Assembly: GCF_000959525.1 (NCBI RefSeq)
Contig: NZ_CP009832.1
Location: 1,054,001 to 1,118,000, forward strand
Direction: 5' to 3'
Source of the DNA: Burkholderia multivorans ATCC BAA-247
Lineage (GTDB): Bacteria; Pseudomonadota; Gammaproteobacteria; Burkholderiales; Burkholderiaceae
Length of the DNA: 64,000 nucleotides
Positions within the stretch are counted from its first letter, which is position 1. Every line of letters starts with the position of its first letter. The notes under the pieces are model-generated. The model saw only the letters and a program-made list of their open reading frames with translations, had not been told where the DNA came from and made no database searches. Below, piece after piece: positions 1-64,000 of the stretch. Made by a program: the position numbers and the translations under genes.

Positions 1-224
1 CGAGCGACGGCTACTGGCCGGCCGGCGCCCTCATGGAGAGCGATGCCTCCACGGGCAAGTGGCAGGAGCTGACGCCGACCCTCTCCAACTCCTGCGCGGT
101 GTTCCCGCACAGCAATACGCGCGTGCAGGCCCAGCAAGGCGACTACGCCTGGGCGCTGTGGCGGCCCTATGCCTGCTGCCAGCGCCGCGGGCAGGTCTTC
201 CTCGGCAGCGTCGATTTCCTCTGA
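1..224 (+). CDS. ICE conjugation protein, TraU-like (PFL_4710 type), 3' end only
   Basis: Open reading frame entering from the left edge (first full codon at base 3) and ending at TGA 222-224. Only about 73 residues are visible. They contain a Cys pair (RPYACCQRRG) and end in GSVDFL, as expected for the secreted TraU-like protein that precedes the PFL_4711-type gene in clc/PAGI-2-family integrative elements. The family is assigned mainly from gene order: the next gene starts 9 bases downstream and is recognisable. In this transfer system the protein would act in the periplasm during mating-pair formation. The truncation is caused by the window edge. Confidence 0.6.
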   Translation, partial: SDGYWPAGALMESDASTGKWQELTPTLSNSCAVFPHSNTRVQAQQGDYAWALWRPYACCQRRGQVFLGSVDFL

Positions 225-233
225 GGTGTTCCC

Positions 234-1637
234 ATGAAAGCGTCTCTCTCCCGTTTCGCACAGCGCGCCAGGCCCTACGCGCTCAGCATCGCGCTCGCCT
301 GCGCCGTCACGGCCGCAGCAGGCGTCGCCTGGGCGCAGACCCGCATCACTCCCACCGGCGTCGGCGTGAGCGGCAGCGTCATCGGCGACGACGTGCTCTA
401 CAGCATCGGCGGCGGCCGGGCCGTGTCCATGGGCGGCGCCGGGAACATGCAGAGCATCGGCGTGGGCATCGGCTGGAACAGCAACCTGATCTGCGGCGAC
501 ATGAGCATCACGACGACGCTGCAGAACCAGTTGAACGGCATCACCAATGGCTTTCAACAGATCATGAGCAACGTGATCCAGAGCGCGACCAGCGCGGTCG
601 CCTCGCTGCCGGCGCTGATCATCCAGCGCGCCGATCCGGGCCTCTACAACCTGCTGACCAACGGCGTGCTGCAGGCTCGGCTCGATTTCGACCGCAGCAA
701 GTTGACGTGCAAGGCAATGGCCAACCGGATGGCGGACATGGCCGGCGGCCAGGCCGGGTGGGATCAGCTCGCCGAAGGCTTCGCGCTGCGCGATGCGGTG
801 AGCAGCACCGATGCGGTGTCCGCCGTCGAGCAGGCCGAATCGAACAAGGGCAACAACGGCGTGCCCTGGGTGGGCGGCGGCAACGCGGGCGGTTCGGGCC
901 AGGGCTCGATCAAGGTGGTCGGCGACGTGACCCGCGCCGGCTACAACCTGCTCAACAGCCGCGGCGTTATGGACACGTCGTCCATCCCGCGCGCCTCCTG
1001 CGGCAACCGGCTGACCTGCCAAACCTGGTCCTCGCCGCAGGCCGCCGCCGACTTCGCAACCCGCGTGCTCGGCGAGCGCGAGCAACGCACCTGCGAGACC
1101 TGCACCAAGACGCAGACGACGCCCGGCGTCGGCCTCACGCCGGTAATCCAGGAAGAGTACGAGACCAAGCTGCAGGCACTGCAGGAGCTTGTGACGGGCG
1201 CGAAGCCGACGACGGTGGCGAACCTCGAAGCGGCCGGCAGCAACTCGCTGCCGATCACGCGCGGCGTGATCGAGGCGCTGCGCGACGAGCCCGATCAAGA
1301 CCTGCTGGGCAAGCGCCTGGCGTCCGAGGCCGCGCTATCGAGCGTGCTGGAGAAGGCCCTGCTGTTGCAGCGCACGCTGCTGACTGGCAAGAAGGAGCCG
1401 AACGTCGCCGCCAACGAGCTGGCCGTGAAGGCGGTCGATCAGGAGAACACGGCGCTGGAGCAGGAGATCAACAACCTCAAGACCGAGCTGGAGCTGCGGC
1501 GCACGCTGGCCGCCAATTCGGCGATGGCGATCGTGCAGCGCCACGGCACTCGCGCTGCGGGCTCGCGCGGCATCTTCGAGGGCGACACGACGCGCGACCG
1601 GCTCAAGGAAGTGCAGAAGCCGCGGAGCGGGCCATGA
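234..1637 (+). CDS. Integrating conjugative element protein, PFL_4711 family
   Basis: 467 aa. The N-terminus is a clear signal peptide: basic start, then a hydrophobic stretch ending near VAWAQ at about residue 35, so the product is exported. The mature part is Gly/Ser-rich, has a Cys-rich central segment (SCGNRLTCQ and TCETCTKTQ, roughly residues 260-295) and a C-terminal third with heptad-like Leu/Glu spacing that may form a coiled coil. This matches the PFL_4711 (TIGR03755) proteins of GI-type type IV secretion systems in ICEclc, PAGI-2 and PFGI-1. Its exact role is not known. It overlaps the next gene by ATGA, so the two are probably translationally coupled. Confidence 0.8.
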   Translation: MKASLSRFAQRARPYALSIALACAVTAAAGVAWAQTRITPTGVGVSGSVIGDDVLYSIGGGRAVSMGGAGNMQSIGVGIGWNSNLICGDMSITTTLQNQLNGITNGFQQIMSNVIQSATSAVASLPALIIQRADPGLYNLLTNGVLQARLDFDRSKLTCKAMANRMADMAGGQAGWDQLAEGFALRDAVSSTDAVSAVEQAESNKGNNGVPWVGGGNAGGSGQGSIKVVGDVTRAGYNLLNSRGVMDTSSIPRASCGNRLTCQTWSSPQAAADFATRVLGEREQRTCETCTKTQTTPGVGLTPVIQEEYETKLQALQELVTGAKPTTVANLEAAGSNSLPITRGVIEALRDEPDQDLLGKRLASEAALSSVLEKALLLQRTLLTGKKEPNVAANELAVKAVDQENTALEQEINNLKTELELRRTLAANSAMAIVQRHGTRAAGSRGIFEGDTTRDRLKEVQKPRSGP

Positions 1638-1987
1638 CCAGCCGGGCCTGGCTGCGGCCGGCATGGCTGCTCGGCCGCCGCGTCGGCATCGTGCTGCTGT
1701 GGGTGCTGCTGGTGGCGGGCATCGCGGTCGGTGTGAACGTCGTCGGCCTCCATGTCGTCGGCAGCATCGACGGCTGGGAGCAATGGCTGCGCGAGCACTC
1801 GGGCCACTTCCTCGTCTGGCGGCTACTGCTCTACGCAGCGACGGCCTACGGCTGGTGGTGGATGCGTCGGCGCCTGCGCGAACGTGAGCCGTCGGCCGAG
1901 ACCCATCAGCGCCTGCTGCGCGTCGAGATCGCGGCCGTCGCCACCCTCGTGCTGCTCGAAGGCAGCCAGCTACTGCGCAATGGCTGA
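1634..1987 (+). CDS. Small inner-membrane protein of the ICE transfer operon
   Basis: 117 aa, starting inside the last codons of the preceding gene (ATGA overlap) and ending 15 bases before the TraG-like gene. Three hydrophobic stretches (about residues 17-40, 60-75 and 95-110) suggest an integral membrane protein with basic loops. Small hypothetical membrane proteins occupy this slot in clc-type elements, between the PFL_4711-like and TraG-N-like genes. I do not recognise a named function; assignment to the transfer operon rests on coupling and position. Confidence 0.65.
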   Translation: MTSRAWLRPAWLLGRRVGIVLLWVLLVAGIAVGVNVVGLHVVGSIDGWEQWLREHSGHFLVWRLLLYAATAYGWWWMRRRLREREPSAETHQRLLRVEIAAVATLVLLEGSQLLRNG

Positions 1988-2002
1988 GCCCCGGAGAACG
2001 CC

Positions 2003-3520
2003 ATGACGCTCAACACAACGGACTACCTGGAGTATTACCTGACCCTGGTCGGGTGGATCGTCAGCAACGGCATCTGGAGCATCCTCGTGGCCAGCGGCGT
2101 GTTCGCGCTGCCGTTCGTGGTCATGGTGGTGCAGGAATGGCTGCGCGCGCGGGCCGAAGGCGCGGACGAGGGCAACAAGGGCGTGCTGTCCTCGATGCGC
2201 ATCGAGAACCGCGTGTGGGTGGCGATCGTCGTCATCCTGTTCGCCGGCATCCCCTTCATTCCGGTCGACCTCAGCACCATCAAGTTCGACACGACGCGCT
2301 CCGCGCAATGCCAGGTCAGCGTCCCGCAGCCCACCGACACGGGCTGGTCGAACGCCTACACCACGCTCAACAACCAGAGCGCGCTGGTGCCGGTGTGGTG
2401 GTTCTTCATGCACGCCATCTCGAAGGCGGTGACGGGCGGCGCGGTGGCGGCGATCCCCTGCGGGACGGATCTGCGTCAGATGCGCATGGACGTGGATGCC
2501 ACGCGCATCGATGACCCGGTGCTGGCCCAGGAGGTCGGCGACTTCGTGCATGACTGCTACGGCCCCTCGCGCGCCAAGCTGTTCATGTCTCGGCCCACGC
2601 TCTCCGACGAGCAGATGAACGACGTGACCTGGATCGGTTCGAGCTACTTCCTGAACAACGCGGGCTTCTACGACACCTACCACTCCAACACGCCACGCAC
2701 GGCTTGGCCCTACGACGCGACGCGCGATGCAGGGCTGGCCCAGGTGGATAGCGGCGGGGGCTACCCCACGTGCCGGCAGTGGTGGTCGGACGGCGGCAGC
2801 GGCCTGCGCGCGCGCCTGCTGGCCCAGGTCGATCCCGACCTGCTGACGCGCATCGGCCGCTGGGCGGGCTTCCTGTCGCAGAGCGAGGTAAACGACTCGG
2901 TGATCCGCGCCGTGGTCTCGCCGCGGCAGCAGAAGATGAACCAGGGCTCGGTCTACACCGACTACGGCGGGCAGATCGAGAAGACGCTGCCCAACGTCGT
3001 GACGCGCGGCGCCGGCGACCTCGGGCTGACCATGGGCTCGCTGGGCTTCTTCCCGGCGATGGACGTGGTGCGCCAGGCGCTGCCGATGGTGCTGTCGCTG
3101 CTCAAGATGGCGCTGGTGATCTGCATCCCGCTGGTGCTGGTCTTCGGCACCTATGAGCTGAAGGCGCTGGTCGCGGTGAGCTGCGTGCAGTTCGCGCTGT
3201 TCTTCGTGGACTTCTGGTTCCAGCTCGCGCGCTGGCTGGACAGCACGATCCTCGACGCGCTCTATGGCTGGGGGTTCGGCGCGAACCGGCCGCACAGCAA
3301 CTTCGATCCGCTGATCGGCCTGAACAACGCCTTCGGAGACATGCTGCTGAACTTCGTCATGGCGACGATGTTCATCGTGCTGCCTACCTTCTGGGTGGCT
3401 GCGCTGGGCTGGGTAGGCGTGCGCGCCGGAACGGCAATTCAAGGGCTGGCGGCAGGAACCAGGGACGCCCAAGCTGCTGGCGGCAGGGGTGCGGGTGTCG
3501 CTATGAAAGCAGCGAAGTAA
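2003..3520 (+). CDS. TraG N-terminal-like conjugal transfer membrane protein
   Basis: 505 aa. The N-terminal region has membrane segments (about residues 15-45 and 72-92). A long extracytoplasmic stretch follows with several Cys (QCQVSV, IPCGTD, HDCYG, PTCRQWW), then a cluster of C-terminal helices (about 360-420 and 445-485). This is the architecture of the TraG N-terminal family that stabilises mating pairs in F-like and GI-like systems. It is the last gene of the transfer operon here and is followed at once by the convergent DUF3742 gene. The ATG lies shortly after a purine-rich CCGGAGAACG stretch that can act as ribosome binding site. Confidence 0.75.
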   Translation: MTLNTTDYLEYYLTLVGWIVSNGIWSILVASGVFALPFVVMVVQEWLRARAEGADEGNKGVLSSMRIENRVWVAIVVILFAGIPFIPVDLSTIKFDTTRSAQCQVSVPQPTDTGWSNAYTTLNNQSALVPVWWFFMHAISKAVTGGAVAAIPCGTDLRQMRMDVDATRIDDPVLAQEVGDFVHDCYGPSRAKLFMSRPTLSDEQMNDVTWIGSSYFLNNAGFYDTYHSNTPRTAWPYDATRDAGLAQVDSGGGYPTCRQWWSDGGSGLRARLLAQVDPDLLTRIGRWAGFLSQSEVNDSVIRAVVSPRQQKMNQGSVYTDYGGQIEKTLPNVVTRGAGDLGLTMGSLGFFPAMDVVRQALPMVLSLLKMALVICIPLVLVFGTYELKALVAVSCVQFALFFVDFWFQLARWLDSTILDALYGWGFGANRPHSNFDPLIGLNNAFGDMLLNFVMATMFIVLPTFWVAALGWVGVRAGTAIQGLAAGTRDAQAAGGRGAGVAMKAAK

Positions 3521-3525
3521 CGCCT

Positions 3526-3897
3526 CTAGGCTTGCTCGTCTTCTGGATCGTGGGGGTCGATCCGGTAGTCGTCATGGGTGTAGAGGCCGTACCCGGCAGG
3601 GCCGTATCGCCATTCCGGCTTGTGTTCCTCGTCGTAGCTCCCATCGTCGTTGCGGACTACCCAGGCGCCGACCAGCGCGAACGCAAGCAACAGCGCCAGC
3701 CAGAACGCGGTGTAGAGCAGGACACCGATCGCAGCGAGCTTGACGGCCAGCAGCGCGGCCTTGGCAATGCCAGGCGCCCATCCCCGCGCGAGCAGCCAGC
3801 CCTGCGCCCGCCGATCCAGACGCGCGCAGCTTCGCCACGCCCGGCCCAGTGTCCGGCCGAGGCGTTCTGCGAAGGTGGTCTGTGCGGCGGTCTTCAT
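3526..3897 (-). CDS. DUF3742 family ICE protein
   Basis: 123 aa. A basic N-terminal half (Arg-rich, LGRTLGRAWRSCARLDRRAQ) is followed by one long hydrophobic segment at about residues 48-80 and an acidic, Tyr/His-rich tail with an EWRYGPAGYGLY motif. This is typical of DUF3742 proteins, which sit convergent to the TraG-N gene in clc/PAGI-2-like elements. Function is unknown. Only 5 bases separate the two convergent stop codons, so mRNA ends probably overlap. Confidence 0.8.
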   Translation of the reverse strand: MKTAAQTTFAERLGRTLGRAWRSCARLDRRAQGWLLARGWAPGIAKAALLAVKLAAIGVLLYTAFWLALLLAFALVGAWVVRNDDGSYDEEHKPEWRYGPAGYGLYTHDDYRIDPHDPEDEQA

Positions 3898-3983
3898 GGT
3901 GGCTACCTCATGTTCATCCTGTCGTGTGGCTGTGATCCCTGTCCATATCGCGATTGAATCCTGTGCAGTTCTTCAACCGCGGC

Positions 3984-4448
3984 CTAGCCTTTGTCCGTTG
4001 CTCGCCAGTCGGCCTTGCTTGCGGCCACCAGCGCCGCCCAATCGTCCGGCGGGTTGCCGCGGCCCAACATCTTCTCGAACACCGCATAGGGATCGGACTT
4101 GCTGCCCGCCGACCGCAAGGTCTGCTCGTCGTTGACCCAGGCGAACACGATCGCCTTGGCCTTGGAGTCGTAGCGGAAGAACAGCCGGAACCGCCGCCCG
4201 ATCTTCGCGCGCCGCCAGTGCCGGTAGGCCGGCCCCAAGGTGTTGCCCTGGCGGAATTCGTCGCGCGCGGGATCGCTCGGCACGGCATCCATGATCAACT
4301 GGCTCAACGCCCGGAACAGCTTGACGTTGCCGTTGCTCTCGAACCCCTGCGGGTCGTTCTGTTCGGCCCGTTCCGCGGCCGCGTGCAGCTTGCGCAACTG
4401 CTCGATCACGCCCTCGTGAAACAGCAGCGTCCAACCGTGCCGCTGCAT
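3984..4448 (-). CDS. yhaV: Type II toxin, YhaV family
   Basis: 154 aa, within the size range of YhaV. It begins MQRHGWTLLFHEG and carries the family pattern FRQGNTLGPAYRHWRRAKIG followed by RRFRLFFRYDSKAKAIVFAWVNDE. YhaV toxins are RelE-superfamily ribosome-dependent mRNA interferases. The start codon overlaps the stop of the antitoxin gene (ATGA), so antitoxin is made first, the usual logic for this pair. On an integrative element the module probably helps stabilise the ICE against loss. A role in phage exclusion cannot be excluded but nothing here shows it. Confidence 0.85.
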   Translation of the reverse strand: MQRHGWTLLFHEGVIEQLRKLHAAAERAEQNDPQGFESNGNVKLFRALSQLIMDAVPSDPARDEFRQGNTLGPAYRHWRRAKIGRRFRLFFRYDSKAKAIVFAWVNDEQTLRSAGSKSDPYAVFEKMLGRGNPPDDWAALVAASKADWRATDKG

Positions 4449-4765
4449 CAGAGCGCCACTTCGCCTTCGATGTCTTCATCGAGGTTCACCGCGTGGTGCG
4501 CGTTGGCCAGCATGGCCCGCGCCAGATCGTCCGGCAGGGACTGGACGTGTCGCCCGGCCCGGATGTCCGCTTCCAGCAGCCCCAGGAAAGCGCCGATGGC
4601 CGGGTCTTCATGGTCGGCGTCGGCGCGGGTCACGACGACTTCGCCGCCGCGCAGGTCGAACGCCACCTTGCCGCCGGTGTCCACGCCCAGCGCCTGCCGG
4701 ATGGACTTGGGCAGCGTGATCTGACCCTTGGAGGTCAGTGTCGCGACTTCGTGGATTTCGGGCAT
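4448..4765 (-). CDS. prlF: Type II antitoxin, PrlF/SohA family (AbrB-like)
   Basis: 105 aa from ATG 4765, chosen because AGGAGT lies at good spacing upstream; longer TTG-started frames have no support. The N-terminal half has the swapped-hairpin AbrB/SpoVT pattern (VATLTSKGQITLPKSIRQAL, then GGKVAFDLRGGEVVV). The C-terminal half is acidic and would neutralise YhaV. PrlF antitoxins usually repress their own operon through the AbrB-type domain, and the region 4766-4850 contains the likely promoter. Confidence 0.85.
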   Translation of the reverse strand: MPEIHEVATLTSKGQITLPKSIRQALGVDTGGKVAFDLRGGEVVVTRADADHEDPAIGAFLGLLEADIRAGRHVQSLPDDLARAMLANAHHAVNLDEDIEGEVAL

Positions 4766-5078
4766 GGCGGCACTCCTGATGGCAATGCCTGAATGGTAAG
4801 GAAATTTCCTTACCTTGTCAATCTGGGTGTGCATGGTGCTCCGTCCGGTCGATGAAACGGCTCCATCGTAGGAGCGGCACAGCCAGCCTTCCCGTATCAA
4901 TCCGACTTGGGCCAAACCCGCATTGGTTGTGGTCTGGCAGGCGTCGTTGCCCTATATCCAAAGGTTTCCGTAAAGGCCAAAGGGCTGGGGAAGGGGCAAG
5001 GGAATGGGGCCAAGGGGAAAGGCCCTACCCAAAAAGGCCAAAAGGCTCTCCCGACCGGCCCGCCGTCCGGGGTTCGCC
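4766..5078. other. Divergent intergenic region with a purine-rich tract
   Basis: Separates the prlF-yhaV pair from the relaxase gene. An inverted repeat around 4797-4815 (GGTAAGGAAATTTCCTTACC) lies about 35-50 bases upstream of prlF and is a plausible self-regulation operator. From about 4970 to 5045 the + strand is strongly purine-rich with repeated AAGG/GGGG words just before the relaxase start. No further gene is seen. Confidence 0.45.
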
Positions 5079-6926
5079 ATGCTCTCGCTGTTCCAACGCA
5101 AACGGGTGCCGCCCGCCGCCAGTGCGCCGACGCCCAAACCTTCCGCCGAGCCCGGCAAAGGGCTGATGCGGCCGGAGCCGGCCGCATCGCTGCTGGCGAC
5201 ACCCCGCCGGCAGAAGCTGCTGGAACACATCTGGCAGCGCACCTCGCTCTCGCGCCGGCAGTTCGCCACGCTGTACCTCGCCCCGCTGGAACGCTACGCC
5301 GAGTTGGTCCAGCAATTCCCCGCGTCGGAGGCCCATCACCACGCCTATCCGGGCGGCATGCTGGACCACGGCCTGGAGATCGTCGCCTACGCGCTCAAGC
5401 TGCGGCAGTCGCATCTGCTGCCCGCCGGCGCCACGCCGGAGGCGCAAGCCGCCCAGGCCGAGGCCTGGACGGCCGGCACCGCCTACGCGGCGCTGCTGCA
5501 CGACATCGGCAAGATCGCGGTCGACCTGCACGTCGAGTACGCAGACGGCACGGTCTGGCACCCCTGGCACGGTCCGCTGCGGCGGCCGTACCGCTTCCGC
5601 TACCGCAGGGAGCGCGAATACCGGCTGCACAGCGCCGCCACCGGGCTGCTCTACGCCCGGCTGCTCGATCCGGGCATCTTCGACTGGCTCGCCGGCTATC
5701 CCGACCTCTGGGCCGCGCTGCTGTACGTGCTGGCCGGCCAGTACGAGCACGCCGGCATGCTCGGCGAACTGGTCGTGCAGGCGGACCAGGCATCGGTCGC
5801 CCAGGAACTCGGCGGCGATCCGAGCAAGGCCCTGGCAGCGCCCCGGCACGCACTGCAGCGCAAGCTGCTCGATGGCCTGCGCTACCTCCTGAAGGAAGAG
5901 TTCAAGCTGAACCAGCCCCAGGCCTCGGATGGCTGGCTGACCCAGGACGCGCTCTGGCTGGTGAGCAAGACCGTCTCGGACAAGCTGCGCGCGCATCTGC
6001 TGTCGCAGGGCATCGACGGCATCCCGGCCAGCAACACGGCGGTGTTCAACGTGCTGCAGGATCACGGCATCGCCTTGGCCACGCCGGACGGCAAGGCGAT
6101 CTGGAAGGCCACCGTCACCAGCGATGCCGGCTGGTCGCACAGCTTCACCTTTCTGAAGCTGTCTCCGGCCATGGTCTGGGATGCGGCAGACCGGCCGGCA
6201 CCGTTCGCGGGTCGCGTGCAGGCCGACGAGGAACAAGGGGCGCTGACGCCACAGGCACCGGCAGCCGAAGCGCCGGGCCTGGAAAGCGCCGATACCGTGC
6301 CACCGAGCACCGCGCCGACCGCGCCCGTGCCCGCCGGCAACGGCGTGGCTGCGCTGCTCGATCTGCTGAGTGACACGGCCCCACCCGTAGCACCGGAGCC
6401 CCCGAGCGACCCCGAGCCGGCCTCGCCACCGTCGCCTACGGTGCTGCCGCAGGTGAGCCCCGCGCCAACTCGGGATCGGCCGGAGCCTTCCGGCGAGCAT
6501 TTCATGGCCTGGCTGCGTCAGGGCATCCAGACGCACAAGCTCATCATCAACGACGCCAAAGCCCTAGTGCACAGCGTCGCGGGAACGGCCTACCTGGTGA
6601 GCCCCGGCGTCTTCCAGCGCTACGCGCAGGAACATCTGCAAATCGCCGCACTGGCGAAACCGGAGAACCTGGAGGGATGGCAGTGGGTGCAGAAGCGTTT
6701 TGAGAAACTGAGTCTGCACCGCAAGCAAGCCAGCGGGCTGAACATCTGGACCTGCGAAGTCACGGGGCCGCGCAAATCCAGGCGACTGCACGGCTACCTG
6801 CTGAGCGCTCCCGAAGCGCTGTTCCAGGAAATGCCTCCGGACAATCCATACCTGCGCCTCCTCACCGAGGCCGTAAAGCGCGAAAATTCAGCCGCCGGTA
6901 ATAAGAACGACAACGAACAGGGGTAG
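5079..6926 (+). CDS. traI: MobH-type relaxase, TraI domain protein of the ICE
   Basis: 615 aa from ATG 5079 (MLSLFQRKR); earlier starts fall in the purine tract. The N-terminal TraI_2 domain carries the HD-type metal motif: SEAHHHAYPGGMLDHGLEI near residue 85, then AALLHDIGKIAVDLHVEYADG around 145. A variable Pro/Ala-rich linker (about 375-470) precedes a conserved C-terminal domain (about 475-605, GEHFMAWLRQGI to CEVTGPRKSRRLHGYLL) seen in the same family. MobH relaxases nick oriT and lead the transferred strand in clc/PAGI-2 and SXT-type elements. It stands alone on the + strand. Confidence 0.85.
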   Translation: MLSLFQRKRVPPAASAPTPKPSAEPGKGLMRPEPAASLLATPRRQKLLEHIWQRTSLSRRQFATLYLAPLERYAELVQQFPASEAHHHAYPGGMLDHGLEIVAYALKLRQSHLLPAGATPEAQAAQAEAWTAGTAYAALLHDIGKIAVDLHVEYADGTVWHPWHGPLRRPYRFRYRREREYRLHSAATGLLYARLLDPGIFDWLAGYPDLWAALLYVLAGQYEHAGMLGELVVQADQASVAQELGGDPSKALAAPRHALQRKLLDGLRYLLKEEFKLNQPQASDGWLTQDALWLVSKTVSDKLRAHLLSQGIDGIPASNTAVFNVLQDHGIALATPDGKAIWKATVTSDAGWSHSFTFLKLSPAMVWDAADRPAPFAGRVQADEEQGALTPQAPAAEAPGLESADTVPPSTAPTAPVPAGNGVAALLDLLSDTAPPVAPEPPSDPEPASPPSPTVLPQVSPAPTRDRPEPSGEHFMAWLRQGIQTHKLIINDAKALVHSVAGTAYLVSPGVFQRYAQEHLQIAALAKPENLEGWQWVQKRFEKLSLHRKQASGLNIWTCEVTGPRKSRRLHGYLLSAPEALFQEMPPDNPYLRLLTEAVKRENSAAGNKNDNEQG

Positions 6927-6952
6927 ACAAGGGGCCACGGCGCGGGCCGGCT

Positions 6953-7258
6953 TCAGTCCGCAGACTTGGGCGGAGCCGTCTCTCCCAGCTTGGCTTCAGT
7001 CAGCGCCATCAAGTGGGCAGAACTGCATTTCAGCGCACGGGCGATTTTGAGAATGAGGGGGAGCGTGGGGACATGCTCGCCACGCTCGATCTTTCCCATG
7101 TGCGAACGCTCGATTCCTGACAGATGGGCCAGCGTTTCCTGGGCGATGCCTTGACTGGTTCTTTCTTCGCGCACGGAGGCCCCAAACGCGATGGCTGGTT
7201 CCGCTTCGTAGGTTGTTGTGCCGGTGGGCCGGCCTCTCTGAATCGAACGCTTTTGCAT
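6953..7258 (-). CDS. XRE-family transcriptional regulator (ICE)
   Basis: 101 aa from ATG 7258 (MQKRSIQRG); upstream in-frame starts lack support. A classic Cro/C1 helix-turn-helix spans about residues 26-80: FGASVREERTSQGIAQETLA, then SGIERSHMGKIERGEHVPTL. The basic N-terminus may contact the minor groove. It lies between the relaxase and the LysR-like gene near the integration end of the ICE, where small repressors controlling excision or transfer are often found. The target is not evident. Confidence 0.7.
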   Translation of the reverse strand: MQKRSIQRGRPTGTTTYEAEPAIAFGASVREERTSQGIAQETLAHLSGIERSHMGKIERGEHVPTLPLILKIARALKCSSAHLMALTEAKLGETAPPKSAD

Positions 7259-7362
7259 TGCCAAAAGCGTCGAGGATTGACACGATATAAACCACGTTAA
7301 ACTTAACTCACGAGAAGCGACTTCATCGGTCGCCGCGAGTTCACTGCCTGGGGGAACTGGAC

Positions 7363-7989
7363 GTGAAATCGAGCGATGCCTCCACTGAAATCCGGGTGGC
7401 TGTGCTCGGCGAGTGGGTGCCTTCACCGCTTGCCGACTTGCTGGCGTTACAGCGCGCCGAAGAGCCAGAGACCGCCACTGCTTTGATCGGATGCAGTGTC
7501 ACGGCGCAGGCGCAGGAACTGCCGCACGATAACTTTGACCTAGCCCTGTCCACAGCCGCCTGGGAGTGGCCGGGCTGGGTGTGCGAACCGTTGTGGCATG
7601 ACACGCTGGCGGTCGCCGTCGCCAAGCGCTCGCACCTGCTGTCTTACCGTGAAGTGCCTCGCCAAGAACTGCTCAAGCAGCCGTTGATCTGCGCGCAGTC
7701 AACGGCCGACGAGCCGTGGCACGCGGTGGCGCAGCGCCTGTTCGAGGACGAACTGCGGGGCCGCGAGCAGGTGGTCAGCACCTTCGACATGGCCATGACG
7801 CTCGTTGCAGCGGGCTACGGCATCGCCTTTGCCCCTGTCGCAAGGCTGGCCAGCTACCTGTGCCGAGGCATCGCCGCGCGGCCGCTGGCCGGCTCACCGG
7901 CCATCGTGATGGCCTATCTGCTGCGTCCCTGCACGTCCTTGACCGAGCCCCAGGAGCGATTCGCGCGCCGCGCCCGTTCCGTGTCCTGA
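7363..7989 (+). CDS. LysR-type ligand-binding domain protein lacking a DNA-binding domain
   Basis: 208 aa from GTG 7363. It aligns by eye with the effector-binding (periplasmic-binding-like) half of LysR regulators: EIRVAVLGEW at the start, a DLALSTAAWEWPG segment, and the conserved VSTFDMAMTLVAAGYGIAF pattern near residue 145. No helix-turn-helix precedes it; the upstream bases encode the divergent XRE regulator. Proteins of this kind are found beside the integrase in related ICEs, so it may be a genuine stand-alone sensor rather than a broken gene, but I cannot exclude truncation. Confidence 0.65.
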   Translation: MKSSDASTEIRVAVLGEWVPSPLADLLALQRAEEPETATALIGCSVTAQAQELPHDNFDLALSTAAWEWPGWVCEPLWHDTLAVAVAKRSHLLSYREVPRQELLKQPLICAQSTADEPWHAVAQRLFEDELRGREQVVSTFDMAMTLVAAGYGIAFAPVARLASYLCRGIAARPLAGSPAIVMAYLLRPCTSLTEPQERFARRARSVS

Positions 7990-8011
7990 TGAGGGGCGCA
8001 GCGCAAGGCTA

Positions 8012-9865
8012 CTATGCGAACCCCACCACCTTCTCCTGATCCCACTCGCTGGCCTTCACGCTCGTGACCACGGCCATGATGATCTTGTCGAGATTGTTGG
8101 CGGTGGCGCCCTCCAGGGCCGAGCGGCCGCGCAGCATCGCACGCGGCTGCAGCAGCGCGTGGTAAATCTGCCAAGGGTCCGCGCCCCGGCTCAGCTTCAT
8201 GACGGACTGGACCAGCTCGTGTTTGAGCGGGTCGAGGTGCCAGTCCGGCACCCGCTGGCCGCGGTTGCCCAGGTTCAGTGCCAGCAGGTTGCCCGCCTTG
8301 ATCTCGTAGCTGATCCACCGGCGCGACTTGCCCGCCATCTTGGCGAACTCGACGACCGGAAGGTTGTGCGGCGACTCGAAAACATCGACGAGTTCCATCC
8401 GCTTGCGTTGAACGTCGGACAGTGGCTGCTCCATCACCGAGCGCGGCGCCGTGACCGCCGGCAGCCGCTGCGCCGCGGCTGACACCAGCGGCATCGCATC
8501 GCCAGGCTTGGTCACGAGCAGGATCGGCGTCGTCGCCGCCCTGGGCGGTGCGCTGTCAGCGGGATCGCCCCCGATGGCGGGCACGCCTTCCAGGTGAATG
8601 GTGAGCGGCATGCTCGCCGCTTCGACCATGTTCTGCTCAAAGAGGTCGAGGCGGTCGGCCCAATCCTGCATCATGCGGCGGCGCTGCTCCACGTACTCGG
8701 CGTGGTTGTACGTGCTGCTGACCTTGTTGGGATCGACGTGGGAGAGTTGCGCGTCCACCCAGGCTTTCGGATAGCCGAACTCGTTGAGCGCGGTGGACAT
8801 CGTGGCCCGGATGCCGTGCCCCGTCAGCAGGTCACGGTAGCCCATGCGCTTGAGCGCGCCGTTGAGCGTGTTCTCGCTCATGCGCTTCTTCAGGTCGTTG
8901 TCGTGCCGGAGCAGATAGCGCTGGGCCGGCTTGAACTCCTCCAGCATGTGCCGGACGATCTCGATGGCCTGCACCGACAGCGGCACGATGTACGGTGGAA
9001 TGTCCTGCGGCCGCTGGCGCTTCCTGCGCATGTCCACCTGCAACTGCTTCACGACGTCGGGCGGGATGATCCACAACCCCTTGTCGAGGTCGAACTGATC
9101 GGGCGTCGCCAGCCGCAACTCGCCCGTGCGCACGCCGGTCAGGCACAGCAGCCGCAATCCAAGCTGGGTGCGCAGCCTGCCGCGGTACTTGCGCAGCCGC
9201 TGCAACAGCTTCGGCAGATCCTCCATGCGCAGGAACGGGTTGTGGTTCACGGGCGGCAACGGCACGGCGACCACATCGAGGTCGGACGCCGGGTTTTGCT
9301 CCAGCCCCGGCACGATCACCAGCGCGTAGCGGAACAAGTGGTTCAACCACGTCCTGACCTTCTCGGCAACGGAGAGCGCCTTGCGCTTCTCGATCTTGGC
9401 GATCACGTCCAAGAGGTCGGAGCGCTTGATCTCGTAGATCGAGCGCTTGCCCAGGTAGGGCAGTACATCCTTGTCGAAGACGCGCGGGAGGATGGAGTGC
9501 GTGGTCTGCCGGCCCTTCTTGAGGCTGAGCGCGCGATGGGCAAACCACTTCCTGTAGATGACCTCGAAGGTGTGCTCGCCGGCGAGCTTGACCGCGGCGC
9601 GCTTCTGCTTGCGGTGAACACGGGGATTGATGCCCTTGGCGACCAAGGCGCGCGCCTCGTCGCGCAGCGCGCGGGCTTCGAGCAGCGATACCTCGGGATA
9701 GGTGCCGAACGACATCCGCTTGGGCTCCTTGAGCCAGTAGTAGCGGAAGTGCCAAGTCTTACCTCCCGTCGCTGCAACAGCGAGGGAGAGGCCCAACGTG
9801 TCGGGGAGGGTGTAGTCCTTGCCGGTGGCTTTGGCGCGTCGAACGGCCAGGTCGGAAAGTGCCAT
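8012..9865 (-). CDS. int: ICE tyrosine integrase (IntB13-like)
   Basis: 617 aa. The N-terminus is the DUF4102 arm-binding domain (MALSDLAVRRAKATGK, then LGLSLAVAATGGKTWHFRYY). A core-binding SAM-like domain follows (about 100-200), then the catalytic domain: Arg in LTGVRTGELR (about 244), the HGIRATMST box (about 352), and the Tyr in STYNHAEYVEQRR (about 387). A further ~200-residue C-terminal extension is typical of the long integrases of clc/PAGI-2 elements. The gene starts about 240 bp from the 3' end of tRNA-Gly and is transcribed away from it, exactly the ICEclc arrangement. It should catalyse excision and integration at that tRNA. Confidence 0.9.
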   Translation of the reverse strand: MALSDLAVRRAKATGKDYTLPDTLGLSLAVAATGGKTWHFRYYWLKEPKRMSFGTYPEVSLLEARALRDEARALVAKGINPRVHRKQKRAAVKLAGEHTFEVIYRKWFAHRALSLKKGRQTTHSILPRVFDKDVLPYLGKRSIYEIKRSDLLDVIAKIEKRKALSVAEKVRTWLNHLFRYALVIVPGLEQNPASDLDVVAVPLPPVNHNPFLRMEDLPKLLQRLRKYRGRLRTQLGLRLLCLTGVRTGELRLATPDQFDLDKGLWIIPPDVVKQLQVDMRRKRQRPQDIPPYIVPLSVQAIEIVRHMLEEFKPAQRYLLRHDNDLKKRMSENTLNGALKRMGYRDLLTGHGIRATMSTALNEFGYPKAWVDAQLSHVDPNKVSSTYNHAEYVEQRRRMMQDWADRLDLFEQNMVEAASMPLTIHLEGVPAIGGDPADSAPPRAATTPILLVTKPGDAMPLVSAAAQRLPAVTAPRSVMEQPLSDVQRKRMELVDVFESPHNLPVVEFAKMAGKSRRWISYEIKAGNLLALNLGNRGQRVPDWHLDPLKHELVQSVMKLSRGADPWQIYHALLQPRAMLRGRSALEGATANNLDKIIMAVVTSVKASEWDQEKVVGFA

Positions 9866-10105
9866 GCTTCTAGCTCCTGAACGTGAGTCAGGAACTCGAT
9901 GCTGGTCACATCACCTGCGCGCCTCTACAAACAATCCGGAAGCGGTCGTGCCCGCAAAAATGGACACAATCATGGACATAAAAGTCCTGGCTTCAGGCGG
10001 ATTTCCGTGGACGACAGCAGAACATCAAAGAGAGAAAAAAACCGTTGCGTGACAACGACTTGCAAACTCTCTTGGATTTCAGCGGACCTCCGCAGAAAGA
10101 TGCAG

Positions 10106-10180
10106 TGGAGCGGGCGATGGGAATCGAACCCACGTCATCAGCTTGGGAAGCTGAGGTAATGGCCATTATACGACGCCCGC
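10106..10180 (-). tRNA. tRNA-Gly(CCC), complete; attachment site for ICE and island
   Basis: 75-nt cloverleaf read on the minus strand with encoded CCA. The acceptor arms GCGGGCG/CGCCCGC pair fully, the T arm has GTGGG-TTCGATT-CCCAT, and the anticodon stem TCAGC/GCTGA encloses TTCCCAA, giving anticodon CCC. The 3' end (10106) faces the ICE integrase, the usual position for clc-type attachment. The 5' half (10142-10180) is repeated at 39711-39749, marking the other end of the neighbouring island. Confidence 0.95.
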
Positions 10181-10320
10181 AGAACTGGCGATTCTACAGG
10201 GTTTGGCGTGGGGATGGCAAGCGGGCGGTTTTGGGTGGTGGCGTCGAAACTGGTATCGCTCTCGCTGTTCCTCCTGGCATCGTCCGTTCGACGGGTAGCG
10301 TCTACCCGCGCAATGGAATA

Positions 10321-10336
10321 CTGTGTAGATGTACAG
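10321..10336. promoter_or_regulatory. LexA-type operator candidate upstream of the NdpA/Rel operon
   Basis: CTGTGTAGATGTACAG fits the CTGT-N8-ACAG box used by beta- and gamma-proteobacterial LexA. The flanks extend the match (TA before, TG after; consensus TA...TA). It ends 80 bp upstream of the ATG at 10417, within the promoter region of the two-gene operon. An exact 8-base match is expected about once per 65 kb by chance, so the position is the main argument. Confidence 0.5.
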
Positions 10337-10416
10337 TGTTTGTGCCGGGAACTTTCCTCAGCCGGCAGGAATGTGTCACACTCGGCGCGCTAGTAATAAC
10401 TACACGCTGAGGGACC

Positions 10417-11484
10417 ATGCTGACGTTGGATTTGCTCGTCATAGAGCGACTGGTTGTTCATCACATCAATCAACGGGATGCGGACAGAAACGTCGTCGAG
10501 CCAAATTACGCTGACGACTTGCTGCACTTGCCGCCGGGAGCGATGGATATGTTTACGCGACGGATTGTGCAGGCACTCGGGCATCGGTCGCACGGTATCG
10601 AGGTCGATATAAGAGACGCGGGTCCGGGCAGCTTTTTTCAGAATGCTGCCGATGCTATGCATGCTGACGAAGGTCAATTCATGGCGCTGAGTCGCCAGAT
10701 GGCGCATGACTTGGCTGCTGCGCAGGTCACGCGGGATTTGCCGCCGAGCAAGCTTATTGTTGTTTCGGGCGTCGTGGGCAGAGTGCAACGCCGATTTATG
10801 GCAGTCATCAAAGCAGAAATGCAAGATGGGTTGGGTGAGACTAGACACGGTCGGCAGACTCAGATTGACTACCTGACGAATATCTTTCTTACTGACAGTC
10901 AGCGTCTGTATAAGATTGGCTACGTGCAACAGATCGGCGGGAATGCGGGACGTGCTCAGCCGTACCAGCGGGAGCATTTCGTGATGCATCTTTTCGACCA
11001 CTTGATGACGGGGACCGAGACAAGAAGCGCTGCGCTGTATTTCTACAGCGGGTTCATGGGCGCTGACATCGCTGCCTCAGACAAGCGTCTGACACAGGAC
11101 TTCTACGAACGTACCATCGAGTTCATTAACTCTCGCGGCTTCGAGCCAGAGGACCGTATGGATCTTGTCGATGCGTTGCGTTCAGAGCTCCGGAGCAACA
11201 AACAGACCCTCAGCGTGGCCGACTTTGGGGATGAACACTTTGAGCGAGCTACACGTGACGAGTATTGCGATTTCATGGAGCGTGCCAACTTTCCGGTGCA
11301 TGCAGTATCCAAGAACACGGAGTACATCAAAGCGAAGCTTAAACGGCGACAGCGAATGGTTTTTTCGGGGGACGTAGTGATTTCTACGCCACCTGACAAA
11401 CTGAAGGAGCTTGTTTCTATCGACACGTCTGTTGATGGGGTAACTACAGTTACCATTAACGGCACACTTCAGTCACAGGAATGA
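10417..11484 (+). CDS. Nucleoid-associated protein, NdpA/YejK (NA37) family
   Basis: 355 aa, close to the ~335 aa of E. coli YejK. It begins with a short beta/alpha segment (LTLDLLVIERLVVHHINQRD), and a long middle domain contains IDYLTNIFLTDSQRLYKIGY. The C-terminal part (about residues 225-350) has FERATRDEYCDFMERANFPV, then EYIKAKLKRRQRMVFSGDVV and a final beta-strand pair, as in the NA37 family of DNA-associated proteins. Its stop overlaps the start of a RelA/SpoT-domain gene (ATGA), so the two form one translation unit. GC content is visibly lower than in the core genome. In housekeeping contexts the family is linked to the nucleoid; here the partner suggests a sensor or neutralising role (inference). 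Confidence 0.75.
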   Translation: MLTLDLLVIERLVVHHINQRDADRNVVEPNYADDLLHLPPGAMDMFTRRIVQALGHRSHGIEVDIRDAGPGSFFQNAADAMHADEGQFMALSRQMAHDLAAAQVTRDLPPSKLIVVSGVVGRVQRRFMAVIKAEMQDGLGETRHGRQTQIDYLTNIFLTDSQRLYKIGYVQQIGGNAGRAQPYQREHFVMHLFDHLMTGTETRSAALYFYSGFMGADIAASDKRLTQDFYERTIEFINSRGFEPEDRMDLVDALRSELRSNKQTLSVADFGDEHFERATRDEYCDFMERANFPVHAVSKNTEYIKAKLKRRQRMVFSGDVVISTPPDKLKELVSIDTSVDGVTTVTINGTLQSQE

Positions 11485-12470
11485 CCCAAGACGAAGTCGA
11501 TAAGTGGCTTGGCGATCTATCTCCCGCACTTGAGGAGTGGGGGAAATTTGTCGTCCAGCGAGTCACTAATCGGGTGCGAGGCGAAATCGGAGAGCATAGG
11601 TATGGATCCTTCTTCAAGGTGGAGCCGACCTATCGTGTGAAGAGTGCCAAGTCCGCTTTTGAGAAAATCGACAGGAAAGGATACACAGATCCCGGCAGGC
11701 AGATCACGGATCTAGTGGGGGCACGCTTCATCGTTTTAGTGCGCACGGACATCGACATACTACAGGAGGCTTTGGCTCACTGCACAGACTGGACGCTTAG
11801 CAGGGAGCGGGACCCGTCATTCGAAATCAGCCAGGAGCCAATGGTCTTCGACTATCAGTCGGTCCATTATCTCGCAAGAAATAAGAGCAAGCTGGTACTC
11901 AACGAGGTTGAAGTGCCAGCGGATCTTGCGTGCGAAGTCCAAGTGCGAACGTTGTTGCAGCATGCATATGCGGAACTTGTGCATGACAACATTTACAAGC
12001 CAGCGGGCGTAGTGCCATCGTCCACGAAGCGACTAGTTGCTCGGTGCATGGCGCTGATGGAAACGACGGACAGCATGTTCTGTGAGGCGCTTGAAGAGTT
12101 AAATCAGGTGAATACGGAGCGTGAAGAATGGCTTCGGTTCTTGCCTGATGTCTATGCGCAAGTCACGGGGTATCGCGATGTGTCAGCTAGTGACGACGAT
12201 ACAATGACGGTGTTGAGCAAATATCGCGACTGGCTAACGCAAACGAATCGAGAAAAATTGCGCGAGCTCGTTACTCTGCCTGCTCTGGCGAAGAAGATCG
12301 CCGGCCGTGTTGGTAGCGACTCTTTGTTCGATCGACCAATGTGCCTGCTCGCATACTCGTTGATTGACGAACACGGCTCGGCTGCGTTCGAGTTGTGGCC
12401 TATCGAGAGATATGCGAACGACGTACAGACGATCATGGCGGATCTCGGAAAGGCGAGCAAGGTGCGTTAA
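11481..12470 (+). CDS. RelA/SpoT synthetase-domain protein (stand-alone alarmone synthetase-like)
   Basis: 329 aa. The synthetase core spans roughly residues 45-175: YRVKSAKSAFEKI (ATP-side basic residues), ITDLVGARFIVLVRTDI, FDYQSVHYLA (the Y-x-S-x-H loop) and EVQVRTLLQHAYAELVHDN (the catalytic E-x-Q-x-R-x5-A pattern). No HD hydrolase domain precedes it and no TGS/ACT domains follow. Instead there is a ~150-residue helical tail without recognisable motifs. Stand-alone synthetases make (p)ppGpp-type alarmones; toxic relatives (toxSAS) make ppApp-like products or pyrophosphorylate tRNA. It is coupled to the NdpA-like gene, whose product could be an antitoxin or sensor. Which substrate it uses cannot be told from sequence. 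Confidence 0.8.
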   Translation: MTQDEVDKWLGDLSPALEEWGKFVVQRVTNRVRGEIGEHRYGSFFKVEPTYRVKSAKSAFEKIDRKGYTDPGRQITDLVGARFIVLVRTDIDILQEALAHCTDWTLSRERDPSFEISQEPMVFDYQSVHYLARNKSKLVLNEVEVPADLACEVQVRTLLQHAYAELVHDNIYKPAGVVPSSTKRLVARCMALMETTDSMFCEALEELNQVNTEREEWLRFLPDVYAQVTGYRDVSASDDDTMTVLSKYRDWLTQTNREKLRELVTLPALAKKIAGRVGSDSLFDRPMCLLAYSLIDEHGSAAFELWPIERYANDVQTIMADLGKASKVR

Positions 12471-12605
12471 ACGTCGCGAGTCTCGCAGAGGCGAGAGACC
12501 TGATGTTGTCGCGACTATTCGGGAGATACTCGCTGGTAGTGCTTAGCGAGCAACTTCTCCTTCTTCAGGCGTTGGACTTAAAGAAACCCATGCTGCGACT
12601 CCGTC

Positions 12606-12806
12606 TCAATAGAACTCTTTCTCTTTCACTGCACGCAGTTCTTTCGAGTTACATCTTGGGCAGCGGGCGGGAGGAGACGACCTTCTTGATCGCCAGTTGT
12701 AAAAGCATTTTTCGCATGCCATCTCGCCGCGCCAGACAAGATAAAAGCGGTTTTGTGAGCACAGCTTGCGTAAAAATCTTTGTTCATCTTCAAGCTTGCT
12801 TGTCAT
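12606..12806 (-). CDS. Small zinc-ribbon protein
   Basis: 66 aa with two Cys pairs, CEKC near residue 31 and CPRC near residue 49, separated by an Arg/Ser-rich loop, which should bind one zinc ion. No other domain is visible. It is convergent to the NdpA/Rel operon with 135 bp between the stop codons. The sequence is AT-rich compared with its surroundings. Function unknown; real-gene status rests on the zinc-ribbon pattern. Confidence 0.45.
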   Translation of the reverse strand: MTSKLEDEQRFLRKLCSQNRFYLVWRGEMACEKCFYNWRSRRSSPPARCPRCNSKELRAVKEKEFY

Positions 12807-12877
12807 TGGCTTGGCCCCAGCAGCCCAATATATCGAGTCGAATTGCTTTGTGTGTCAATTCTAAACTGGCGTGTCGA

Positions 12878-13087
12878 TCAAGCCGCAAAGCCGTGATAGC
12901 TGCCAACCGCCACGGCTGCATCAACGAATCGTTTTGCAGTTGCGTGATCCGTAATTACAGTCTTTCCATCTATGGCTAGGTAGATGCTGTCCTCGGGGTA
13001 GAACGAGAAGCGGCCAAATTCGACGTCCATTGAGGTTTTGCCGCTTTGATCCAAAACAGTCTTGTCAAAATACATCGTGACCGCCAT
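12878..13087 (-). CDS. Hypothetical small protein
   Basis: 69 aa, beginning MAVTMYFDKTVLDQSGKTSM, with alternating beta-like segments (VEFGRFSFYPEDSIYLAIDG). No motif or signal peptide is recognised. It lies 33 bp downstream of the exported-protein gene on the same strand, so the two may be co-transcribed. Confidence 0.45.
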   Translation of the reverse strand: MAVTMYFDKTVLDQSGKTSMDVEFGRFSFYPEDSIYLAIDGKTVITDHATAKRFVDAAVAVGSYHGFAA

Positions 13088-13120
13088 GATTGTTCTCGCC
13101 CGAGTTGACGATGTTTCGTG

Positions 13121-13486
13121 CTATCGGAGTACGCCATTCTTGTGACATACGATGAGGTTCGCTTGTTCCTCGATTTCGCTATTTGAAATTGAGATGGGTG
13201 CAAAGCGCGTAGGGTAGTTTGGAGTTCTGATGATGGCGCCCTGAAATATCTTGAAGCCAGTATATCCGCCAAACTTATTTTTTGCATTTACGTAGCCGCA
13301 TGCAGTATTACCGTCTGCGCTAATCCGTATTTCGCGGAATTTTGCGCTATCTGGGTCAGTTAATTCGTGAATGATGGCTTGCTTTATCGCTTTTTCATCT
13401 TCGGGGCTGACCGAGTTTTGCGCGTAGGAGAGTGCCGGAGAAACTGCAAGCAAGAGGGCGCTCGCCGCCTTAGAGGTGAATCTCAT
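13121..13486 (-). CDS. Hypothetical exported protein
   Basis: 121 aa. Residues 1-22 form a signal peptide (MRFTSKAASALLLAVSPALSYAQ) with a likely cut at the SYA motif. The mature domain (about 98 aa) has two Cys (NTACGYVN and LIVCHKN) placed to form one disulfide, and a pattern (AIIHELTDPDSAKFREIRIS) seen in small secreted Burkholderia proteins of unknown function. A purine-rich stretch precedes the ATG. It probably shares a transcript with the 69-aa gene downstream. Confidence 0.6.
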   Translation of the reverse strand: MRFTSKAASALLLAVSPALSYAQNSVSPEDEKAIKQAIIHELTDPDSAKFREIRISADGNTACGYVNAKNKFGGYTGFKIFQGAIIRTPNYPTRFAPISISNSEIEEQANLIVCHKNGVLR

Positions 13487-13574
13487 TGTGAAGTCCCCGT
13501 TAAGTTGTCAGCTTGATATTCAACCTTATACCACATCGTAGCTGGAATCGGGGTGTCGCCGGGATAATCGGCGC

Positions 13575-13805
13575 ATGAATGATAGCCAACACCATAAGGA
13601 CTACCCGTCACTTACCATCGCGCAGATTCGCGATCTGGTTGCATTGGTCCGGGACAGCTTCGGAGGCAATCTCCCATGGACCAGCTTCATCGAACGTCTG
13701 TTGATGTCGCTCGAAGACATTCCGGGATTCGAGATGAGCGATGTTCCTCCATCGCTGATTGACTTGGCATGGGCTGAGTACGTCGGCCATCGCATCGAGT
13801 CCTGA
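13575..13805 (+). CDS. Hypothetical small protein
   Basis: 76 aa, acidic, with predicted helices (SLTIAQIRDLVALVRDSFGG). No recognised domain. It ends 3 bp before the convergent stop of the XRE regulator at 13809. The reading frame has normal codon use for the island, but the start context is poor, so confidence is moderate. Confidence 0.4.
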   Translation: MNDSQHHKDYPSLTIAQIRDLVALVRDSFGGNLPWTSFIERLLMSLEDIPGFEMSDVPPSLIDLAWAEYVGHRIES

Positions 13806-13808
13806 TCG

Positions 13809-14207
13809 CTACTTGTGCCGCTTGCTCTTTGCTGGATGCTTGGCCTTGAGCATGCCAGCGAATTGCTGAACAAAATTCACGACGAGTTCCCGCTCGTCGC
13901 TATCCAATCCATTGAGCGCATTCGCAATCATCGCCAGTTGGTCGTCCGGCCGCTTCGATCCACGTTGCAATAACTGGTCGACCGAGCAGTCCAGCGCGTC
14001 GCTGAGCTGCTGGAGCCGATGCAAGGTCGGCATCCTCGTACCGCGCTCCCATCGACTAATCGCCTCCTGTTCCAGATCGATCATCTCCGCAAGCTTGGCC
14101 TGAGTCAGACCGCGTGCGCGCCGTTGTTCGGCAATGGCGGTCCCGACACGAGCAGCAAGCAGCGCGTCTTCGGCATCGTCGGTGGGCGAGGTAGGGCGGG
14201 TAGTCAT
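13809..14207 (-). CDS. XRE-family transcriptional regulator
   Basis: 132 aa. An acidic N-terminal leader is followed by a Cro/C1-type helix-turn-helix at about residues 22-80 (VGTAIAEQRRARGLTQAKLA, then EQEAISRWERGTRMPTLHRL), then a helical tail ending in a Lys/Arg-rich stretch (KAKHPAKSKRHK). It is divergent from the MarR-like gene at 14381. The ~170-bp spacer contains GAATGTAATATTCC-like inverted sequence near 14255-14275, a plausible operator. Confidence 0.7.
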   Translation of the reverse strand: MTTRPTSPTDDAEDALLAARVGTAIAEQRRARGLTQAKLAEMIDLEQEAISRWERGTRMPTLHRLQQLSDALDCSVDQLLQRGSKRPDDQLAMIANALNGLDSDERELVVNFVQQFAGMLKAKHPAKSKRHK

Positions 14208-14380
14208 AGGCCGATATGGTCGTCTTCATTCCGGTAGTGATGAACAACCATAGTGGAATGTAATATTCCAATATGGTTGAATTCGAGGCGACTTTGCCGT
14301 ATCGTGCGGAAATGCCTGAGCGGTCGGGGATAACAGCGAACGCCGTCGGGCAAGGGCCAATTCAGAAAAATCAACGACCT

Positions 14381-14860
14381 ATGACCACGAACGATCCTCT
14401 TTCCCGGTTTCACGCCTTCATGACCGCCTATGAGGGATGTCGAGCGTCGGCGCTCGCGAGCGCGTTGCAGATGACGCCGATGGCGGCCAGAGCACTCGGA
14501 CTGATCAATGCATTTCCGGGCATGACCCTGCACGAACTGAGTTGTGTTCTCGGCGGCAGCCAGGGGCAGGTAATCGGCGCGGCATTCGACCTCAAGCATC
14601 TCGGATATATCGACATCACCGAGGAGAAAAACGACAATCGCCGGTGCGTTCTCCAGCCCATTCGCGACCGAATGTTCGGCTTCGATGGGTATCAGCGGCT
14701 CGTGAACAATCTGGCGGCGGACGCCGGAATCGCCGAACGCTTGGAGGCGTTGCTACCGCTGTATCAGGACGTTTTGATGAAAGCTTTGGAAGAGTTGCAG
14801 GGAGACGCCCAAAACGTTCAGTATCAAGCGCAGCGGCGGATTCTCGCGCGGGTGGTGTGA
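14381..14860 (+). CDS. MarR-like winged-helix regulator
   Basis: 159 aa from ATG 14381 (MTTNDPLSRF); the frame is open further upstream, but that part overlaps the putative operator region. The winged-helix core is at about residues 40-100: ALGLINAFPGMTLHELSCVL, GGSQGQVIGAAFDLKHLGYI, then the wing with DITEEKNDNRRCVLQP. The C-terminal helices (about 115-150) would dimerise. Ligand and targets are unknown. It stands between two XRE genes in a small cluster of regulators. Confidence 0.6.
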   Translation: MTTNDPLSRFHAFMTAYEGCRASALASALQMTPMAARALGLINAFPGMTLHELSCVLGGSQGQVIGAAFDLKHLGYIDITEEKNDNRRCVLQPIRDRMFGFDGYQRLVNNLAADAGIAERLEALLPLYQDVLMKALEELQGDAQNVQYQAQRRILARVV

Positions 14861-14942
14861 CCACACGGCCACGTGTGTTGTGTTGGATCGGAGATAGCGG
14901 GATCGAAGGGGCGACGTCGGCATATTCCCGAGGCGCAGCAAG

Positions 14943-15188
14943 CTACTTGCGACGCTGATTTTTCCCGTGACCGGACTCGAACGCGAGCATATCGCTCGGC
15001 GGGACGTTCAAGGTTTCGGCTAGGACGCAGATATTGTAGAGCGCGATGTTTCTCTGACCGCGCTCGATCCCGCCGACATACGACCGCGCCAAGCCCGATT
15101 CGAGGGCGAGTTTTTCCTGCGACCAGCCTTTCGCCTTTCGCAGTTCCACCAGCCGTTTTCCGAACAATTCGAGCGGGTCGTAATCCAT
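14943..15188 (-). CDS. XRE-family transcriptional regulator (short)
   Basis: 81 aa, almost only a helix-turn-helix: FGKRLVELRKAKGWSQEKLA, then LESGLARSYVGGIERGQRNI and a final helix (LYNICVLAETLNVPPSDML). Short regulators of this form often act as island or restriction-modification controllers (C proteins), but no restriction enzyme or methylase is adjacent. It is divergent from the interrupted CHASE sensor gene. Confidence 0.65.
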   Translation of the reverse strand: MDYDPLELFGKRLVELRKAKGWSQEKLALESGLARSYVGGIERGQRNIALYNICVLAETLNVPPSDMLAFESGHGKNQRRK

Positions 15189-15305
15189 CGTTGGATGTCC
15201 ATGAACATCCGTTGGAGGGTATGGATTTGACCTTTATGAAGCCACTCTCTATGAGGACACGCACTATAAGTTACAATTTGCCGTCTGGATGGGGAGCGTG
15301 CCCCG

Positions 15306-16157
15306 TTGGCTCTACTCCCTGATGATCGTTTCCGCGAGCTAGGTCAAAGTCCGTCCGTGTGTTCACTTCATCGGTTGCTGGCAGCAGGCTTCCCCTTACA
15401 ATGGCTGGCCTTGGTTTCGTGCCTGATCCTGATGATGCTTTCCATTCGGCATCTCCGTCCTTCCGCCAAAGTGATTGTTGTTGCCCTTGCCGGGTGGATA
15501 GCTGCGGCATCGATCGTCATTGGTGTTCTTGTTGCCTCCGAGATTGCCCGTCTGCGAAGAGAGTTCGTGGGCCAGAGTGAGACGACCTACGAAATCGTTC
15601 GCCAGCGGCTCGACCAGAATGAAGCCGTACTCGCCGGCATCGATTCCCTGCTGCACACGTTCCCCGGCGTGGAGTCGAAGGGCTTGAGCGATTACGCTCA
15701 CCAAATGCTGACGCGCTATCCGCACATCTACATGATCGAGTTGCAGCCGCGCGTGGAGCTGGCTGACGTCGGGAAATTCGAGGCTTGGGCAAGAAAGAAG
15801 GTCACGCTCGGGTACTTCATCAAAGATTACGGATATGGGGGCGAGCGGAAATGGCATCCTGCATCGACCCGCTCTGTCTACTATCCGATAACCTTCATGG
15901 AGCCGCAGGAGCCGGCTGCTCTTCCGGTCCTTGGGCTGGATGTCTATGCCGACAGCAAGTTTCGGGGGGCGATAGACAAGACCATCCGGACAGGGCGACC
16001 GTCGATTTCCGCACCCTTCGACCTGTATGAGGGCGGGCGGGCTTATCTGATCTTCAAGGCCATCTACAGTAGCCCTCCGGAAACCAGCAGCGTTGCAGTA
16101 CGAGCACAACTCGCGACCCGAGTTGTTTCGATGCTGATTGGAGCGGCCCCACGTATC
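15306..16157 (+). pseudogene. CHASE-domain sensor protein, N-terminal fragment cut by an IS
   Basis: About 284 codons remain. The likely start is one of the ATGs near 15432 (MMLSIRHLRP), followed by a transmembrane helix (VIVVALAGWIAAASIVIGVL) and an extracellular CHASE domain with LLHTFPGVESKGLSDYAHQM, then PHIYMIELQPRVE and FEAWARKKV. CHASE domains normally precede a second membrane helix and a histidine kinase or GGDEF output; all of that is missing because the frame runs into the left end of the IS3-family element at 16158. No continuation is found beyond the right end of the IS, so the insertion was probably accompanied by a deletion. Confidence 0.7.
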
Positions 16158-16181
16158 TGAGGACACAAGGACTCTCTTAAA

Positions 16182-16598
16182 ATGAGGGATAGTCTTGTGC
16201 CTATCAGTAAGCCTAGTCATTACGTGGAAAGCATCGAAATTCTGACCGAGCCGGAGCGCCGTCGTCGGCGCACGGCGCAAGAGAAAATCGCCATCGTGCA
16301 GGAGACACTTGAGCCGGGAGCATCGGTGTCGGCCGTGGCGCGTCGGCACGGCGTCAATGCCAACCAGGTGTTCGGCTGGCGCAAGCAATACCAGGAAGGC
16401 AGTCTGGCGGCGGTGAAGGTAGGCGAAACCGTTGTGCCGGCATCTGAACTGGCCGCCGCCATCAAGGAAATCAAGGAATTGCAACGGCTGCTCGGGAAGA
16501 AGACGCTGGAGGTCGAAATCCTGAAAGAAGCCGTGGAATGGGGCCGTTCAAAAAACCTGATTGCGCGCTCGCCCTTGCTGCCGGGGGACGACCGATGA
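16182..16598 (+). CDS. IS3-family transposase OrfA
   Basis: 138 aa. A helix-turn-helix of the Tn3/IS3 OrfA type is at about residues 25-75 ([20 protein letters not shown], then [20 protein letters not shown]), followed by a leucine-zipper-like segment ([20 protein letters not shown]). It binds the IS ends. A slippery heptamer A AAA AAC at 16550-16556 sits in the correct reading phase (codons TCA AAA AAC) within the overlap with orfB, so an OrfAB fusion by -1 frameshifting is expected. Confidence 0.85.
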
Positions 16599-17431
16599 AG
16601 ACGGTCTGCGAAGTTCTCGGCGTGGCGCGCTCTGCCGTGGCGGTGAAGCGAACTCGCTTGTCTGACTGGCGCGATGGTCGCCGTGCCCGCGTGACCAATG
16701 ACGCTGGACTGGTCGAGGAAATTCAGACCCATGTAGCGCATCTGCCGACTTACGGCTACAGGCGTGTCTGGGCGCTGTTGCGTCGCAGTCGGGAGCAGAC
16801 CGGTGCGCCGTGCGTCAACGTCAAGCGCGTGTATCGGGTCATGCGTGAGCATCAGTTGCTGCTGCGCCGCCCCGGAGTGCGGCGAGACAAGCGGCGGCAT
16901 GACGGTCGCATTGCCGTAGACCGCAGCAACACCCGCTGGTGCTCCGACGGCTTCGAGTTCCGGTGCGACGATGGTACGCCGCTGCGCGTGACGTTTGCGC
17001 TGGACTGCTGCGACCGTGAGGCAATTAGCTGGGCAGCGACGACCGGCGGGCATAGCGGTGATGTGGTGCGCGACGTGATGCTGGCCGCCGTCGAGCAGCG
17101 CTTCGGTACCACACGGGCCGCGCAGCCCATCGAATGGCTGTCGGACAACGGCTCGGCCTACATCGACCACCGTACGCGCAGCTTCGCTCGCGAACTGGGC
17201 CTTGAGCCGCTGACCACGCCGGTACGTTCGCCGCAGAGCAATGGCATGGCTGAATCGTTCGTGAAGACCATGAAGCACAATTACGTTGCCTATATGGACA
17301 AGCCTGACGCACCAACGGCGCTCTCGCATCTGGCTATCGCGTTCGAACACTACAATGAGCGCCACCCGCATAAAGCCCTGCAATACCGCTCGCCTCGCGA
17401 GTTCAGGCGTAATGCGGTGTCATCAACCTAA
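16538..17431 (+). CDS. IS3-family transposase OrfB (DDE catalytic subunit)
   Basis: 297 aa as read; probably produced as an OrfAB fusion through the A AAA AAC site. The HTH_21 segment ([20 protein letters not shown]) precedes the rve integrase core. First catalytic Asp is in [11 protein letters not shown], second in [11 protein letters not shown], and the Glu lies in the [15 protein letters not shown] region, followed by the usual [19 protein letters not shown] tail. The reading frame is intact, so the element may still be active. Confidence 0.9.
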
Positions 17432-17450
17432 CGGTGTCCGCGTGTCCTGA

Positions 17451-17797
17451 GTTACAGGGGCAACTCCAGTGGCGGAGTCGCCCGCATCCGCATAAGACGG
17501 AGCAACGATGTTGCCCTCCACCGAAACAAGGGAGCGCCGCGCTTGGGCAAGACCCGGGGGCGTGACGATCGAGGGAGGATTCAGAGAGGCTCGGCGGGCA
17601 ACTGGAGATTCGGTTGATCCCAACCTCGGCGCTCGGGTCATCACTGCCAGAAGCGCGCCCGGCGGAGTGCCCTCCGGCCGGCCGGGCCGCTCGGCTTTTG
17701 CAGTCGATGTGGCCGGCCCAGCATCATCGCTGGCCAAAAGATTGATCGAATCACTGCTAGGGCGCGAGACAAGAATAGTAGGGTTAGTGCCGGACAT
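17451..17797 (-). pseudogene. Ser/Pro/Ala-rich protein fragment truncated by the IS
   Basis: On the minus strand an ATG at 17797 opens about 115 codons (MSGTNPTILVSRPSSDSI...) that run into the right end of the IS3-family element. The composition is Ser/Thr/Pro/Ala-rich without hydrophobic segments, like the start of a secreted effector and similar in style to the PIP-box gene at 28357, but no PIP box was found upstream. It may equally be non-coding. The 205 bp from 17798 to 18002 hold nothing else recognisable. Confidence 0.25.
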
Positions 17798-18002
17798 GAC
17801 TTTTCCCATGTAAATGAACGATTGAAAGCCGAACCGAATGGCGTTTGCGTGCCGCTCGTTGGCAATGTCATCGGAATGACATACGCCTATTTTCGGCTTC
17901 GTCGATGCGTTCGCTCCGCACGGGACGAAGTTATGGCTCAGTGGGCGAATGGCTCGCGCGGCTCCGGCGCGAAAGCCGGCTTGCGCGACGCGTGCCTGTC
18001 TC

Positions 18003-18935
18003 TCAAGCGAGGGCTTGCGCTTTTTGCATGACCCGTCGCGTAACGAGTTCGCCGAGGGCAACGTCGGCGAGCCCTATGCCAAGCGATTTAAAGACGGTGA
18101 TATCGCCTTCGTCGCGCCCAAGAGAGTCGCCGTTGGCAATCGCGCTGCCAAGCTCGACCACCTCTTCCCAATGGATTACCCCGGCAGCGGCCATCAACAG
18201 ATCGCCGGCTTCAGCCTTTGCTTGCTCCAGCGATTCGACGACGATGAGGCTGGCGCGAGAAAGCACCGTATCGTCGATTTCGCGTGCATTCGGTTTGCTT
18301 GAGCCGATGGCCGCGACGAATGTGCCCGCTTTGACGTCGGCGCCATCGAAGAGCGGCACGGCGCTTCTCGTCGCGGTGACGATGACGTCGGCGGCTTTCA
18401 CGGCCGCCTCGGCGGACGACGCATCGAAGCGCACTTGCGGAAAGAGCGCCTGCATCTGCGCGACGGTCTCAGCGACGTGTTCTATGCCGACGATGAGTAC
18501 CTGCTCGATGGCCGAGTGCTCGACGATCGCGCGAATATGGGATCTTGCCTGTACGCCTGTACCGAACACCGTCAGCACTTTTGAATCGGAGCGCCCAAAC
18601 GCATCGAATGCGATGCGCGTCACAGCCGCTGTACGGTATTCGGTTAGCGCGCCGCCATGAATGATCGAGAGCAGCCGCCCGTCTTGCGTGGAGAACAACG
18701 GGATGACGAAGTCGAAGATGCCCTTATGTGTGGAATATACCTTCGCGCCGCAAACACCCGCGCCCGGCAAAATCGCTCCCATGGTGCTCAATGAAATGCT
18801 TTCGCCGAGCGTGCGCACTCGCGGCTGAATCTTGGCCTGTTGGGTGCCTTGCTCCGCCAATGCAAGTCGCAGCGTGGAGATTGCGTCGCTCATCGTGATG
18901 AGCTCATGGACTTGGTCGTCGGTGATGATATGCAT
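18003..18935 (-). CDS. Ornithine cyclodeaminase / mu-crystallin family oxidoreductase
   Basis: 310 aa from ATG 18935 (MHIITDDQVHELITM). Family marks: the YSTHKGIFDF region, LLSIIHGGALTEYRTAAVTR (substrate site with the conserved TxYRT-type Arg), and the NAD-binding VLTVFGTGVQARSHIRAIVE motif near residue 120. The family covers ornithine cyclodeaminase, alanine dehydrogenase, ketimine reductase and the NAD(P)H-dependent arginine dehydrogenase DauB. Next to an FAD D-amino-acid dehydrogenase, the DauB-like role (reducing a 2-keto acid back to the L-amino acid) is attractive, but the substrate cannot be read from sequence. It is last in a minus-strand gene run behind the asparaginase. Confidence 0.8.
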   Translation of the reverse strand: MHIITDDQVHELITMSDAISTLRLALAEQGTQQAKIQPRVRTLGESISLSTMGAILPGAGVCGAKVYSTHKGIFDFVIPLFSTQDGRLLSIIHGGALTEYRTAAVTRIAFDAFGRSDSKVLTVFGTGVQARSHIRAIVEHSAIEQVLIVGIEHVAETVAQMQALFPQVRFDASSAEAAVKAADVIVTATRSAVPLFDGADVKAGTFVAAIGSSKPNAREIDDTVLSRASLIVVESLEQAKAEAGDLLMAAAGVIHWEEVVELGSAIANGDSLGRDEGDITVFKSLGIGLADVALGELVTRRVMQKAQALA

Positions 18936-19049
18936 AATGTTTTCCATCCTGAGAACGCCGAATGTGGCGGGCCGCCGGATGGCCAGGTTTGGAAATACGA
19001 CCTGATGCGCCATGACGCAAACCCGATTGCGCCACCCGGACCGCGTGTT

Positions 19050-20045
19050 TCAGTAGCGATAAAACGCTGCTTGCAGCGCGCTTCGCTCGCGCGGATTGCT
19101 TGACATGGCCAGCATCAGCAGAATGCGGGCTTTTTGCGGCGCTTGGTCGTCAACCACGATCCAACCGTAATCGTCGTCCGGCTGCGCACCATTGCGGATC
19201 ACGACTCCGTTGCCGGTGCGCGAGGCGCGCACGACTTGCAGGCCGTTGCGCGACGCCGCTCGCAACGGCTCGATGATGCGCTCCGCCACGTTGCCGTTGC
19301 CGGTGCCCGCATAAATGAGTCCGTTCGCATCGGATGCGACCGTACCGATCACCTCCTCGCCGAGCGCGCCATACGCGTAGACGATATCGACTTTCGGCAG
19401 ATGCTCGAGCTCGTCGATGGACCATTCAGTGAGAAAGGTATGGTCGCGGGACGGTACGCGGTAGTAGCGCGGCTCCCCTTCGACGACGTACCCGAGCGCG
19501 CCGTATGGCGAGCGAAACGCTTCAAGTTTGAAGCTGTTTGTCTTGATGACGTCGCGCGCGGTGTGGATCTCTTCGTTGGCGACGACAAGCGTGCCTTTTC
19601 CGCGCGAGGCCGGGTGAATCGCCACCGAAATGGCATCGTAAAGGTTGAGCGAGGCGTCGGAACTCATCGCGGAGGGCGGGCGCATCGATCCGACGACGAC
19701 TACGGGCTTTGCGCTGTTTAACGTAAGGTGCAGGAAGTAGGCGGTTTCCTCGATCGTGTCGGTGCCGTGTGTCAGGATGACCCCGTCGACGTCGTCGTCT
19801 TTCAGAACGGCCGATACCCGCTTGCCGATCTTGAGCAAATGATCGTTGTTGAAGTTTTCGGAGCCGGTTTGCAGCAATTGCTCCGCTCTCAGGTTCGCGA
19901 GCGACGATGCTTCGGGAATGGCGGACAGAATCTCGTCAATCGTCAGTATTGAACAGGCGTAGGCGGAGGTATTCGCCGCGCTTTCACCGCGGCCCGCAAT
20001 GGTGCCGCCCGTGCCGATCACTACGATATTAGGTTTGTCTCTCAT
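19050..20045 (-). CDS. L-asparaginase (bacterial type, asparaginase/glutaminase family)
   Basis: 331 aa from ATG 20045 (MRDKPNIVVIGTGGTIAGRG), where the TGGTIAG signature holds the catalytic Thr. The second signature VDGVILTHGTDTIEETAYFL supplies the Thr-Asp pair, and NSAKPVVVVGSMRPPSAMSS follows as in the family. There is no signal peptide, suggesting a cytoplasmic enzyme. It hydrolyses asparagine (possibly glutamine) to the acid plus ammonia. It is 58 bp downstream of the D-amino-acid dehydrogenase and 114 bp upstream of the cyclodeaminase-family gene, all on the minus strand. Confidence 0.9.
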   Translation of the reverse strand: MRDKPNIVVIGTGGTIAGRGESAANTSAYACSILTIDEILSAIPEASSLANLRAEQLLQTGSENFNNDHLLKIGKRVSAVLKDDDVDGVILTHGTDTIEETAYFLHLTLNSAKPVVVVGSMRPPSAMSSDASLNLYDAISVAIHPASRGKGTLVVANEEIHTARDVIKTNSFKLEAFRSPYGALGYVVEGEPRYYRVPSRDHTFLTEWSIDELEHLPKVDIVYAYGALGEEVIGTVASDANGLIYAGTGNGNVAERIIEPLRAASRNGLQVVRASRTGNGVVIRNGAQPDDDYGWIVVDDQAPQKARILLMLAMSSNPRERSALQAAFYRY

Positions 20046-20103
20046 TCGGTGCGGATGGATGTTATCGGAATGGACTGTGAACGGTCGATCACAGGTGGCC
20101 CGC

Positions 20104-21357
20104 TCAATGACTGAGTGCAAATACGCTGGAAAGCGCCGAATCGGTATTTTGATCGAGCCAGTTGGTAAGCAGCGCCGCCGATCCCGCCGCCAATGTGAAG
20201 CCAAGCGCGCCGTGTCCGACATTGAGCCAAAGGTTGCGATACGGTGTGGGCCCAATGATTGGCGTGCCGTGCGGGGTGGCAGGACGCAGGCCAGTCCACT
20301 CTCTGACTTCGCCCTGATCGGCCGCGACCTTCGGCAGGAAGGCTGCCGTCTCGGCGCGCAGTGTGGCGAGACGGGCTGGGTCGGGCTTCAATGAGTACCC
20401 GTCGAGGTCCGCCATGCCGGCCACGCGCAGCCGGTCGCCAAGGCGCGCATAGACGACCTTGCGCGCGAAATCGGTGACGCTGATCTTCGGCGCCCCGGCG
20501 TGGCGGCCGAGGTGGTAGGTCAAACTATAGCCCTTGAGCGGGTAGATGGGAACGTCGATCCCCAACGGTTTAAGCAGACTTCTGGAGCCTGTGCCGGTCG
20601 CGATGATGATGTTCTCCGATTGCAGCGTGGCTGCGCCACTGCGAGCCTCGACGTAGCCGCGCTTTGAAAGCCGGAGCTCGTCGATCGGCGTATTCATCGC
20701 AAACTGCACGCCGCGTGAGCGCAGAATCGCCGCAAGGCTCTGGCAAAAGCGGTAGCAGTCCGCTGTGTCTTCGCTTTGGGTATAAATGCCGCCGGCAATC
20801 TCTTTACGCACGTCCGCTAGCGCGGGCTCGAGCGCGACGCATTCTTGCGCGCTGAGCGCCGTCTGCTCGCAGCCGAGTGAGCGCTGGTATTCGAGCAAGT
20901 CCACGGCGGATTGCATCGCGGCGGCGGAGCGATGCAAGATGAGTTTGCCCGAATGCTGGAAATCGAAGTCGAGCAGGGGTTCGTCCCGCACCAGCTCGTG
21001 CATGAGCGTTCGGCTGGCAAACGACAGGGAAAGCAATCTGCGAGTGGTGATATTGCTGCGCTTGCGCGTGCAAGCCAGCGCGAATTGCAAACACCAGCGC
21101 CATTGATCGGGATTGGCCGAGGGCCTGAAGCGAACCGGCGAGTCTTTATCCATCAGCCAGACGGGAAGCTTCGACAGCACGCCCGGCCCCGCGAGCGGCG
21201 CGACATAGCTGTACGAGAGCTGGCCCGCGTTGCCGTAGCTGGTCTCGGTTGCGACGTCCGCATGGCGGTCGACGACGATCACCTGATGCCCGGCGCGGCT
21301 CAAATAATAGGCGCTCGTGAGGCCGATGACGCCCGCACCCAATACCATGATCTGCAT
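20104..21357 (-). CDS. FAD-dependent D-amino-acid dehydrogenase (DadA-like)
   Basis: 417 aa. The N-terminal Rossmann FAD site is unmistakable: MQIMVLGAGVIGLTSAYYLS, followed by GHQVIVVDRH. The DadA-specific GNAGQLSYSYVAPLAGPGVL follows, and near the C-terminus TGLRPATPHGTPIIG and GHGALGFTLAAGSA. DadA-type enzymes oxidise D-amino acids to 2-keto acids and pass electrons to the respiratory chain at the inner membrane. It is the first gene of the minus-strand catabolic run and lies 235 bp downstream of the GlxA-type regulator, which may control it. Confidence 0.88.
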   Translation of the reverse strand: MQIMVLGAGVIGLTSAYYLSRAGHQVIVVDRHADVATETSYGNAGQLSYSYVAPLAGPGVLSKLPVWLMDKDSPVRFRPSANPDQWRWCLQFALACTRKRSNITTRRLLSLSFASRTLMHELVRDEPLLDFDFQHSGKLILHRSAAAMQSAVDLLEYQRSLGCEQTALSAQECVALEPALADVRKEIAGGIYTQSEDTADCYRFCQSLAAILRSRGVQFAMNTPIDELRLSKRGYVEARSGAATLQSENIIIATGTGSRSLLKPLGIDVPIYPLKGYSLTYHLGRHAGAPKISVTDFARKVVYARLGDRLRVAGMADLDGYSLKPDPARLATLRAETAAFLPKVAADQGEVREWTGLRPATPHGTPIIGPTPYRNLWLNVGHGALGFTLAAGSAALLTNWLDQNTDSALSSVFALSH

Positions 21358-21592
21358 GTGGCTTTCCGATGTCTTTTGCCGCGATGCATCGCAAACGACG
21401 CAGTTGGGCGGCTAGCGCGCGTCAAACCTCTTGAGCGACGCCCGATCTTTTGAGTGAATGGAATGTACGATCAAGCGGCGCTCGTGAGATTGCACCGATC
21501 GGCAAAAAAGTAGAACGGAAGCGACAGGGCTGCCAAATGAGCGCGAAAGCAAGCACGAAAGCAAGCAGCGCAAGCCGCCGTGAAGCGATGCG

Positions 21593-22675
21593 TCAGTCGG
21601 TTGTCGGACCTGAGCGGGAGCTGCGCAGCTTGCCCGGCGTGACGCCGTACGCCTCGCGAAAGACGCGAATAAAGTGCGCGGAGTCCGCAAAGCCGCAATC
21701 GTAGGCGATATCGGTGACCTTGCGAGAGGTATTGAGCAGCATCCAGCGCGCGTACCGCAAACGCATGCGGCGATAAAACTCGTTTGGCGACACCTTCATC
21801 TCGGCCATGAAAGCGCGCTCCAACTGGCGCACGCTCGTGCCGACCATTTTGGCGATGACGGCGATATTGAGCGGCGCTTCGAGGTTTTCCTCCATCAGCA
21901 ACGCCGCGTGCCGCACGGTGGCATCGTCCACCGAGAGGTAACCGAGCGCCCGGCGGCGCTCGACGAAGGAAGAGCCGGCCTGGCGGCTCACCGTCATCTG
22001 ATGGATGACCTTTGCCGCGCGGTCCGGCCCGCAATGCAGATTGATGAGCCGCGCGGCAAGCTCGATGACCGATATGCCGCCCGCGCACGTGACCCGGTCC
22101 CCATCGATCAGATAGTCCGCATGCGTCACCACGCGCAGACCGGGGAACATATTGCGGTAGTCGTCGAAGTGGAAGCTATGCACGCAGGCGACGCGATCGT
22201 CCATCAAACCGGCGCGCGCCAAGACGAAGCTGCCGGTGCAAATCCCTACGAGCGGAACGCCGGCTTGCGCCGCTTCGCGCAGATAGTCCCAGCAGCGCTT
22301 GTCGACCTGATCGAGGTGGGGCAGCAATCCGCCGATCGCGACGATGTAGTCGAACTGCTTGACATCCGGAAAGACGGACTGCACCGGCACGGCGATCCCG
22401 CAACTGGATTCGACGGTACTGTTGGGTGCGCCGATCGTCGTCCATACGCAGCGCAGCTGGCGGCTTTGGTCGCCGCGATCGGCCGCGTGGCGCAAGGCAT
22501 CGCAAAGACCGCCCAGCGACAGTAGCGGAAACCTCGGCCATAGCAGAATTCCGACGTTCAACTCCGCGCCGGAGCGCCGCTGCGACGGCTCGGCGGCAGT
22601 CGAAAGGGAGTCCAGCCGTTCGACCAATTCGTGCGCTGGAGTCGTGCTGGACGGGGGATCGTCGGAGGGGCGCAT
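21593..22675 (-). CDS. GlxA-type AraC-family regulator (DJ-1/PfpI + HTH)
   Basis: 360 aa from ATG 22675 (MRPSDDPPSS). The N-terminal half (about 35-210) is a class I amidotransferase-like fold with the nucleophile-elbow sequence PLVGICTGSFVLARAGLM. The C-terminal 100 residues are an AraC DNA-binding domain: LERAFMAEMKVSPNEFYRRM, then KVTDIAYDCGFADSAHFIRV. This layout includes ArgR of Pseudomonas and regulators of choline, carnitine and arginine catabolism. It sits between the amino-acid oxidation genes and the divergent liv transporter, so it probably senses an amino acid or derivative and activates both. Confidence 0.85.
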   Translation of the reverse strand: MRPSDDPPSSTTPAHELVERLDSLSTAAEPSQRRSGAELNVGILLWPRFPLLSLGGLCDALRHAADRGDQSRQLRCVWTTIGAPNSTVESSCGIAVPVQSVFPDVKQFDYIVAIGGLLPHLDQVDKRCWDYLREAAQAGVPLVGICTGSFVLARAGLMDDRVACVHSFHFDDYRNMFPGLRVVTHADYLIDGDRVTCAGGISVIELAARLINLHCGPDRAAKVIHQMTVSRQAGSSFVERRRALGYLSVDDATVRHAALLMEENLEAPLNIAVIAKMVGTSVRQLERAFMAEMKVSPNEFYRRMRLRYARWMLLNTSRKVTDIAYDCGFADSAHFIRVFREAYGVTPGKLRSSRSGPTTD

Positions 22676-22986
22676 GCGCGACAGCGAAATCGGGACGTCG
22701 ACATTATACGGCCGTCCACCGCGCGCCACCGCTGTCGCATATCTTCTGTTTTCTGGCAGATCGGTGCAATGCCGTGAGTTTGTGTCCACATACATTCGTC
22801 TCCGCCGTCATCGGAACGGCGTCGTGCGGGATTGAAGGACGGGATCCGCCGGGGACGGTCCATTGGATCGTCGGGGTATAGCGAGTGAGACGGGCTTGGT
22901 GGCGGATGCGATTTCCTATTCGCGAAGGACGCCTGCAGTGACCGCCTTTTCTTTGGTCAAGCCAGAACAATTGGTGAGGTGCAGCA
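22676..22986. promoter_or_regulatory. Divergent promoter region between regulator and livK
   Basis: 311 bp separating the GlxA-type regulator from livK. Contains a TTCTGTTTTCTGGCAGATCGG-like stretch and GC-rich core sequence; no gene is apparent. A poorly defined ribosome site (GGTGAGGTGCAGCA) precedes livK. Operators for the regulator probably lie here, but I cannot define them. Confidence 0.4.
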
Positions 22987-24141
22987 ATGAGCAAGAGCTT
23001 AACGTTGGGTCGCGGCGTGGCGACGGTTGGCATGGTCGGTGCGCTGGTCGCGGCGCCGGTCGGAGCGGCTTATGCCGACGAAACGGTCAAGATCGGGGAG
23101 GTCGCGCCTTTGACCGGTCCGGCATCCTATCTCGGCAAGGACACCGAAAACGGCGCGCGTTTGGCGGTCGAGGAAATCAACGAGAAAGGCCTCGTCGTTG
23201 GCGGCCAGAAAGTGAAACTCGTGCTCGACGCCGAGGATGATGCCGGCGATCCCCGCCAGGCCACCCAAGTGGCGCAAAAGCTCGTCGACGACAAGGTTGT
23301 CGCCGTCGTCGGCCATATGAACTCGGGTACGACGATTCCCGCATCGAAAATTTACAGCGACGCAGGCATCGTGCAGGTGTCGCCTTCGGCGACCAATCCG
23401 GCCTATACGCAGCAGGGCTTCAAAACCACCTATCGCGTGGTGGCAACGGACGCGCAGCAAGGACCGGCACTCGCCGACTACGCGACGAAGACGCTCAAGG
23501 TCAAGAAAGTTGCGATCGTCGACGACGCAACCGCGTACGGACAGGGTCTTGCCGTCGAATTCGAGAAGCAGGCAAAGAAGGACGGTATCGTCGTGCTTTC
23601 GCATGACGCCACCAACGACAAGGCGACGGACTTCCGCGCCATCCTGACCAAAATCAAGGGCGAGCAGCCAGACGTGATTATGTACGGCGGTCTCGATGCG
23701 ACGGGTGGCCCATTCGCCAAGCAGGCGAAGCAACTCGGCATGGTGCAAAAGATCCTCGCCGGCGACGGGCTTTGCGCGGACGATCTCTCGAAGCTTGCGG
23801 GCGAAGCGGCGGACAATGTCATCTGCTCGATCGCCGGCTCGCCGTTGCAAAAGATGCCGAAGGGACCCGCTTTCACGGAACGCTACTTGAAGCGCTTTGG
23901 CACGCGCCCGGTGCTGAACTCGCCGTTTGCGTATGATGCGGTGTATGTCATCGTCGAGGCAATGAAGCGCGCCGGCTCCGCTTCCCCCGACAAGATACTC
24001 GCCGCGATGCCGGCGACCGACTACCAAGGCGTGCTCGGCCAGACCCAATTCGATGCCAAGGGCGATCTGCGCCACGGGACGATTTCGATCTACAAATATG
24101 TCGGCGGCAAGCAAACCTTGCTCGACTTCGTAAAGAACTAA
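22987..24141 (+). CDS. livK: Branched-chain amino-acid ABC transporter, substrate-binding protein
   Basis: 384 aa. Residues 1-30 are a signal peptide (GMVGALVAAPVGAAYADE, cut near AYA-DE). The mature protein starts TVKIGEVAPLTGPASYLGKD, the type I periplasmic binding protein pattern of LivJ/LivK, with VVAVVGHMNSGTTIPASKIY and VSPSATNPAYTQQGFKT lining the ligand site. It delivers an amino acid to the LivHM permease. The ligand may differ from Leu/Ile/Val, since this family also binds amides and other amino acids. First of five genes in order KHMGF. Confidence 0.9.
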   Translation: MSKSLTLGRGVATVGMVGALVAAPVGAAYADETVKIGEVAPLTGPASYLGKDTENGARLAVEEINEKGLVVGGQKVKLVLDAEDDAGDPRQATQVAQKLVDDKVVAVVGHMNSGTTIPASKIYSDAGIVQVSPSATNPAYTQQGFKTTYRVVATDAQQGPALADYATKTLKVKKVAIVDDATAYGQGLAVEFEKQAKKDGIVVLSHDATNDKATDFRAILTKIKGEQPDVIMYGGLDATGGPFAKQAKQLGMVQKILAGDGLCADDLSKLAGEAADNVICSIAGSPLQKMPKGPAFTERYLKRFGTRPVLNSPFAYDAVYVIVEAMKRAGSASPDKILAAMPATDYQGVLGQTQFDAKGDLRHGTISIYKYVGGKQTLLDFVKN

Positions 24142-24323
24142 TCGACTGGTATTTGCTCGTTGAGCCAGGCCGGTACGCTTGCGATTCGCGTGCGTCTCAC
24201 GCACACCTCGTGCATTGCCGGTCACCCCATTGGCCACGCAAGAGAGCGTGCTGCGGCCGCACGCCTCGAGAATTCGCATGATCGTCCGACGAACGCGTGA
24301 CAGTTGCATTTGGTGAGCTGGAT

Positions 24324-25274
24324 ATGGATATTTTTCTTCAGCAGTTGATCAACGGACTCGTACTCGGCAGCGTCTACGCAATCATCGCGTTGGGCTACAC
24401 GATGGTTTATGGAATCATCGCCATCATCAATTTCGCGCACGCCGACGTGCTGATGGTGGGCGCCATGGTGTCGCTTTCCGCGATCAGTGTCTTGCAACGG
24501 CACTTTCCGAATCTCGGCAACGTTCCAACGTTGCTTGTTGCGCTCGCGATGGCATCAGCCGCCTGTGCGGCGGTCGGCTATACGATCGAGCGCGTCGCCT
24601 ATCGGCCGCTGCGCCGGGCGCCGCGCTTGGCGCCACTCATCACGGCGATTGGCGTTTCCATTCTGCTTCAGACGCTCGCCATGATCATCTGGGGGCGTAA
24701 TCCGCTTCCGTTTCCGCAGCTGCTCCCGACGGATCCGATTGCGCTGGTCCATGCAGGCGCGAACGGCCCAGGCGTCGTCATTTCCATGACCGAAATCGTG
24801 ATCATCGTCGTGGCGTTCATCATGATGGCCGGTCTGCTGCTGCTCGTGCACAAGACAAAGCTTGGGCGTTCGATGCGCGCGATCGCCGAAAGTCATCTTG
24901 TCGCGAGCTTAATGGGCGTCAATCCGAATTTCGTGATTTCGGTGACTTTCATGTTGGGTTCGGCGCTGGCGGCGCTGGGCGGTCTCATGATCGCTTCGGA
25001 GTACGGCAACATCCACTTCTATATGGGCTTCATTCCCGGGATCAAGGCGTTCACGGCCGCCGTGCTCGGCGGCATCGGCAACTTGGGCGGCGCAATGGTC
25101 GGCGGCATCGTGCTCGGGCTGATCGAGCAGCTCGGCGCGGGCTATATCGGCAACCTCACGGGGGGCGTGTTCGGCAGCAACTATCAGGATGTGTTCGCGT
25201 TCATCGTGCTGATCGTCGTGCTCGTATTCCGGCCCTCGGGTTTGCTCGGCGAGCGTGTCGCGGACCGCGCGTAG
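24324..25274 (+). CDS. livH: Branched-chain amino-acid ABC transporter, permease LivH
   Basis: 316 aa from ATG 24324 (MDIFLQQLINGLVLGSVYAI), the standard LivH start; the frame is open upstream but lacks a ribosome site. About eight hydrophobic helices. The family pattern GYTMVYGIIAIINFAHADVL near residue 30 and the EAA-type loop IKAFTAAVLGGIGNLGGAMV near 245 contact the LivG/F ATPases. Ends YQDVFAFIVLIVVLVFRPSG. Inner-membrane subunit. About 180 bp separate it from livK, with no terminator seen. Confidence 0.92.
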   Translation: MDIFLQQLINGLVLGSVYAIIALGYTMVYGIIAIINFAHADVLMVGAMVSLSAISVLQRHFPNLGNVPTLLVALAMASAACAAVGYTIERVAYRPLRRAPRLAPLITAIGVSILLQTLAMIIWGRNPLPFPQLLPTDPIALVHAGANGPGVVISMTEIVIIVVAFIMMAGLLLLVHKTKLGRSMRAIAESHLVASLMGVNPNFVISVTFMLGSALAALGGLMIASEYGNIHFYMGFIPGIKAFTAAVLGGIGNLGGAMVGGIVLGLIEQLGAGYIGNLTGGVFGSNYQDVFAFIVLIVVLVFRPSGLLGERVADRA

Positions 25275-25364
25275 AAAACGTTGGGGCATTAGGGCGTTAA
25301 GGCGTTTGGCGTTCGGGGTGCCCGAGTGTAAAGCTGAAAGGGTGTAAGGGTAAGGAGCATAGAA

Positions 25365-26534
25365 ATGGCCTTAATTCAACCGGTCGAGCCGTCCACGACG
25401 CTGATCCCCGAGAGAAACGCGACGAAGACGCTCGTCGTCGGCGTACTGACGGCGGCGTTCGTGATTGCCGCGCCGCTCATCATCGGCGCGGCCGGCGGCA
25501 ACTACTGGGTGCGCGTGCTCGACTTCGCGATGCTGTACGTGATGCTCGCGCTGGGCCTGAACGTGGTGGTGGGCTTCGCGGGCCTGCTGGACTTGGGCTA
25601 TATCGCGTTCTACGCGGTGGGCGCCTATACGGCGGCGCTTTTGACCTCGCCGCACCTGGCCAACCAGTTCCAATGGTTCGCCCAGATGTGGCCGGGCGGC
25701 ATGCACCTGTCGTACTTCATCATCGTGCCGATCGCCATGGCGCTCGCGGCGCTCTTCGGCGTGCTGCTTGGCGCGCCGACGCTCAGGCTGCGCGGCGACT
25801 ATCTGGCGATCGTGACGCTCGGCTTCGGGGAGATCGTGCGGATCTTCATGAACAACCTCGATCGCCCCGTGAACATCACGAACGGTCCGCAGGGCATCAC
25901 CGGCATCGATCCGGTGCACGTGGGCGGCTTTAATTTGTCGCAAACGCATACGCTCTTCGGATTCCAGTTCCCGTCGGTGTACATGTATTACTACCTGTTC
26001 GTGCTCTGTGCGCTGCTCGTCATCTGGGTATGTACGCGCCTGCAGCATTCGCGTATCGGGCGGGCGTGGGCGGCGATCCGCGAAGACGAGATCGCGGCCA
26101 AGGCCATGGGCATCAATACGCGTAACGTCAAGCTGCTTGCTTTCGCGATGGGCGCCTCGTTCGGCGGGCTTTCGGGCGCCATGTTCGCGGGCTTTCAAGG
26201 GTTCGTCTCGCCGGAGTCGTTCACGTTCTGGGAATCGGTGGTGGTGCTCGCCTGCGTGGTGCTTGGCGGCATGGGCCATATTCCGGGCGTGATTCTGGGC
26301 GCCGTGCTGCTGGCGGTGTTTCCCGAGTTCCTGCGCTCGACGATGGGTCCGCTGCAGCATGCGATCTTCGGGCATCAGATTATCGATACCGAGGTGATTC
26401 GCCAGCTGCTGTACGGTCTGGCCATGGTGCTCATCATGCTGTACCGCTCGGAGGGTCTGTGGCCCGCGGCGAAGCACGAGGACAAGATCGCGAAACTGGC
26501 CAAGCGAAACGGCAGAAAGCCGGTGCGTGCTTGA
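25365..26534 (+). CDS. livM: Branched-chain amino-acid ABC transporter, permease LivM
   Basis: 389 aa, with an N-terminal cytoplasmic leader typical of beta-proteobacterial LivM. Multiple membrane helices; the family blocks are LALGLNVVVGFAGLLDLGYI, LRGDYLAIVTLGFGEIVRIF and, toward the end, FWESVVVLACVVLGGMGHIP. It forms the membrane channel with LivH. A good ribosome site (AAGGAGCAT) precedes the ATG. GC content here is close to that of the core genome, higher than in the left part of the island. Confidence 0.92.
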   Translation: MALIQPVEPSTTLIPERNATKTLVVGVLTAAFVIAAPLIIGAAGGNYWVRVLDFAMLYVMLALGLNVVVGFAGLLDLGYIAFYAVGAYTAALLTSPHLANQFQWFAQMWPGGMHLSYFIIVPIAMALAALFGVLLGAPTLRLRGDYLAIVTLGFGEIVRIFMNNLDRPVNITNGPQGITGIDPVHVGGFNLSQTHTLFGFQFPSVYMYYYLFVLCALLVIWVCTRLQHSRIGRAWAAIREDEIAAKAMGINTRNVKLLAFAMGASFGGLSGAMFAGFQGFVSPESFTFWESVVVLACVVLGGMGHIPGVILGAVLLAVFPEFLRSTMGPLQHAIFGHQIIDTEVIRQLLYGLAMVLIMLYRSEGLWPAAKHEDKIAKLAKRNGRKPVRA

Positions 26535-26581
26535 GTGACAGATGAGCGAAATTTGAGCGAGACCTGAGCGGAGAGAATTTC

Positions 26582-27354
26582 GTGAGCAACAGCATTCGTT
26601 TGTCCGTCAAGGGCGTGAACAAACGCTTCGGGGGCCTGCAGGCGCTCTCGGAAGTGGGCCTGCAGATCCAGGAAGGCCAGATCTATGGTCTGATCGGCCC
26701 GAACGGGGCCGGCAAGACGACGTTCTTCAACGTGATCACGGGCCTTTATACGCCCGACTCGGGCGAGTTCATTCTCGACGGCAAGCCCTACACGCCGACG
26801 GCGGTGCATCAGGTGGCCGCTGCCGGCATCGCGCGCACGTTCCAGAATATTCGCCTCTTTGGGGGCATGACCGCGCTCGAAAACGTGATGGTGGGCCGTC
26901 ACGTGCGTACCAAGCACGGTCTTTTCGGGGCGGTATTCCAGACGCCGGCCGAGCGGCAGGAAGAGCGCGAAATCAAAGAGCGCGCGATGGAGCTGCTCGA
27001 ATACGTCGGGGTGTTGCAGTACGCCGACTACACGGCGCGCAACCTCTCGTACGGCCACCAGCGCCGGCTCGAGATCGCACGGGCGCTGGCCACCGACCCG
27101 AAGCTGCTCGCGCTCGACGAGCCGGCCGCGGGGATGAACGCGACCGAGAAGCTCGAGCTCACGAAGCTGCTGGAGAAGATTCGCGACGACGGCAGAACGA
27201 TCCTGCTGATCGAGCACGACGTGAAGCTCGTGATGCACTTGTGCAACCGCATGACGGTGCTCGATTACGGCAAGGTGATCGCCGAAGGTCTGCCGCAAGA
27301 CGTGCAGAAGGACCCGAAGGTGATCGAGGCATATCTGGGCGCGGGGGTCCACTG

Positions 27355-27355
<1 letters not shown>
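26582..27355 (+). CDS. livG: Branched-chain amino-acid ABC transporter, ATPase LivG
   Basis: 257 aa from GTG 26582. Walker A GLIGPNGAGKTTFFNVITGL, Q-loop in GIARTFQNIRLF, signature LSYGHQRRLEIARAL and Walker B LLALDEPAAGMNATE are all intact. The final segment PKVIEAYLGAGVH is typical of LivG. Its stop overlaps the livF start (TGATG), indicating translational coupling. Confidence 0.93.
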
Positions 27356-28071
<716 letters not shown>

Positions 28072-28085
28072 CGCAGTCGAACCGG

Positions 28086-28108
28086 CGCCCGCGGCTTGCT
28101 CGCGGGCG
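28086..28108. terminator. Hairpin after the liv operon
   Basis: CGCCCGCG, loop GCTTGCT, CGCGGGCG: a perfect 8-bp GC stem 15 bp after the livF stop. The A-run (GAAAAA) follows on the + strand, so a U-tract exists only for minus-strand transcription; on the + strand it may slow or protect the transcript end. Confidence 0.5.
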
Positions 28109-28183
28109 AAAAAGTGGCTGGTTTTAAGCTGAAGCGGGTATGTACGGCTCGGTGTAACAGATCGATGACGCGCTGATAATGGG

Positions 28184-28207
28184 TTCGTCTTCTGTGTCAG
28201 TTCTTCG
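28184..28207 (+). promoter_or_regulatory. PIP/hrpII box (TTCG-N16-TTCG)
   Basis: TTCG at 28184-28187 and TTCG at 28204-28207 with exactly 16 bases between. This is the hrpII/PIP element bound by HrpB/HrpX-type activators of type III secretion genes in Ralstonia, Xanthomonas and plant-associated Burkholderia. It lies 149 bp upstream of the Ser/Pro-rich gene at 28357, a normal distance. The -10 element is not clear (GAGAAT at 28239 is the best). Confidence 0.6.
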
Positions 28208-28356
28208 CTATCGCAACCGTCCCACATTTTCGATCGATGAGAATTCCATTCAGCGTTGCAGACGACTGTCGGATGACACTCCGAGCGATCGGCGGCATTC
28301 GCAAGGCACAAACGAATTTTCATCGATAGGTCGGTCATACCGAAAGAGGGGTCACC

Positions 28357-28936
28357 ATGTCATCTTCGATCAGTCGTCCCGAATCTCCCGTTGCCAGGAC
28401 GTCGGCTGAAGTAATCCAACATCACGCGGAAAAACAACCGCAAGACGTACCGCTTCCGCCTTCCCGGTCATCGTCGCGAAGCTCACACATTCCTTTATCG
28501 AGTCGCGCATCCGCGGATGCGGCCGAGCCGAGCACGCGGCCCCCACTTCGCGTCTCCGTTCCGCGCGTGGGAGGGAGCGCGGCGCCGGCCGCGTCCCCGT
28601 CTTCGTCCGCTTCTTCGCCGACGTCTTCGCGATCGACCGGACTCCCGCCCAAAAGCGATAGCCACGACGCGGCGCTGAAAGCCGCCGAGGATGCTCGTGC
28701 CGGACTACTCGAAGCACTTGGCGTCGACGAGACTGAACTGCCGCGCACGCTGGTGCCGGAAAACACGCCGCTCCGGTCCGCGACTGAAGGCGCTGCCGTA
28801 AAGGGCAAAGAGATTGAGCATCTGCCTTCGAACCCGACCCCGGAGCAGTTGAAGCAGCTCCAAGCCGCACTCGAAGCCGCGTTCGCGGACGTCGCCTGGT
28901 CTGACGACAGTTCCGTGAGTCAGGAGGAAGTTAAAC
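28357..28936 (+). pseudogene. Type III effector-like N-terminal fragment, cut by IS481 element
   Basis: 193 codons before the IS boundary. Residues 1-110 are Ser/Pro/Arg-rich and disordered in style (MSSSISRPESPVARTSAEVI; the stretch near residues 80-95 is almost all Ser/Ala/Pro), as in type III secretion and translocation signals. The rest (about 105-190) is helical and acidic (EALGVDETELPRTLVPE, NPTPEQLKQLQAALEAAF). With a perfect PIP box upstream, a secreted effector is the best guess. The catalytic part is missing, so no activity can be named. A 59-codon fragment after the IS (30033-30209) may be its C-terminus, in another phase. Confidence 0.55.
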
Positions 28937-30032
28937 TGTGTGATTCATAGACATCGTTTCAACTAAAATGAAGCGATGGACCGAGAGACCGCCGCGCGAT
29001 TGCGTTGGGTGCGCATGTATCACGAGACGGGCAATGCTGGCCTCGTGTGCGCACGGTGCGGCATATCTCGGCCGACACTTCGCAAATGGCTACGTCGCTA
29101 TCAGGAGGCTGGCGAAGCGGGTCTCCAGTCTCAAAGCCGTCGTCCATTGCGCAGCCCAAACCGGAAGGTCTCCGAGGCTGATCGGGCGACGGTCCTCCGA
29201 TTACGCGCTGAGCGCAAAGGCGCACGGCGGATCCAGAATGAACTGCGACTGCACGAGCAACGAGAGCTATCCCTCGCGACCATTCACAAGGTCTTGAGCG
29301 AGGCGGGTGTAAAGCCGTTGGTTCGATCTAGGCGACCGACGCAGCCAAAACGCTATAGCCGGCCGGTGCCTGGAGACCGCGTCCAGATGGACACGATGAA
29401 AATCGCTCGAGGTGCGTACCAGTACACGGCGATCGACGACTGTTCGCGATTCCGGGTACTGGCGATCTACCCACGCAGAAATGCCCGAAATACGCTGCTT
29501 TTTCTTGATCGCGTCATTGAGGAGATGCCGTTCCCGATTCAGCGTATCCAGACCGACCGAGGCGGTGAGTTCTTCGCCGAGTCAGTGCAGCGGCGCTTGA
29601 TGAGCGAGTGCATCAAATTCCGACCGATTCCGCCCCGTTCGCCACACCTCAACGGCAAGGTCGAGCGTTCACAGCTCACCGACCTCAACGAATTCTGGTC
29701 GGATCATCCACCGACCGGGGATGCGATCGACCAACGAATTGAGGAGTGGCAGTTCAACTATAACTGGCGGCGCCCGCACGGCTCACTTGGTGGCAAAACG
29801 CCCATCGATCGTATCGCGGAGTTAAGCGAAATTACGCCTCTCGCGGAGGAGGTGGAAAGTGCCTACGACGAAACGAAAGAACGAATTCGCCACCGTGAAT
29901 GGCGCGTCGACAAGACCCTCGCCGAACATCACCGGCGCGTGGTGGAGCTCGCGTCTCCTAACGGAGCCTCGAGCTCCACCACGGAACGAAAAAGGCGCAC
30001 CAAGAAGTGAAACGATGTCCGTGAATCGCACA
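28937..30032 (+). mobile_element. IS481-family insertion sequence
   Basis: 1,096 bp with about 28-bp imperfect inverted ends: TGTGTGATTCATAGACATCG at 28937 and, from 30032 on the other strand, TGTGCGATTCACGGACATCG. Contains one intact transposase gene. No clear target duplication was found (AAAC on the left, CATG on the right). Confidence 0.85.
28976..30010 (+). CDS. IS481-family transposase
   Basis: 344 aa, single reading frame. The N-terminal helix-turn-helix (GLVCARCGISRPTLRKWLRR) is followed by a second one (RKGARRIQNELRLHEQRELS) and the rve catalytic core: Asp in GDRVQMDTMKI and IDDCSRFRVL, second Asp in RIQTDRGGEFFAE, Glu in HLNGKVERSQLTDL, then FNYNWRRPHGSLGGKTP. The C-terminal basic tail is longer than usual. 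It appears intact. Confidence 0.92.
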   Translation: MDRETAARLRWVRMYHETGNAGLVCARCGISRPTLRKWLRRYQEAGEAGLQSQSRRPLRSPNRKVSEADRATVLRLRAERKGARRIQNELRLHEQRELSLATIHKVLSEAGVKPLVRSRRPTQPKRYSRPVPGDRVQMDTMKIARGAYQYTAIDDCSRFRVLAIYPRRNARNTLLFLDRVIEEMPFPIQRIQTDRGGEFFAESVQRRLMSECIKFRPIPPRSPHLNGKVERSQLTDLNEFWSDHPPTGDAIDQRIEEWQFNYNWRRPHGSLGGKTPIDRIAELSEITPLAEEVESAYDETKERIRHREWRVDKTLAEHHRRVVELASPNGASSSTTERKRRTKK

Positions 30033-30209
30033 CATGAGGCGCAGGTGCGGTTGTTAGGCACAGGCGTCTCGGGGTTCATCTACAACCGACAGTTACCGCG
30101 TCGCGGGCTCGGCAAACCGTTCGATCTGACGCATCCCCGATGGGCAAATCGGGAATGGGCACCAGCATGGGAAGATGATCCCGATCCCGAGTGGAATGGC
30201 CACAAGTAA
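30033..30209 (+). pseudogene. C-terminal gene remnant after the IS481 element
   Basis: An open stretch directly after the IS end encodes about 58 residues (RLLGTGVSGFIYNRQLPRRG, then LTHPRWANREWAPAWEDDPD) ending at TAA 30207-30209. The composition is protein-like and unlike the IS. It may be the missing end of the effector gene at 28357 or of another disrupted gene. A hairpin with U-tract follows at 30224-30255, as expected at a true gene end. Confidence 0.4.
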
Positions 30210-30223
30210 TCGGATGCCGGCTT

Positions 30224-30255
30224 CCGGGATCCTCGGCCTCGAGAATCCCGGTTTT
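30224..30255 (+). terminator. Rho-independent terminator
   Basis: CCGGGAT, 14-nt loop, ATCCCGG, then TTTT. It closes the remnant gene ending at 30209 and separates it from the satellite integrase, which is transcribed toward it from the other side. Confidence 0.55.
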
Positions 30256-30324
30256 GTACGCCTTTAATAAGACATGGAAAGTGCCCTAAATTCGGAGCAC
30301 GTTGAGGGCGGCACACCCCACGAT

Positions 30325-31473
30325 TCATGCGGGATTGAGCAGTAGCGAGTCGATGACTTTTACGGCCTTCCGGCTCGCGTCGTTCGGGCTGAGGTGCGCG
30401 TAACGCTGCGTCATCTTCGGATCGCTGTGACCGAGCAGCACCGACACCTCATAGAGACTGACGCCCGCTTTGACCAGCTTGCTCGCGAACGTATGACGGA
30501 GCGTGTGCAGCGTAACGCGCCCGCCGCGTTCTTTGACGAGAGTGGGATCATTTAGTCCGGCGCGCTCAATTGCCTTCTTGATCGACTTCGTGCTGTAGCC
30601 GCGTTCATTGCCCGTGCGGTCTTCGAAGACGTATCGCTGCCCAGTCCGGCGTTCTTCCCACCGACGACGTAGGATCGCTTCGAGTCGCGATGTCATGTGC
30701 AGCACATCCTCGTTCCGAACCTTGCTCCGATAGAGGCTGATCGTGCTGGCGTCGATGTTGATCGCCGACCACGGAATATTCGCGACCTCCGAGTAGCGAC
30801 ATCCCGTATCGAGCAGGAAAACCGTGATGTCGTAGTTATCCTGCATATTCCGCGTCATTTCGGGTGTTAGCGGTTTAGACGCGTTTATACGCGCTCTAAG
30901 CCGTTCCGGATCGAGTTCGCGCAATAACGCCGACTCGTCGTTAGAATCCAGATATCGAAGCCTATACGAAGTCCTAAGCTCGGGAAAAACGATATCTCGA
31001 CTGACTTTGAAGCCGAGCTTTGCCATCTCGTTGATGGTCGCGCGTAGCAATCCGATCTCGTGCTTGATCGTCGCGGGCTTGTCGCCTTCGGCCTTGCGCT
31101 TCGCGACGAGAAGATCGAAATCGCGCGTCGTCAGTTCATGCAGCAGCGTATCAGGCGACATGCCATAGCAGGGGAGCTTGGCCTTCGTCCGCGGATGAAG
31201 TTTATAGCCGAGCGTCTTCCGAACGATCGAGCACATGTTCCGGTGATAGGAAGTTTCGCTCCGTGCTTCGACATACTGTTCCAGCGCATTCTTGAGCGAG
31301 ATGGGCTGCGCATCCCCGAGGTACTGCTCGGCGTGCGCGCGATTGCGCATCTCGCGTTCGACTTGAGCGGCCTTCGTCTTGTTCGGCGTGCCGGTGGAGC
31401 CGAAGAATTTCTTGCCCTGAATCTGAAACTGGTAGTACCAGTTCTTGCTGTTGTTTCGACGGATGAGTGTCAT
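30325..31473 (-). CDS. int: Tyrosine site-specific integrase (satellite/phage type)
   Basis: 382 aa. An AP2-like/arm-binding N-terminus (NSKNWYYQFQIQGKKFFGST) is followed by a core-binding domain and the catalytic domain with Arg in LLDTGCRYSEVANIPW (about 233), HTLRHTFASKLVKAGVSLYE (about 328) and the Tyr in MTQRYAHLSPND (about 364). Codon use and GC are lower than in core genes. It lies directly downstream of the P4-like primase gene on the same strand, as in P4-type satellites and phage islands. It is a candidate for the integrase that placed the island or its right-hand part. Confidence 0.9.
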   Translation of the reverse strand: MTLIRRNNSKNWYYQFQIQGKKFFGSTGTPNKTKAAQVEREMRNRAHAEQYLGDAQPISLKNALEQYVEARSETSYHRNMCSIVRKTLGYKLHPRTKAKLPCYGMSPDTLLHELTTRDFDLLVAKRKAEGDKPATIKHEIGLLRATINEMAKLGFKVSRDIVFPELRTSYRLRYLDSNDESALLRELDPERLRARINASKPLTPEMTRNMQDNYDITVFLLDTGCRYSEVANIPWSAINIDASTISLYRSKVRNEDVLHMTSRLEAILRRRWEERRTGQRYVFEDRTGNERGYSTKSIKKAIERAGLNDPTLVKERGGRVTLHTLRHTFASKLVKAGVSLYEVSVLLGHSDPKMTQRYAHLSPNDASRKAVKVIDSLLLNPA

Positions 31474-31615
31474 GTGTTGCTCCTAATGGAATGTAATTGA
31501 TGAGCAACACCATCCGGGCTGATATGGGGTATGACAACAGCTTTCGCCCATGCCAGATGCAAAAAACGGAGCGTGCGCGAGCACGATCCGTTCGGGAGAA
31601 ATCACTTACGACGGG

Positions 31616-33886
31616 TTATGCGGCGAGGGGTTCACCCTCGTTGTCATCGGGGCCTACATCTTCGCCGGTCATGCCCGCGAGCAGCTTGCTTTGCCAGTCG
31701 CGCTTCCGCAGCTCAAGTTCGTAGTCGTAGAACTCATGGCCGACGTAGGCTCCCGTGTTCTCGTTGAACTGGAGGTCAACGAGCAGCGTCAAACCCTGAT
31801 AGACGCGATGAGGCCTAGCAACGGGCTTGTACCCCTTATCCTGCAAAATCATTCCGAGCCGTTTGCGGGAGTAGGAGAAATTGTATTCTGCCTCGCTCCA
31901 CGCCTTGAAGAACTTATAGGCGTCACCGAAGTGGATCTCGCCATCGGGATCGTCGCGGGTGAATTCCGACAGCCAGCTTTCGACAACGTCCATTTCGCCA
32001 CGGTATTCGGACACCTCATTCGTGATGATCGCCGGCTCCTTAAGCTTGTAGCCGTTATCGCGCCACTGCTGGCAGCCAACAAGCGCCCAGTTCAGGATAC
32101 CCGGGAGTTCATCACGCAGCTTGCGTTCAAGGTCGGGGTCACGTTTCTCGGGCGGAATCGTAACCGTGAACGGGATCAGCTTCATGCGACGCCAGATGCC
32201 GTGATCGTTGCCCTTGATCGTTGGCTTGTAGTTTCCGGCGAGCCAGAGCTTGAAGCGAGGCGTGAACGAGAACGCATTCTGGTAGAGCATGCGAGCGACA
32301 ATGTCTTCGCCGCCCGTATACCACTTCACCGTTTTCTCGCTGAAATGGCGTCCCTCTTCGACCTCGCTCATAGCGACGAGACGTTTCCCGACGAGGCGTG
32401 CGACTTCACTGCTTGAGGCATTCGAGGACATAGCTTGCCCGCCGTTCTTGTCGAGCAACATGTCGCCGTTCGCCTGTGCTCCGAGATCTCCGAAGAGAGC
32501 CCGCAGCAAATTGAGAAAGGTCGACTTCCCGTTTGCCCCGCTGCCGAAGGCAAAGAACAGGGCATGTTCCGAGGTTTGACAGGTCAGCGTATACCCGATG
32601 GCGCGGCGCAGGTACTCCACAAGCTCGACGTTCCCGTTCATGATTTCCAGCAGGAAGGCTTCCCACCGCGGGCAGGTTGCATCCGGATCGAAGTTCACCC
32701 CCGCAGTCTGCGTGATGTGCAGCGCGGGGTCCATCGGCATGAACTTGCCGGTCCGCAAATCAACGAGGCCGTTCTTCGCGGGGAACATCCATTCCCCTTC
32801 ATCGAGGTTGCTGGCCGAGACGGCGATGCCGGGTTCGGACCTGAACAGTTCGACGGCATCCTTGAGCGCCTTATTGCTTTCGCTGTACTTCGCGTGATCC
32901 ATCAGTTCACGGCGATTGCCTGGATTAAGGCGGCGAATCTCGTCGTGGATCATCGGAATGATTTCGCGGGCGAGCAGCAGCACGCGAAGTTCATCGATGA
33001 AACGCCAGGCACCGGACGGGGATTTTTCGAGCCAGCGCTTCATCTCCGAAACGTACCGGAGTGTGTCGCTGTACAGTTCTGACATCCGTTTCGCATTGCC
33101 GAGATCGGTTGCACGAGAGACGCTATCGTTGTTCTTCTGGTGCGAGCTAGCCACGTTCGCGGCAATCTGGGATACCTCCGATTCAGACAGTGGCGGGTCG
33201 CAATTTGTGGCGTTGTACTCCAGCAGTTCCTCCTCCAGCAGGTCGGGGTTCAAACCTGCATTGAGCAAAGAGAACCCCTCGAACGCGACAGATTCGTTGC
33301 GATTCCCGATGGTAGCGGATTTCGATTTGGCGGATTTCCGCTTGCGCGGTTTCGTGCCTTGCGTCGAGCAGAGCAGTTCAAGCAACCACGCAGGGGCACG
33401 AGAGATCGGCAGTACGGGTTCGTCGTAAAAATAGGGCTCGTCGTTGATGATCGACGGGGGAGCGAGACAGTAACCGCCTTCCGCTTTCACATCGACGCGA
33501 GGCAGGAAGTTGATCCTGCTCGGGACCTTCAGGTTCTCTGGATACCTGTAGATGAGGTGATACCCACCCGATGGCGTAAACACTTTGCGAGTTGGCGGAA
33601 GTGGGCCATGTTCTTTCTCCAGCCGACTGATCGACTTGAGGCCGGTGGCATCCCCGTTCTTCACATCGACATCGACAACGAGCACATATCCGGACGCCGG
33701 TCCGGTCGCGTACGCAACGTTGTAGTCGGCGCATTCATTCGCCCATGCGCGATGCTTGTCGGGGTCCATGTTCGCGTCCTTGAATCCGTGCTGCGTGGCG
33801 GGAACCTTATCGTTCAGGCGGATAGGAAGCGGGGCGAGACCTTCGGCTGCGAGGTCAGAGTATTTTTTGACGTGGTCTATATTCAT
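31616..33886 (-). CDS. P4-like primase-helicase (Prim-Pol + SF3 helicase)
   Basis: 756 aa from ATG 33886 (MNIDHVKKYSDLAAEGLAPL). The N-terminal bifunctional primase/polymerase domain shows the metal-binding VLVVDVDVKNGDATG and SGGYHLIYRY. A D5-type N-terminal helicase domain follows (FAKNGLVDLRTGK-like, TAGVNFDPDATCPRWEAFL), then the SF3 helicase with Walker A FAFGSGANGKSTFLNLLRAL and downstream RLVGKRLVAMSEVEEGRHF. The product would start and unwind replication of a satellite or plasmid-like element. It is full length and undamaged, so the element may still replicate when excised. Confidence 0.9.
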   Translation of the reverse strand: MNIDHVKKYSDLAAEGLAPLPIRLNDKVPATQHGFKDANMDPDKHRAWANECADYNVAYATGPASGYVLVVDVDVKNGDATGLKSISRLEKEHGPLPPTRKVFTPSGGYHLIYRYPENLKVPSRINFLPRVDVKAEGGYCLAPPSIINDEPYFYDEPVLPISRAPAWLLELLCSTQGTKPRKRKSAKSKSATIGNRNESVAFEGFSLLNAGLNPDLLEEELLEYNATNCDPPLSESEVSQIAANVASSHQKNNDSVSRATDLGNAKRMSELYSDTLRYVSEMKRWLEKSPSGAWRFIDELRVLLLAREIIPMIHDEIRRLNPGNRRELMDHAKYSESNKALKDAVELFRSEPGIAVSASNLDEGEWMFPAKNGLVDLRTGKFMPMDPALHITQTAGVNFDPDATCPRWEAFLLEIMNGNVELVEYLRRAIGYTLTCQTSEHALFFAFGSGANGKSTFLNLLRALFGDLGAQANGDMLLDKNGGQAMSSNASSSEVARLVGKRLVAMSEVEEGRHFSEKTVKWYTGGEDIVARMLYQNAFSFTPRFKLWLAGNYKPTIKGNDHGIWRRMKLIPFTVTIPPEKRDPDLERKLRDELPGILNWALVGCQQWRDNGYKLKEPAIITNEVSEYRGEMDVVESWLSEFTRDDPDGEIHFGDAYKFFKAWSEAEYNFSYSRKRLGMILQDKGYKPVARPHRVYQGLTLLVDLQFNENTGAYVGHEFYDYELELRKRDWQSKLLAGMTGEDVGPDDNEGEPLAA

Positions 33887-34018
33887 AGTTAGGAATGCAA
33901 AAAAGATGGCCGGGAAATGGTGCGAGTACCATCTTCCGGCCACGAGTCAACGTTGGTTGAGAGTTATTTGCCCGGGAGCAGGCAGGTCAGATATGTCGTT
34001 GTTAGGCGGTCTCAGGAG

Positions 34019-34378
34019 TTAGGCATGCGTCATTGCTTCCTTATCGACAGGCAAGTCGTAAGGCATGCCAAGGTCGGTTGTCGTGCAAACGGCGTTGCAT
34101 TCGTTGCAGACGAAGCCATACGGTTTCCCGTTCATCCCGATGATGGGAGTTGGGCTATGCGTAATCGGGTACCTGGGGCAGTGAATATAGTCCCCGATCT
34201 TAAGGCTGGAGAGGGGCTGCGGCGCGTCGTGTGAGTTGATCGGCCGAACGGGGTACTCGGGAGGCAGATCGCATACCCAATCCTCGGGGCCAATCCATTT
34301 CAGGAGGCCCTCTTGCATAAACAGGCTTACGATTTCCATAGGATCACTAACATAAGTGGTGTTGTGGTCGTTGTTCAT
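34019..34378 (-). CDS. Hypothetical protein with a Cys-pair knuckle
   Basis: 119 aa, 132 bp upstream of the primase gene and on the same strand. A C-terminal zinc-knuckle-like stretch (PYGFVCNECNAVC, plus CPRYPITH earlier) could bind zinc; the rest has no recognised fold. It probably belongs to the satellite replication operon. A purine-rich AAAGGAAATTTC precedes the ATG. Confidence 0.55.
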   Translation of the reverse strand: MNNDHNTTYVSDPMEIVSLFMQEGLLKWIGPEDWVCDLPPEYPVRPINSHDAPQPLSSLKIGDYIHCPRYPITHSPTPIIGMNGKPYGFVCNECNAVCTTTDLGMPYDLPVDKEAMTHA

Positions 34379-35421
34379 GAAATTTCCTTTTAAAGATGGT
34401 TGCCAAGCCGTTCACGCTGAACGTTGCCGGATCGAAATCGGAAGGCGAGGGTGTGCCTCGTCGCACGTTGCTTCGTTGCCGAGTGACTGTGCAGGAATTC
34501 GATGGACCTGACTTTACGGAGGCGGAGGGCGTTACACAAGACGAACAACTGCCAAACGCATCTGGGTGAAGTATGAGTCTGCGAAATCCAGAAAATCGAA
34601 TGCGCGGGCTAGAAGGTAGTTACAAATCGACGAGGTTGGGGAAGAGGGGGCGCAATATTTGTAACAGGCCTTCTCGGCTCGTTTGGCGCGTCGGAGATGC
34701 ACGTTTTCGGTCAAGGCACCCCTCAGGACTCGGGTGTGCGTTTTTCGTCGCGGCAAACTCGGGTAAACACCTATAAAAGGCTGGATTGTTGTCGCTTTTT
34801 TGCGTCAATCTAGTATAAACCCGTATTTTTCCGACTCGGGCATTCCTGGATCGGCCGGAGTCATCGCAAGAATTTCGACGGGGCTTGCGCAGGTCATGCT
34901 CGGAACAGGCGGCGAGCACACAAATCTATCTCTTCAACTTATGCAGCTTTCGTGGGCGTGCGGCCATGCCCTCGGCCCTTTGCTCGGCGCGCGAGCAACA
35001 ACATCACCAAACGATTCAACGATTTCATCAATTTTCAGAAAATTTTCTCTATCTCTTCTTCTATATAAAAACTTTCTAAAAACAAGAAAATTGTTTAATC
35101 GTTTAAAGAGCGGTTCCCTTCTGTTGGATGTGAAAGAAATCTCATCCCCACAACAGGGGGGGGGCGGTCGGCGATGGCGAGCACGCGGATTGGCCGGGAT
35201 GGCCCTACGGCAGAATCCTAGAAAGCTGATGATCTAGCTCGGAAATTCCCGGTAGATCAAGGGGATAGAGGAGATGCGGGTGAGGGTGACGTGAAAACTG
35301 TCGCTGTTGCTCGACGGATTTCGCGATGGTCGCCGTCGTGTCGATCACAGGCGCGCTCGACGTTGCCCTGAAGGGCAGTCTGCCGGACCCTGGACGCACT
35401 TTCAACGAACGGAGTGCTGTC
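34379..35421. other. Satellite leader region with AT-rich segment, possible origin
   Basis: 1.04 kb without a secure gene. From about 35020 to 35110 it is strongly AT-rich, includes the 12-bp palindrome AGAAAATTTTCT (35039-35050) and repeated AACGATT words, and could be the melting region of a replication origin for the adjacent primase. A + frame at 34800-35237 (GLAQVMLGTGGEHTNLSLQL, GPLLGARATTS) resembles the short Icd/Ash-type leader frames of P4-like elements but starts with TTG and may not be translated. A G8 run occurs near 35157. Confidence 0.35.
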
Positions 35422-35730
35422 ATGGTCGACCAGAAGCAAGGTGCAACGAGCAAGGACGAGAAAGCGGGGAAGCCGGTTGCTGCTGACCAAAAGCCGGTGA
35501 TTCCCGCAACCAGTTCGACGGGAAATGATCCCGCAGTGAAGGCGGCACCGGCTACGCCGACGAAGATGGAGTTGGCGACGGAAATCTACAAACGGATGCG
35601 GACCGTCAAGGACGTGACCCGGAAGGACATCATCGAGAAGTTCATCGCCGAGGTGAAGCTGACGAAAGCCGGCGCGAGCACCTACTACCAGATGATCAAG
35701 GACAAGCACGAGCCGATGGGCAAGAAGTAA
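35422..35730 (+). CDS. Small basic island protein
   Basis: 102 aa from ATG 35422, preceded by CGGAGTG. The first half is a Lys/Ala/Pro-rich linker; the second half (about 50-102) is a compact helical domain (TPTKMELATEIYKRMRTVKD, DIIEKFIAEVKLTKAGASTY) ending in KHEPMGKK. It looks like a small DNA- or RNA-binding protein of phage-like islands, but I cannot name it. A hairpin GGCTCC-TACG-GGAGCC follows at 35761-35776. Confidence 0.6.
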   Translation: MVDQKQGATSKDEKAGKPVAADQKPVIPATSSTGNDPAVKAAPATPTKMELATEIYKRMRTVKDVTRKDIIEKFIAEVKLTKAGASTYYQMIKDKHEPMGKK

Positions 35731-35760
35731 CTGTCGGCGCTGTGCTGATTCTGCCGAGAT

Positions 35761-35776
35761 GGCTCCTACGGGAGCC
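35761..35776 (+). terminator. Short hairpin, possible terminator
   Basis: GGCTCC, loop TACG, GGAGCC followed by TCTTA, 31 bp after the stop of the 102-aa gene. The U-tract is weak. Confidence 0.35.
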
Positions 35777-35814
35777 TCTTATGAGCCGAGTGGCTGGCCT
35801 CGGATAGATTGCCG

Positions 35815-36387
35815 CTAATGTGGGGGGGGAATGATGGTGCCGTAGTCGTCCGGAGTGATCTTGCTCGGAAATGATATGGACTTCTGGGCAGCTTCAATTC
35901 GCTCTGCAGCACGTCGTTTTGCTGCATTTAATACCAGTTCCTCCCGTAGCTTATGCAGGCTCAAAACTCCACCGAACAGACCAGCAAATTTCACGACGAC
36001 GAACGTTATCGACGCGGATAGAAGTAGGCTGACAGCTGGTGCGAAATTAATCGTTCGCCCAGATTGTAATGAGATTGTGGTTCGATCCTTCAAAACGCTC
36101 GCTATCACAACCAGCGCAAATGCGACAATTGCGCTTGCTAGAAGCCCAAGCCAATAGTGCTGCTGATTGCGCAATCCTTTGGAAAGACGCTCGGCCTCAT
36201 TGGGGGTTAGATCGTCGGATTGCAAGAAATTGGCAGTAACCGGGATCACTTGAATTAGGGCAGCGGCGATCAGCCCGAGAAACGCAAGTAGCCCCTGGTT
36301 CATATCGATCCAAAGGCCGAGCGGCACCCACTGCCAACCTATAGCGGCAGCAATCAGGGGCAACAATAATCCCGCCGCCCATTTCAT
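35815..36387 (-). CDS. Four-helix membrane protein, second gene of a two-gene module
   Basis: 190 aa from ATG 36387 (MKWAAGLLLPLIAAAIGWQW), one base after the stop of its upstream partner, so tightly coupled. Four hydrophobic segments: about 3-25, 32-55, 84-106 and 122-148. A charged cytosolic loop (LTPNEAERLSKGLRNQQ) lies between the second and third, and a basic, helical C-terminal tail (LREELVLNAAKRRAAERIEA) ends with a Pro-rich tip. No known family is recognised. As a small membrane partner of a cytosolic protein on a phage-like island it fits the pattern of an effector that damages or depolarises the membrane (inference). Confidence 0.6.
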   Translation of the reverse strand: MKWAAGLLLPLIAAAIGWQWVPLGLWIDMNQGLLAFLGLIAAALIQVIPVTANFLQSDDLTPNEAERLSKGLRNQQHYWLGLLASAIVAFALVVIASVLKDRTTISLQSGRTINFAPAVSLLLSASITFVVVKFAGLFGGVLSLHKLREELVLNAAKRRAAERIEAAQKSISFPSKITPDDYGTIIPPPH

Positions 36388-36388
36388 G

Positions 36389-37462
36389 TCAGGTGCCCGG
36401 GTCGTCCGATATCTTGCCGTTGTTGTACATGACGTTGTACGCCTCGTACATAGCTCGCAAGACATCTGTAGGGTCAAGCAGCGAACCGACCTTCACGTTA
36501 TCTCCCACGCCAGCTTTGATCAACTGCACGGATGCGTTGTGGTGCAGCCGTACACTACCGTCTGATGATTTACTCATGCCACGCGCCTTCACTTGTAACT
36601 GGCTGTCCGGAAGATTGCGAAGCCCAGTTTCAAGTTGGCGCAGGCCAGCTCGGCTGACAGAACGCTTGCGCGTCTTGTAGCCGATATGCACTTCGACGCG
36701 CAAGTCCGCATCCGGTGGCACGGATTGCATGACCTTATCGACGTTGGCATCGCCTCCCAGCAACGTTTTGAGAATATCCCAGGCTTGTGCCCACCCAGTG
36801 GTGCGTGCGGTGCCAACTTCCCCGTGCTGGGTGATTTCCCGTTCCTGCGGTGCTGGTGGTGTATCGGATTCCTCTGCGCGGTGTGCTGGCGCGGCTACAC
36901 CGCCGACAACAATCTCTTGAATGTCGTTCAAATCTCCGCCCACCAATTGCTCGTCGAATCGCGCAGCGAGCACGATTTGAGGGGCAGGTTGTGGAAGTGT
37001 CGCGGTCAGTTCGCTGAGGAGCCACGCTAAGTAAGATTCCAGTTCCTCCGTTCTCAACGACATGCTCTGGATGACGAAGACATGATCGCCTTTGATCATC
37101 CAAAACATCTCGGAATGCACGTACTCTGTCAGCGACGGAGCTGGCATCTGCTGGACGGGCGCAACCGCGACATCAGTTTGAGCAACGGTGAAGAGAGCTT
37201 GTAGATGCCCCTTCGTAAAATGAATCACGTCCCCAAAAACGAGGGGCGTTTCATCCGCAGCTCGGTCGTAGAATGTATTCACAAAGTAGTTGTCTTCGCC
37301 CAGAGCCCTGACACGGGTTCTAAAGCGATCCCGGACTCGATGGCCGTCAACATTCGCCTCCATTGCTGCGCGAACGTGTTGTTCCAGCGTGCCCGCAGGA
37401 AATCCGCCGTTCCTGTCGAGCTTCCGATAGTGAATCGTTACCTGCTTTCGTTCCCCGGCCAT
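36389..37462 (-). CDS. Unrecognised cytosolic protein, first gene of a two-gene module
   Basis: 357 aa from ATG 37462 (MAGERKQVTIHYRKL), chosen for the GAGGGA ribosome site 5 bp upstream. No signal peptide or membrane helix. Two probable domains: residues about 1-190, ending in FWMIKGDHVFVIQSMSLRTE and LESYLAWLLSELTATL, and residues about 235-345 with beta-rich DADLRVEVHIGYKTRKRSVS and a Lys/Gly-rich GMSKSSDGSVRLHHN stretch. A low-complexity linker with PPAPQ joins them. I do not recognise the family. A LexA-type box lies 64 bp upstream. Together with the membrane gene it resembles the sensor-plus-membrane-effector layout of two-gene defence systems such as Kiwa, without visible homology to it. 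Confidence 0.6.
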   Translation of the reverse strand: MAGERKQVTIHYRKLDRNGGFPAGTLEQHVRAAMEANVDGHRVRDRFRTRVRALGEDNYFVNTFYDRAADETPLVFGDVIHFTKGHLQALFTVAQTDVAVAPVQQMPAPSLTEYVHSEMFWMIKGDHVFVIQSMSLRTEELESYLAWLLSELTATLPQPAPQIVLAARFDEQLVGGDLNDIQEIVVGGVAAPAHRAEESDTPPAPQEREITQHGEVGTARTTGWAQAWDILKTLLGGDANVDKVMQSVPPDADLRVEVHIGYKTRKRSVSRAGLRQLETGLRNLPDSQLQVKARGMSKSSDGSVRLHHNASVQLIKAGVGDNVKVGSLLDPTDVLRAMYEAYNVMYNNGKISDDPGT

Positions 37463-37525
37463 TGGTCCCTCATGCACGTTCTTTTTGTGGTGACGGAATG
37501 ATAGCGCGTCAACCATCACAAAGTG

Positions 37526-37541
37526 CTGTATGTTTGTACAG
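37526..37541. promoter_or_regulatory. LexA-type operator candidate upstream of the two-gene module
   Basis: CTGTATGTTTGTACAG fits CTGT-N8-ACAG with an AT-rich middle and a 3' flank of TA. It is 64 bp upstream of the ATG at 37462 on the minus strand, overlapping a weak TTGCCT...TACAGC promoter. It also lies upstream of the reverse-transcriptase leader on the + strand. Confidence 0.5.
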
Positions 37542-37692
37542 TATAGCAGGCAATCGATGGCGTACCGAGAATTGGGCAAATTCACTTGGAATTCGTATGT
37601 TGCCTCACGCGATCGCGTGACGGAGATAGACGAGGAAGCCGTCCAGTTGTTGTTGCTGATGACCCTATCCGGCACAATAGCTTCGTTCGGTA

Positions 37693-37839
37693 GCGCCCAC
37701 GGGCATCTCTGCGGGTTGCGCTGCACGTTACCAATCGGCCGTCTGGCGCCCATGCGAGCGATCGCGTGTGCGTGACCGGCGGAATCAGGGGCGGGTCCGA
37801 ATCGCAAGATGCGGTCCGCAACGAGGATGCCGAAGGGGC
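37693..37839 (+). repeat. ~147-bp direct repeat, copy 1 (RT-distal)
   Basis: Nearly identical to 38095-38240, about 400 bp downstream. Copy 1 keeps the hairpin 37791-37819 (CCG-A-ATC, loop GCAA, GAT-G-CGG) but has a changed 3' arm for the first stem (GCCGTCTGG against GCAACCTGC), so it would fold less completely. The stretches 37463-37692 and 37840-38094 around it hold no convincing gene. Confidence 0.8.
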
Positions 37840-38094
37840 GACCGGGTCGCTTTCTGTCCCTAGAGCTGTTGGGAAGGCGATTAACAAACGTGTGGGGCAT
37901 CCCCGAGGCAGGGAGGCGGGCGCGCCGGCAACGTCGCGGCGCATGTCTTCAAAACACCGCCCTCGTTGCGCCGGCCGGAAGCTGGTCGGCGCGGCCCTGG
38001 CCGCCATCGCTTGCATCACCGGAATCAAAACCAGCGTAATGGAGGTGGGAATGAGAAGCATTTGCATCGAGGCGGCCGCTTCGGTCGAAGTGCT

Positions 38095-38240
38095 GCGCCC
38101 ACGGGCATCTCTGCGGGTTGCGCTGCACGTTACCAATCGGCAACCTGCGCCCATGCGAGCGATCGCGTGTGCGTGACCGGCGGAATCAGCGGCGGGTCCG
38201 AATCGAAAGATGCGGTCCGCAACGAGGATGCCGAAGGGGC
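38095..38240 (+). ncRNA. Structured repeat copy 2, candidate ncRNA of the reverse transcriptase
   Basis: Ends 52 bp before the reverse-transcriptase start. It folds into a 9-bp stem (GCGGGTTGC at 38113-38121 with GCAACCTGC at 38140-38148, one G-U pair), a bulged stem around CATGCGAGCG-AT-CGCGTGTGCGTG, and a hairpin at 38192-38220 with GAAA loop. The same last hairpin in copy 1 has GCAA, so the GNRA loop class is kept. It may be the cognate RNA of the reverse transcriptase or, alternatively, part of a P4-type immunity leader. No promoter is assigned. Confidence 0.45.
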
Positions 38241-38292
38241 TTTCAGCCGCTGGTCTAGGGAGGATGTTCAACGCCAGCGAAGCACCTGAGAT

Positions 38293-39489
38293 ATGGCTAG
38301 AAACGCGTACCATACTGCCCTGTCACTTGATGCCCTACGCGCGGCGTGGGGCATTCTATTTAAGAAATCTTCACCTCGATCCCACAATACTACGGGCGTC
38401 GATGACATCTCCATCAACGACTTTCGTGCTGACGAAAAGGCTCGTCTCAATCGATTGGCTCGCGATTTGCACCGCAAGGCGTTCCAGTTTTCCGATCTTC
38501 GACCACACCTCATTCCGAAGTCTTCAGGAAAGGATCGGTTGATCTGCGTTCCGACGGTCCAAGATCGCATTGTGCAGCGAGCGCTTTTGAATTTCCTTTC
38601 GGATCGCTACGCAGATCGACTTGCTAACAAGATCAGCTATGGCTTCGTGACGAATCGTGGGGTGAAGAAGGCTGTTCACGACGCTTGTGAGATTCGAGCG
38701 AAGTATGGATGGGTCTACAAGACAGATATCGCGTCTTTTTTTGATTCCATTGGTCGGTTGCATCTTGAGCGAGCGCTGAAGGCTGTCATCCGAGAGCGCT
38801 CCCTCCATCCGCTGCTGGTGCAGGCAATTGGTTGCGAGATTTCCGCGACGAAGGGGAGCGTTGCGAAGAGGATTAATCGACTCGGCATTAAAGCCGGGCG
38901 AGGCGTGCGACAGGGAATGCCGCTATCCCCATTCTTTTCCAACATCATGCTGGCTGGGTTTGACCGCGCGATTGCGCAGCAGGGTCTTCGTGCGGTCAGG
39001 TATGCAGACGACTTGATTTTCTTTGCCTCATCTCGCGGTGAGTGTGAGGGCGTGGCTGAATTCTGCGCGCATCATCTTGCCCCGATCGGATTGACTGTAC
39101 CACCGGTTGAGCCCGGTTCGAAGTCAGTGATATACGAACCCGATCAGGCTGCCGAATTTCTTGGCGTGAGCTTGGTTCGCCACCAGTCAAGCTACCGACT
39201 TGAACTGACGCAAGAGCAAATCGTAGCGATTCGCGATGACTTGCTTAAGCTTGGCTCGGTACAAGAACTCGTGACACGAGGGATAGCGCTACCAAAGCTG
39301 GGCCACACGCTTATGCTGAGGCGAAACGGATATCTGGCAGCTTACGACATGTGCCACAACGTTGAAGATCTGGGGCGCGAGTTGGATAAGTTGGAGCAGC
39401 GGGTGCTCCGCAGGATCTACAGCGAGGGGCTCGGAATCGAACTAGCCAAGTTGCCGCCGGTGGCTCGCAATTTTTTGGGGCTGAGCTGA
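38293..39489 (+). CDS. Stand-alone reverse transcriptase (defence-type candidate)
   Basis: 398 aa. The RT fingers/palm are complete: HLIPKSSGKDRLICVPTVQD with RIVQRALLNFL (about 72-102), catalytic Asp145 in VYKTDIASFFDSIGR, GRGVRQGMPLSPFFSNIML (about 203-220), RYADDLIFFA with Asp239/Asp240, and the downstream FLGVSLVRHQS. After about residue 300 only a ~95-residue helical thumb remains; there is no maturase or HNH domain. The retron NAxxH and VTG marks and the diversity-generating SQ motif are absent. The general form matches stand-alone unknown-group reverse transcriptases, several of which are anti-phage systems with an upstream ncRNA. It is the last gene before the island end. Confidence 0.85.
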   Translation: MARNAYHTALSLDALRAAWGILFKKSSPRSHNTTGVDDISINDFRADEKARLNRLARDLHRKAFQFSDLRPHLIPKSSGKDRLICVPTVQDRIVQRALLNFLSDRYADRLANKISYGFVTNRGVKKAVHDACEIRAKYGWVYKTDIASFFDSIGRLHLERALKAVIRERSLHPLLVQAIGCEISATKGSVAKRINRLGIKAGRGVRQGMPLSPFFSNIMLAGFDRAIAQQGLRAVRYADDLIFFASSRGECEGVAEFCAHHLAPIGLTVPPVEPGSKSVIYEPDQAAEFLGVSLVRHQSSYRLELTQEQIVAIRDDLLKLGSVQELVTRGIALPKLGHTLMLRRNGYLAAYDMCHNVEDLGRELDKLEQRVLRRIYSEGLGIELAKLPPVARNFLGLS

Positions 39490-39710
39490 ATTTGCGATCC
39501 GACGATCGGTGGCGGCCCGTGTTTCTGATTCGATGTCGCCGGTGAGTTGATGCAATATACGATCGCTATATCGTCAGCTTCTTGCTATTGGCGCTGGCGT
39601 GAAAACTGGCATCGCCGTGAACCCAGCATGAACAGTGGAGCTGCGTGGGGCCGGCAAAAAGCCCGACGTGAGAACGCGCACGATTAGTGGTTCTTATTAA
39701 CGCGCCGGGG
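39490..39710. other. Island end, no gene seen
   Basis: 221 bp between the reverse-transcriptase stop and the partial tRNA. Contains an inverted repeat around CGATCGCTATATCGTC but no gene or terminator that I can support. Confidence 0.4.
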
Positions 39711-39749
39711 CTTGGGAAGCTGAGGTAATGGCCATTATACGACGCCCGC
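39711..39749 (-). repeat. Partial tRNA-Gly copy (5' half), island right boundary
   Basis: 39 bases identical to 10142-10180, the 5' half of tRNA-Gly(CCC) from its first base to the anticodon loop. The next 21 bases (39750-39770) also resemble the bases upstream of the full gene (17 of 21 match, ending GATTCTACAGGG). The copy stops exactly in the anticodon loop, a standard crossover point of tyrosine integrases. It is therefore the probable original chromosomal 5' half, separated from its 3' half by the island. Confidence 0.85.
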
Positions 39750-39929
39750 GGAATTGACGATTCTACAGGGAAACGCCGCCGCAAGGCAAGCGCGGACGGG
39801 GCGCACGCACCGCCCGACATCCGAACGTCCAGCGCGCGGCAACCGTGAAGGTGGCCGATTGCAAATGATTCGAATCGCATAGCGCACTGGATCGCGTTTA
39901 TCCTCGCGCGTTGCCCGTTCCCGAATCGC

Positions 39930-40240
39930 GACGCGCTCCGCCGCTCGATTCGCGCACGCCGAAATCACCGCGTTCTGCGATTGCGGATGCAACGGTTTCA
40001 AGTCGAGCATCGCGTCGCGCCGCCATGGCCCAGGGAGCGCGTTGGAGGCCGACTTCATCGACCGCGATTCACCGGCCGAATCGCAAGCGGTCGAAGCCGT
40101 ATTGTGCGGCGATGTTTCCGGGGCATCCCGGTTACGTCGAGCTCGATTTCTTCGGAAACGGACTACCGGATCCCGAGCATCTGAACCTGAAGCCGTCGCC
40201 GTATCGCGTGTTCGAAAGCGATCGATTGCTGCGAAATTGA
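39930..40240 (+). pseudogene. Decayed chromosomal gene with a frameshift
   Basis: Two partly overlapping frames read as one protein if a frameshift near 40115 is allowed. The first encodes EITAFCDCGCNGFKSSI and LEADFIDRDSPAESQAVEAV; the second continues HPGYVELDFFGNGLPDPEHL to LLRN and a stop at 40238-40240. The CDCGCN segment followed by an acidic beta-rich part looks like a small conserved Burkholderia protein. The loss may date from island insertion next door. Confidence 0.5.
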
Positions 40241-40268
40241 AACGATGCGCTCGTCATTGCCGTCGTCG

Positions 40269-40808
40269 TCACACGCCGACCAACCGCAACCCGACCAGCG
40301 CCGCGGCCCCCGCCGCAATCAGCAGCAGCGCATGCACACGCGTATACATCACGCACAGCGTCGACGCGACCGCAATCGCACGTGCCGGCCAGCCGCCGTC
40401 GAGCGCCTGCAGCAGCACCCACACCGAAGCGGCGATCATCCCCGCCGCCACCGGCCGCAGCCCCGCTTCGAGTGCGATCTGCCAGCGCGCGCCCTGATGT
40501 CGCCGCCATAGCCGCGCGATGCCGTAGATCAGAAACGCGGTCGGCCCGAATAACGCGAGCGTCGCGATCACCGCGCCCCAGAAGCCGGCGACCTGCCAGC
40601 CGATCAGCGTCGCGAGCAGCGAGCCGGGGCCGGGCGCCATTCGCGCGATCGCGAAGTCGTTGACGAATTGCGCGGCCGTCATCCAGTGATGCACGTCGAC
40701 GATCTGCCGCTGAATGTCGGCGACGATCGCCTGCCCGCCGCCGATCGTCGCGATCGACAGCGGCGCGAACACGCCGAACAGCGCGGCGTAGCGCGACGCG
40801 GCCGTCAT
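40269..40808 (-). CDS. chrA: Chromate transporter, C-terminal-type half (short-chain CHR)
   Basis: 179 aa from ATG 40808, overlapping the stop of the partner gene (ATGA). About five or six membrane segments. The CHR signature PLSIATIGGGQAIVADIQRQ at about residue 15 and DFAIARMAPGPGSLLATLIG at about 50 are typical. Short-chain CHR proteins work as pairs with opposite membrane topology and export chromate. The last residues (LVGLRLVGV) end in a membrane segment. Confidence 0.85.
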   Translation of the reverse strand: MTAASRYAALFGVFAPLSIATIGGGQAIVADIQRQIVDVHHWMTAAQFVNDFAIARMAPGPGSLLATLIGWQVAGFWGAVIATLALFGPTAFLIYGIARLWRRHQGARWQIALEAGLRPVAAGMIAASVWVLLQALDGGWPARAIAVASTLCVMYTRVHALLLIAAGAAALVGLRLVGV

Positions 40809-41416
40809 CGGTCGCCGCTTCCTTGCGCGCGCGCGCCTGCTGCGCGGCGGTATTCGAATGCGACGCTGAGCGCACCGCCGATCAGCACGGTCCACACGAG
40901 CGGCCAGTGCAGCACGGCGACCGAGACGAAGGTGGCTGCCGCCACCGCGAGCGGCAGCACGCCGCGCGGCAGGCGGCGCACCGCGGTGATCGCCATCGAC
41001 ACCGACAGCCCGATCGCGGCGGCCGCCGCGCCGGCAAGCGCGACGTGCGTGAGCGGAAAGCGCGTCAGCGTCGAGAACGCGACGCCGAACAGCACGATCA
41101 GCACGGCGGGCGGCACGATGATTCCGATAAAGCCGGCCAGTGCGCCGCGCCATCCGGCAAGCCGGTAGCCGATCCAGATCGCGAGGTTCTTCACGTTCAC
41201 GCCCGGCAGCGCCTGCGACAGTGCAAGACCGTTGAGGAACGCTTCTTCGTCGAGCCAGCGCCGTTCGTGCACGAAGTCGCGCATGATGCGGCCGCTCAAG
41301 CCGCCGCCGAAGCTCGTCAGGCCGATCTGGGCGAACGCGACAAACAGCGCGGCGACGCCGGGGCGCGGTGCGCGATCGTCAGGCTCGGCGGAAGAAGATG
41401 AAGGGGGCGGCGGCAT
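40805..41416 (-). CDS. chrA: Chromate transporter, N-terminal-type half (short-chain CHR)
   Basis: 203 aa. CHR signature near the start: FAQIGLTSFGGGLSGRIMRD, then FLNGLALSQALPGVNVKNLA with the family's LPGP-like turn replaced by LPGVN, followed by hydrophobic helices (FIGIIVPPAVLIVLFGVAF). A Pro/Ser-rich leader of about 20 residues precedes the first helix. Translationally coupled to the second half. Some CHR pairs may transport sulfate or other oxyanions. Confidence 0.85.
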   Translation of the reverse strand: MPPPPSSSSAEPDDRAPRPGVAALFVAFAQIGLTSFGGGLSGRIMRDFVHERRWLDEEAFLNGLALSQALPGVNVKNLAIWIGYRLAGWRGALAGFIGIIVPPAVLIVLFGVAFSTLTRFPLTHVALAGAAAAAIGLSVSMAITAVRRLPRGVLPLAVAAATFVSVAVLHWPLVWTVLIGGALSVAFEYRRAAGARAQGSGDR

Positions 41417-41588
41417 CGGTTCGACGGAATCGGGCGGTTCGCGGGGCGGTCATGTTAGCAAGCGGCGGCTGTCGGGATGCTGACATCGATTCGTCATGCG
41501 CGTCATCGTGCGTCGCGGCGTCCGAACCGGCGTATGATCGCGACGCGCGCTCGCGCAACGTCCGTCATCCGTCCGCCGCTTCATCATC

Positions 41589-42458
41589 ATGTCCGCTTCC
41601 GATTCGTCTTATTCCGCCGGGCCCGGCGCCGCGCCGCTGTCTGCCGATCTCGTCGCGTCCGCGGTCGCGGCGCTGTCGCGCGCCGACGCATTGCTCGTGA
41701 CGGCCGGCGCCGGCATCGGCGTCGACTCGGGGCTGCCCGACTTTCGCGGCACCGACGGCTTCTGGCGCGCGTATCCGGCGCTGCGCCACGAGCGTTTCGA
41801 ATTCCACGAAATCGCGTCGCCGCAGGCGTTCCGCGCGCGGCCGCAGCTGGCTTGGGGCTTCTATGGCCATCGCCTCGCGCTGTACCGGTCGACGGTCCCG
41901 CACGCGGGCTTCGCGATCCTGCGCCGCTGGATCGACGCGATGCCGAACGGCGGCTTCGTGCTGACGAGCAACGTCGACGGACAGTTTCAGAAAGCCGGTT
42001 TCGATCCGGCGCGCATCGTCGAGATTCACGGGTCGATCCATGCGCTGCAGTGTCTGCGGCCGTGCTCGGACGACACGTGGGATGCCGCGCCTTTCATCCC
42101 GACCGTCGACGAGGCCGCGTGCCGGCTCATCGGCGAGCCGCCGCGCTGTCCGCACTGCGGCGGCCTCGCGCGGCCGAACATCCTGATGTTCGGCGACGCG
42201 GGCTGGCTCGGCGCGCGCTACGCCGCGCAGGAGCGCGCGCTGCAGCAATGGATCGCGCAAGCGGGGCGCGTCGCGGTCGTCGAGATCGGCGCGGGCACGG
42301 CGATTCCGACGGTGCGCATGCTGAGCGAGCAGCTCGGCGCCGACGTGATCCGCATCAACGCGCGCGAAGCGCATGCACGGCGTGCGGACGTGATCGGCCT
42401 GAAAGGCGGCGCGCTTGCGACGCTGAACGCGCTCGACGTGGCCTGGCAACACGCATAG
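41589..42458 (+). CDS. SIR2-family NAD-dependent deacetylase
   Basis: 289 aa. NAD-binding [20 protein letters not shown] at about residue 38, the [12 protein letters not shown] motif near 130, catalytic His in [12 protein letters not shown] (about 147), a zinc site formed by Cys around LQCLRPC and PPRCPHCGG, then [14 protein letters not shown]. It is a class of sirtuin common in proteobacteria and should deacylate lysine residues in proteins. It is divergent from chrA and upstream of crcB. Confidence 0.88.
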
Positions 42459-42603
42459 CCGCGATCGCCGGTTGCCGGCACGCGGCGAATCCGCCTACAT
42501 TGCTGGCAATGCCGCGGATGCGCGCGCCGCGCGGATCCGTGCCGGCATGCCTCGCCATCGCGGGGCGGCGGCCCGCCGGCCGCTTCATCGAACGGGAGCG
42601 TCC

Positions 42604-42990
42604 GTGTTTTATTCGATCGTCGCGATCTTCGTCGGTGCCGGGCTCGGCGCGCTGCTGCGCTGGTTCCTGAGCCTCGCGCTCAATGCGCTGTTTCCCGCGG
42701 TGCCGCTCGGCACGCTGGCTGCGAACCTGATCGGCGGCTACGCGATCGGCGTTGCGGCCGTCGTGTTCACGGCGCGTGTCGGCCTGCCGCCGGAATGGCG
42801 GCTGTTCGTGATCACGGGTTTCCTCGGCGGCCTGACGACGTTCTCGACGTTTTCGGCCGAAGTGATGACGCACGCGTTGCAGGGCGAATCGGGATGGGCG
42901 TTTGCGGTGGCTGCCCTACACTTGACTGGATCGTTCACGCTGACCGCGCTCGGGATGTGGACCGCGCGTGCGTGGCTTGCGGCGACGTGA
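42604..42990 (+). CDS. crcB: Fluoride channel CrcB/Fluc
   Basis: 128 aa from GTG 42604, preceded by GGGAGCG. Four membrane helices. Signature residues include the Asn in [12 protein letters not shown] and the pore motif [20 protein letters not shown] near residue 68. Fluc channels dimerise in antiparallel fashion and export fluoride. The next gene, encoding a DUF190 protein, is 23 bp downstream, a common pairing. Confidence 0.93.
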
Positions 42991-43013
42991 GCGCGCCGGC
43001 GACGGAGGGAGCG

Positions 43014-43364
43014 ATGGACAGGGTGTTCTTGCGCTTTTACGTGCACGAGCAGCATCGGCTGCACTGGAAGCCGCTATGGGAATGGCTGCTCGAGGAGGCG
43101 AACCGGATGGGCGTCGCGGGCGGCTCCGCGTTTCGCGCGATGGCCGGTTTCGGCCGGCATCGCGTGCTGCACGAGGATCGCTTCTTCGAACTGCAAGGCT
43201 CGCTCGCGATCGAGGTGGAGTTCATCGTCACCGAGGAGGAGGCGCAGCGGCTGCTCGAACGGCTGTCGCGCGAGAAGCTGCGCGTGTGCTACGCGATGAT
43301 TCCGGCGCGCTTCGGCGTGATCGACACGCTGGCTACGCCGCCGGCGCCGAGCCAGGCGGCGTAG
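43014..43364 (+). CDS. DUF190 family protein
   Basis: 116 aa from ATG 43014 with a strong GGAGGGA ribosome site. The fold is PII-like: FLRFYVHEQHRLHWKPLWEW, the Gly/Ser-rich loop GVAGGSAFRAMAGFG and VEFIVTEEEAQRLLERL. DUF190 proteins accompany crcB in many genomes and are thought to bind a nucleotide and modulate the channel. The start codon lies 23 bp after the crcB stop. Confidence 0.88.
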   Translation: MDRVFLRFYVHEQHRLHWKPLWEWLLEEANRMGVAGGSAFRAMAGFGRHRVLHEDRFFELQGSLAIEVEFIVTEEEAQRLLERLSREKLRVCYAMIPARFGVIDTLATPPAPSQAA

Positions 43365-43373
43365 CGTGCGCGC

Positions 43374-43937
43374 TCAGATACCGAACATCGTCAGCGACAC
43401 GGCCGCGCGCGTGACGATCATCATCAGCACCTGGACGATCACGAACAGCAGGATCGGCGACAGGTCGATGCCGCCGAGGTTCGGGATCACGCGGCGCAGC
43501 GGGTTCAGGAACGGCGCCGTGAGCTGGTAGAGGATCGGCATCGCCGGCGAGCGCGGGTTCAGCCACGACAGCAGCGCCATCAGGATCGTCATCCAGATCA
43601 CGAGGTTGAGCGCCCACTTGACGACGGTGAGCAGCGCGACGGCGACGACGGTCGGAATCACCGCGGCCGGATCGAAGCCGGCCATCGCGACCATCAGCAC
43701 GACGTAGACGAGCGCGGTGAGCAGCGCGGCGACGACGCTGGCCCAGTCGATCCCGCGTACGCCGGGAATCGCACGGCGCAGCGGCAGCACGAGCCAGTTG
43801 GTCGCCTGCAGCACCGCCTGCGTGACGGGGTTGTACGGCGGCACGCGAACCGCCTGCATCCACACGCGCAGGATCAGCGCGGCGCCGAACAGCGTAAACA
43901 GCGTATTGAGTAGAAAACGGGCGATCTCGCCGAACAT
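43374..43937 (-). CDS. yggT: YggT family membrane protein
   Basis: 187 aa from ATG 43937, preceded by AAGGA. Two YGGT repeats, each with two helices and the turn LPLRRAIPGVRGIDWASVV (first, about 50) or LNPLRRVIPNLGGIDLSPIL (second, about 150). The family is linked to cell-envelope or osmotic functions without a defined activity. Convergent with the DUF190 gene, 9 bp between stops, and 76 bp downstream of the DUF2520 gene. Confidence 0.88.
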   Translation of the reverse strand: MFGEIARFLLNTLFTLFGAALILRVWMQAVRVPPYNPVTQAVLQATNWLVLPLRRAIPGVRGIDWASVVAALLTALVYVVLMVAMAGFDPAAVIPTVVAVALLTVVKWALNLVIWMTILMALLSWLNPRSPAMPILYQLTAPFLNPLRRVIPNLGGIDLSPILLFVIVQVLMMIVTRAAVSLTMFGI

Positions 43938-44013
43938 CGTTGGCATCCTTTTTATACAGTCGAGTAGCGTGCGGCCGCCAACGCCGGATGGCGGCGCATC
44001 GGCCGACACCTTA

Positions 44014-44943
44014 TCACGCCTCGTGTTGCGGCGGCGAGGGGCGATCTGCCGCGCGCGCGAGCGCGGTCTCGACGACCTCGGCGAGCGCCGGCAGCGACGC
44101 AGGCGGCGCGGCGCGCTTCGCGGCCAGCGCGATCGCGCGGCGCGTCATCAGCGCATACAGCGTCGCGTGGTCGCCGCCGCGTGCATCGAGCAGCGCGAGC
44201 TGACGTTCGACGATTCCCGTGTCGCCGCGCGATACCGGCCCGGCAAGCGCGTTCGCGAGTCCCTTGTCGCGCGCGGTCTCGATCGTGCCGGCCAGCATCG
44301 GCAGCAGCGCGCGCAGCGCGGCTTCCTCGTCGAAGCCGAGGCCGCGCCACAGCTCGACGGCTTCCGCGAGCCCGCACAGCGCGAAGCTGGCCGCGTAGTG
44401 CGCGGCCGCGTGGTACAGCATGCGGCCGCCGGCCGGAATCGACAGCGGATGACAGCCGAGCGCCGCGACGAGACGCAGCAGCGTCGCGTGCAGTGCGCCG
44501 TCGGCTTCGATCGTGACCGAGCAGCCGTCGATGCGCGCGAGATCGGCGTCGGTGCCGCCGAACAGGTACAACGGATGGAAGCCGCCCGTCGCGACGTGCT
44601 GGCGTTTGGCCGGATCGAGCACCTCGATCGCCGACGCGCCGCTGCAATGGACGATCGCCTGCTGCGCGGCGCGTGACGCGTCGAAGCGCAGCGCGGCGGC
44701 GGTCGACGCGAGATGGTCGTCGGGCACGGTCAGGAAGATCAGGTCGGCGGCGTCGACGACATCTTGCGGCGTATCGAGCGCGCGGCATCCGTCGATCCGC
44801 GCGGCCAGCGTGCGGGCCGATTCGGGCCTGCGGCTCGCGATCGCGACGACCGGAAAGCCGGCGTCCGCGAAGCGCCGTGCGACGCAGTGCGCGAGGCGGC
44901 CGGCGCCGATGAAGCCGAGGCGGGGCGTGTCGGGAAGGGACAT
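44014..44943 (-). CDS. Rossmann-fold protein with DUF2520 domain
   Basis: 309 aa. NAD(P)-binding start PRLGFIGAGRLAHCVARRFA, then AADLIFLTVPDDHLASTAAA and a C-terminal helical DUF2520 domain (HAAAHYAASFALCGLAEAVE, LLPMLAGTIETARDKGLANA). Similar in build to pyrroline-5-carboxylate reductases and ketopantoate reductase-like proteins, but its substrate is not known. Probably heads a short operon with yggT. Confidence 0.88.
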   Translation of the reverse strand: MSLPDTPRLGFIGAGRLAHCVARRFADAGFPVVAIASRRPESARTLAARIDGCRALDTPQDVVDAADLIFLTVPDDHLASTAAALRFDASRAAQQAIVHCSGASAIEVLDPAKRQHVATGGFHPLYLFGGTDADLARIDGCSVTIEADGALHATLLRLVAALGCHPLSIPAGGRMLYHAAAHYAASFALCGLAEAVELWRGLGFDEEAALRALLPMLAGTIETARDKGLANALAGPVSRGDTGIVERQLALLDARGGDHATLYALMTRRAIALAAKRAAPPASLPALAEVVETALARAADRPSPPQHEA

Positions 44944-45477
44944 GGCGAAAGCGGTACGTCAAAACGGGACAGCCGCCAGTATCGCAGGAATGGGGCGGCG
45001 GCCGCGGCGTGCGGGAGGCGCGGGCGAGACAGCGTGTGCGTGCGGCGGTGATCGGTTGATTCGGCTGATTCGGCTGACGAAGACGCGCTGAACGTTCGCG
45101 AACCGCTGACACGCGAGCGCGCGCAGTGAATCGGCCCCAAATCGATTGCGCCACGCGCCGCTTGAATCGTCGGCATTTCGTCTCAAATTTGTAATCGTTC
45201 ATTACGAATGCGCGCGATGACGCCGTTCGCGACGCGGTAAGACTGACCGATCGTCGCTGCGCGGGTCGACCTGCCGGGCGGAATTGCGCGGTGCGCAAGG
45301 CGTGCGGCGGCGGCCGGGCGCCGCGCGGCGCGGCCGTGCGCGGCGCATCGAATTGCAATTTGCAACAAATGGACGATACGCGCGGCGCGGGTTTTCGCTA
45401 CATTGCTTCCATGCGACGCGCATGTTCGCCGTTGCCGACCGGAGCGCATAAATTACCGCTCCAGCAGGAGAATCGAA
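44944..45477. other. Intergenic region, no gene seen
   Basis: 534 bp between the divergent DUF2520 and PXPV genes. It contains a tandem GATTCGGCT repeat (45055-45075), a GC-rich stretch, and a more AT-rich promoter-like segment near 45440-45475 in front of the PXPV gene. No RNA gene or terminator could be supported. Confidence 0.4.
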
Positions 45478-45762
45478 GTGAAAAAGCTCATTCCGTTCAT
45501 TGCCGCCGCCGCGCTTGGCCTGGGTGTCGCGAGCGCCGCGCAGGCTCACGTGTCGATCGGGGTCGGCATCGGTGTCCCGGTCGCTCCCGCTTATCCGGTG
45601 TACGCACCGCCGCCGCCGGTGTACTACGCACCGCCGCCTCCGCCGGTCGTCTATGCGCCGGCGCCCGCGTATTACGCACCGCCGGCCGTGGTCGTCGGCG
45701 GCTACTACGGCCGTCCGTACTGGCACCGCGGCTGGGGCCATCACGGCTACTGGCGTCGCTGA
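45478..45762 (+). CDS. Secreted PXPV-repeat protein
   Basis: 94 aa from GTG 45478, with CAGGAG at good spacing. Signal peptide of about 22 residues (KLIPFIAAAALGLGVASA, cut after AQA). The mature part is Pro/Tyr/Val-rich with repeated YAPPPPVYYAPPPP-type units and a Gly/His/Trp-rich tail (HRGWGHHGYWRR). Such PXPV proteins are common in Burkholderia; their role in the envelope is unknown. Confidence 0.82.
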   Translation: MKKLIPFIAAAALGLGVASAAQAHVSIGVGIGVPVAPAYPVYAPPPPVYYAPPPPPVVYAPAPAYYAPPAVVVGGYYGRPYWHRGWGHHGYWRR

Positions 45763-45842
45763 CCGATGCGCGCGCGGCGATGCCGCGCGATGCAAAACGG
45801 CGCACCGCTCTGAACTGACCCCACGAAGTTGGACGGTAAAAA

Positions 45843-46589
45843 CTAAGCGGCCGAGGGCTGAGTCCTGTATTGCACGGGACTCAGCCCGTTTAATTTGAGC
45901 TTGATGCGTTCGTGGTTGTAGTAATGAATGTAGCGGCTCAACGCATCTCGCAACTGCTCCACGTTCGCAAAGCGCGCCAGCCGATAGCACTCGGATTTCA
46001 GCGTGCCGAAGAAGCTCTCCATGGCTGCGTTATCAAGGCAGTTGCCTCTGCGCGACATGCTCTGGGTGAGCGCATGCTGCTTCAACAACCGACGGTAGGC
46101 GGGCATCTGATACTGCCAGCCTTGATCCGAATGCAGTAACGGCCGTCCTTCATCATCGAGCTTGGCCACCGCCTTCTTCAACATGCCGCTGACCAACTCG
46201 AAGCTCGGGCGCTCATCCATTTGGTAAGCGACGATCTCCCCGTTGTACAAGTCCATCACCGGCGACAGATAGAGCTTTTGGCCCCCTACATTGAATTCGG
46301 TCACGTCGGTCACCCACTTCTGATTCGGGCGTTCAGCATCAAACTGCCGCCGCAGTAGATTTGGGGCAACGCGGCCGACTTCGCCTCGCCAGGAACGATA
46401 TCTCTTCGGGCGTACCAGAGATTTCAACTGCAGTTGTCCCATCAACCGCTGCACGGTCTTGTGATTGATCGCGTGTCCCGCTTGCCGGATCACTGTCGTG
46501 ATTCGCCGATAGCCGTAACGGCCCTTGTGGTGGTCGTACACGCTCCGGATCTTCACTTTGAGATCCGCATACCGATCGCCAGCATCCAA
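45843..46589 (-). CDS. IS150-type transposase OrfB
   Basis: 248 aa as read from ATG 46589; the frame is open further upstream and is normally joined to OrfA by -1 frameshifting. HTH_21 segment (HKGRYGYRRITTVIRQAGHA) then rve core: Asp in QKWVTDVTEFNV, second Asp in LHSDQGWQYQMPAYRRLL, Glu in AAMESFFGTLKSECY, ending YIHYYNHERIKLKLNGLSPV. Intact. Confidence 0.9.
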   Translation of the reverse strand: MDAGDRYADLKVKIRSVYDHHKGRYGYRRITTVIRQAGHAINHKTVQRLMGQLQLKSLVRPKRYRSWRGEVGRVAPNLLRRQFDAERPNQKWVTDVTEFNVGGQKLYLSPVMDLYNGEIVAYQMDERPSFELVSGMLKKAVAKLDDEGRPLLHSDQGWQYQMPAYRRLLKQHALTQSMSRRGNCLDNAAMESFFGTLKSECYRLARFANVEQLRDALSRYIHYYNHERIKLKLNGLSPVQYRTQPSAA

Positions 46590-46678
46590 TACCTTGAGTT
46601 GGTAATAGAACGTGCTACGTGCCAGACCTGCCGCCTTCAGTAACGCGGCTACCGGATGGCATTGCCTAAGCTCACGTA

Positions 46679-47206
46679 TTATTTGCGTTTTTTCCTGGGC
46701 GCTGTCTGCTTCTTTGATTGCAGCAGCGCATCGAGCTTTTTTAGGTATGCCACCTCCGCGCGCAAATACACGATTTCCTTGAGCAGTTCCTCGCGGCTCG
46801 GCTCTTTCTGCGCGGCATCATCGGTAGGCTTCGGTGGCGGCAAGGTGGTCATCTTCGGGGGACGTCCTCGGCGACGAGGCATCAGGGCTTCTATACCGCC
46901 CTCATGATACAGGCGCTCCCAAACCGGGATGCTCCGTTCATTGCGAATGCCGAATACCACCGCCACTCGGGCATATGACAACTCATCGCGCCACATCCGT
47001 TGGAGCACCGATAGCTTGAATCGCGCGTCGTAGTGGCTGTGCTTCTTGCTCAGTCCGTCTTCCCCATGCTCGCGATAGCTCGCCACCCAACGTCGGACCA
47101 TCGTGCTACCCACGCCGTAACGATGCGCAAGTGTCTTGGTCCCAGCCTCTCCAGCCAGGTATGCCTGAACCACCCGACGTCGGAAACGTTCGTCGTACTT
47201 CGTCAT
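46679..47206 (-). CDS. IS150-type transposase OrfA
   Basis: 175 aa from ATG 47206 (MTKYDERFRRRVVQAYLAGE). Two helix-turn-helix units (KTLAHRYGVGSTMVRRWVAS and ELSYARVAVVFGIRNERSIP), a Pro/Arg linker and a leucine-zipper end (LLKEIVYLRAEVAYLKKLDA). An A6 run near the end (46688-46693) in the overlap is the likely slippage site for making the OrfAB fusion. It binds the IS ends. Confidence 0.88.
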   Translation of the reverse strand: MTKYDERFRRRVVQAYLAGEAGTKTLAHRYGVGSTMVRRWVASYREHGEDGLSKKHSHYDARFKLSVLQRMWRDELSYARVAVVFGIRNERSIPVWERLYHEGGIEALMPRRRGRPPKMTTLPPPKPTDDAAQKEPSREELLKEIVYLRAEVAYLKKLDALLQSKKQTAPRKKRK

Positions 47207-47391
47207 GAAAAACACCCCAAAGGTTGGATCTAGTCCAACTTTTGGGGTGCAGTTCACTCCGGCAAGGGGCGATGCGCCGTTTTTCATTGGGCGGCGCGGG
47301 TCGGCGGCAGGGACGCGGATTGCCGTGAGGCCGAACGGCCAACAGCCGACAGGTTGATCGCGCTTCGCGCGTCGTTGGTGTTGGCCGGCGT

Positions 47392-48060
47392 TCAGGCCGC
47401 GTGCACGATCAGATCGCGGTAGCCGCCGACGATCACGCTATAAGAGAAGTAGGCGAACAGCAGCGCGGAGGCGACGTGGCAAGCGCGCATCAGCCGCGCG
47501 CCGGCACGTTTGCGGCCGTGGCTCGCGAGCGTGCACATGAAGAGCGTCCACGCGAGCCCGCCGAGGAAGAAGCCCGACAGAAAGACGGAAGCAGTCGCCG
47601 CGCTGGTCGCGCCGGCCTTCGCGATCAGCGCGCCGCCGACCGCCGCGAACCAGAGGATCGCGCTCGGCGACGACATCGCGAGCAGCATCCCGCGCACGAA
47701 GCTGCGCCGCGCGCTGGCTCGGGGCGGCGCGACGTCGGCATCGCGGTCGGGCGCCGCGGCCGGCGACAGCGCTTCGCGCGCCATCTTCCAGGTGAGAAAC
47801 AGCAGCACCGCGCCGCCGCCGATCCAGACGACCCAGCGCACCGCCTCGAACTGCAGCAGCACGGCCATCCCGGCGAGCGCGAGCGCCGCATAGACGAGAT
47901 CGCCGACGCACGACCCGACGCCGAGCCAGAAGCCCGGCCGGAAGCCGTGCGAGAGCGTCAGCGACAGCATCGCGACGTTGACGAGGCCGATATCGAGACA
48001 CAGCGACAGCGACAGGAAAAATCCGTCGGACAGCATCGAAGCGGGGGCGAAATTCATCAT
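47392..48060 (-). CDS. LysE-family exporter
   Basis: 222 aa with six hydrophobic segments. The LysE pattern is present at the start (SLSLCLDIGLVNVAMLSLTL), then GFWLGVGSCVGDLVYAALAL and, in the second half, GMLLAMSSPSAILWFAAVGG. The Asp-Val-Asp loop between (about 105-120) is Arg-rich and cytosolic. The family exports amino acids or related metabolites; the substrate is not predictable. 22 bp downstream of ubiD on the same strand. Confidence 0.85.
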   Translation of the reverse strand: MMNFAPASMLSDGFFLSLSLCLDIGLVNVAMLSLTLSHGFRPGFWLGVGSCVGDLVYAALALAGMAVLLQFEAVRWVVWIGGGAVLLFLTWKMAREALSPAAAPDRDADVAPPRASARRSFVRGMLLAMSSPSAILWFAAVGGALIAKAGATSAATASVFLSGFFLGGLAWTLFMCTLASHGRKRAGARLMRACHVASALLFAYFSYSVIVGGYRDLIVHAA

Positions 48061-48082
48061 CGTTCCAGTGCGGCGGCTGCGC

Positions 48083-49639
48083 TCAAAGCCCGATGTCCTG
48101 CCACAGCCGATCGACGCGCGCCTTCACTGCGGCGTCCATCTCGATCGGGCGGCCCCATTCGCGGTTCGTCTCGCCGGGCCACTTGTTGGTCGCGTCGAGC
48201 CCCATCTTCGAGCCGAGACCGGCGACCGGCGACGCGAAGTCGAGATAATCGATCGGCGTGTTGTCGACCATCACGGTGTCGCGCACCGGATCGACGCGCG
48301 TCGTGATCGCCCAGATGACTTCCTTCCAGTCGCGGATGTTCACGTCCTCGTCGACGACGACGATGAACTTCGTATACATGAACTGCCGCAGGAAGCTCCA
48401 GACGCCGAACATCACGCGTTTCGCGTGGCCCGCGTAGCTCTTCTTCATCTGGACGATCGCCATCCGATAGCTGCAGCCCTCGGGCGGCAGATAGAAGTCG
48501 GTGATCTCCGCGAACTGCTTCTGCAGCAGCGGCACGAACACCTCGTTCAGCGCGACGCCGAGGATCGCGGGCTCGTCGGGCGGTTTGCCGGTGTACGTCG
48601 AGTGGTAGATCGCGTCGCGACGCATCGTGATCCGCTCGACCGTGAACACGGGAAACCACTCCTGCTCGTTGTAATAGCCGGTGTGATCGCCGTACGGGCC
48701 TTCGAGCGCATGCTCGTACGCGGCGGCTGCCTGGCCGGCCGGGCGCGGCGGCGCGCCGGCCGGCGCCGGGGCCGGCGTGCCGTCCTGCGGATAAATGAAG
48801 CCTTCGAGCACGATCTCCGCGCGCGCGGGTACCTGCAGCGTATCGACGCCCGGCGTCAGGCACTTCGCGAGCTCGGTGCGGCTGCCGCGCAGCAGCCCGG
48901 CGAACTGGTATTCGGACAACGAATCGGGCACGGGCGTGACGGCGCCGAGCGTCGTCGCCGGATCGGCGCCGAGCACGACCGCGACCGGATACGGCTTGCC
49001 CGGGTTCTTCAGCGCGAATTCGCGGAAATCGAGCGCGCCGCCGCGATGCGCGAGCCAGCGCATGATCAGCTTGTTGCGGCCGATCAGCTGCTGCCGGTAG
49101 ATGCCGAGGTTCTGGCGCGGCTTGTTCGGCCCGCGCGTGACGGTCAGCCCCCACGTGACGAGCGGCCCCGCGTCGCCGGGCCAGCAGGTCTGGATCGGCA
49201 GCTTGTGCAGATCGACGTCGGCGCCTTCCCACACGATTTCCTGGCACGGCGGCGACGAAACCGTCTTCGGCGCCATGTCCCAGACGGCCTTCGCGAGCGA
49301 CAGCAGCTTGCCGGCGTCCTTCAGGCTCCTGGGCGGATCGGGTTCCTTCAGCGCGGACAGCAGCCGGCCGAGATCGCGCAGCGAATCGAGCGCGGCGTCG
49401 TCGCCCGCGTCGACGCCCATGCCGAGCGCGACGCGCCGCGGCGTGCCGAACAGGTTGCCGAGCACCGGGAACGCATAGCCGGGCGGCGCCTCGAACAGCA
49501 AGGCCGGGCCGCCGGCCCGCAGCACGCGATCGCACAGTTCGGTCATTTCGAGCACGGGCGACACGGGCTGCGTGACGCGCCGCAGTTCGCCGAGCGCCTC
49601 GAGGCGCTGGATGAAATCGCGTAAGTCTTTGTATTTCAT
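48083..49639 (-). CDS. ubiD: UbiD-type 4-hydroxy-3-polyprenylbenzoate decarboxylase
   Basis: 518 aa from ATG 49639 ([20 protein letters not shown]), the usual UbiD start. Family blocks include [15 protein letters not shown], the prenyl-FMN-binding region [60 protein letters not shown] and [17 protein letters not shown]. It decarboxylates the ubiquinone precursor with prenyl-FMN supplied by UbiX (not in this window). Length is normal. Confidence 0.93.
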
Positions 49640-49853
49640 GAACAAGGTCCGGGCCGCTCGCAACGCGGGCGACGGTGGGCGGGCGCAGCGTCCGGCTGCG
49701 GCCCCGAATCGAGCGCCGATTTTACCCGGCCCGCCGTCCGCGCGTCCGGTCTCGAAAAAAGTCGATCGCGCGCAAACCCCCTACGGCAGGGCGATTCCGT
49801 TCTGAAGGGTCACGGTAAATTACTTTTTGTTATAATTTGAAGGTTTTGTAGTG
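49640..49853. other. Intergenic region upstream of ubiD
   Basis: 214 bp, GC-rich near ubiD and turning AT-rich toward 49850 (TTACTTTTTGTTATAATTTG). The AT-rich end probably carries upstream promoter elements for the transcript starting near 49888; TATAAT occurs at 49830-49835. Confidence 0.35.
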
Positions 49854-49881
49854 TTGACGATCTATAAAACCCTGCTAGAAT
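49854..49881 (+). promoter_or_regulatory. Sigma-70-type promoter
   Basis: TTGACG at 49854-49859, a 16-bp spacer and TAGAAT at 49876-49881. Good match for Burkholderia, preceded by an AT-rich element. Predicted start near 49888. It drives the structured RNA below and, with read-through, the transglycosylase gene. Confidence 0.65.
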
Positions 49882-49887
49882 CCGCTC

Positions 49888-50027
49888 ACATTGGTTGCAG
49901 GGTAAAGGCTTCGAGCCGCCAATCACCGATCCTTGACGCAGCGCGTCACCGTCCGCCGAAACCTGCACGGCGTGTTCGACGGTCTTGAGTCGTAGTCCCG
50001 ACCAGCGCCTCCTGACGCTGGTTTTTT
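49888..50027 (+). ncRNA. Candidate small RNA with own promoter and terminator
   Basis: About 140 nt between a good promoter and a Rho-independent terminator. Internal hairpins: GGCT-TCG-AGCC (49907-49917) and TGACGC-AGC-GCGTCA (49934-49948); the terminator is CCAGCG-CCTCCTGA-CGCTGG-TTTTTT (50002-50027). Long-range pairing between TGCAGG (49896-49901) and CCTGCA (49962-49967) would enclose both hairpins. No credible reading frame lies inside. It could be a trans-acting sRNA or a leader that attenuates the transglycosylase gene. It does not clearly match 6S RNA. Confidence 0.55.
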
Positions 50028-50100
50028 GCGTGGGTGCCACCGCGTATGCCCGCCTCGCCCACTGTGCGAAGGCGCCGGCCCAGTTCTACACCGTGGCCTC

Positions 50101-50120
50101 AAACGGTACTTATACCGTTT
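50101..50120. promoter_or_regulatory. Perfect 8-bp inverted repeat in the transglycosylase leader
   Basis: AAACGGTA-CTTA-TACCGTTT lies 118 bp upstream of the start codon at 50238 and after the sRNA terminator. It could be an operator for a dimeric regulator or an mRNA hairpin. Nothing else is visible in 50028-50237. Confidence 0.4.
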
Positions 50121-50237
50121 CCCCGATGCCTGTACGTCCCGACCAAGGCGTGCGGCGTCGTGATTCAGCGGCGCGTTTTCTGTCTCGCCAGCGAGCCGGG
50201 CGAGCCGCACGAGTCATGTTCATGGGAGATGATCTGA

Positions 50238-51362
50238 ATGAACGCTTGGTTATCGTGGCGTCCTAACGAGCGGCATGCGCAATTCGTGCGCGACATGCTG
50301 CGTCGCGGGACGCGTGTCAGCCACCATCTGTTCAGCGTCGTCGGCTGTTTCGCCGTCGCCATCGCGCTGGCGCTCTGGCTGCTGCCGACCGTGCGCGGCA
50401 CGCTGGCCGCAAAGCTGATGCCGATCGTGTCGGCGGCCGTCGAGGCCGGTCCGGCGCGTCTGCTGTCCGGCCATCCGCTGCCGAATTTCGCGCCGGCCGG
50501 CGCACAGCCGCAACCGCAAGACGACGGTCCGGAGACCGATGCGCTCGCCGCCGATCTCGACGTCGCGGCGGAAGCCACGGCCGCCGCGCAGAACGACGCA
50601 TCGGACGTAGCCCGCAGCGGCCCGTCGCCGGTGGCGCTCGCGAAGCTGATCCCGACGCAGCGCGTGCCGGCCGATGCGCGCGACGATCGTGCGCTGGCCT
50701 CGAACCGCGAACAGGCGCTCGTCGCGACGTATCTGTCGCGCCGCTATCACGTCGCGCAGGAACCGCTCGGCCGGCTCGTGAAGGCCGCGTTCGAAACCGG
50801 CCGCGACGTCGGCCTCGATCCGCTGCTGCTGCTCGCCGTGATGGCGATCGAATCGGGCTTCAATCCGTATGCGGAAAGCGGCGTCGGCGCGCAGGGCCTG
50901 ATGCAGGTCATGTCGAAGGTCCATTCCGACAAGTTCGAATATTTCGGCGGCACCGACACGGCGCTGCAGCCGATCGCGAATCTGCAGGTCGGCGCGCTCG
51001 TGCTGAAGGACTGCATCGCGCGCGGCGGCTCGCTGGCGAACGGGCTGCGCCTGTACAACGGCTCGACGAACCCGGACGACAACGGCTACGGTCAGAAGGT
51101 GATGGCCGAGCGCGGTCGTCTGCGCGATGTCGCCCGCGGCCGCAGCGTGCCGATCAATGCGCCGCAGGCGCCGGCCAAGCCGATCGTCACCGCGGCCGTC
51201 ACGACCGCGGCGGCCGGCGGCGCGAAGCGCGTGCACGTGACGCTCGACGGCGCACAGCCGCTCGCCGCGAAGACCGCGCCGCCGAAGGCGCCGCAGCAGG
51301 CCGACGCGAGCGTCGATACGTCGAAGCAGGCGCGCGACGATCACTCGGATCTCGGCGCGTAA
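50238..51362 (+). CDS. Membrane-anchored lytic transglycosylase (SLT domain)
   Basis: 374 aa from ATG 50238, with GGGAG upstream. One N-terminal membrane helix (LFSVVGCFAVAIALALWLLP, about 32-52), an Ala/Pro-rich linker, and an SLT domain at about 165-295: PLLLLAVMAIESGFNPYAES with the catalytic Glu, GVGAQGLMQVMSKVHSDKFE, and LRLYNGSTNPDDNGYGQKVM. It cleaves peptidoglycan in the periplasm. The Ala/Lys-rich C-terminal 70 residues are low complexity. The bidirectional terminator at 51390-51416 follows. Confidence 0.88.
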   Translation: MNAWLSWRPNERHAQFVRDMLRRGTRVSHHLFSVVGCFAVAIALALWLLPTVRGTLAAKLMPIVSAAVEAGPARLLSGHPLPNFAPAGAQPQPQDDGPETDALAADLDVAAEATAAAQNDASDVARSGPSPVALAKLIPTQRVPADARDDRALASNREQALVATYLSRRYHVAQEPLGRLVKAAFETGRDVGLDPLLLLAVMAIESGFNPYAESGVGAQGLMQVMSKVHSDKFEYFGGTDTALQPIANLQVGALVLKDCIARGGSLANGLRLYNGSTNPDDNGYGQKVMAERGRLRDVARGRSVPINAPQAPAKPIVTAAVTTAAAGGAKRVHVTLDGAQPLAAKTAPPKAPQQADASVDTSKQARDDHSDLGA

Positions 51363-51389
51363 CGTCGGATTTACTCCGCGCCGAAATGG

Positions 51390-51416
51390 AAAAAGACACC
51401 CTCGGGTGTCTTTTTT
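51390..51416. terminator. Bidirectional Rho-independent terminator
   Basis: AAAAAGACACC, loop CTC-like, GGTGTCTTTTTT. Serves the transglycosylase gene and the convergent aminotransferase gene. Confidence 0.85.
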
Positions 51417-51463
51417 CGTTTGGAGGGGCGCACGCAGTAGCGGCGCGATCGCGCCGCGGTGAC

Positions 51464-52660
51464 TCAGCGCCGGCCGAACAGCGTGGCGAGCCGGTCGACC
51501 GCTTCCTCGAGACGCGAATAGGCGGTCGCATAGGACAGCCGGATATAGTCGCGCGGTGCATGAACGCCGAAATCCATCCCCGGCACCAGCACGACGCCCG
51601 CGTCGTGCAGCATCGCGTGCGTGAGCGCCGCGCTGTCGCCGGCCGCCGGGTGCGCGACGCCGCCGCAGTGCGCATAGACATAGAACGCGCCGTCCGGCAT
51701 CACGGGCACGCTGAAGCCGAGCCGCTCGAGCGCCGGCGCGATGAAATCGCGGCGACGCTTGAATTCGAGGCGGCGCGCCTCGTAGATGTCGAGCGATGCG
51801 GGCTCGAAGCACGCGAGCGCGGCGTGCTGCGCGAGCGCGGACGGGCAGATGAACAGGTTCTGCGACAGTTTCTCGAACGTGCCGATGAGCGCCGGCGGCA
51901 CGACGAGCCAGCCGAGCCGCCAGCCGGTCATGCTGAAGTACTTCGAGAAGCTGTTCACGGTGACGACGTCGTCGCCGAACGACAGCGCGGAGACCGGCGG
52001 TGCATCGTAGCTGAGCCCCTGATAGATCTCGTCGACGATCGTGAAGCCGCCGCGCGCGCGAACCGCTTCGACGATCCGCTTGAGCTCGTCCGGCTCGAGC
52101 GAGGTGCCGGTCGGATTCGACGGCGACGCGAGCAGCACGCCGCGCGTGCGTGCGTTCCAGCGCGTGCGCACGTCGTCGGCGGTCAGCTGGAAACGCGCTT
52201 CCGGGCCGCTCGGCACGAGCACCGGCCGGCCTTCGGCGGCCGCGACGAAGTGCCGGTTGCACGGATACGACGGGTCGGGCATCAGCACCTCGTCGTCGCG
52301 GCCGACGAGCGCGAGGCACGCGAGCAGCAGCGCCGCCGACGCGCCGGCCGTCACGACGATCCGCTCCGGCGCGATCGTCAGGCCGTAGGCGTGCGCATAG
52401 TGCGCGGCGATCGCCTCGCGCAGCGGCGCGATGCCGAGCGCGCTCGTATATTGCGTGACGCCGCGGCGCAGCGCGGCCGCCGCCGCTTCGACGACCGGTT
52501 CCGGCGCGGTGAAATCGGGCTCGCCTATGCCCATGTGGATAACGTCGCGCCCGGCAGACTCGAGCTGCTGTGCCTCCTTCATCAGTTCCATCACGTAGAA
52601 GGGCTGGATCGCGTCGACGCGGGCGGCGAGCTTGACGAGCGAATCGGCGGTGGTGTTCAT
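51464..52660 (-). CDS. PLP-dependent class I/II aminotransferase
   Basis: 398 aa. Fold-type I pattern: HMGIGEPDFTAPEPVVEAAA near residue 42, LLASPSNPTGTSLEPDELKR near 178, FTIVDEIYQGLSYDAPPV near 205, the Schiff-base Lys in NSFSKYFSMTGWRLGWLV near 238, and the C-terminal Arg in RDYIRLSYATAYSRLEEAV. Similar to broad-specificity aspartate/alanine/valine-pyruvate aminotransferases; the substrate is not fixed by sequence. Upstream lies the rib-nusB operon in the same direction, separated by a terminator. Confidence 0.88.
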   Translation of the reverse strand: MNTTADSLVKLAARVDAIQPFYVMELMKEAQQLESAGRDVIHMGIGEPDFTAPEPVVEAAAAALRRGVTQYTSALGIAPLREAIAAHYAHAYGLTIAPERIVVTAGASAALLLACLALVGRDDEVLMPDPSYPCNRHFVAAAEGRPVLVPSGPEARFQLTADDVRTRWNARTRGVLLASPSNPTGTSLEPDELKRIVEAVRARGGFTIVDEIYQGLSYDAPPVSALSFGDDVVTVNSFSKYFSMTGWRLGWLVVPPALIGTFEKLSQNLFICPSALAQHAALACFEPASLDIYEARRLEFKRRRDFIAPALERLGFSVPVMPDGAFYVYAHCGGVAHPAAGDSAALTHAMLHDAGVVLVPGMDFGVHAPRDYIRLSYATAYSRLEEAVDRLATLFGRR

Positions 52661-52718
52661 CGGTCGGGGCGGTTACGCGCGTAAAACGGAAAACGTCGGG
52701 AAACGTTGGGAAAGGGCG

Positions 52719-52743
52719 AAAAAAACGGGCGCTTGCGCGCCCG
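52719..52743 (-). terminator. Terminator of the ribBA-ribH-nusB operon
   Basis: On the minus strand ACGGGCGC-GCAA-GCGCCCGT is followed by TTTTTTT, 16 bp after the nusB stop. It separates the operon from the aminotransferase gene. Confidence 0.8.
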
Positions 52744-52758
52744 TCCGGAACAACGGAA

Positions 52759-53196
52759 TCAGCCGTTGCGGCGCGCTTGCGTTTCGGCCGGCCGCAGCTT
52801 CGCGGCGAGCTTGTCGAGCACGCCGTTCACGTACTTGTAGCCGTCCGAGCCGCCGAACGTCTTCGCGAGTTCGACTGCTTCGTTGATGACCACGCGGTAC
52901 GGCGTTTCGATATGGTGCGTGAGCTCGAACGTCGCGATCAGCAGCACCGCGCGTTCGACCGGCGACAGCTGGTCGATCGGGCGGTCCAGCGACGGCGTCA
53001 GCGCGTCGACGAGCGTGGCGTGCTCGCGGATCACACCGTGCAGGATCGCGTCGAGCAGCGCCTTGTCAGCCTTGTCGTACCCGAGCGCGCCGCGCAGTTG
53101 CGCGTCGATCTCGCCGGAGGACGCGTTCGACAGCAGCCATTGATACAGGCCCTGCGTCGCCAGCTCGCGCGATTGTCGGCGGGCGCTCTTCTTCAT
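52759..53196 (-). CDS. nusB: Transcription antitermination factor NusB
   Basis: 145 aa. RNA-binding Arg-rich start [20 protein letters not shown], then [20 protein letters not shown] and the family end [36 protein letters not shown]. NusB with S10 binds boxA and supports rRNA antitermination. The start overlaps the ribH stop (ATGA), the classic ribH-nusB coupling. Confidence 0.95.
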
Positions 53197-53711
53197 GCGC
53201 GCTCCTCTTCGTCGTCTTCGTCCTCTTCTTCGTCCTCGTCGTCGTCGCCGAGCTGGTCGAGCGCCATCGTCAGGTTGGCCATCTCGACGGCGACGCGCGC
53301 CGCGTCACGACCCTTTTCGGTCATGCGGGCGACGGCCTGCTCGTCGTTTTCGGTGGTCAGCACCGCGTTCGCGATCGGCACGTTGAAGTCGAGCGCGACG
53401 CGCGTGATGCCGGCGCCGCTTTCGTTCGACACGAGTTCGAAGTGGTACGTCTCGCCGCGGATGACCGCGCCGAGCGCGATCAGTGCGTCGAACTGGCCGC
53501 TTTCCGCGAGCTTTTGCAGCGCGAGCGGGATTTCCAGCGCGCCGGGAACCGACACGAGCAGCACGTCTTCGCCGGCGACGCCGAGGCGCTCCAGTTCTTC
53601 GACGCATGCGTCCGCGAGGCCGTTGCACACGGGCTCGTTGAAGCGCGATTGCACGATGCCGATACGCAGGCCGTCGCCTTCGAGATTCGGTTGGTATTGT
53701 CCGATTTCCAT
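53193..53711 (-). CDS. ribH: 6,7-dimethyl-8-ribityllumazine synthase
   Basis: 172 aa. Substrate-binding [59 protein letters not shown] and the LTTENDEQA segment with catalytic His in the YHFE motif. It condenses the pyrimidine from RibD with the butanone phosphate from RibB. An unusual run of ~18 acidic residues ends the protein ([18 protein letters not shown]), encoded by a GAC/GAA-type repeat. Overlaps nusB by 4 bp. Confidence 0.93.
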
Positions 53712-53762
53712 GATCTGTCCGTGGTTGGATGAACGGTTATTGGGCGAAAGCGCCGTGGCGGG

Positions 53763-54905
53763 TCACGCGTGCGGCGCCGGGCAGGGCTTGGCCTCGCCGC
53801 CGGGCATCGGAACGAAACCCGTCACTTCGAGGCCGTAGCCGGACATGCTGCCCAGCTTGCGCGGATTCGACAGCACCTGCATCTTGCCGACGCCGACATC
53901 GCGCAGAATCTGCGCGCCGATGCCGAACGTCTTGAAATCGACCGGCCGGCGCTTCAGCGCGGCCGCCTTCTCTTCCTCGTCGAACGCCTTGAAGACGTCG
54001 ACGAGATGTTCCTTCGTATCGCCGCAGTTGAGCAGCACGACGACGCCGAGGTCGCGCTGCGCGATCTCGCGCATCGCGGCGTCGAGCGTCCACGAGTGGG
54101 TCGACACGCCCGTTTCGAGCAGGTCGAGCACCGACAGCGGCTCGTGCACGCGCACCGGCGTGTCGGCGTCCGGCGACGGCTGGCCGCGCACGAGCGCGAT
54201 GTGCGGCGAGCCGGTCGGCTGGTCGCGGTAGAGCACCGCGCGGAACGCGCCGTGCGCGGTCTGCATCGTGCGCTCGGCGACGCGCTCGATGATCGATTCG
54301 GTGCGGCTGCGGTAATGGATCAGGTCGGCGATCGTGCCGATCTTCAGACCGTGCTGCTGCGCGAACTCGATCAGGTCGGGCAGGCGCGCCATCGTCCCGT
54401 CGTCCTTGATGACCTCGCAGATCACCGCGGCCGGCGTGAGGCCCGCGAGCGCGGTGAGGTCGCAGCCCGCCTCGGTGTGCCCGGCGCGCACGAGCACGCC
54501 GCCCGGCTGCGCCATGATCGGGAACACGTGGCCCGGCTGCACGATCTGCTCGGGACGCGCGTCGTGCGCGACCGCGGTCGCGATCGTATGCGCGCGGTCG
54601 GCTGCCGAGATCCCGGTCGTCACGCCTTCGGCGGCTTCGATGCTGACCGTGAACGCGGTGCCGTACTGCGTGCCGTTGCGGTACGTCATCAGCGGCAGTT
54701 GCAGCTGCTTGCAGCGTTCCTGCGTCAACGTCAGACAAATGAGGCCGCGGCCGTACTTGGCCATGAAGTTGATCGCTTCCGGCGTGACGAATTCGGCGGC
54801 GATCACGAGGTCGCCTTCGTTTTCGCGGTCTTCTTCGTCGACGAGGATCACCATCCGGCCGGCTTTCAGCTCGGCGATGATGTCGGGCGTGGAGGCGAGC
54901 GTCAT
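53763..54905 (-). CDS. ribBA: 3,4-dihydroxy-2-butanone-4-phosphate synthase with degenerate GTP cyclohydrolase II domain
   Basis: 380 aa. The RibB half (about 1-205) is complete: VILVDEEDRENEGDLVIAAE, TVSIEAAEGVTTGISAADRA, GHVFPIMAQPGGVLVRAGHT and HTEAGCDLTALAGL. The RibA half (about 210-375) lacks the three zinc Cys of GTP cyclohydrolase II: the usual SECLTGD...RCDC region is replaced by RVHEPLSVLDLLETGVSTHS. It keeps FGIGAQILRDVGVGKMQVLS and NPRKLGSMSGYGLEVTGF. So it should make butanone phosphate but not open GTP; a separate RibA is needed. Operon with ribH and nusB. Confidence 0.9.
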   Translation of the reverse strand: MTLASTPDIIAELKAGRMVILVDEEDRENEGDLVIAAEFVTPEAINFMAKYGRGLICLTLTQERCKQLQLPLMTYRNGTQYGTAFTVSIEAAEGVTTGISAADRAHTIATAVAHDARPEQIVQPGHVFPIMAQPGGVLVRAGHTEAGCDLTALAGLTPAAVICEVIKDDGTMARLPDLIEFAQQHGLKIGTIADLIHYRSRTESIIERVAERTMQTAHGAFRAVLYRDQPTGSPHIALVRGQPSPDADTPVRVHEPLSVLDLLETGVSTHSWTLDAAMREIAQRDLGVVVLLNCGDTKEHLVDVFKAFDEEEKAAALKRRPVDFKTFGIGAQILRDVGVGKMQVLSNPRKLGSMSGYGLEVTGFVPMPGGEAKPCPAPHA

Positions 54906-55017
54906 AAGGGGGCGAGAAAGAGGAAAGTGCGTATTTTACGCTAGCCGCGCCGCGTTTCGGCCGGCGCGCCCGCGCACGGCCCGCGAACGGGCCGGAACGC
55001 GGTGCGGCCGCGCGTCG

Positions 55018-55533
55018 TCAGGCCTGCTCGTTGCGGCCGAGGTAGTCGAGCTTGCCGAGCTCGACGCCGTTGTGGCGCAGGATGTCGTACGCCGTCGTGA
55101 CGTGGAAGAAGAAGTTCGGCAGCACGAAGTGCAGCAGGTACGACTGGCCGGTGAATTCGATCGGGCCGACGCGCATCTTCAGCACGATCTGGCGCGTTTC
55201 GCTGCCGTCGATCTGCGCGGCGTCGAAGCTTTTCAGATAGTCGATCGTCTTCTGGATGCGCGCGTGCAGTTCGTCGAACGTCTGTTCGACGTCCGGGTAG
55301 CTCGGGATGTCGACGCCGGCCAGCCGCGCCGCGCAGCCCTTGGCGGTGTCGGTCGCGATGTAGACCTGGCGCACGAGCGGCAGCATGTCCGGATAGAGAC
55401 GCGCGCCGACGAACACCGACGGATCGATCTGCTTTTCGGCCGCGTGCGCCTGTGCCTTGCCGAGGATGTGCTGCAGGTTGGTCAGGCCGCGGATCAGCAC
55501 GGGCAGCGAAGCCTGGTACATCGAGATGGACAT
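55018..55533 (-). CDS. DUF1993 family protein
   Basis: 171 aa from ATG 55533 (MSISMYQASLPVLIRGLTNL), preceded by AAGGAGTC. Helical-bundle pattern with LYPDMLPLVRQVYIATDTAK, YPDVEQTFDELHARIQKTID and the C-terminal YLLHFVLPNFFFHVTTAYDI, HNGVELGKLDYLG. It belongs to the DinB-like superfamily of metal-binding bundles; function unknown. It lies between ribBA and the ribE cluster without evident link. Confidence 0.9.
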   Translation of the reverse strand: MSISMYQASLPVLIRGLTNLQHILGKAQAHAAEKQIDPSVFVGARLYPDMLPLVRQVYIATDTAKGCAARLAGVDIPSYPDVEQTFDELHARIQKTIDYLKSFDAAQIDGSETRQIVLKMRVGPIEFTGQSYLLHFVLPNFFFHVTTAYDILRHNGVELGKLDYLGRNEQA

Positions 55534-55881
55534 GGGGACGACTCCTTGAGGAAGAGGGCGGCCGCGGTGCGGCGCGCGTTCGTTGCGGCGCCGAAACCGC
55601 GGTCGTCGCATCTTAGCGCGGCCGGGCGGGGCGTGCCTGGCGCGTGATTGCCGCGCGCTTGTGGGGCGCGTGGTCGCCGAGATGGCGGGCGATCGTCGAG
55701 CGACAGCAGATCGTCGACGGTGAAGCGACGCTGCGATGCGCAGCGGGGGAGGGAGGCCGTCACGCGGGCTCCTGATGGAAGCGCCGGGAGCCGGTAGGCC
55801 ACACGCAGCGGCCGCGAGTTTCGGATGCGGCTCGCGACGGCCGCCGCCCTCGGGCGGCGGGCGCATCGCGTCGCGCCGTCG
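55534..55881. other. Intergenic region, no gene seen
   Basis: 348 bp, GC-rich, with a short inverted repeat near 55800-55860 (GGCCGCCGCCCTCGGGCGGCGGGC) that can form a hairpin at the end of ribE. No flavin-mononucleotide riboswitch pattern was found. Confidence 0.4.
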
Positions 55882-56511
55882 TCAGTCCTGGCTTGCGCCC
55901 TGCGACATCGTCAACATCCGCTCCACATACCGCGCAATCATGTCGACTTCGAGATTGACCTGGTCGCCGGCCTTCAGGTGGCGCAGCGTCGTCACCTCGA
56001 CCGTATGGGGAATCAGGTTGATCGAGAACTCGGAGCCGTCCGGGCGATCCTCGACCGCGTTGACGGTCAGGCTCACGCCGTTCACCGTGATCGAGCCCTT
56101 GTACGCGAGATAGCGGCCGAGCTCGCGCGGCGCGACGATCCGCAGCTCGTGCGATTCGCCGACCGGCGCGAAGCGCGACACGGTGCCCAGCCCGTCGACG
56201 TGACCCGACACGATATGGCCGCCGAGCCGGTCGTGCGCGCGCAGCGCCTTCTCGAGATTCACGTCGCCCGGCTGCGCGAGCCCGACCGTCCGATTCAGGC
56301 TTTCGCGCGACACGTCGACGTCGAAGGTCGTGTCGGTCTTGGCGATCACCGTCATGCAGGCGCCCTGGATCGCGATGCTGTCGCCGAGCGCGACGTCCGC
56401 GAGGTCGAGGCCGCCGGCGTTCACGGTCAGCCGCACGCCGGCGTCCGGCGACGCGCCGAGCGGATTGATCGATTCGATGCGGCCGACTGCCGCGACAATT
56501 CCGGTAAACAT
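55882..56511 (-). CDS. ribE: Riboflavin synthase alpha subunit
   Basis: 209 aa. Two lumazine-binding repeats; the first begins MFTGIVAAVGRIESINP and has GDSIAIQGACMTVI and VSRESLNRT, the second has DRLGGHIVSGHVDGLGTVSR, KGSITVNGVSLTVNAVEDRP and FSINLIPHTVEVTTL. It dismutates two lumazine molecules to riboflavin. 14 bp downstream of ribD. Confidence 0.93.
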   Translation of the reverse strand: MFTGIVAAVGRIESINPLGASPDAGVRLTVNAGGLDLADVALGDSIAIQGACMTVIAKTDTTFDVDVSRESLNRTVGLAQPGDVNLEKALRAHDRLGGHIVSGHVDGLGTVSRFAPVGESHELRIVAPRELGRYLAYKGSITVNGVSLTVNAVEDRPDGSEFSINLIPHTVEVTTLRHLKAGDQVNLEVDMIARYVERMLTMSQGASQD

Positions 56512-56525
56512 CGTGACGATTCCGT

Positions 56526-57647
56526 TCAATGAGTGGCGGGGGGCGGCGCGATACGCGCCAGAATCCGCAGATCGTCGCCGATCCGCTCGATATGGTGGAA
56601 CACGAGCCGCGTGCGTGCGTCGAGGCTGGCCGGCGCGGCGAGATCGAACATGCCGGCCGCGTCGGCGCCGAGCAGGCTCGGCGCCAGATAGACGAGCAGC
56701 TCGTCGACGCACCGTTCGCGCAGCAGCGAACCGTTCAGCTTGTGGCCGGCCTCGACATGCAGCTCGTTGATGCCGCGCGCGCCGAGCGCCGACAGCATCG
56801 CGCCGAGGTCGACCTTGCCGTGTGCATTCGCGAGCGACACGATTTCCGCGCCGCGCGCCTTCAGCGCGCTCGCGCGCGCTTCGCCGTCCGCGTCGAGCCG
56901 GCCGCAGAAGATCAGCAGCGGCGCGCCTTCGAGCAGCCGCGCGTCGAGCGGCAGTTCGAGCCGGCTGTCGACGAGCACGCGCTGCGGCTGGCGCGGCGTG
57001 TCGATGCCGCGCACGGTCAGCTGCGGATCGTCTTCGCGCACGGTGCCGATTCCGGTCAGGATCGCGCACGCGCGCGCACGCCACGCATGGCCGTCGGCGC
57101 GCGCCGCTTCGCCGGTGATCCACTGGCTTTCGCCGGACGGCAGCGCGGTGCGGCCGTCGAGCGATGCGGCGGCCTTCATCCGCACCCACGGGCGGCCGCG
57201 CGTCATCCGCGACACGAAGCCGATGTTCAGCTCGCCCGCCTCATGCGCGAGCAGTCCGCAGCGCACGTCGATGCCCGCATCGCGCAGCATCCCGAGGCCG
57301 CGCCCCGACACCAGCGGATTCGGATCTTCCATCGCGGCGACGACCTTCGCGACACGCGCCTCGATCAGCGCGTTCGCGCACGGCGGCGTGCGGCCGAAGT
57401 GGCTGCAGGGCTCGAGCGTCACGTAGACGGTCGAGCCGGCCACGTCGTGGCCGCGCGCGCGCGCGTCCTTCAGCGCCTGCACTTCCGCATGGTCCTGGCC
57501 CGGCGGCTGCGTATGGCCTTCGCCGATCACCTCGCCGTGCTTGACGATCACGCAGCCGACGCGCGGGTTCGGCGTGGTCGTATACATCCCGCGTGCAGCG
57601 AGCGCGAGCGCGCGCTGCATGTGGGCGAAGTCGATGTCCGAAAACAT
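56526..57647 (-). CDS. ribD: Bifunctional riboflavin-specific deaminase/reductase
   Basis: 373 aa. Deaminase domain: zinc motif DHAEVQALKDARARG and TLEPCSHFGRTPPCANALIE. Reductase domain from about residue 150: RPWVRMKAAASLDGRTALPS, GESQWITGEAARADGHAWRA, and ELHVEAGHKLNGSLLRERCV. Catalyses steps two and three of riboflavin synthesis. 12 bp downstream of hemL. Confidence 0.93.
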   Translation of the reverse strand: MFSDIDFAHMQRALALAARGMYTTTPNPRVGCVIVKHGEVIGEGHTQPPGQDHAEVQALKDARARGHDVAGSTVYVTLEPCSHFGRTPPCANALIEARVAKVVAAMEDPNPLVSGRGLGMLRDAGIDVRCGLLAHEAGELNIGFVSRMTRGRPWVRMKAAASLDGRTALPSGESQWITGEAARADGHAWRARACAILTGIGTVREDDPQLTVRGIDTPRQPQRVLVDSRLELPLDARLLEGAPLLIFCGRLDADGEARASALKARGAEIVSLANAHGKVDLGAMLSALGARGINELHVEAGHKLNGSLLRERCVDELLVYLAPSLLGADAAGMFDLAAPASLDARTRLVFHHIERIGDDLRILARIAPPPATH

Positions 57648-57659
57648 GCGCGCGCCCGC

Positions 57660-58943
57660 TCAGGCGGCGAGGGCCGCGAACGCGCGGCGCGCGGCCGCGA
57701 GCGTCGCGTCGATCACCGCGTCGTCGTGCGTGCTCGACACGAAGCCCGCTTCGTACGCGGACGGCGCGAAATACACGCCTTCGTCGAGCATCAGGTGGAA
57801 GAAGCGGTTGAAGCGCTCGATGTCGCTCTTCGTGACTTCGGCAAAGCTCGTCGGCACGCGCTCGGCGAAGTACAGGCCGAACATCGCGCCGATCGAGTCG
57901 GCCGCGAACGGCACGCCTGCCGCGCGCGCTTCGGCGGCGAGGCCGTCGGCGAGCCGCTTGGTCTGTGCGGTCAGCGCATCGTAGAAGCCGGGCGCCTGGA
58001 TCAACTGCAGCGTCTTCAGGCCCGCGGCGACCGCGATCGGGTTGCCCGACAGCGTGCCGGCCTGATACACGCCGCCGAGCGGCGCGAGATGGGCCATGAT
58101 GTCGCGGCGCCCGCCGAACGCGGCGGCCGGCATCCCGCCGCCGATCACCTTGCCGAGGCAGGTGAGGTCGGCCGCGATCCCGTAGTGCGCCTGCGCGCCG
58201 CCGAGCGCGACACGGAAGCCGCACATCACTTCGTCGAAGATCAGCACGGCGCCGTGCTTCGTGCACAGCGCGCGCAGGGCGTTGAGGAACTCCGGCGTGC
58301 CGCGCACGAGGTTCATGTTGCCGGCGACCGGCTCGACGATCACGGCCGCGATTTCGTCGCCGAACGCGCCGAACGCTTCTTCGAGCGCGGCGACGTTGTT
58401 GTATTCGAGGACGGTCGTGTGTTTCGCGATATCGGCGGGCACGCCGGCCGAGGTCGGATTGCCGAACGTCAGCAGGCCGGAGCCGGCCTTCACGAGCAGG
58501 CTGTCCGCGTGACCGTGGTAGCAGCCTTCGAATTTGACGATGCGGCTGCGGCCGGTGAAGCCGCGTGCGAGCCGCAACGCGCTCATCGTCGCTTCGGTGC
58601 CGCTCGACACCATCCGCACTTGCTCGATCGACGGCACGAGCTTGCAGATCTCTTCGGCGATCTCGATCTCGGCCTCGGTCGGCGCGCCGAACGAGAAGCC
58701 GTCGGCGAGCACCTTCTGCACGGCGTCGAGCACCTCGGGGTGCACGTGGCCGACGATCATCGGGCCCCACGAGCCGATGTAGTCGATGTACTGCTTGCCG
58801 TCGGCATCCCAGAAGTACGGGCCTTGCGCGCGCGCGACGAAGCGCGGGGTGCCGCCGACCGAACGGAACGCGCGAACCGGCGAGTTGACGCCGCCGGGAA
58901 TGGTCTTCTGGGCGCGTTCGAAGAGGATCTGATTGTTGGACAT
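57660..58943 (-). CDS. hemL: Glutamate-1-semialdehyde 2,1-aminomutase
   Basis: 427 aa from ATG 58943 ([20 protein letters not shown]). Blocks: [40 protein letters not shown], the PLP Lys in [19 protein letters not shown] and [17 protein letters not shown]. It forms 5-aminolevulinate in the C5 route to tetrapyrroles. First of the hemL-ribD-ribE run. Confidence 0.95.
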
Positions 58944-59116
58944 GAGCGAAACCTGCGAGAGAACGGCGCGGGGCCTGTGCACGGGCCGCGGCGCCTGGGC
59001 GGAACGATCGTCCGATTGTACCGGAGACGCGCGCGGCCGGCCGGGCCGCGGGTTGCGGCCTTTCGGCGCGTCGCGCCGGCCGCTTGCGATGGGCGTGCGT
59101 GCCGCCTGCCGCCCCG

Positions 59117-59572
59117 TTATCGCGGCGGCTTGCGCCGGCCGCCGGTCAGTTCGGCCCAGCGCTTTTCGAGCGGGCCTTCGACCATCGGCTTGATCGACGT
59201 GCCGGAGGTCTGCGCGTCCCAGGTTTGCACCGAGTACGGATGCACGCGCAGCGCGTCGCGCGGGATCACGACGTCCTGATGGCCGTCGACGAGCCAGTCG
59301 TAGACGAAATCGATGCAGAGCCGGTAGCCGCGCTTCGTCGTCGGGTCGGGCACCTCGTACGGCGCGCGCGTCACGTAGCCCGATCCGAATACGCCCTTCG
59401 GCGCCTGCGCGACGCGATGCAGGAACACGCGGTCGCCCGGCAGGATGCCGCGCGCGAAGCCGCAGCCCCAGACGTCGTGCACGGCCTCGCCGGCCTTCAC
59501 GCGCGCGGCGACGTCGGGCAGTTCGGGCCACGGCCACTTCTTGGGGCTCCAGATCAGCAGGAAAGCGGTCAT
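59117..59572 (-). CDS. Conserved protein with EVE/PUA-like fold
   Basis: 151 aa from ATG 59572 ([20 protein letters not shown]); a second ATG 15 bp upstream is possible. EVE/ASCH-like features: WSPKKW at the start, [20 protein letters not shown] and [17 protein letters not shown]. Such domains bind modified nucleotides in DNA or RNA. No nuclease partner is adjacent, and it looks like a core gene. Function unknown. Confidence 0.65.
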
Positions 59573-59804
59573 CGGTTCGAGGCGCATTGGTCAGACAACG
59601 GACGCAAGCTTAATGCAATTCGCGCTGGCGCCGCGCGCGGATACGGCCCGTATTCCGGCGCGTCGGGCGGCCGTGTCACCGCGCGCACGGTCGTGCGAAA
59701 AAAGTTGCGCGTACAATCATGCTCCTGAGCGCGCCGCATACGGCGCGACTTCGTCCAGACCGCCACGCGCGCCGCGAAGCGCGCGGGCTTCGACCCGGAA
59801 TCCC

Positions 59805-61022
59805 ATGTCTCACGTCGTCCGGCGCCGGCCCGATGCCCGGCTGATCCTGTTGCTCGGCGCGCTGGCTGCGTGCGGGCCGATCGCTACCGACATGTACCTG
59901 CCGAGCCTGCCGTCGATCGCGCAAGGCTTCTCCGTCAACCCGGGCGCCGCGCAGCGCACGCTGACGAGCTTCATGGCCGGCTTCTCGATCGGCATGCTGC
60001 TGTACGGCCCGCTGTCCGACACCTGGGGCCGCAGGCCCGTGCTGCTCGGCGGGATCGCGCTGTTTACGCTCGCGAGCGTCGGCTGCTTCGTGTCGACGTC
60101 GATCGACATGCTGATCGTCGTACGCTTTCTGCAGGCGCTCGGCGCCGGTGCGGCGTCGGTGCTCGCGCGGGCGATCGCGCGCGATGCGCACGAGCCGACC
60201 GATGCGGCGAAAGTGCTGTCGATGGTCGCGATCGTCACCGCAGTCGGCCCGCTGCTCGCGCCGCTGATCGGCGGACAGATCCTGCGCTTTGCCGGCTGGC
60301 GCGGCGTGTTCGTCGTGCTCGCCGCGTTCGGCGCGCTATGCGCGGCAACCGCGTATCTGCGCGTGCCCGAAACCTGGCCGAAGGAGCGGCGCAAGAGCGC
60401 GGCCGTGCTCGCGTCGTTCGCGTCGTACGGGCGCATCCTGTCCGACCCCGTTGCGTGGGGCCACATGCTGTGCGGCGGGATGGCGTTCGCGTCGATGTTC
60501 TCGTACATCACCGCGACGCCGTTCGTGTACATCGAATATTTCCACGTGTCGCCGCAGCACTACGGCCTGCTGTTCGGGCTCAACGTGGTCGGCATCATGA
60601 TCGGCAACTTCACGAATACGCGGCTCGTCGGCCGGCTCGGCTCGCTGCGCATCATCTCGGCCGCGTCGCTCGTGAGCTGCGTCGCGTCGCTCGCGGTCGC
60701 GCTCGTCGCGCTGACGGGGTGGGGCGGGCTGTGGTCGATCGTCGTCTGCCTGTTCTTCGTCGTCGGCGTGGTCGGGATTCTGTCCGCGAACTGCACGACC
60801 GACCTGATGCATCGCTATCCGCACAACGCGGGCGCGTCGGCGGCCGTGTTCGGCGCGATGCAGCTCGCGCTCGGCGCGCTCGCGAGCGTCGCCATCGGCG
60901 TGCTCGCGGACGGCACGCCGTTCGCGATGGGCGTGACGATCGGTGTGACGGGCGTGCTCTGTTTCGTCGGACGTTATCTCGTGCTGCGCTGGCACGGGCG
61001 GCCGGTCAAAGCGGCCGCCTGA
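59805..61022 (+). CDS. Bcr/CflA-type multidrug efflux MFS transporter
   Basis: 405 aa from ATG 59805. Twelve membrane helices. Family marks: GPIATDMYLPSLPSIAQGF in helix 1, FSIGMLLYGPLSDTWGRRPV with motif A, and DAAKVLSMVAIVTAVGPLLA. Drug/H+ antiporter family including bicyclomycin and chloramphenicol exporters; the substrate cannot be assigned. Convergent with the glk gene and separated by a terminator. Confidence 0.88.
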   Translation: MSHVVRRRPDARLILLLGALAACGPIATDMYLPSLPSIAQGFSVNPGAAQRTLTSFMAGFSIGMLLYGPLSDTWGRRPVLLGGIALFTLASVGCFVSTSIDMLIVVRFLQALGAGAASVLARAIARDAHEPTDAAKVLSMVAIVTAVGPLLAPLIGGQILRFAGWRGVFVVLAAFGALCAATAYLRVPETWPKERRKSAAVLASFASYGRILSDPVAWGHMLCGGMAFASMFSYITATPFVYIEYFHVSPQHYGLLFGLNVVGIMIGNFTNTRLVGRLGSLRIISAASLVSCVASLAVALVALTGWGGLWSIVVCLFFVVGVVGILSANCTTDLMHRYPHNAGASAAVFGAMQLALGALASVAIGVLADGTPFAMGVTIGVTGVLCFVGRYLVLRWHGRPVKAAA

Positions 61023-61037
61023 GCGCGTCGCCGCATG

Positions 61038-61075
61038 CAAAACGCCACCGCGCGCGCTTGCGCCGGTGGCGTTTT
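61038..61075. terminator. Bidirectional Rho-independent terminator
   Basis: CAAAACGCCACCG (61038-61050), 12-nt loop, CGGTGGCGTTTTG (61063-61075). Perfect 13-bp stem between convergent genes. Confidence 0.85.
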
Positions 61076-61115
61076 GCTTTGGGCACGCGCGGGCGTGCCG
61101 CGCGTGGGTGCTGCG

Positions 61116-63044
61116 TCAGTCGCGCGCGACGTCCTTCGCGGCCGGCGACGCGCCGTGGCTGAGCCAGTCGAGCACGTCGGCCGTTTCCTCGTCGTTCGCG
61201 CGCGCCTTCGCCTGCGCGAGCGCTTCGGGCAGCGCGTCGTTCGGCGATGCGCGGCGGATCGCGACGCCGACCGCGAGGATGTCGATCATCAGCAGATGCA
61301 GGATCCGCGAAATCATCGACAGCTGCGACTCGCGCATCTCGATGTGATCGGTCTCGAGCGCGACGGTCGCGCGCTTCGCGAGCGGCGTATTGCTCGACGT
61401 GATCGCGATCACCTTCGCGCCCGCCTGCATCGCGACCTCGAGCACGCGCAGCAGCTCGGGCGCGCGTCCCGATTTCGACACCGCGACGATCACGTCGCCC
61501 TTGCCGAGCAGCGCGGCGGAGGCGGCCTGCATGTACAGGTCGCCGTACGCGATGGTCGGAATCCCGAAGCGGAAGAACTTGTAATGCGCGTCCTGCGCGA
61601 CGATGTTCGAGTTGCCGAGCCCGTAGAACTCGATGCGGCGCGCGCCGTTCAGGATCTCGATCGCGTTCTCGACATGCTCGAAATTCAGATGCTCGCGCAG
61701 CTGCAGGATCGCGGACACCGTGTTGTCGAGCACCTTCGCGCCGAAGTCGGTCGCCGTGTCGCCGAGATGCACCTGGCTGTGGCTCATCGGAATCGTGCCG
61801 GTGAGCCCGGTCGCGAGCTTCAGCTTGAAGTCGGACAGCCCCTGGCAGCCGAGCGAGCGGCAGAAGCGGATCACGGTCGGCTGGCTCACGTCGGCCTTGC
61901 GCGCGATGTCGACGATCGGATCGTTGATGATCGAGCGCGGATGGTTCAGCGCGAGATCGGCGACGCGGCGTTCGGCCGGCGTCAGCGCGTCGCGCATCTG
62001 GCGGATCCGCTCGAACACGGCCGACGATGCGCCGCCCGAGCGGTTCGACAGCTGCTCCGCGAGAATCGCCGACACACCGAGGAACGCCGGATATTCGGCG
62101 GTGATCAGGTAGGTCGGGATGTTCTGCAGATAGTGCGTGAAGCGGCCCTTCGCCTCGAAGCGCGCGCGGAACGACGAACGCGTGAAGAGTTCGCCGAGCT
62201 TCAGCGCGACGCCGCCGCCGATATAGACGCCGCCGAGCGCGCCGAGCGTCAGCGCGACGCTGCCCGCGAACGAGCCGAGGATGCCGCAGAAGCATTCGAC
62301 CGTCTCGAGCGCGAGCGCATCGCCCGCATGCGCGCGCTCGACGACTTCGGCGGTATCGACGTTCGCGGCGACGCGCTTCTTGTCGCGCGCGGCGAGCGCG
62401 CGATAGATGATCTCGATGCCGGGCCCCGCGCAGACGCGCTCGAACGACACGTGCGGAAACTTCTTGCGCGCGTACTGCAGCACGAGATCCTCGCGTTCGT
62501 CCTGCGGCGCGAACGACGCGTGGCCGCCTTCGCTGCCGAGCGCGATCCAGCGATCGTCGGCAGGAATCAGGCCCGATACGCCGAGCCCCGTGCCGGGCCC
62601 GAGCAGCCCGATCACGCTGTTCTGGCGGCGCGTGCCGCCGCCGATCTGCACGCGCTGCGCGTCGGTCAGCCCCGGCAGCGCCATCGCGAGCGCCGTGAAG
62701 TCGTTGACGACGAGCAGCGTATCGAAGCCGAGCGCGCGGCGCGTCGCCTCGATCGAGAAGCTCCAGTCGTGGTTCGTCATCGTCACCTGATCGCCGTCGA
62801 CCGGATTCGCGATCGCAATCGCCGCATGGTTCACGCGGCTGATCTTCACGTCCTTCAGGTATTTGCGGATCGCATCGGTGAGCGTCGGGTAATCGGCGCC
62901 GGGATACACGCGGATCTGCGTGATCTCACCCGGCCCGGTTTCCAGCGCGAAGCGCGCGTTGGTGCCGCCGACGTCCGCGAGCAGGCGCGGGCCGTCGGCA
63001 TGCTGGCCCGCGACGACGGCCTTACTTTGCGCACCAGTAGACAT
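61116..63044 (-). CDS. glk: Bifunctional glucokinase / RpiR-family regulator
   Basis: 642 aa. Residues about 20-340 are a glucokinase ([61 protein letters not shown]). From about 345 a RpiR helix-turn-helix follows ([40 protein letters not shown]), then an SIS sugar-phosphate domain ([40 protein letters not shown]). The fusion is typical of Burkholderia and couples glucose phosphorylation to control of hexose genes. It overlaps the pgl stop by 23 bp. Confidence 0.93.
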
Positions 63045-63702
63045 CGAGCTTGGTCCCCTTGTCGTTGGCCAGTTGGGAAATCGCGTTCTTCTGCAGCGAC
63101 GCGGCCGCGGCGTCGAGCACTTCGCGCTTGCGGTCGCCCGCGATCAGCAGGAACAGGCGCCCGACGCGCTTGAGCGCATCGAGCGACAGGCTCACGCGCG
63201 CGTGCGGCGCGGCGCCCGGATGCACGGCGACGAAACGCTCGGGCGTCGCGATCGCGTGATCCCATTCGGGCGCGTCCGCGAAGATCGACGCGGTGTGGCC
63301 GTCCTCGCCCATGCCGAGCACGGCGACGTCGGGCACGCGGTAGTCGGGGTTGGCGTTCAGCGCGGCGACATGCGCGTCGAGCGCGGCGCGCGTGTCGACG
63401 AGCGGCAGGAAGCGGGCGGGCGCGGCCGCGTGCTGCAGCAGCGTGTCGCGCACGAGACGCGCGTTGCTCGCCGCATCGTCGTCCGGCACCCAGCGGTCGT
63501 CGACCAGCGTCACGTCGACGCCGGCCCAGTCGAGCGCCGCGTGCGACAGCGTTTGCAGGAACGGCCGCGGGCTCGTGCCGCCGGACACCGCGAGCAGCGG
63601 CCGCGCGGGCCGCGCGCTTGCCGCGCGCAGCGCGTCGCCGACGGCCTGCGCGAGCGCTTCGCTTTGCGCTTCCTGGGTGTCGAAAGCGTGGATCTCGATC
63701 AC
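63022..63702 (-). CDS. pgl: 6-phosphogluconolactonase
   Basis: 226 aa. [60 protein letters not shown] and [12 protein letters not shown] match the DevB/SolA-type family. Second step of the oxidative pentose phosphate and Entner-Doudoroff routes. Between zwf and glk. Confidence 0.93.
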
Positions 63703-63788
63703 ATCTCCTCCGGACTGCTTTGTCTGTTCAAATCGTGTCGTTCATGCGACGCGATGCCGGGCCGCCGTGCGGCGCGGCGACGCGCGCA

Positions 63789-64000
63789 TCAGTTTTCTTC
63801 TTCGAGCCAGCACGTGCCGTGCTGCGCGAGCATCGCGCTCGACGCGGCCGGCCCCCACGTGCCTGCCGCATAGGGCTTCGGCGGCTTCAGCGAGCGCGCC
63901 CATTCGTTGAGGATCGGCTCGACCCAGCGCCACGCGGCCTCCTGCTCGTCGCGGCGCACGAACAGCGCGAGGCGACCGTTGATCACGTCGAGCAGCAGGC
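63789..64000 (-). CDS. zwf: Glucose-6-phosphate dehydrogenase, C-terminal end (partial)
   Basis: About 70 C-terminal residues; the rest lies beyond the window. INGRLALFVRRDEQEAAWRW, VEPILNEWARSLKPPKPY and AGTWGPAASSAMLAQHGTCW are the conserved end of Zwf. It starts the zwf-pgl-glk operon, with 86 bp before pgl. Confidence 0.9.
   Translation of the reverse strand, partial: LLLDVINGRLALFVRRDEQEAAWRWVEPILNEWARSLKPPKPYAAGTWGPAASSAMLAQHGTCWLEEEN

Follow-up and report, generated by a model that had tools for sequence, protein, structure and literature searches.

The question raised by this locus is what a stand-alone reverse transcriptase (RT) produces from the repeat-bearing leader in front of its gene. 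The window analyzed, i.e. the whole stretch of DNA, comprises 64,000 nucleotides. The sequence-only reading had described the 398-aa enzyme as a stand-alone RT with D145, Q207-G208 and Y237-A-D-D240, lacking a maturase, HNH or extra domain. The open reading frame and the residues were found at the positions claimed, and RVT_1 (93 bits) was the sole Pfam match at E <= 0.01, a threshold at which no maturase, HNH, integrase, endonuclease, RNase H or other domain was detected. D145, QG (207-208), Y237, D239 and D240 show no variation in 28 aligned RTs including that of the window, and A238 hardly varies. The sequence-only inference of a new or divergent RT/ncRNA system agrees, as regards the RT, with the profile comparisons, in which none of the PADLOC DRT/UG models was matched end to end. 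The best-scoring DRT model, UG17, gave 135.5 bits over model positions 25-281 of 429, whereas a genuine UG17 RT reached 511 bits from position 1 to 429; membership of UG17 was therefore dropped. The match to the Drt2 model was partial (38.3 bits, curated cut-off 390), and the scores for group_II_RT_mat (168.8 bits, cut-off 300), retron_St85_RT (74.6 bits, cut-off 235) and the Ec67 retron model (43.3 bits, cut-off 450) stayed below the respective cut-offs. By structure comparison the nearest fold was that of G2L4, the tree containing no G2L reference sequences. Among the matches listed by Foldseek/VIA, which is not exhaustive evidence, DRT2 and DRT9 were the closest and no nearer DRT appeared.

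Judged from the tree, the RT is a member of a rare, supported clade (27-94% identity) standing apart from the other RTs sampled. The tree omits L014, L011, L042, L050 and L019r. The 52 loci L055-L106, 23 of which were placed in it, were treated as other RTs with the exception of L057, which belongs to the family, and of L091, an unplaced partial match. The RT gene is single-copy in its own genome. Close relatives were found in four of the 65 genomes of the genus, namely the own genome, G059 (94%) and G041 (92%), each with one copy, and G035, in which the gene is split into three separated pieces; G020 and G048 gave RT matches at 30% identity only. In an order-wide search the own genome was alone among 399 at E <= 1e-60, and a first scan of viral contigs revealed no relatives. 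Copies of the family occur on plasmids and viral contigs. One copy (L050) comes from a contig assigned to a Heimdallarchaeota MAG; it is almost identical to the Acinetobacter locus L049 (7 of 384 unit sites differ) and is probably a binning contaminant.

Upstream of the RT, a single 146-nt repeat ending 52 bp before the start codon had been noticed. This repeat is real and ends 52 nt before the ATG, but its description was incomplete, as it is the second member (A') of a conserved pair whose first member (A) lies upstream, with a segment B between them (Table 1). A 28-nt core of the repeat, with up to three mismatches allowed, occurs twice in the window compared to a mean of 0.00 in 100 shuffles, and the same repeat is present in two copies approximately 400 nt apart upstream of RTs that are 47-52% identical (L029, L030, L031, L033). 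By self-comparison the pair was detected in 30 of 35 family loci, made up of 27 of the first 31 and three of four later ones (L115, L117, L118, L119). L119, an Acinetobacter replicon with a partial RT, has no pair, nor do L037, L044 and L012 possess a comparable one, the sole match in L044 being 67.5% identical, 846 nt apart and located in the region of an upstream gene; the fifth locus without a pair, L052, has lost one unit. L116 (207 nt of leader) and L120 (which carries the unit of L014) stand outside these counts, and L032, L043, L051 and L053 were left out because of too little leader.

Table 1. Features of the RT cassette, with window positions
Feature	Positions	Strand	Basis or remark
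5' edge of the conserved cassette, presumed promoter (by eye)	37649-37692	+	start of the DNA shared with L019, L020 and L027
Copy A of the repeat (147 nt), where the template RNA presumably begins	37693-37839	+	self-comparison
Segment B between the copies	37840-38094	+	A+B form the 402-nt unit, stop-free, + frame codons from 37694
First hairpin in B, 37846-37855 pairing with 37872-37881	37846-37881	+	99.2% of cells paired; 2 double-changed pairs
Anti-A segment of B, able to pair with 38108-38130 (the 5' core of A')	37888-37914	+	pairing in 98.5% and 98.6% of cells
Hydrophobic stretch in the endless frame, LVGAALAAIACITGIKT	37981-38031	+	17 residues with a Kyte-Doolittle mean of 1.81; p 0.070 against shuffles
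Candidate ribosome-binding site (GGAGG, 38041-38045) and ATG (38051), endless frame	38041-38053	+	
Repeat copy A', 146 nt	38095-38240	+	first 47 nt as in A, then a substitution cluster and a net 1-nt deletion
3' hairpin after A' and ahead of the RT gene, 38248-38254 pairing with 38273-38279	38248-38279	+	5 of 7 pairs changed on both sides, 12 sequences
RT gene, 398 aa, group II-like fold	38293-39489	+	ORF, Pfam/PADLOC profiles, alignment, tree, fold comparison

The copies are 94-150 nt long and 94-100% identical within a locus, and blastn revealed no leader similarity to more distant loci. As the comparisons stand, this within-locus identity without between-locus similarity is concerted evolution. 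The second copy ends approximately 46-67 nt before the called RT start codon (46-115 nt if counted to where the BLAST match begins), except in L014, where the annotated RT lacks its N-terminal part. Upstream of the RT in L052, about 422 nt, i.e. one unit, are missing compared to the near twin L054, with the RT frame still open. Deletion between the copies thus happens, and the pair is presumably maintained by selection. A merely dispersed Burkholderia element was rejected since a 34-nt core with up to three mismatches was present in only three of the 65 genomes, in two copies each, and these are the genomes with an intact cassette. Weaker, mostly partial matches were recorded in seven other genomes of the genus among the best 12 candidates scored per genome. 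Sequences resembling parts of the repeat (74-97%) are located away from such RTs in other Burkholderia genomes (L022-L026), and one of these dispersed sequences adjoins, by eye, an acetate-kinase-like gene. The two copies differ mainly in one cluster of 2-3 nt (37740-37746 in A, 38142-38147 in A'). In 10 aligned beta/Nevskia/Acinetobacter loci it follows CGGC, and there A' always starts with an A while A often has C or T. The cluster may be the mark of a copying start.

If the unit is taken from the start of A to the start of A', it measures 339-453 nt over the 30 loci and is divisible by three in 28 of them, the exceptions being L042 (395 nt) and L118 (452 nt). In L030 (Janthinobacterium sp. 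GW456P) and L031 (Nitrosovibrio sp. Nv4), for example, it is 408 and 402 nt long, respectively. The 30 loci are not independent tests because they are related; with the first locus per cluster, divisibility held in 19 of 19 cases (p 8.6e-10), two clusters being mixed. Read as a cycle, the unit has a stop-free + frame in 27 of 28 loci, and the exception (L038) contains one stop, its near twin L048 none. On the + strand 25 of 26 units were open compared to 2.0 predicted from dinucleotide shuffles; the minus strand was open too in nine of the 26 (2.8 expected) at GC contents of 0.56-0.66. The GC-rich unit of the window alone would have an open + frame by chance with a probability of 0.25 in shuffles, so that the weight rests on the family. 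L042, whose 406-aa RT frame is open and whose unit is out of frame, was counted among the 30 and is absent from the test with 26 units, which requires a length divisible by three. After the rule had been found, a second scan of viral contigs yielded three loci with enough leader, two of which fit. The units of L115 (453 nt, with 14 and 9 stops in the other + frames) and L117 (381 nt) are open; in L118 the unit is not open and the RT frame is broken by a stop after 58 residues.

An ordinary coding gene within the unit was rejected on the basis of its substitutions, which are spread evenly over the codon positions (177, 159 and 195 in six pairs). By contrast, substitutions in the RT gene are concentrated at third positions (eight pairs). 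The pair L013/L014 entered the codon-position test with 49 gapped columns. Thus, the openness of the frame is conserved, while the protein sequence it encodes can drift. In the window and in L027, L020 and L019, A' meets a genomic stop after 47 identical bases and the net 1-nt deletion, whereas A is open. An endless product hence needs the first part of A' to be joined to the rest of A, as by a template jump. The proposal of a divergent RT/ncRNA system stood as regards the RT and its leader; what it lacked was the in-frame pair and the stop-free unit.

All 25 stop-free units tested first encode a hydrophobic stretch of 17 residues (mean Kyte-Doolittle values of 1.59-2.96) starting 24-171 nt before A', and in 23 of the 25 neither of the other two + frames is as hydrophobic as the endless frame. 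Compared to shuffles of the unit's own residues, however, only 11 of the 25 stretches stand out at p < 0.05, and the stretch of the later locus L115 is weak (1.35). The genomic frame opened by the candidate ATG in B stops at 38174-38176, giving 41 aa without a hydrophobic stretch. By eye, a similar SD-ATG is present in only some relatives, and no conserved start was found upstream of A.

The DNA common to the window and to L019, L020 and L027 (approximately 93%) reaches from 37649 to 39476-39479, ending 10-13 nt before the last base of the RT stop codon. In 11 aligned leaders from the beta/Nevskia/Acinetobacter group of loci, a conserved GTAGC (37690-37694) immediately precedes A. A scan for consensus promoters gave none in the window, and no promoter inside the unit rose above the shuffle level; the terminator scan was likewise near shuffle level, except in L049, where three terminator-like sites compare to a shuffle mean of 0.3. 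As regards RNA structure, a lack of conserved folding in the upstream regions of homologues had been named as a refutation, but 12 homologous leaders share six helices, with pairing in 97.1% of cells and double-sided changes in 11 pairs, a level that none of 500 shuffles reached. Slid versions of the helices pair in 33-53%, a comparison in which the structure is favoured because it was derived from the same alignment. The 3' hairpin is the best-supported helix of the leader. Since the cores of A and A' are identical there, the anti-A segment is complementary to A as well, and it could switch partners during a jump; its pairs are mostly invariant, with weak covariation. Homologues embedded in group II introns, which had likewise been named as a refutation, were not encountered, as Rfam detected no intron RNA in the window and none in 22 family loci scanned over their whole length. 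Within the leader there was no Rfam match at E up to 1.

The repeat pair, its in-frame spacing and the stop-free unit together indicate a specific mechanism. Leader and RT probably constitute a two-part system which writes an endless membrane-protein gene as tandem DNA and which is most likely directed against phages. We infer its steps, from the RNA ends, the priming, the jump and the cDNA through the second strand, the promoter and translation to toxicity, a phage trigger and defence, as follows. A transcript starting near A would carry A-B-A' and the 3' hairpin. The RT would bind this transcript, begin near A' and copy the 5' part of A', then B and then A. At the 5' end of the RNA the new DNA end, a copy of A, would re-pair with the identical start of A', so that copying could go on. 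Such a realignment would resemble that of telomerase, DRT10 or the strand transfer at retroviral R repeats, but would extend over tens of bases. The product would be a tandem array of units of 339-453 nt, and because these are divisible by three and free of stops on the + strand, an endless protein could arise after second-strand synthesis, transcription and translation. With a hydrophobic stretch in each repeat, this protein would probably damage the membrane and arrest growth, most likely in response to phage.

Several known systems follow part of this logic. As far as the consulted parts of PMC12039810 and PMC11100668 go, DRT2 consists of an RT and an ncRNA producing neo, a nearly or never-ending ORF, from units of 111-129 nt that are divisible by three and stop-free in one frame, and its toxicity rises with the number of repeats. 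The system studied here shares with these accounts the stand-alone RT, the upstream ncRNA, template units divisible by three, the stop-free frame across units, little constraint at the codon level, the hydrophobic bias and the lack of a constant partner gene. It is set apart by an RT with only 14% identity to 9c0i and the score far below the Drt2 cut-off cited above, by its much longer units, by repeats of 94-150 nt instead of the short ACA motifs described for DRT2, and by a frame on the presumed RNA/RT-sense strand, whereas neo is described as lying on the reverse complement of the ncRNA. DRT10/UG17, according to PMC12632851, combines RT, SLATT and ncRNA with an A-B-A' realignment, the tandem unit of Eco3 DRT10 being 9 nt. 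The A-B-A' pattern is common to both, but the partial match to the UG17 model, the lack of SLATT in the scanned neighbours and a translatable unit of several hundred nucleotides instead of 9 nt are not. Because the RT fails both models, it was not classed as a member of DRT2 or DRT10. By its sequence features, the family is a merger of DRT2 and DRT10 logic with a different RT. It also differs from G2L4 and group II intron RTs (9d4s, 6ar3), as there was no match to an intron RNA or maturase and the clade is separate from the RTs sampled. In retroviral and LTR strand transfer, the growing DNA jumps by means of R repeats, which flank the template in direct orientation. Direct repeats at the template ends are a common trait, unlike the in-frame spacing of the copies and the absence of an integrase or RNase H match and of any sign of mobility. 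Taken together, the odds slightly favour a second, independently built route to an endless gene, composed of a group II-like non-Drt2 RT, LTR-like repeats, an anti-repeat RNA switch and a transmembrane toxin encoded on the RNA-sense strand.

The surroundings were inspected for the island edge that the sequence-only reading had placed here. This stood in part: a tyrosine integrase and a Prim-Pol/D5-type primase-helicase are encoded at 30325-33943 (minus strand), the core of a satellite-like integrative element with the RT cassette at its far side, and 39559-39770 recurs in L019, L020 (two places), L021 and L027, but a convincing att-like direct repeat was not found within 29800-41500. The recurrent segment is perhaps an integration hot spot common to several elements. 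Divergent from the RT leader, the minus strand encodes a 220-aa protein in which several hydrophobic stretches are visible by eye (35815-36477) and a protein of approximately 358 aa (start by eye) matching phrog_3482, of unknown function, with 135 bits (36389-37465). Neither gave a Pfam or PADLOC match, and the two are possibly a separate cargo system. C4 antisense RNA (RF01695), known from P4/P1-type phages, was detected in four of 22 loci (L034 4966-5053, L036 8205-8296, L039 12113-12201, L013 6827-6911), which hints at satellite or prophage surroundings. On two Acinetobacter plasmids similar proteins are encoded 48 nt downstream of the RT (L010 9219-9950, L011 9219-9938), the L010 copy being AbiEi-like (97.6 bits, PADLOC). 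Defence-type neighbours were present in six of 11 scanned loci, which are not a random sample, come without a background rate and have a different neighbour each: AbiEi-like in L010, Type ISP restriction in L012, TIR in L029, Mrr nuclease in L036, a weak putAbiC match in L031 and AAA/AbiEii-like in L030. None was seen in L034, L037, L038, L045 and L049. A constant protein partner of the RT was rejected as the neighbours differ between loci, and SLATT was absent from 10 neighbours of nine loci (Pfam), from the neighbours in L010, L011 and L012 and from the two window genes upstream. By analogy, and also by these neighbours, defence is the likely purpose of the leader-RT system.

Other explanations of the same features have to be weighed. 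The tandem-repeat DNA might itself be the effector or signal, as in DRT10 or DRT9, with the frame remaining untranslated. This is unlikely, even though A-B-A' recalls the DRT10 template, UG17 is the best-scoring PADLOC DRT model and the anti-A pairing in B could serve realignment, since it leaves the divisibility by three (28/30), the stop-free + frames (27/28) and the hydrophobic stretch unexplained and since no SLATT occurred among the 10 neighbouring proteins of nine loci. Long near-identical direct repeats also invite recombination, and L052 lacks one unit compared to L054. It is conceivable that recombination of A with A' excises a 402-bp circle with an endless frame and makes cDNA unnecessary. 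Such a process would need no RT, and the structured leader together with catalytic residues invariant in 28 RTs renders it quite improbable.

Still less probable is an ordinary small membrane-peptide gene in B-A' whose 3' part was duplicated upstream, the RT being separate. The candidate SD-ATG in B with its short genomic ORF into A' and the hydrophobic stretches would fit such a gene, but the codon-position bias is absent, there is no conserved start upstream of A, copy A would require neither an open frame nor in-frame spacing, and the genomic 41-aa peptide of the window contains no hydrophobic stretch. A diversity-generating retroelement, or copying from template to target in which one repeat is overwritten from the other, was regarded as highly improbable: the copies differ mostly in one 2-3 nt cluster and a few scattered positions, in several loci not at all, and no target protein gene with a copy was seen in the leaders. 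As the differences are not adenine-specific, the reading as a diversity-generating retroelement was dropped. Finally, leader and RT could serve their own spread as a selfish retroelement with LTR-like repeats. The bounded block shared with L019, L020 and L027 and the copies on plasmids and viral contigs are in line with this, yet the argument from the block is weakened by the fact that L020 and L027 have other island segments in common too, the RT lacks an integrase or endonuclease domain, the own genome, G059 and G041 carry one copy each, and the stop-free frame is left unexplained, so that this explanation is extremely improbable.

For the proposed RNA-templated synthesis of an endless gene, DRT2 is the known precedent. 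In the literature searched, with subscription papers mostly outside, no RT was found that combines long paired repeats with an in-frame unit, including the parts seen of PMC12632851, PMC12039810, PMC11100668 and PMC12483538; the corresponding parts of PMC8934634, PMC4244168, PMC13174585 and PMC13213688 likewise name no such RT. DRT2 was the only system found there in which an RT assembles a gene absent from the genome (PMC12039810 and PMC11100668, in part). If the endless-gene reading is true, RNA-templated gene creation arose at least two times in bacteria, and a second family that shows the in-frame, stop-free signature but differs in RT lineage and template design would turn it into a recurring strategy. 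Paired repeats, spacing divisible by three and an open cyclic frame would provide a sequence test for more hidden genes. Moreover, the family would give a natural model of template jumping over long homology, standing between telomerase-like copying and retroviral strand transfer.
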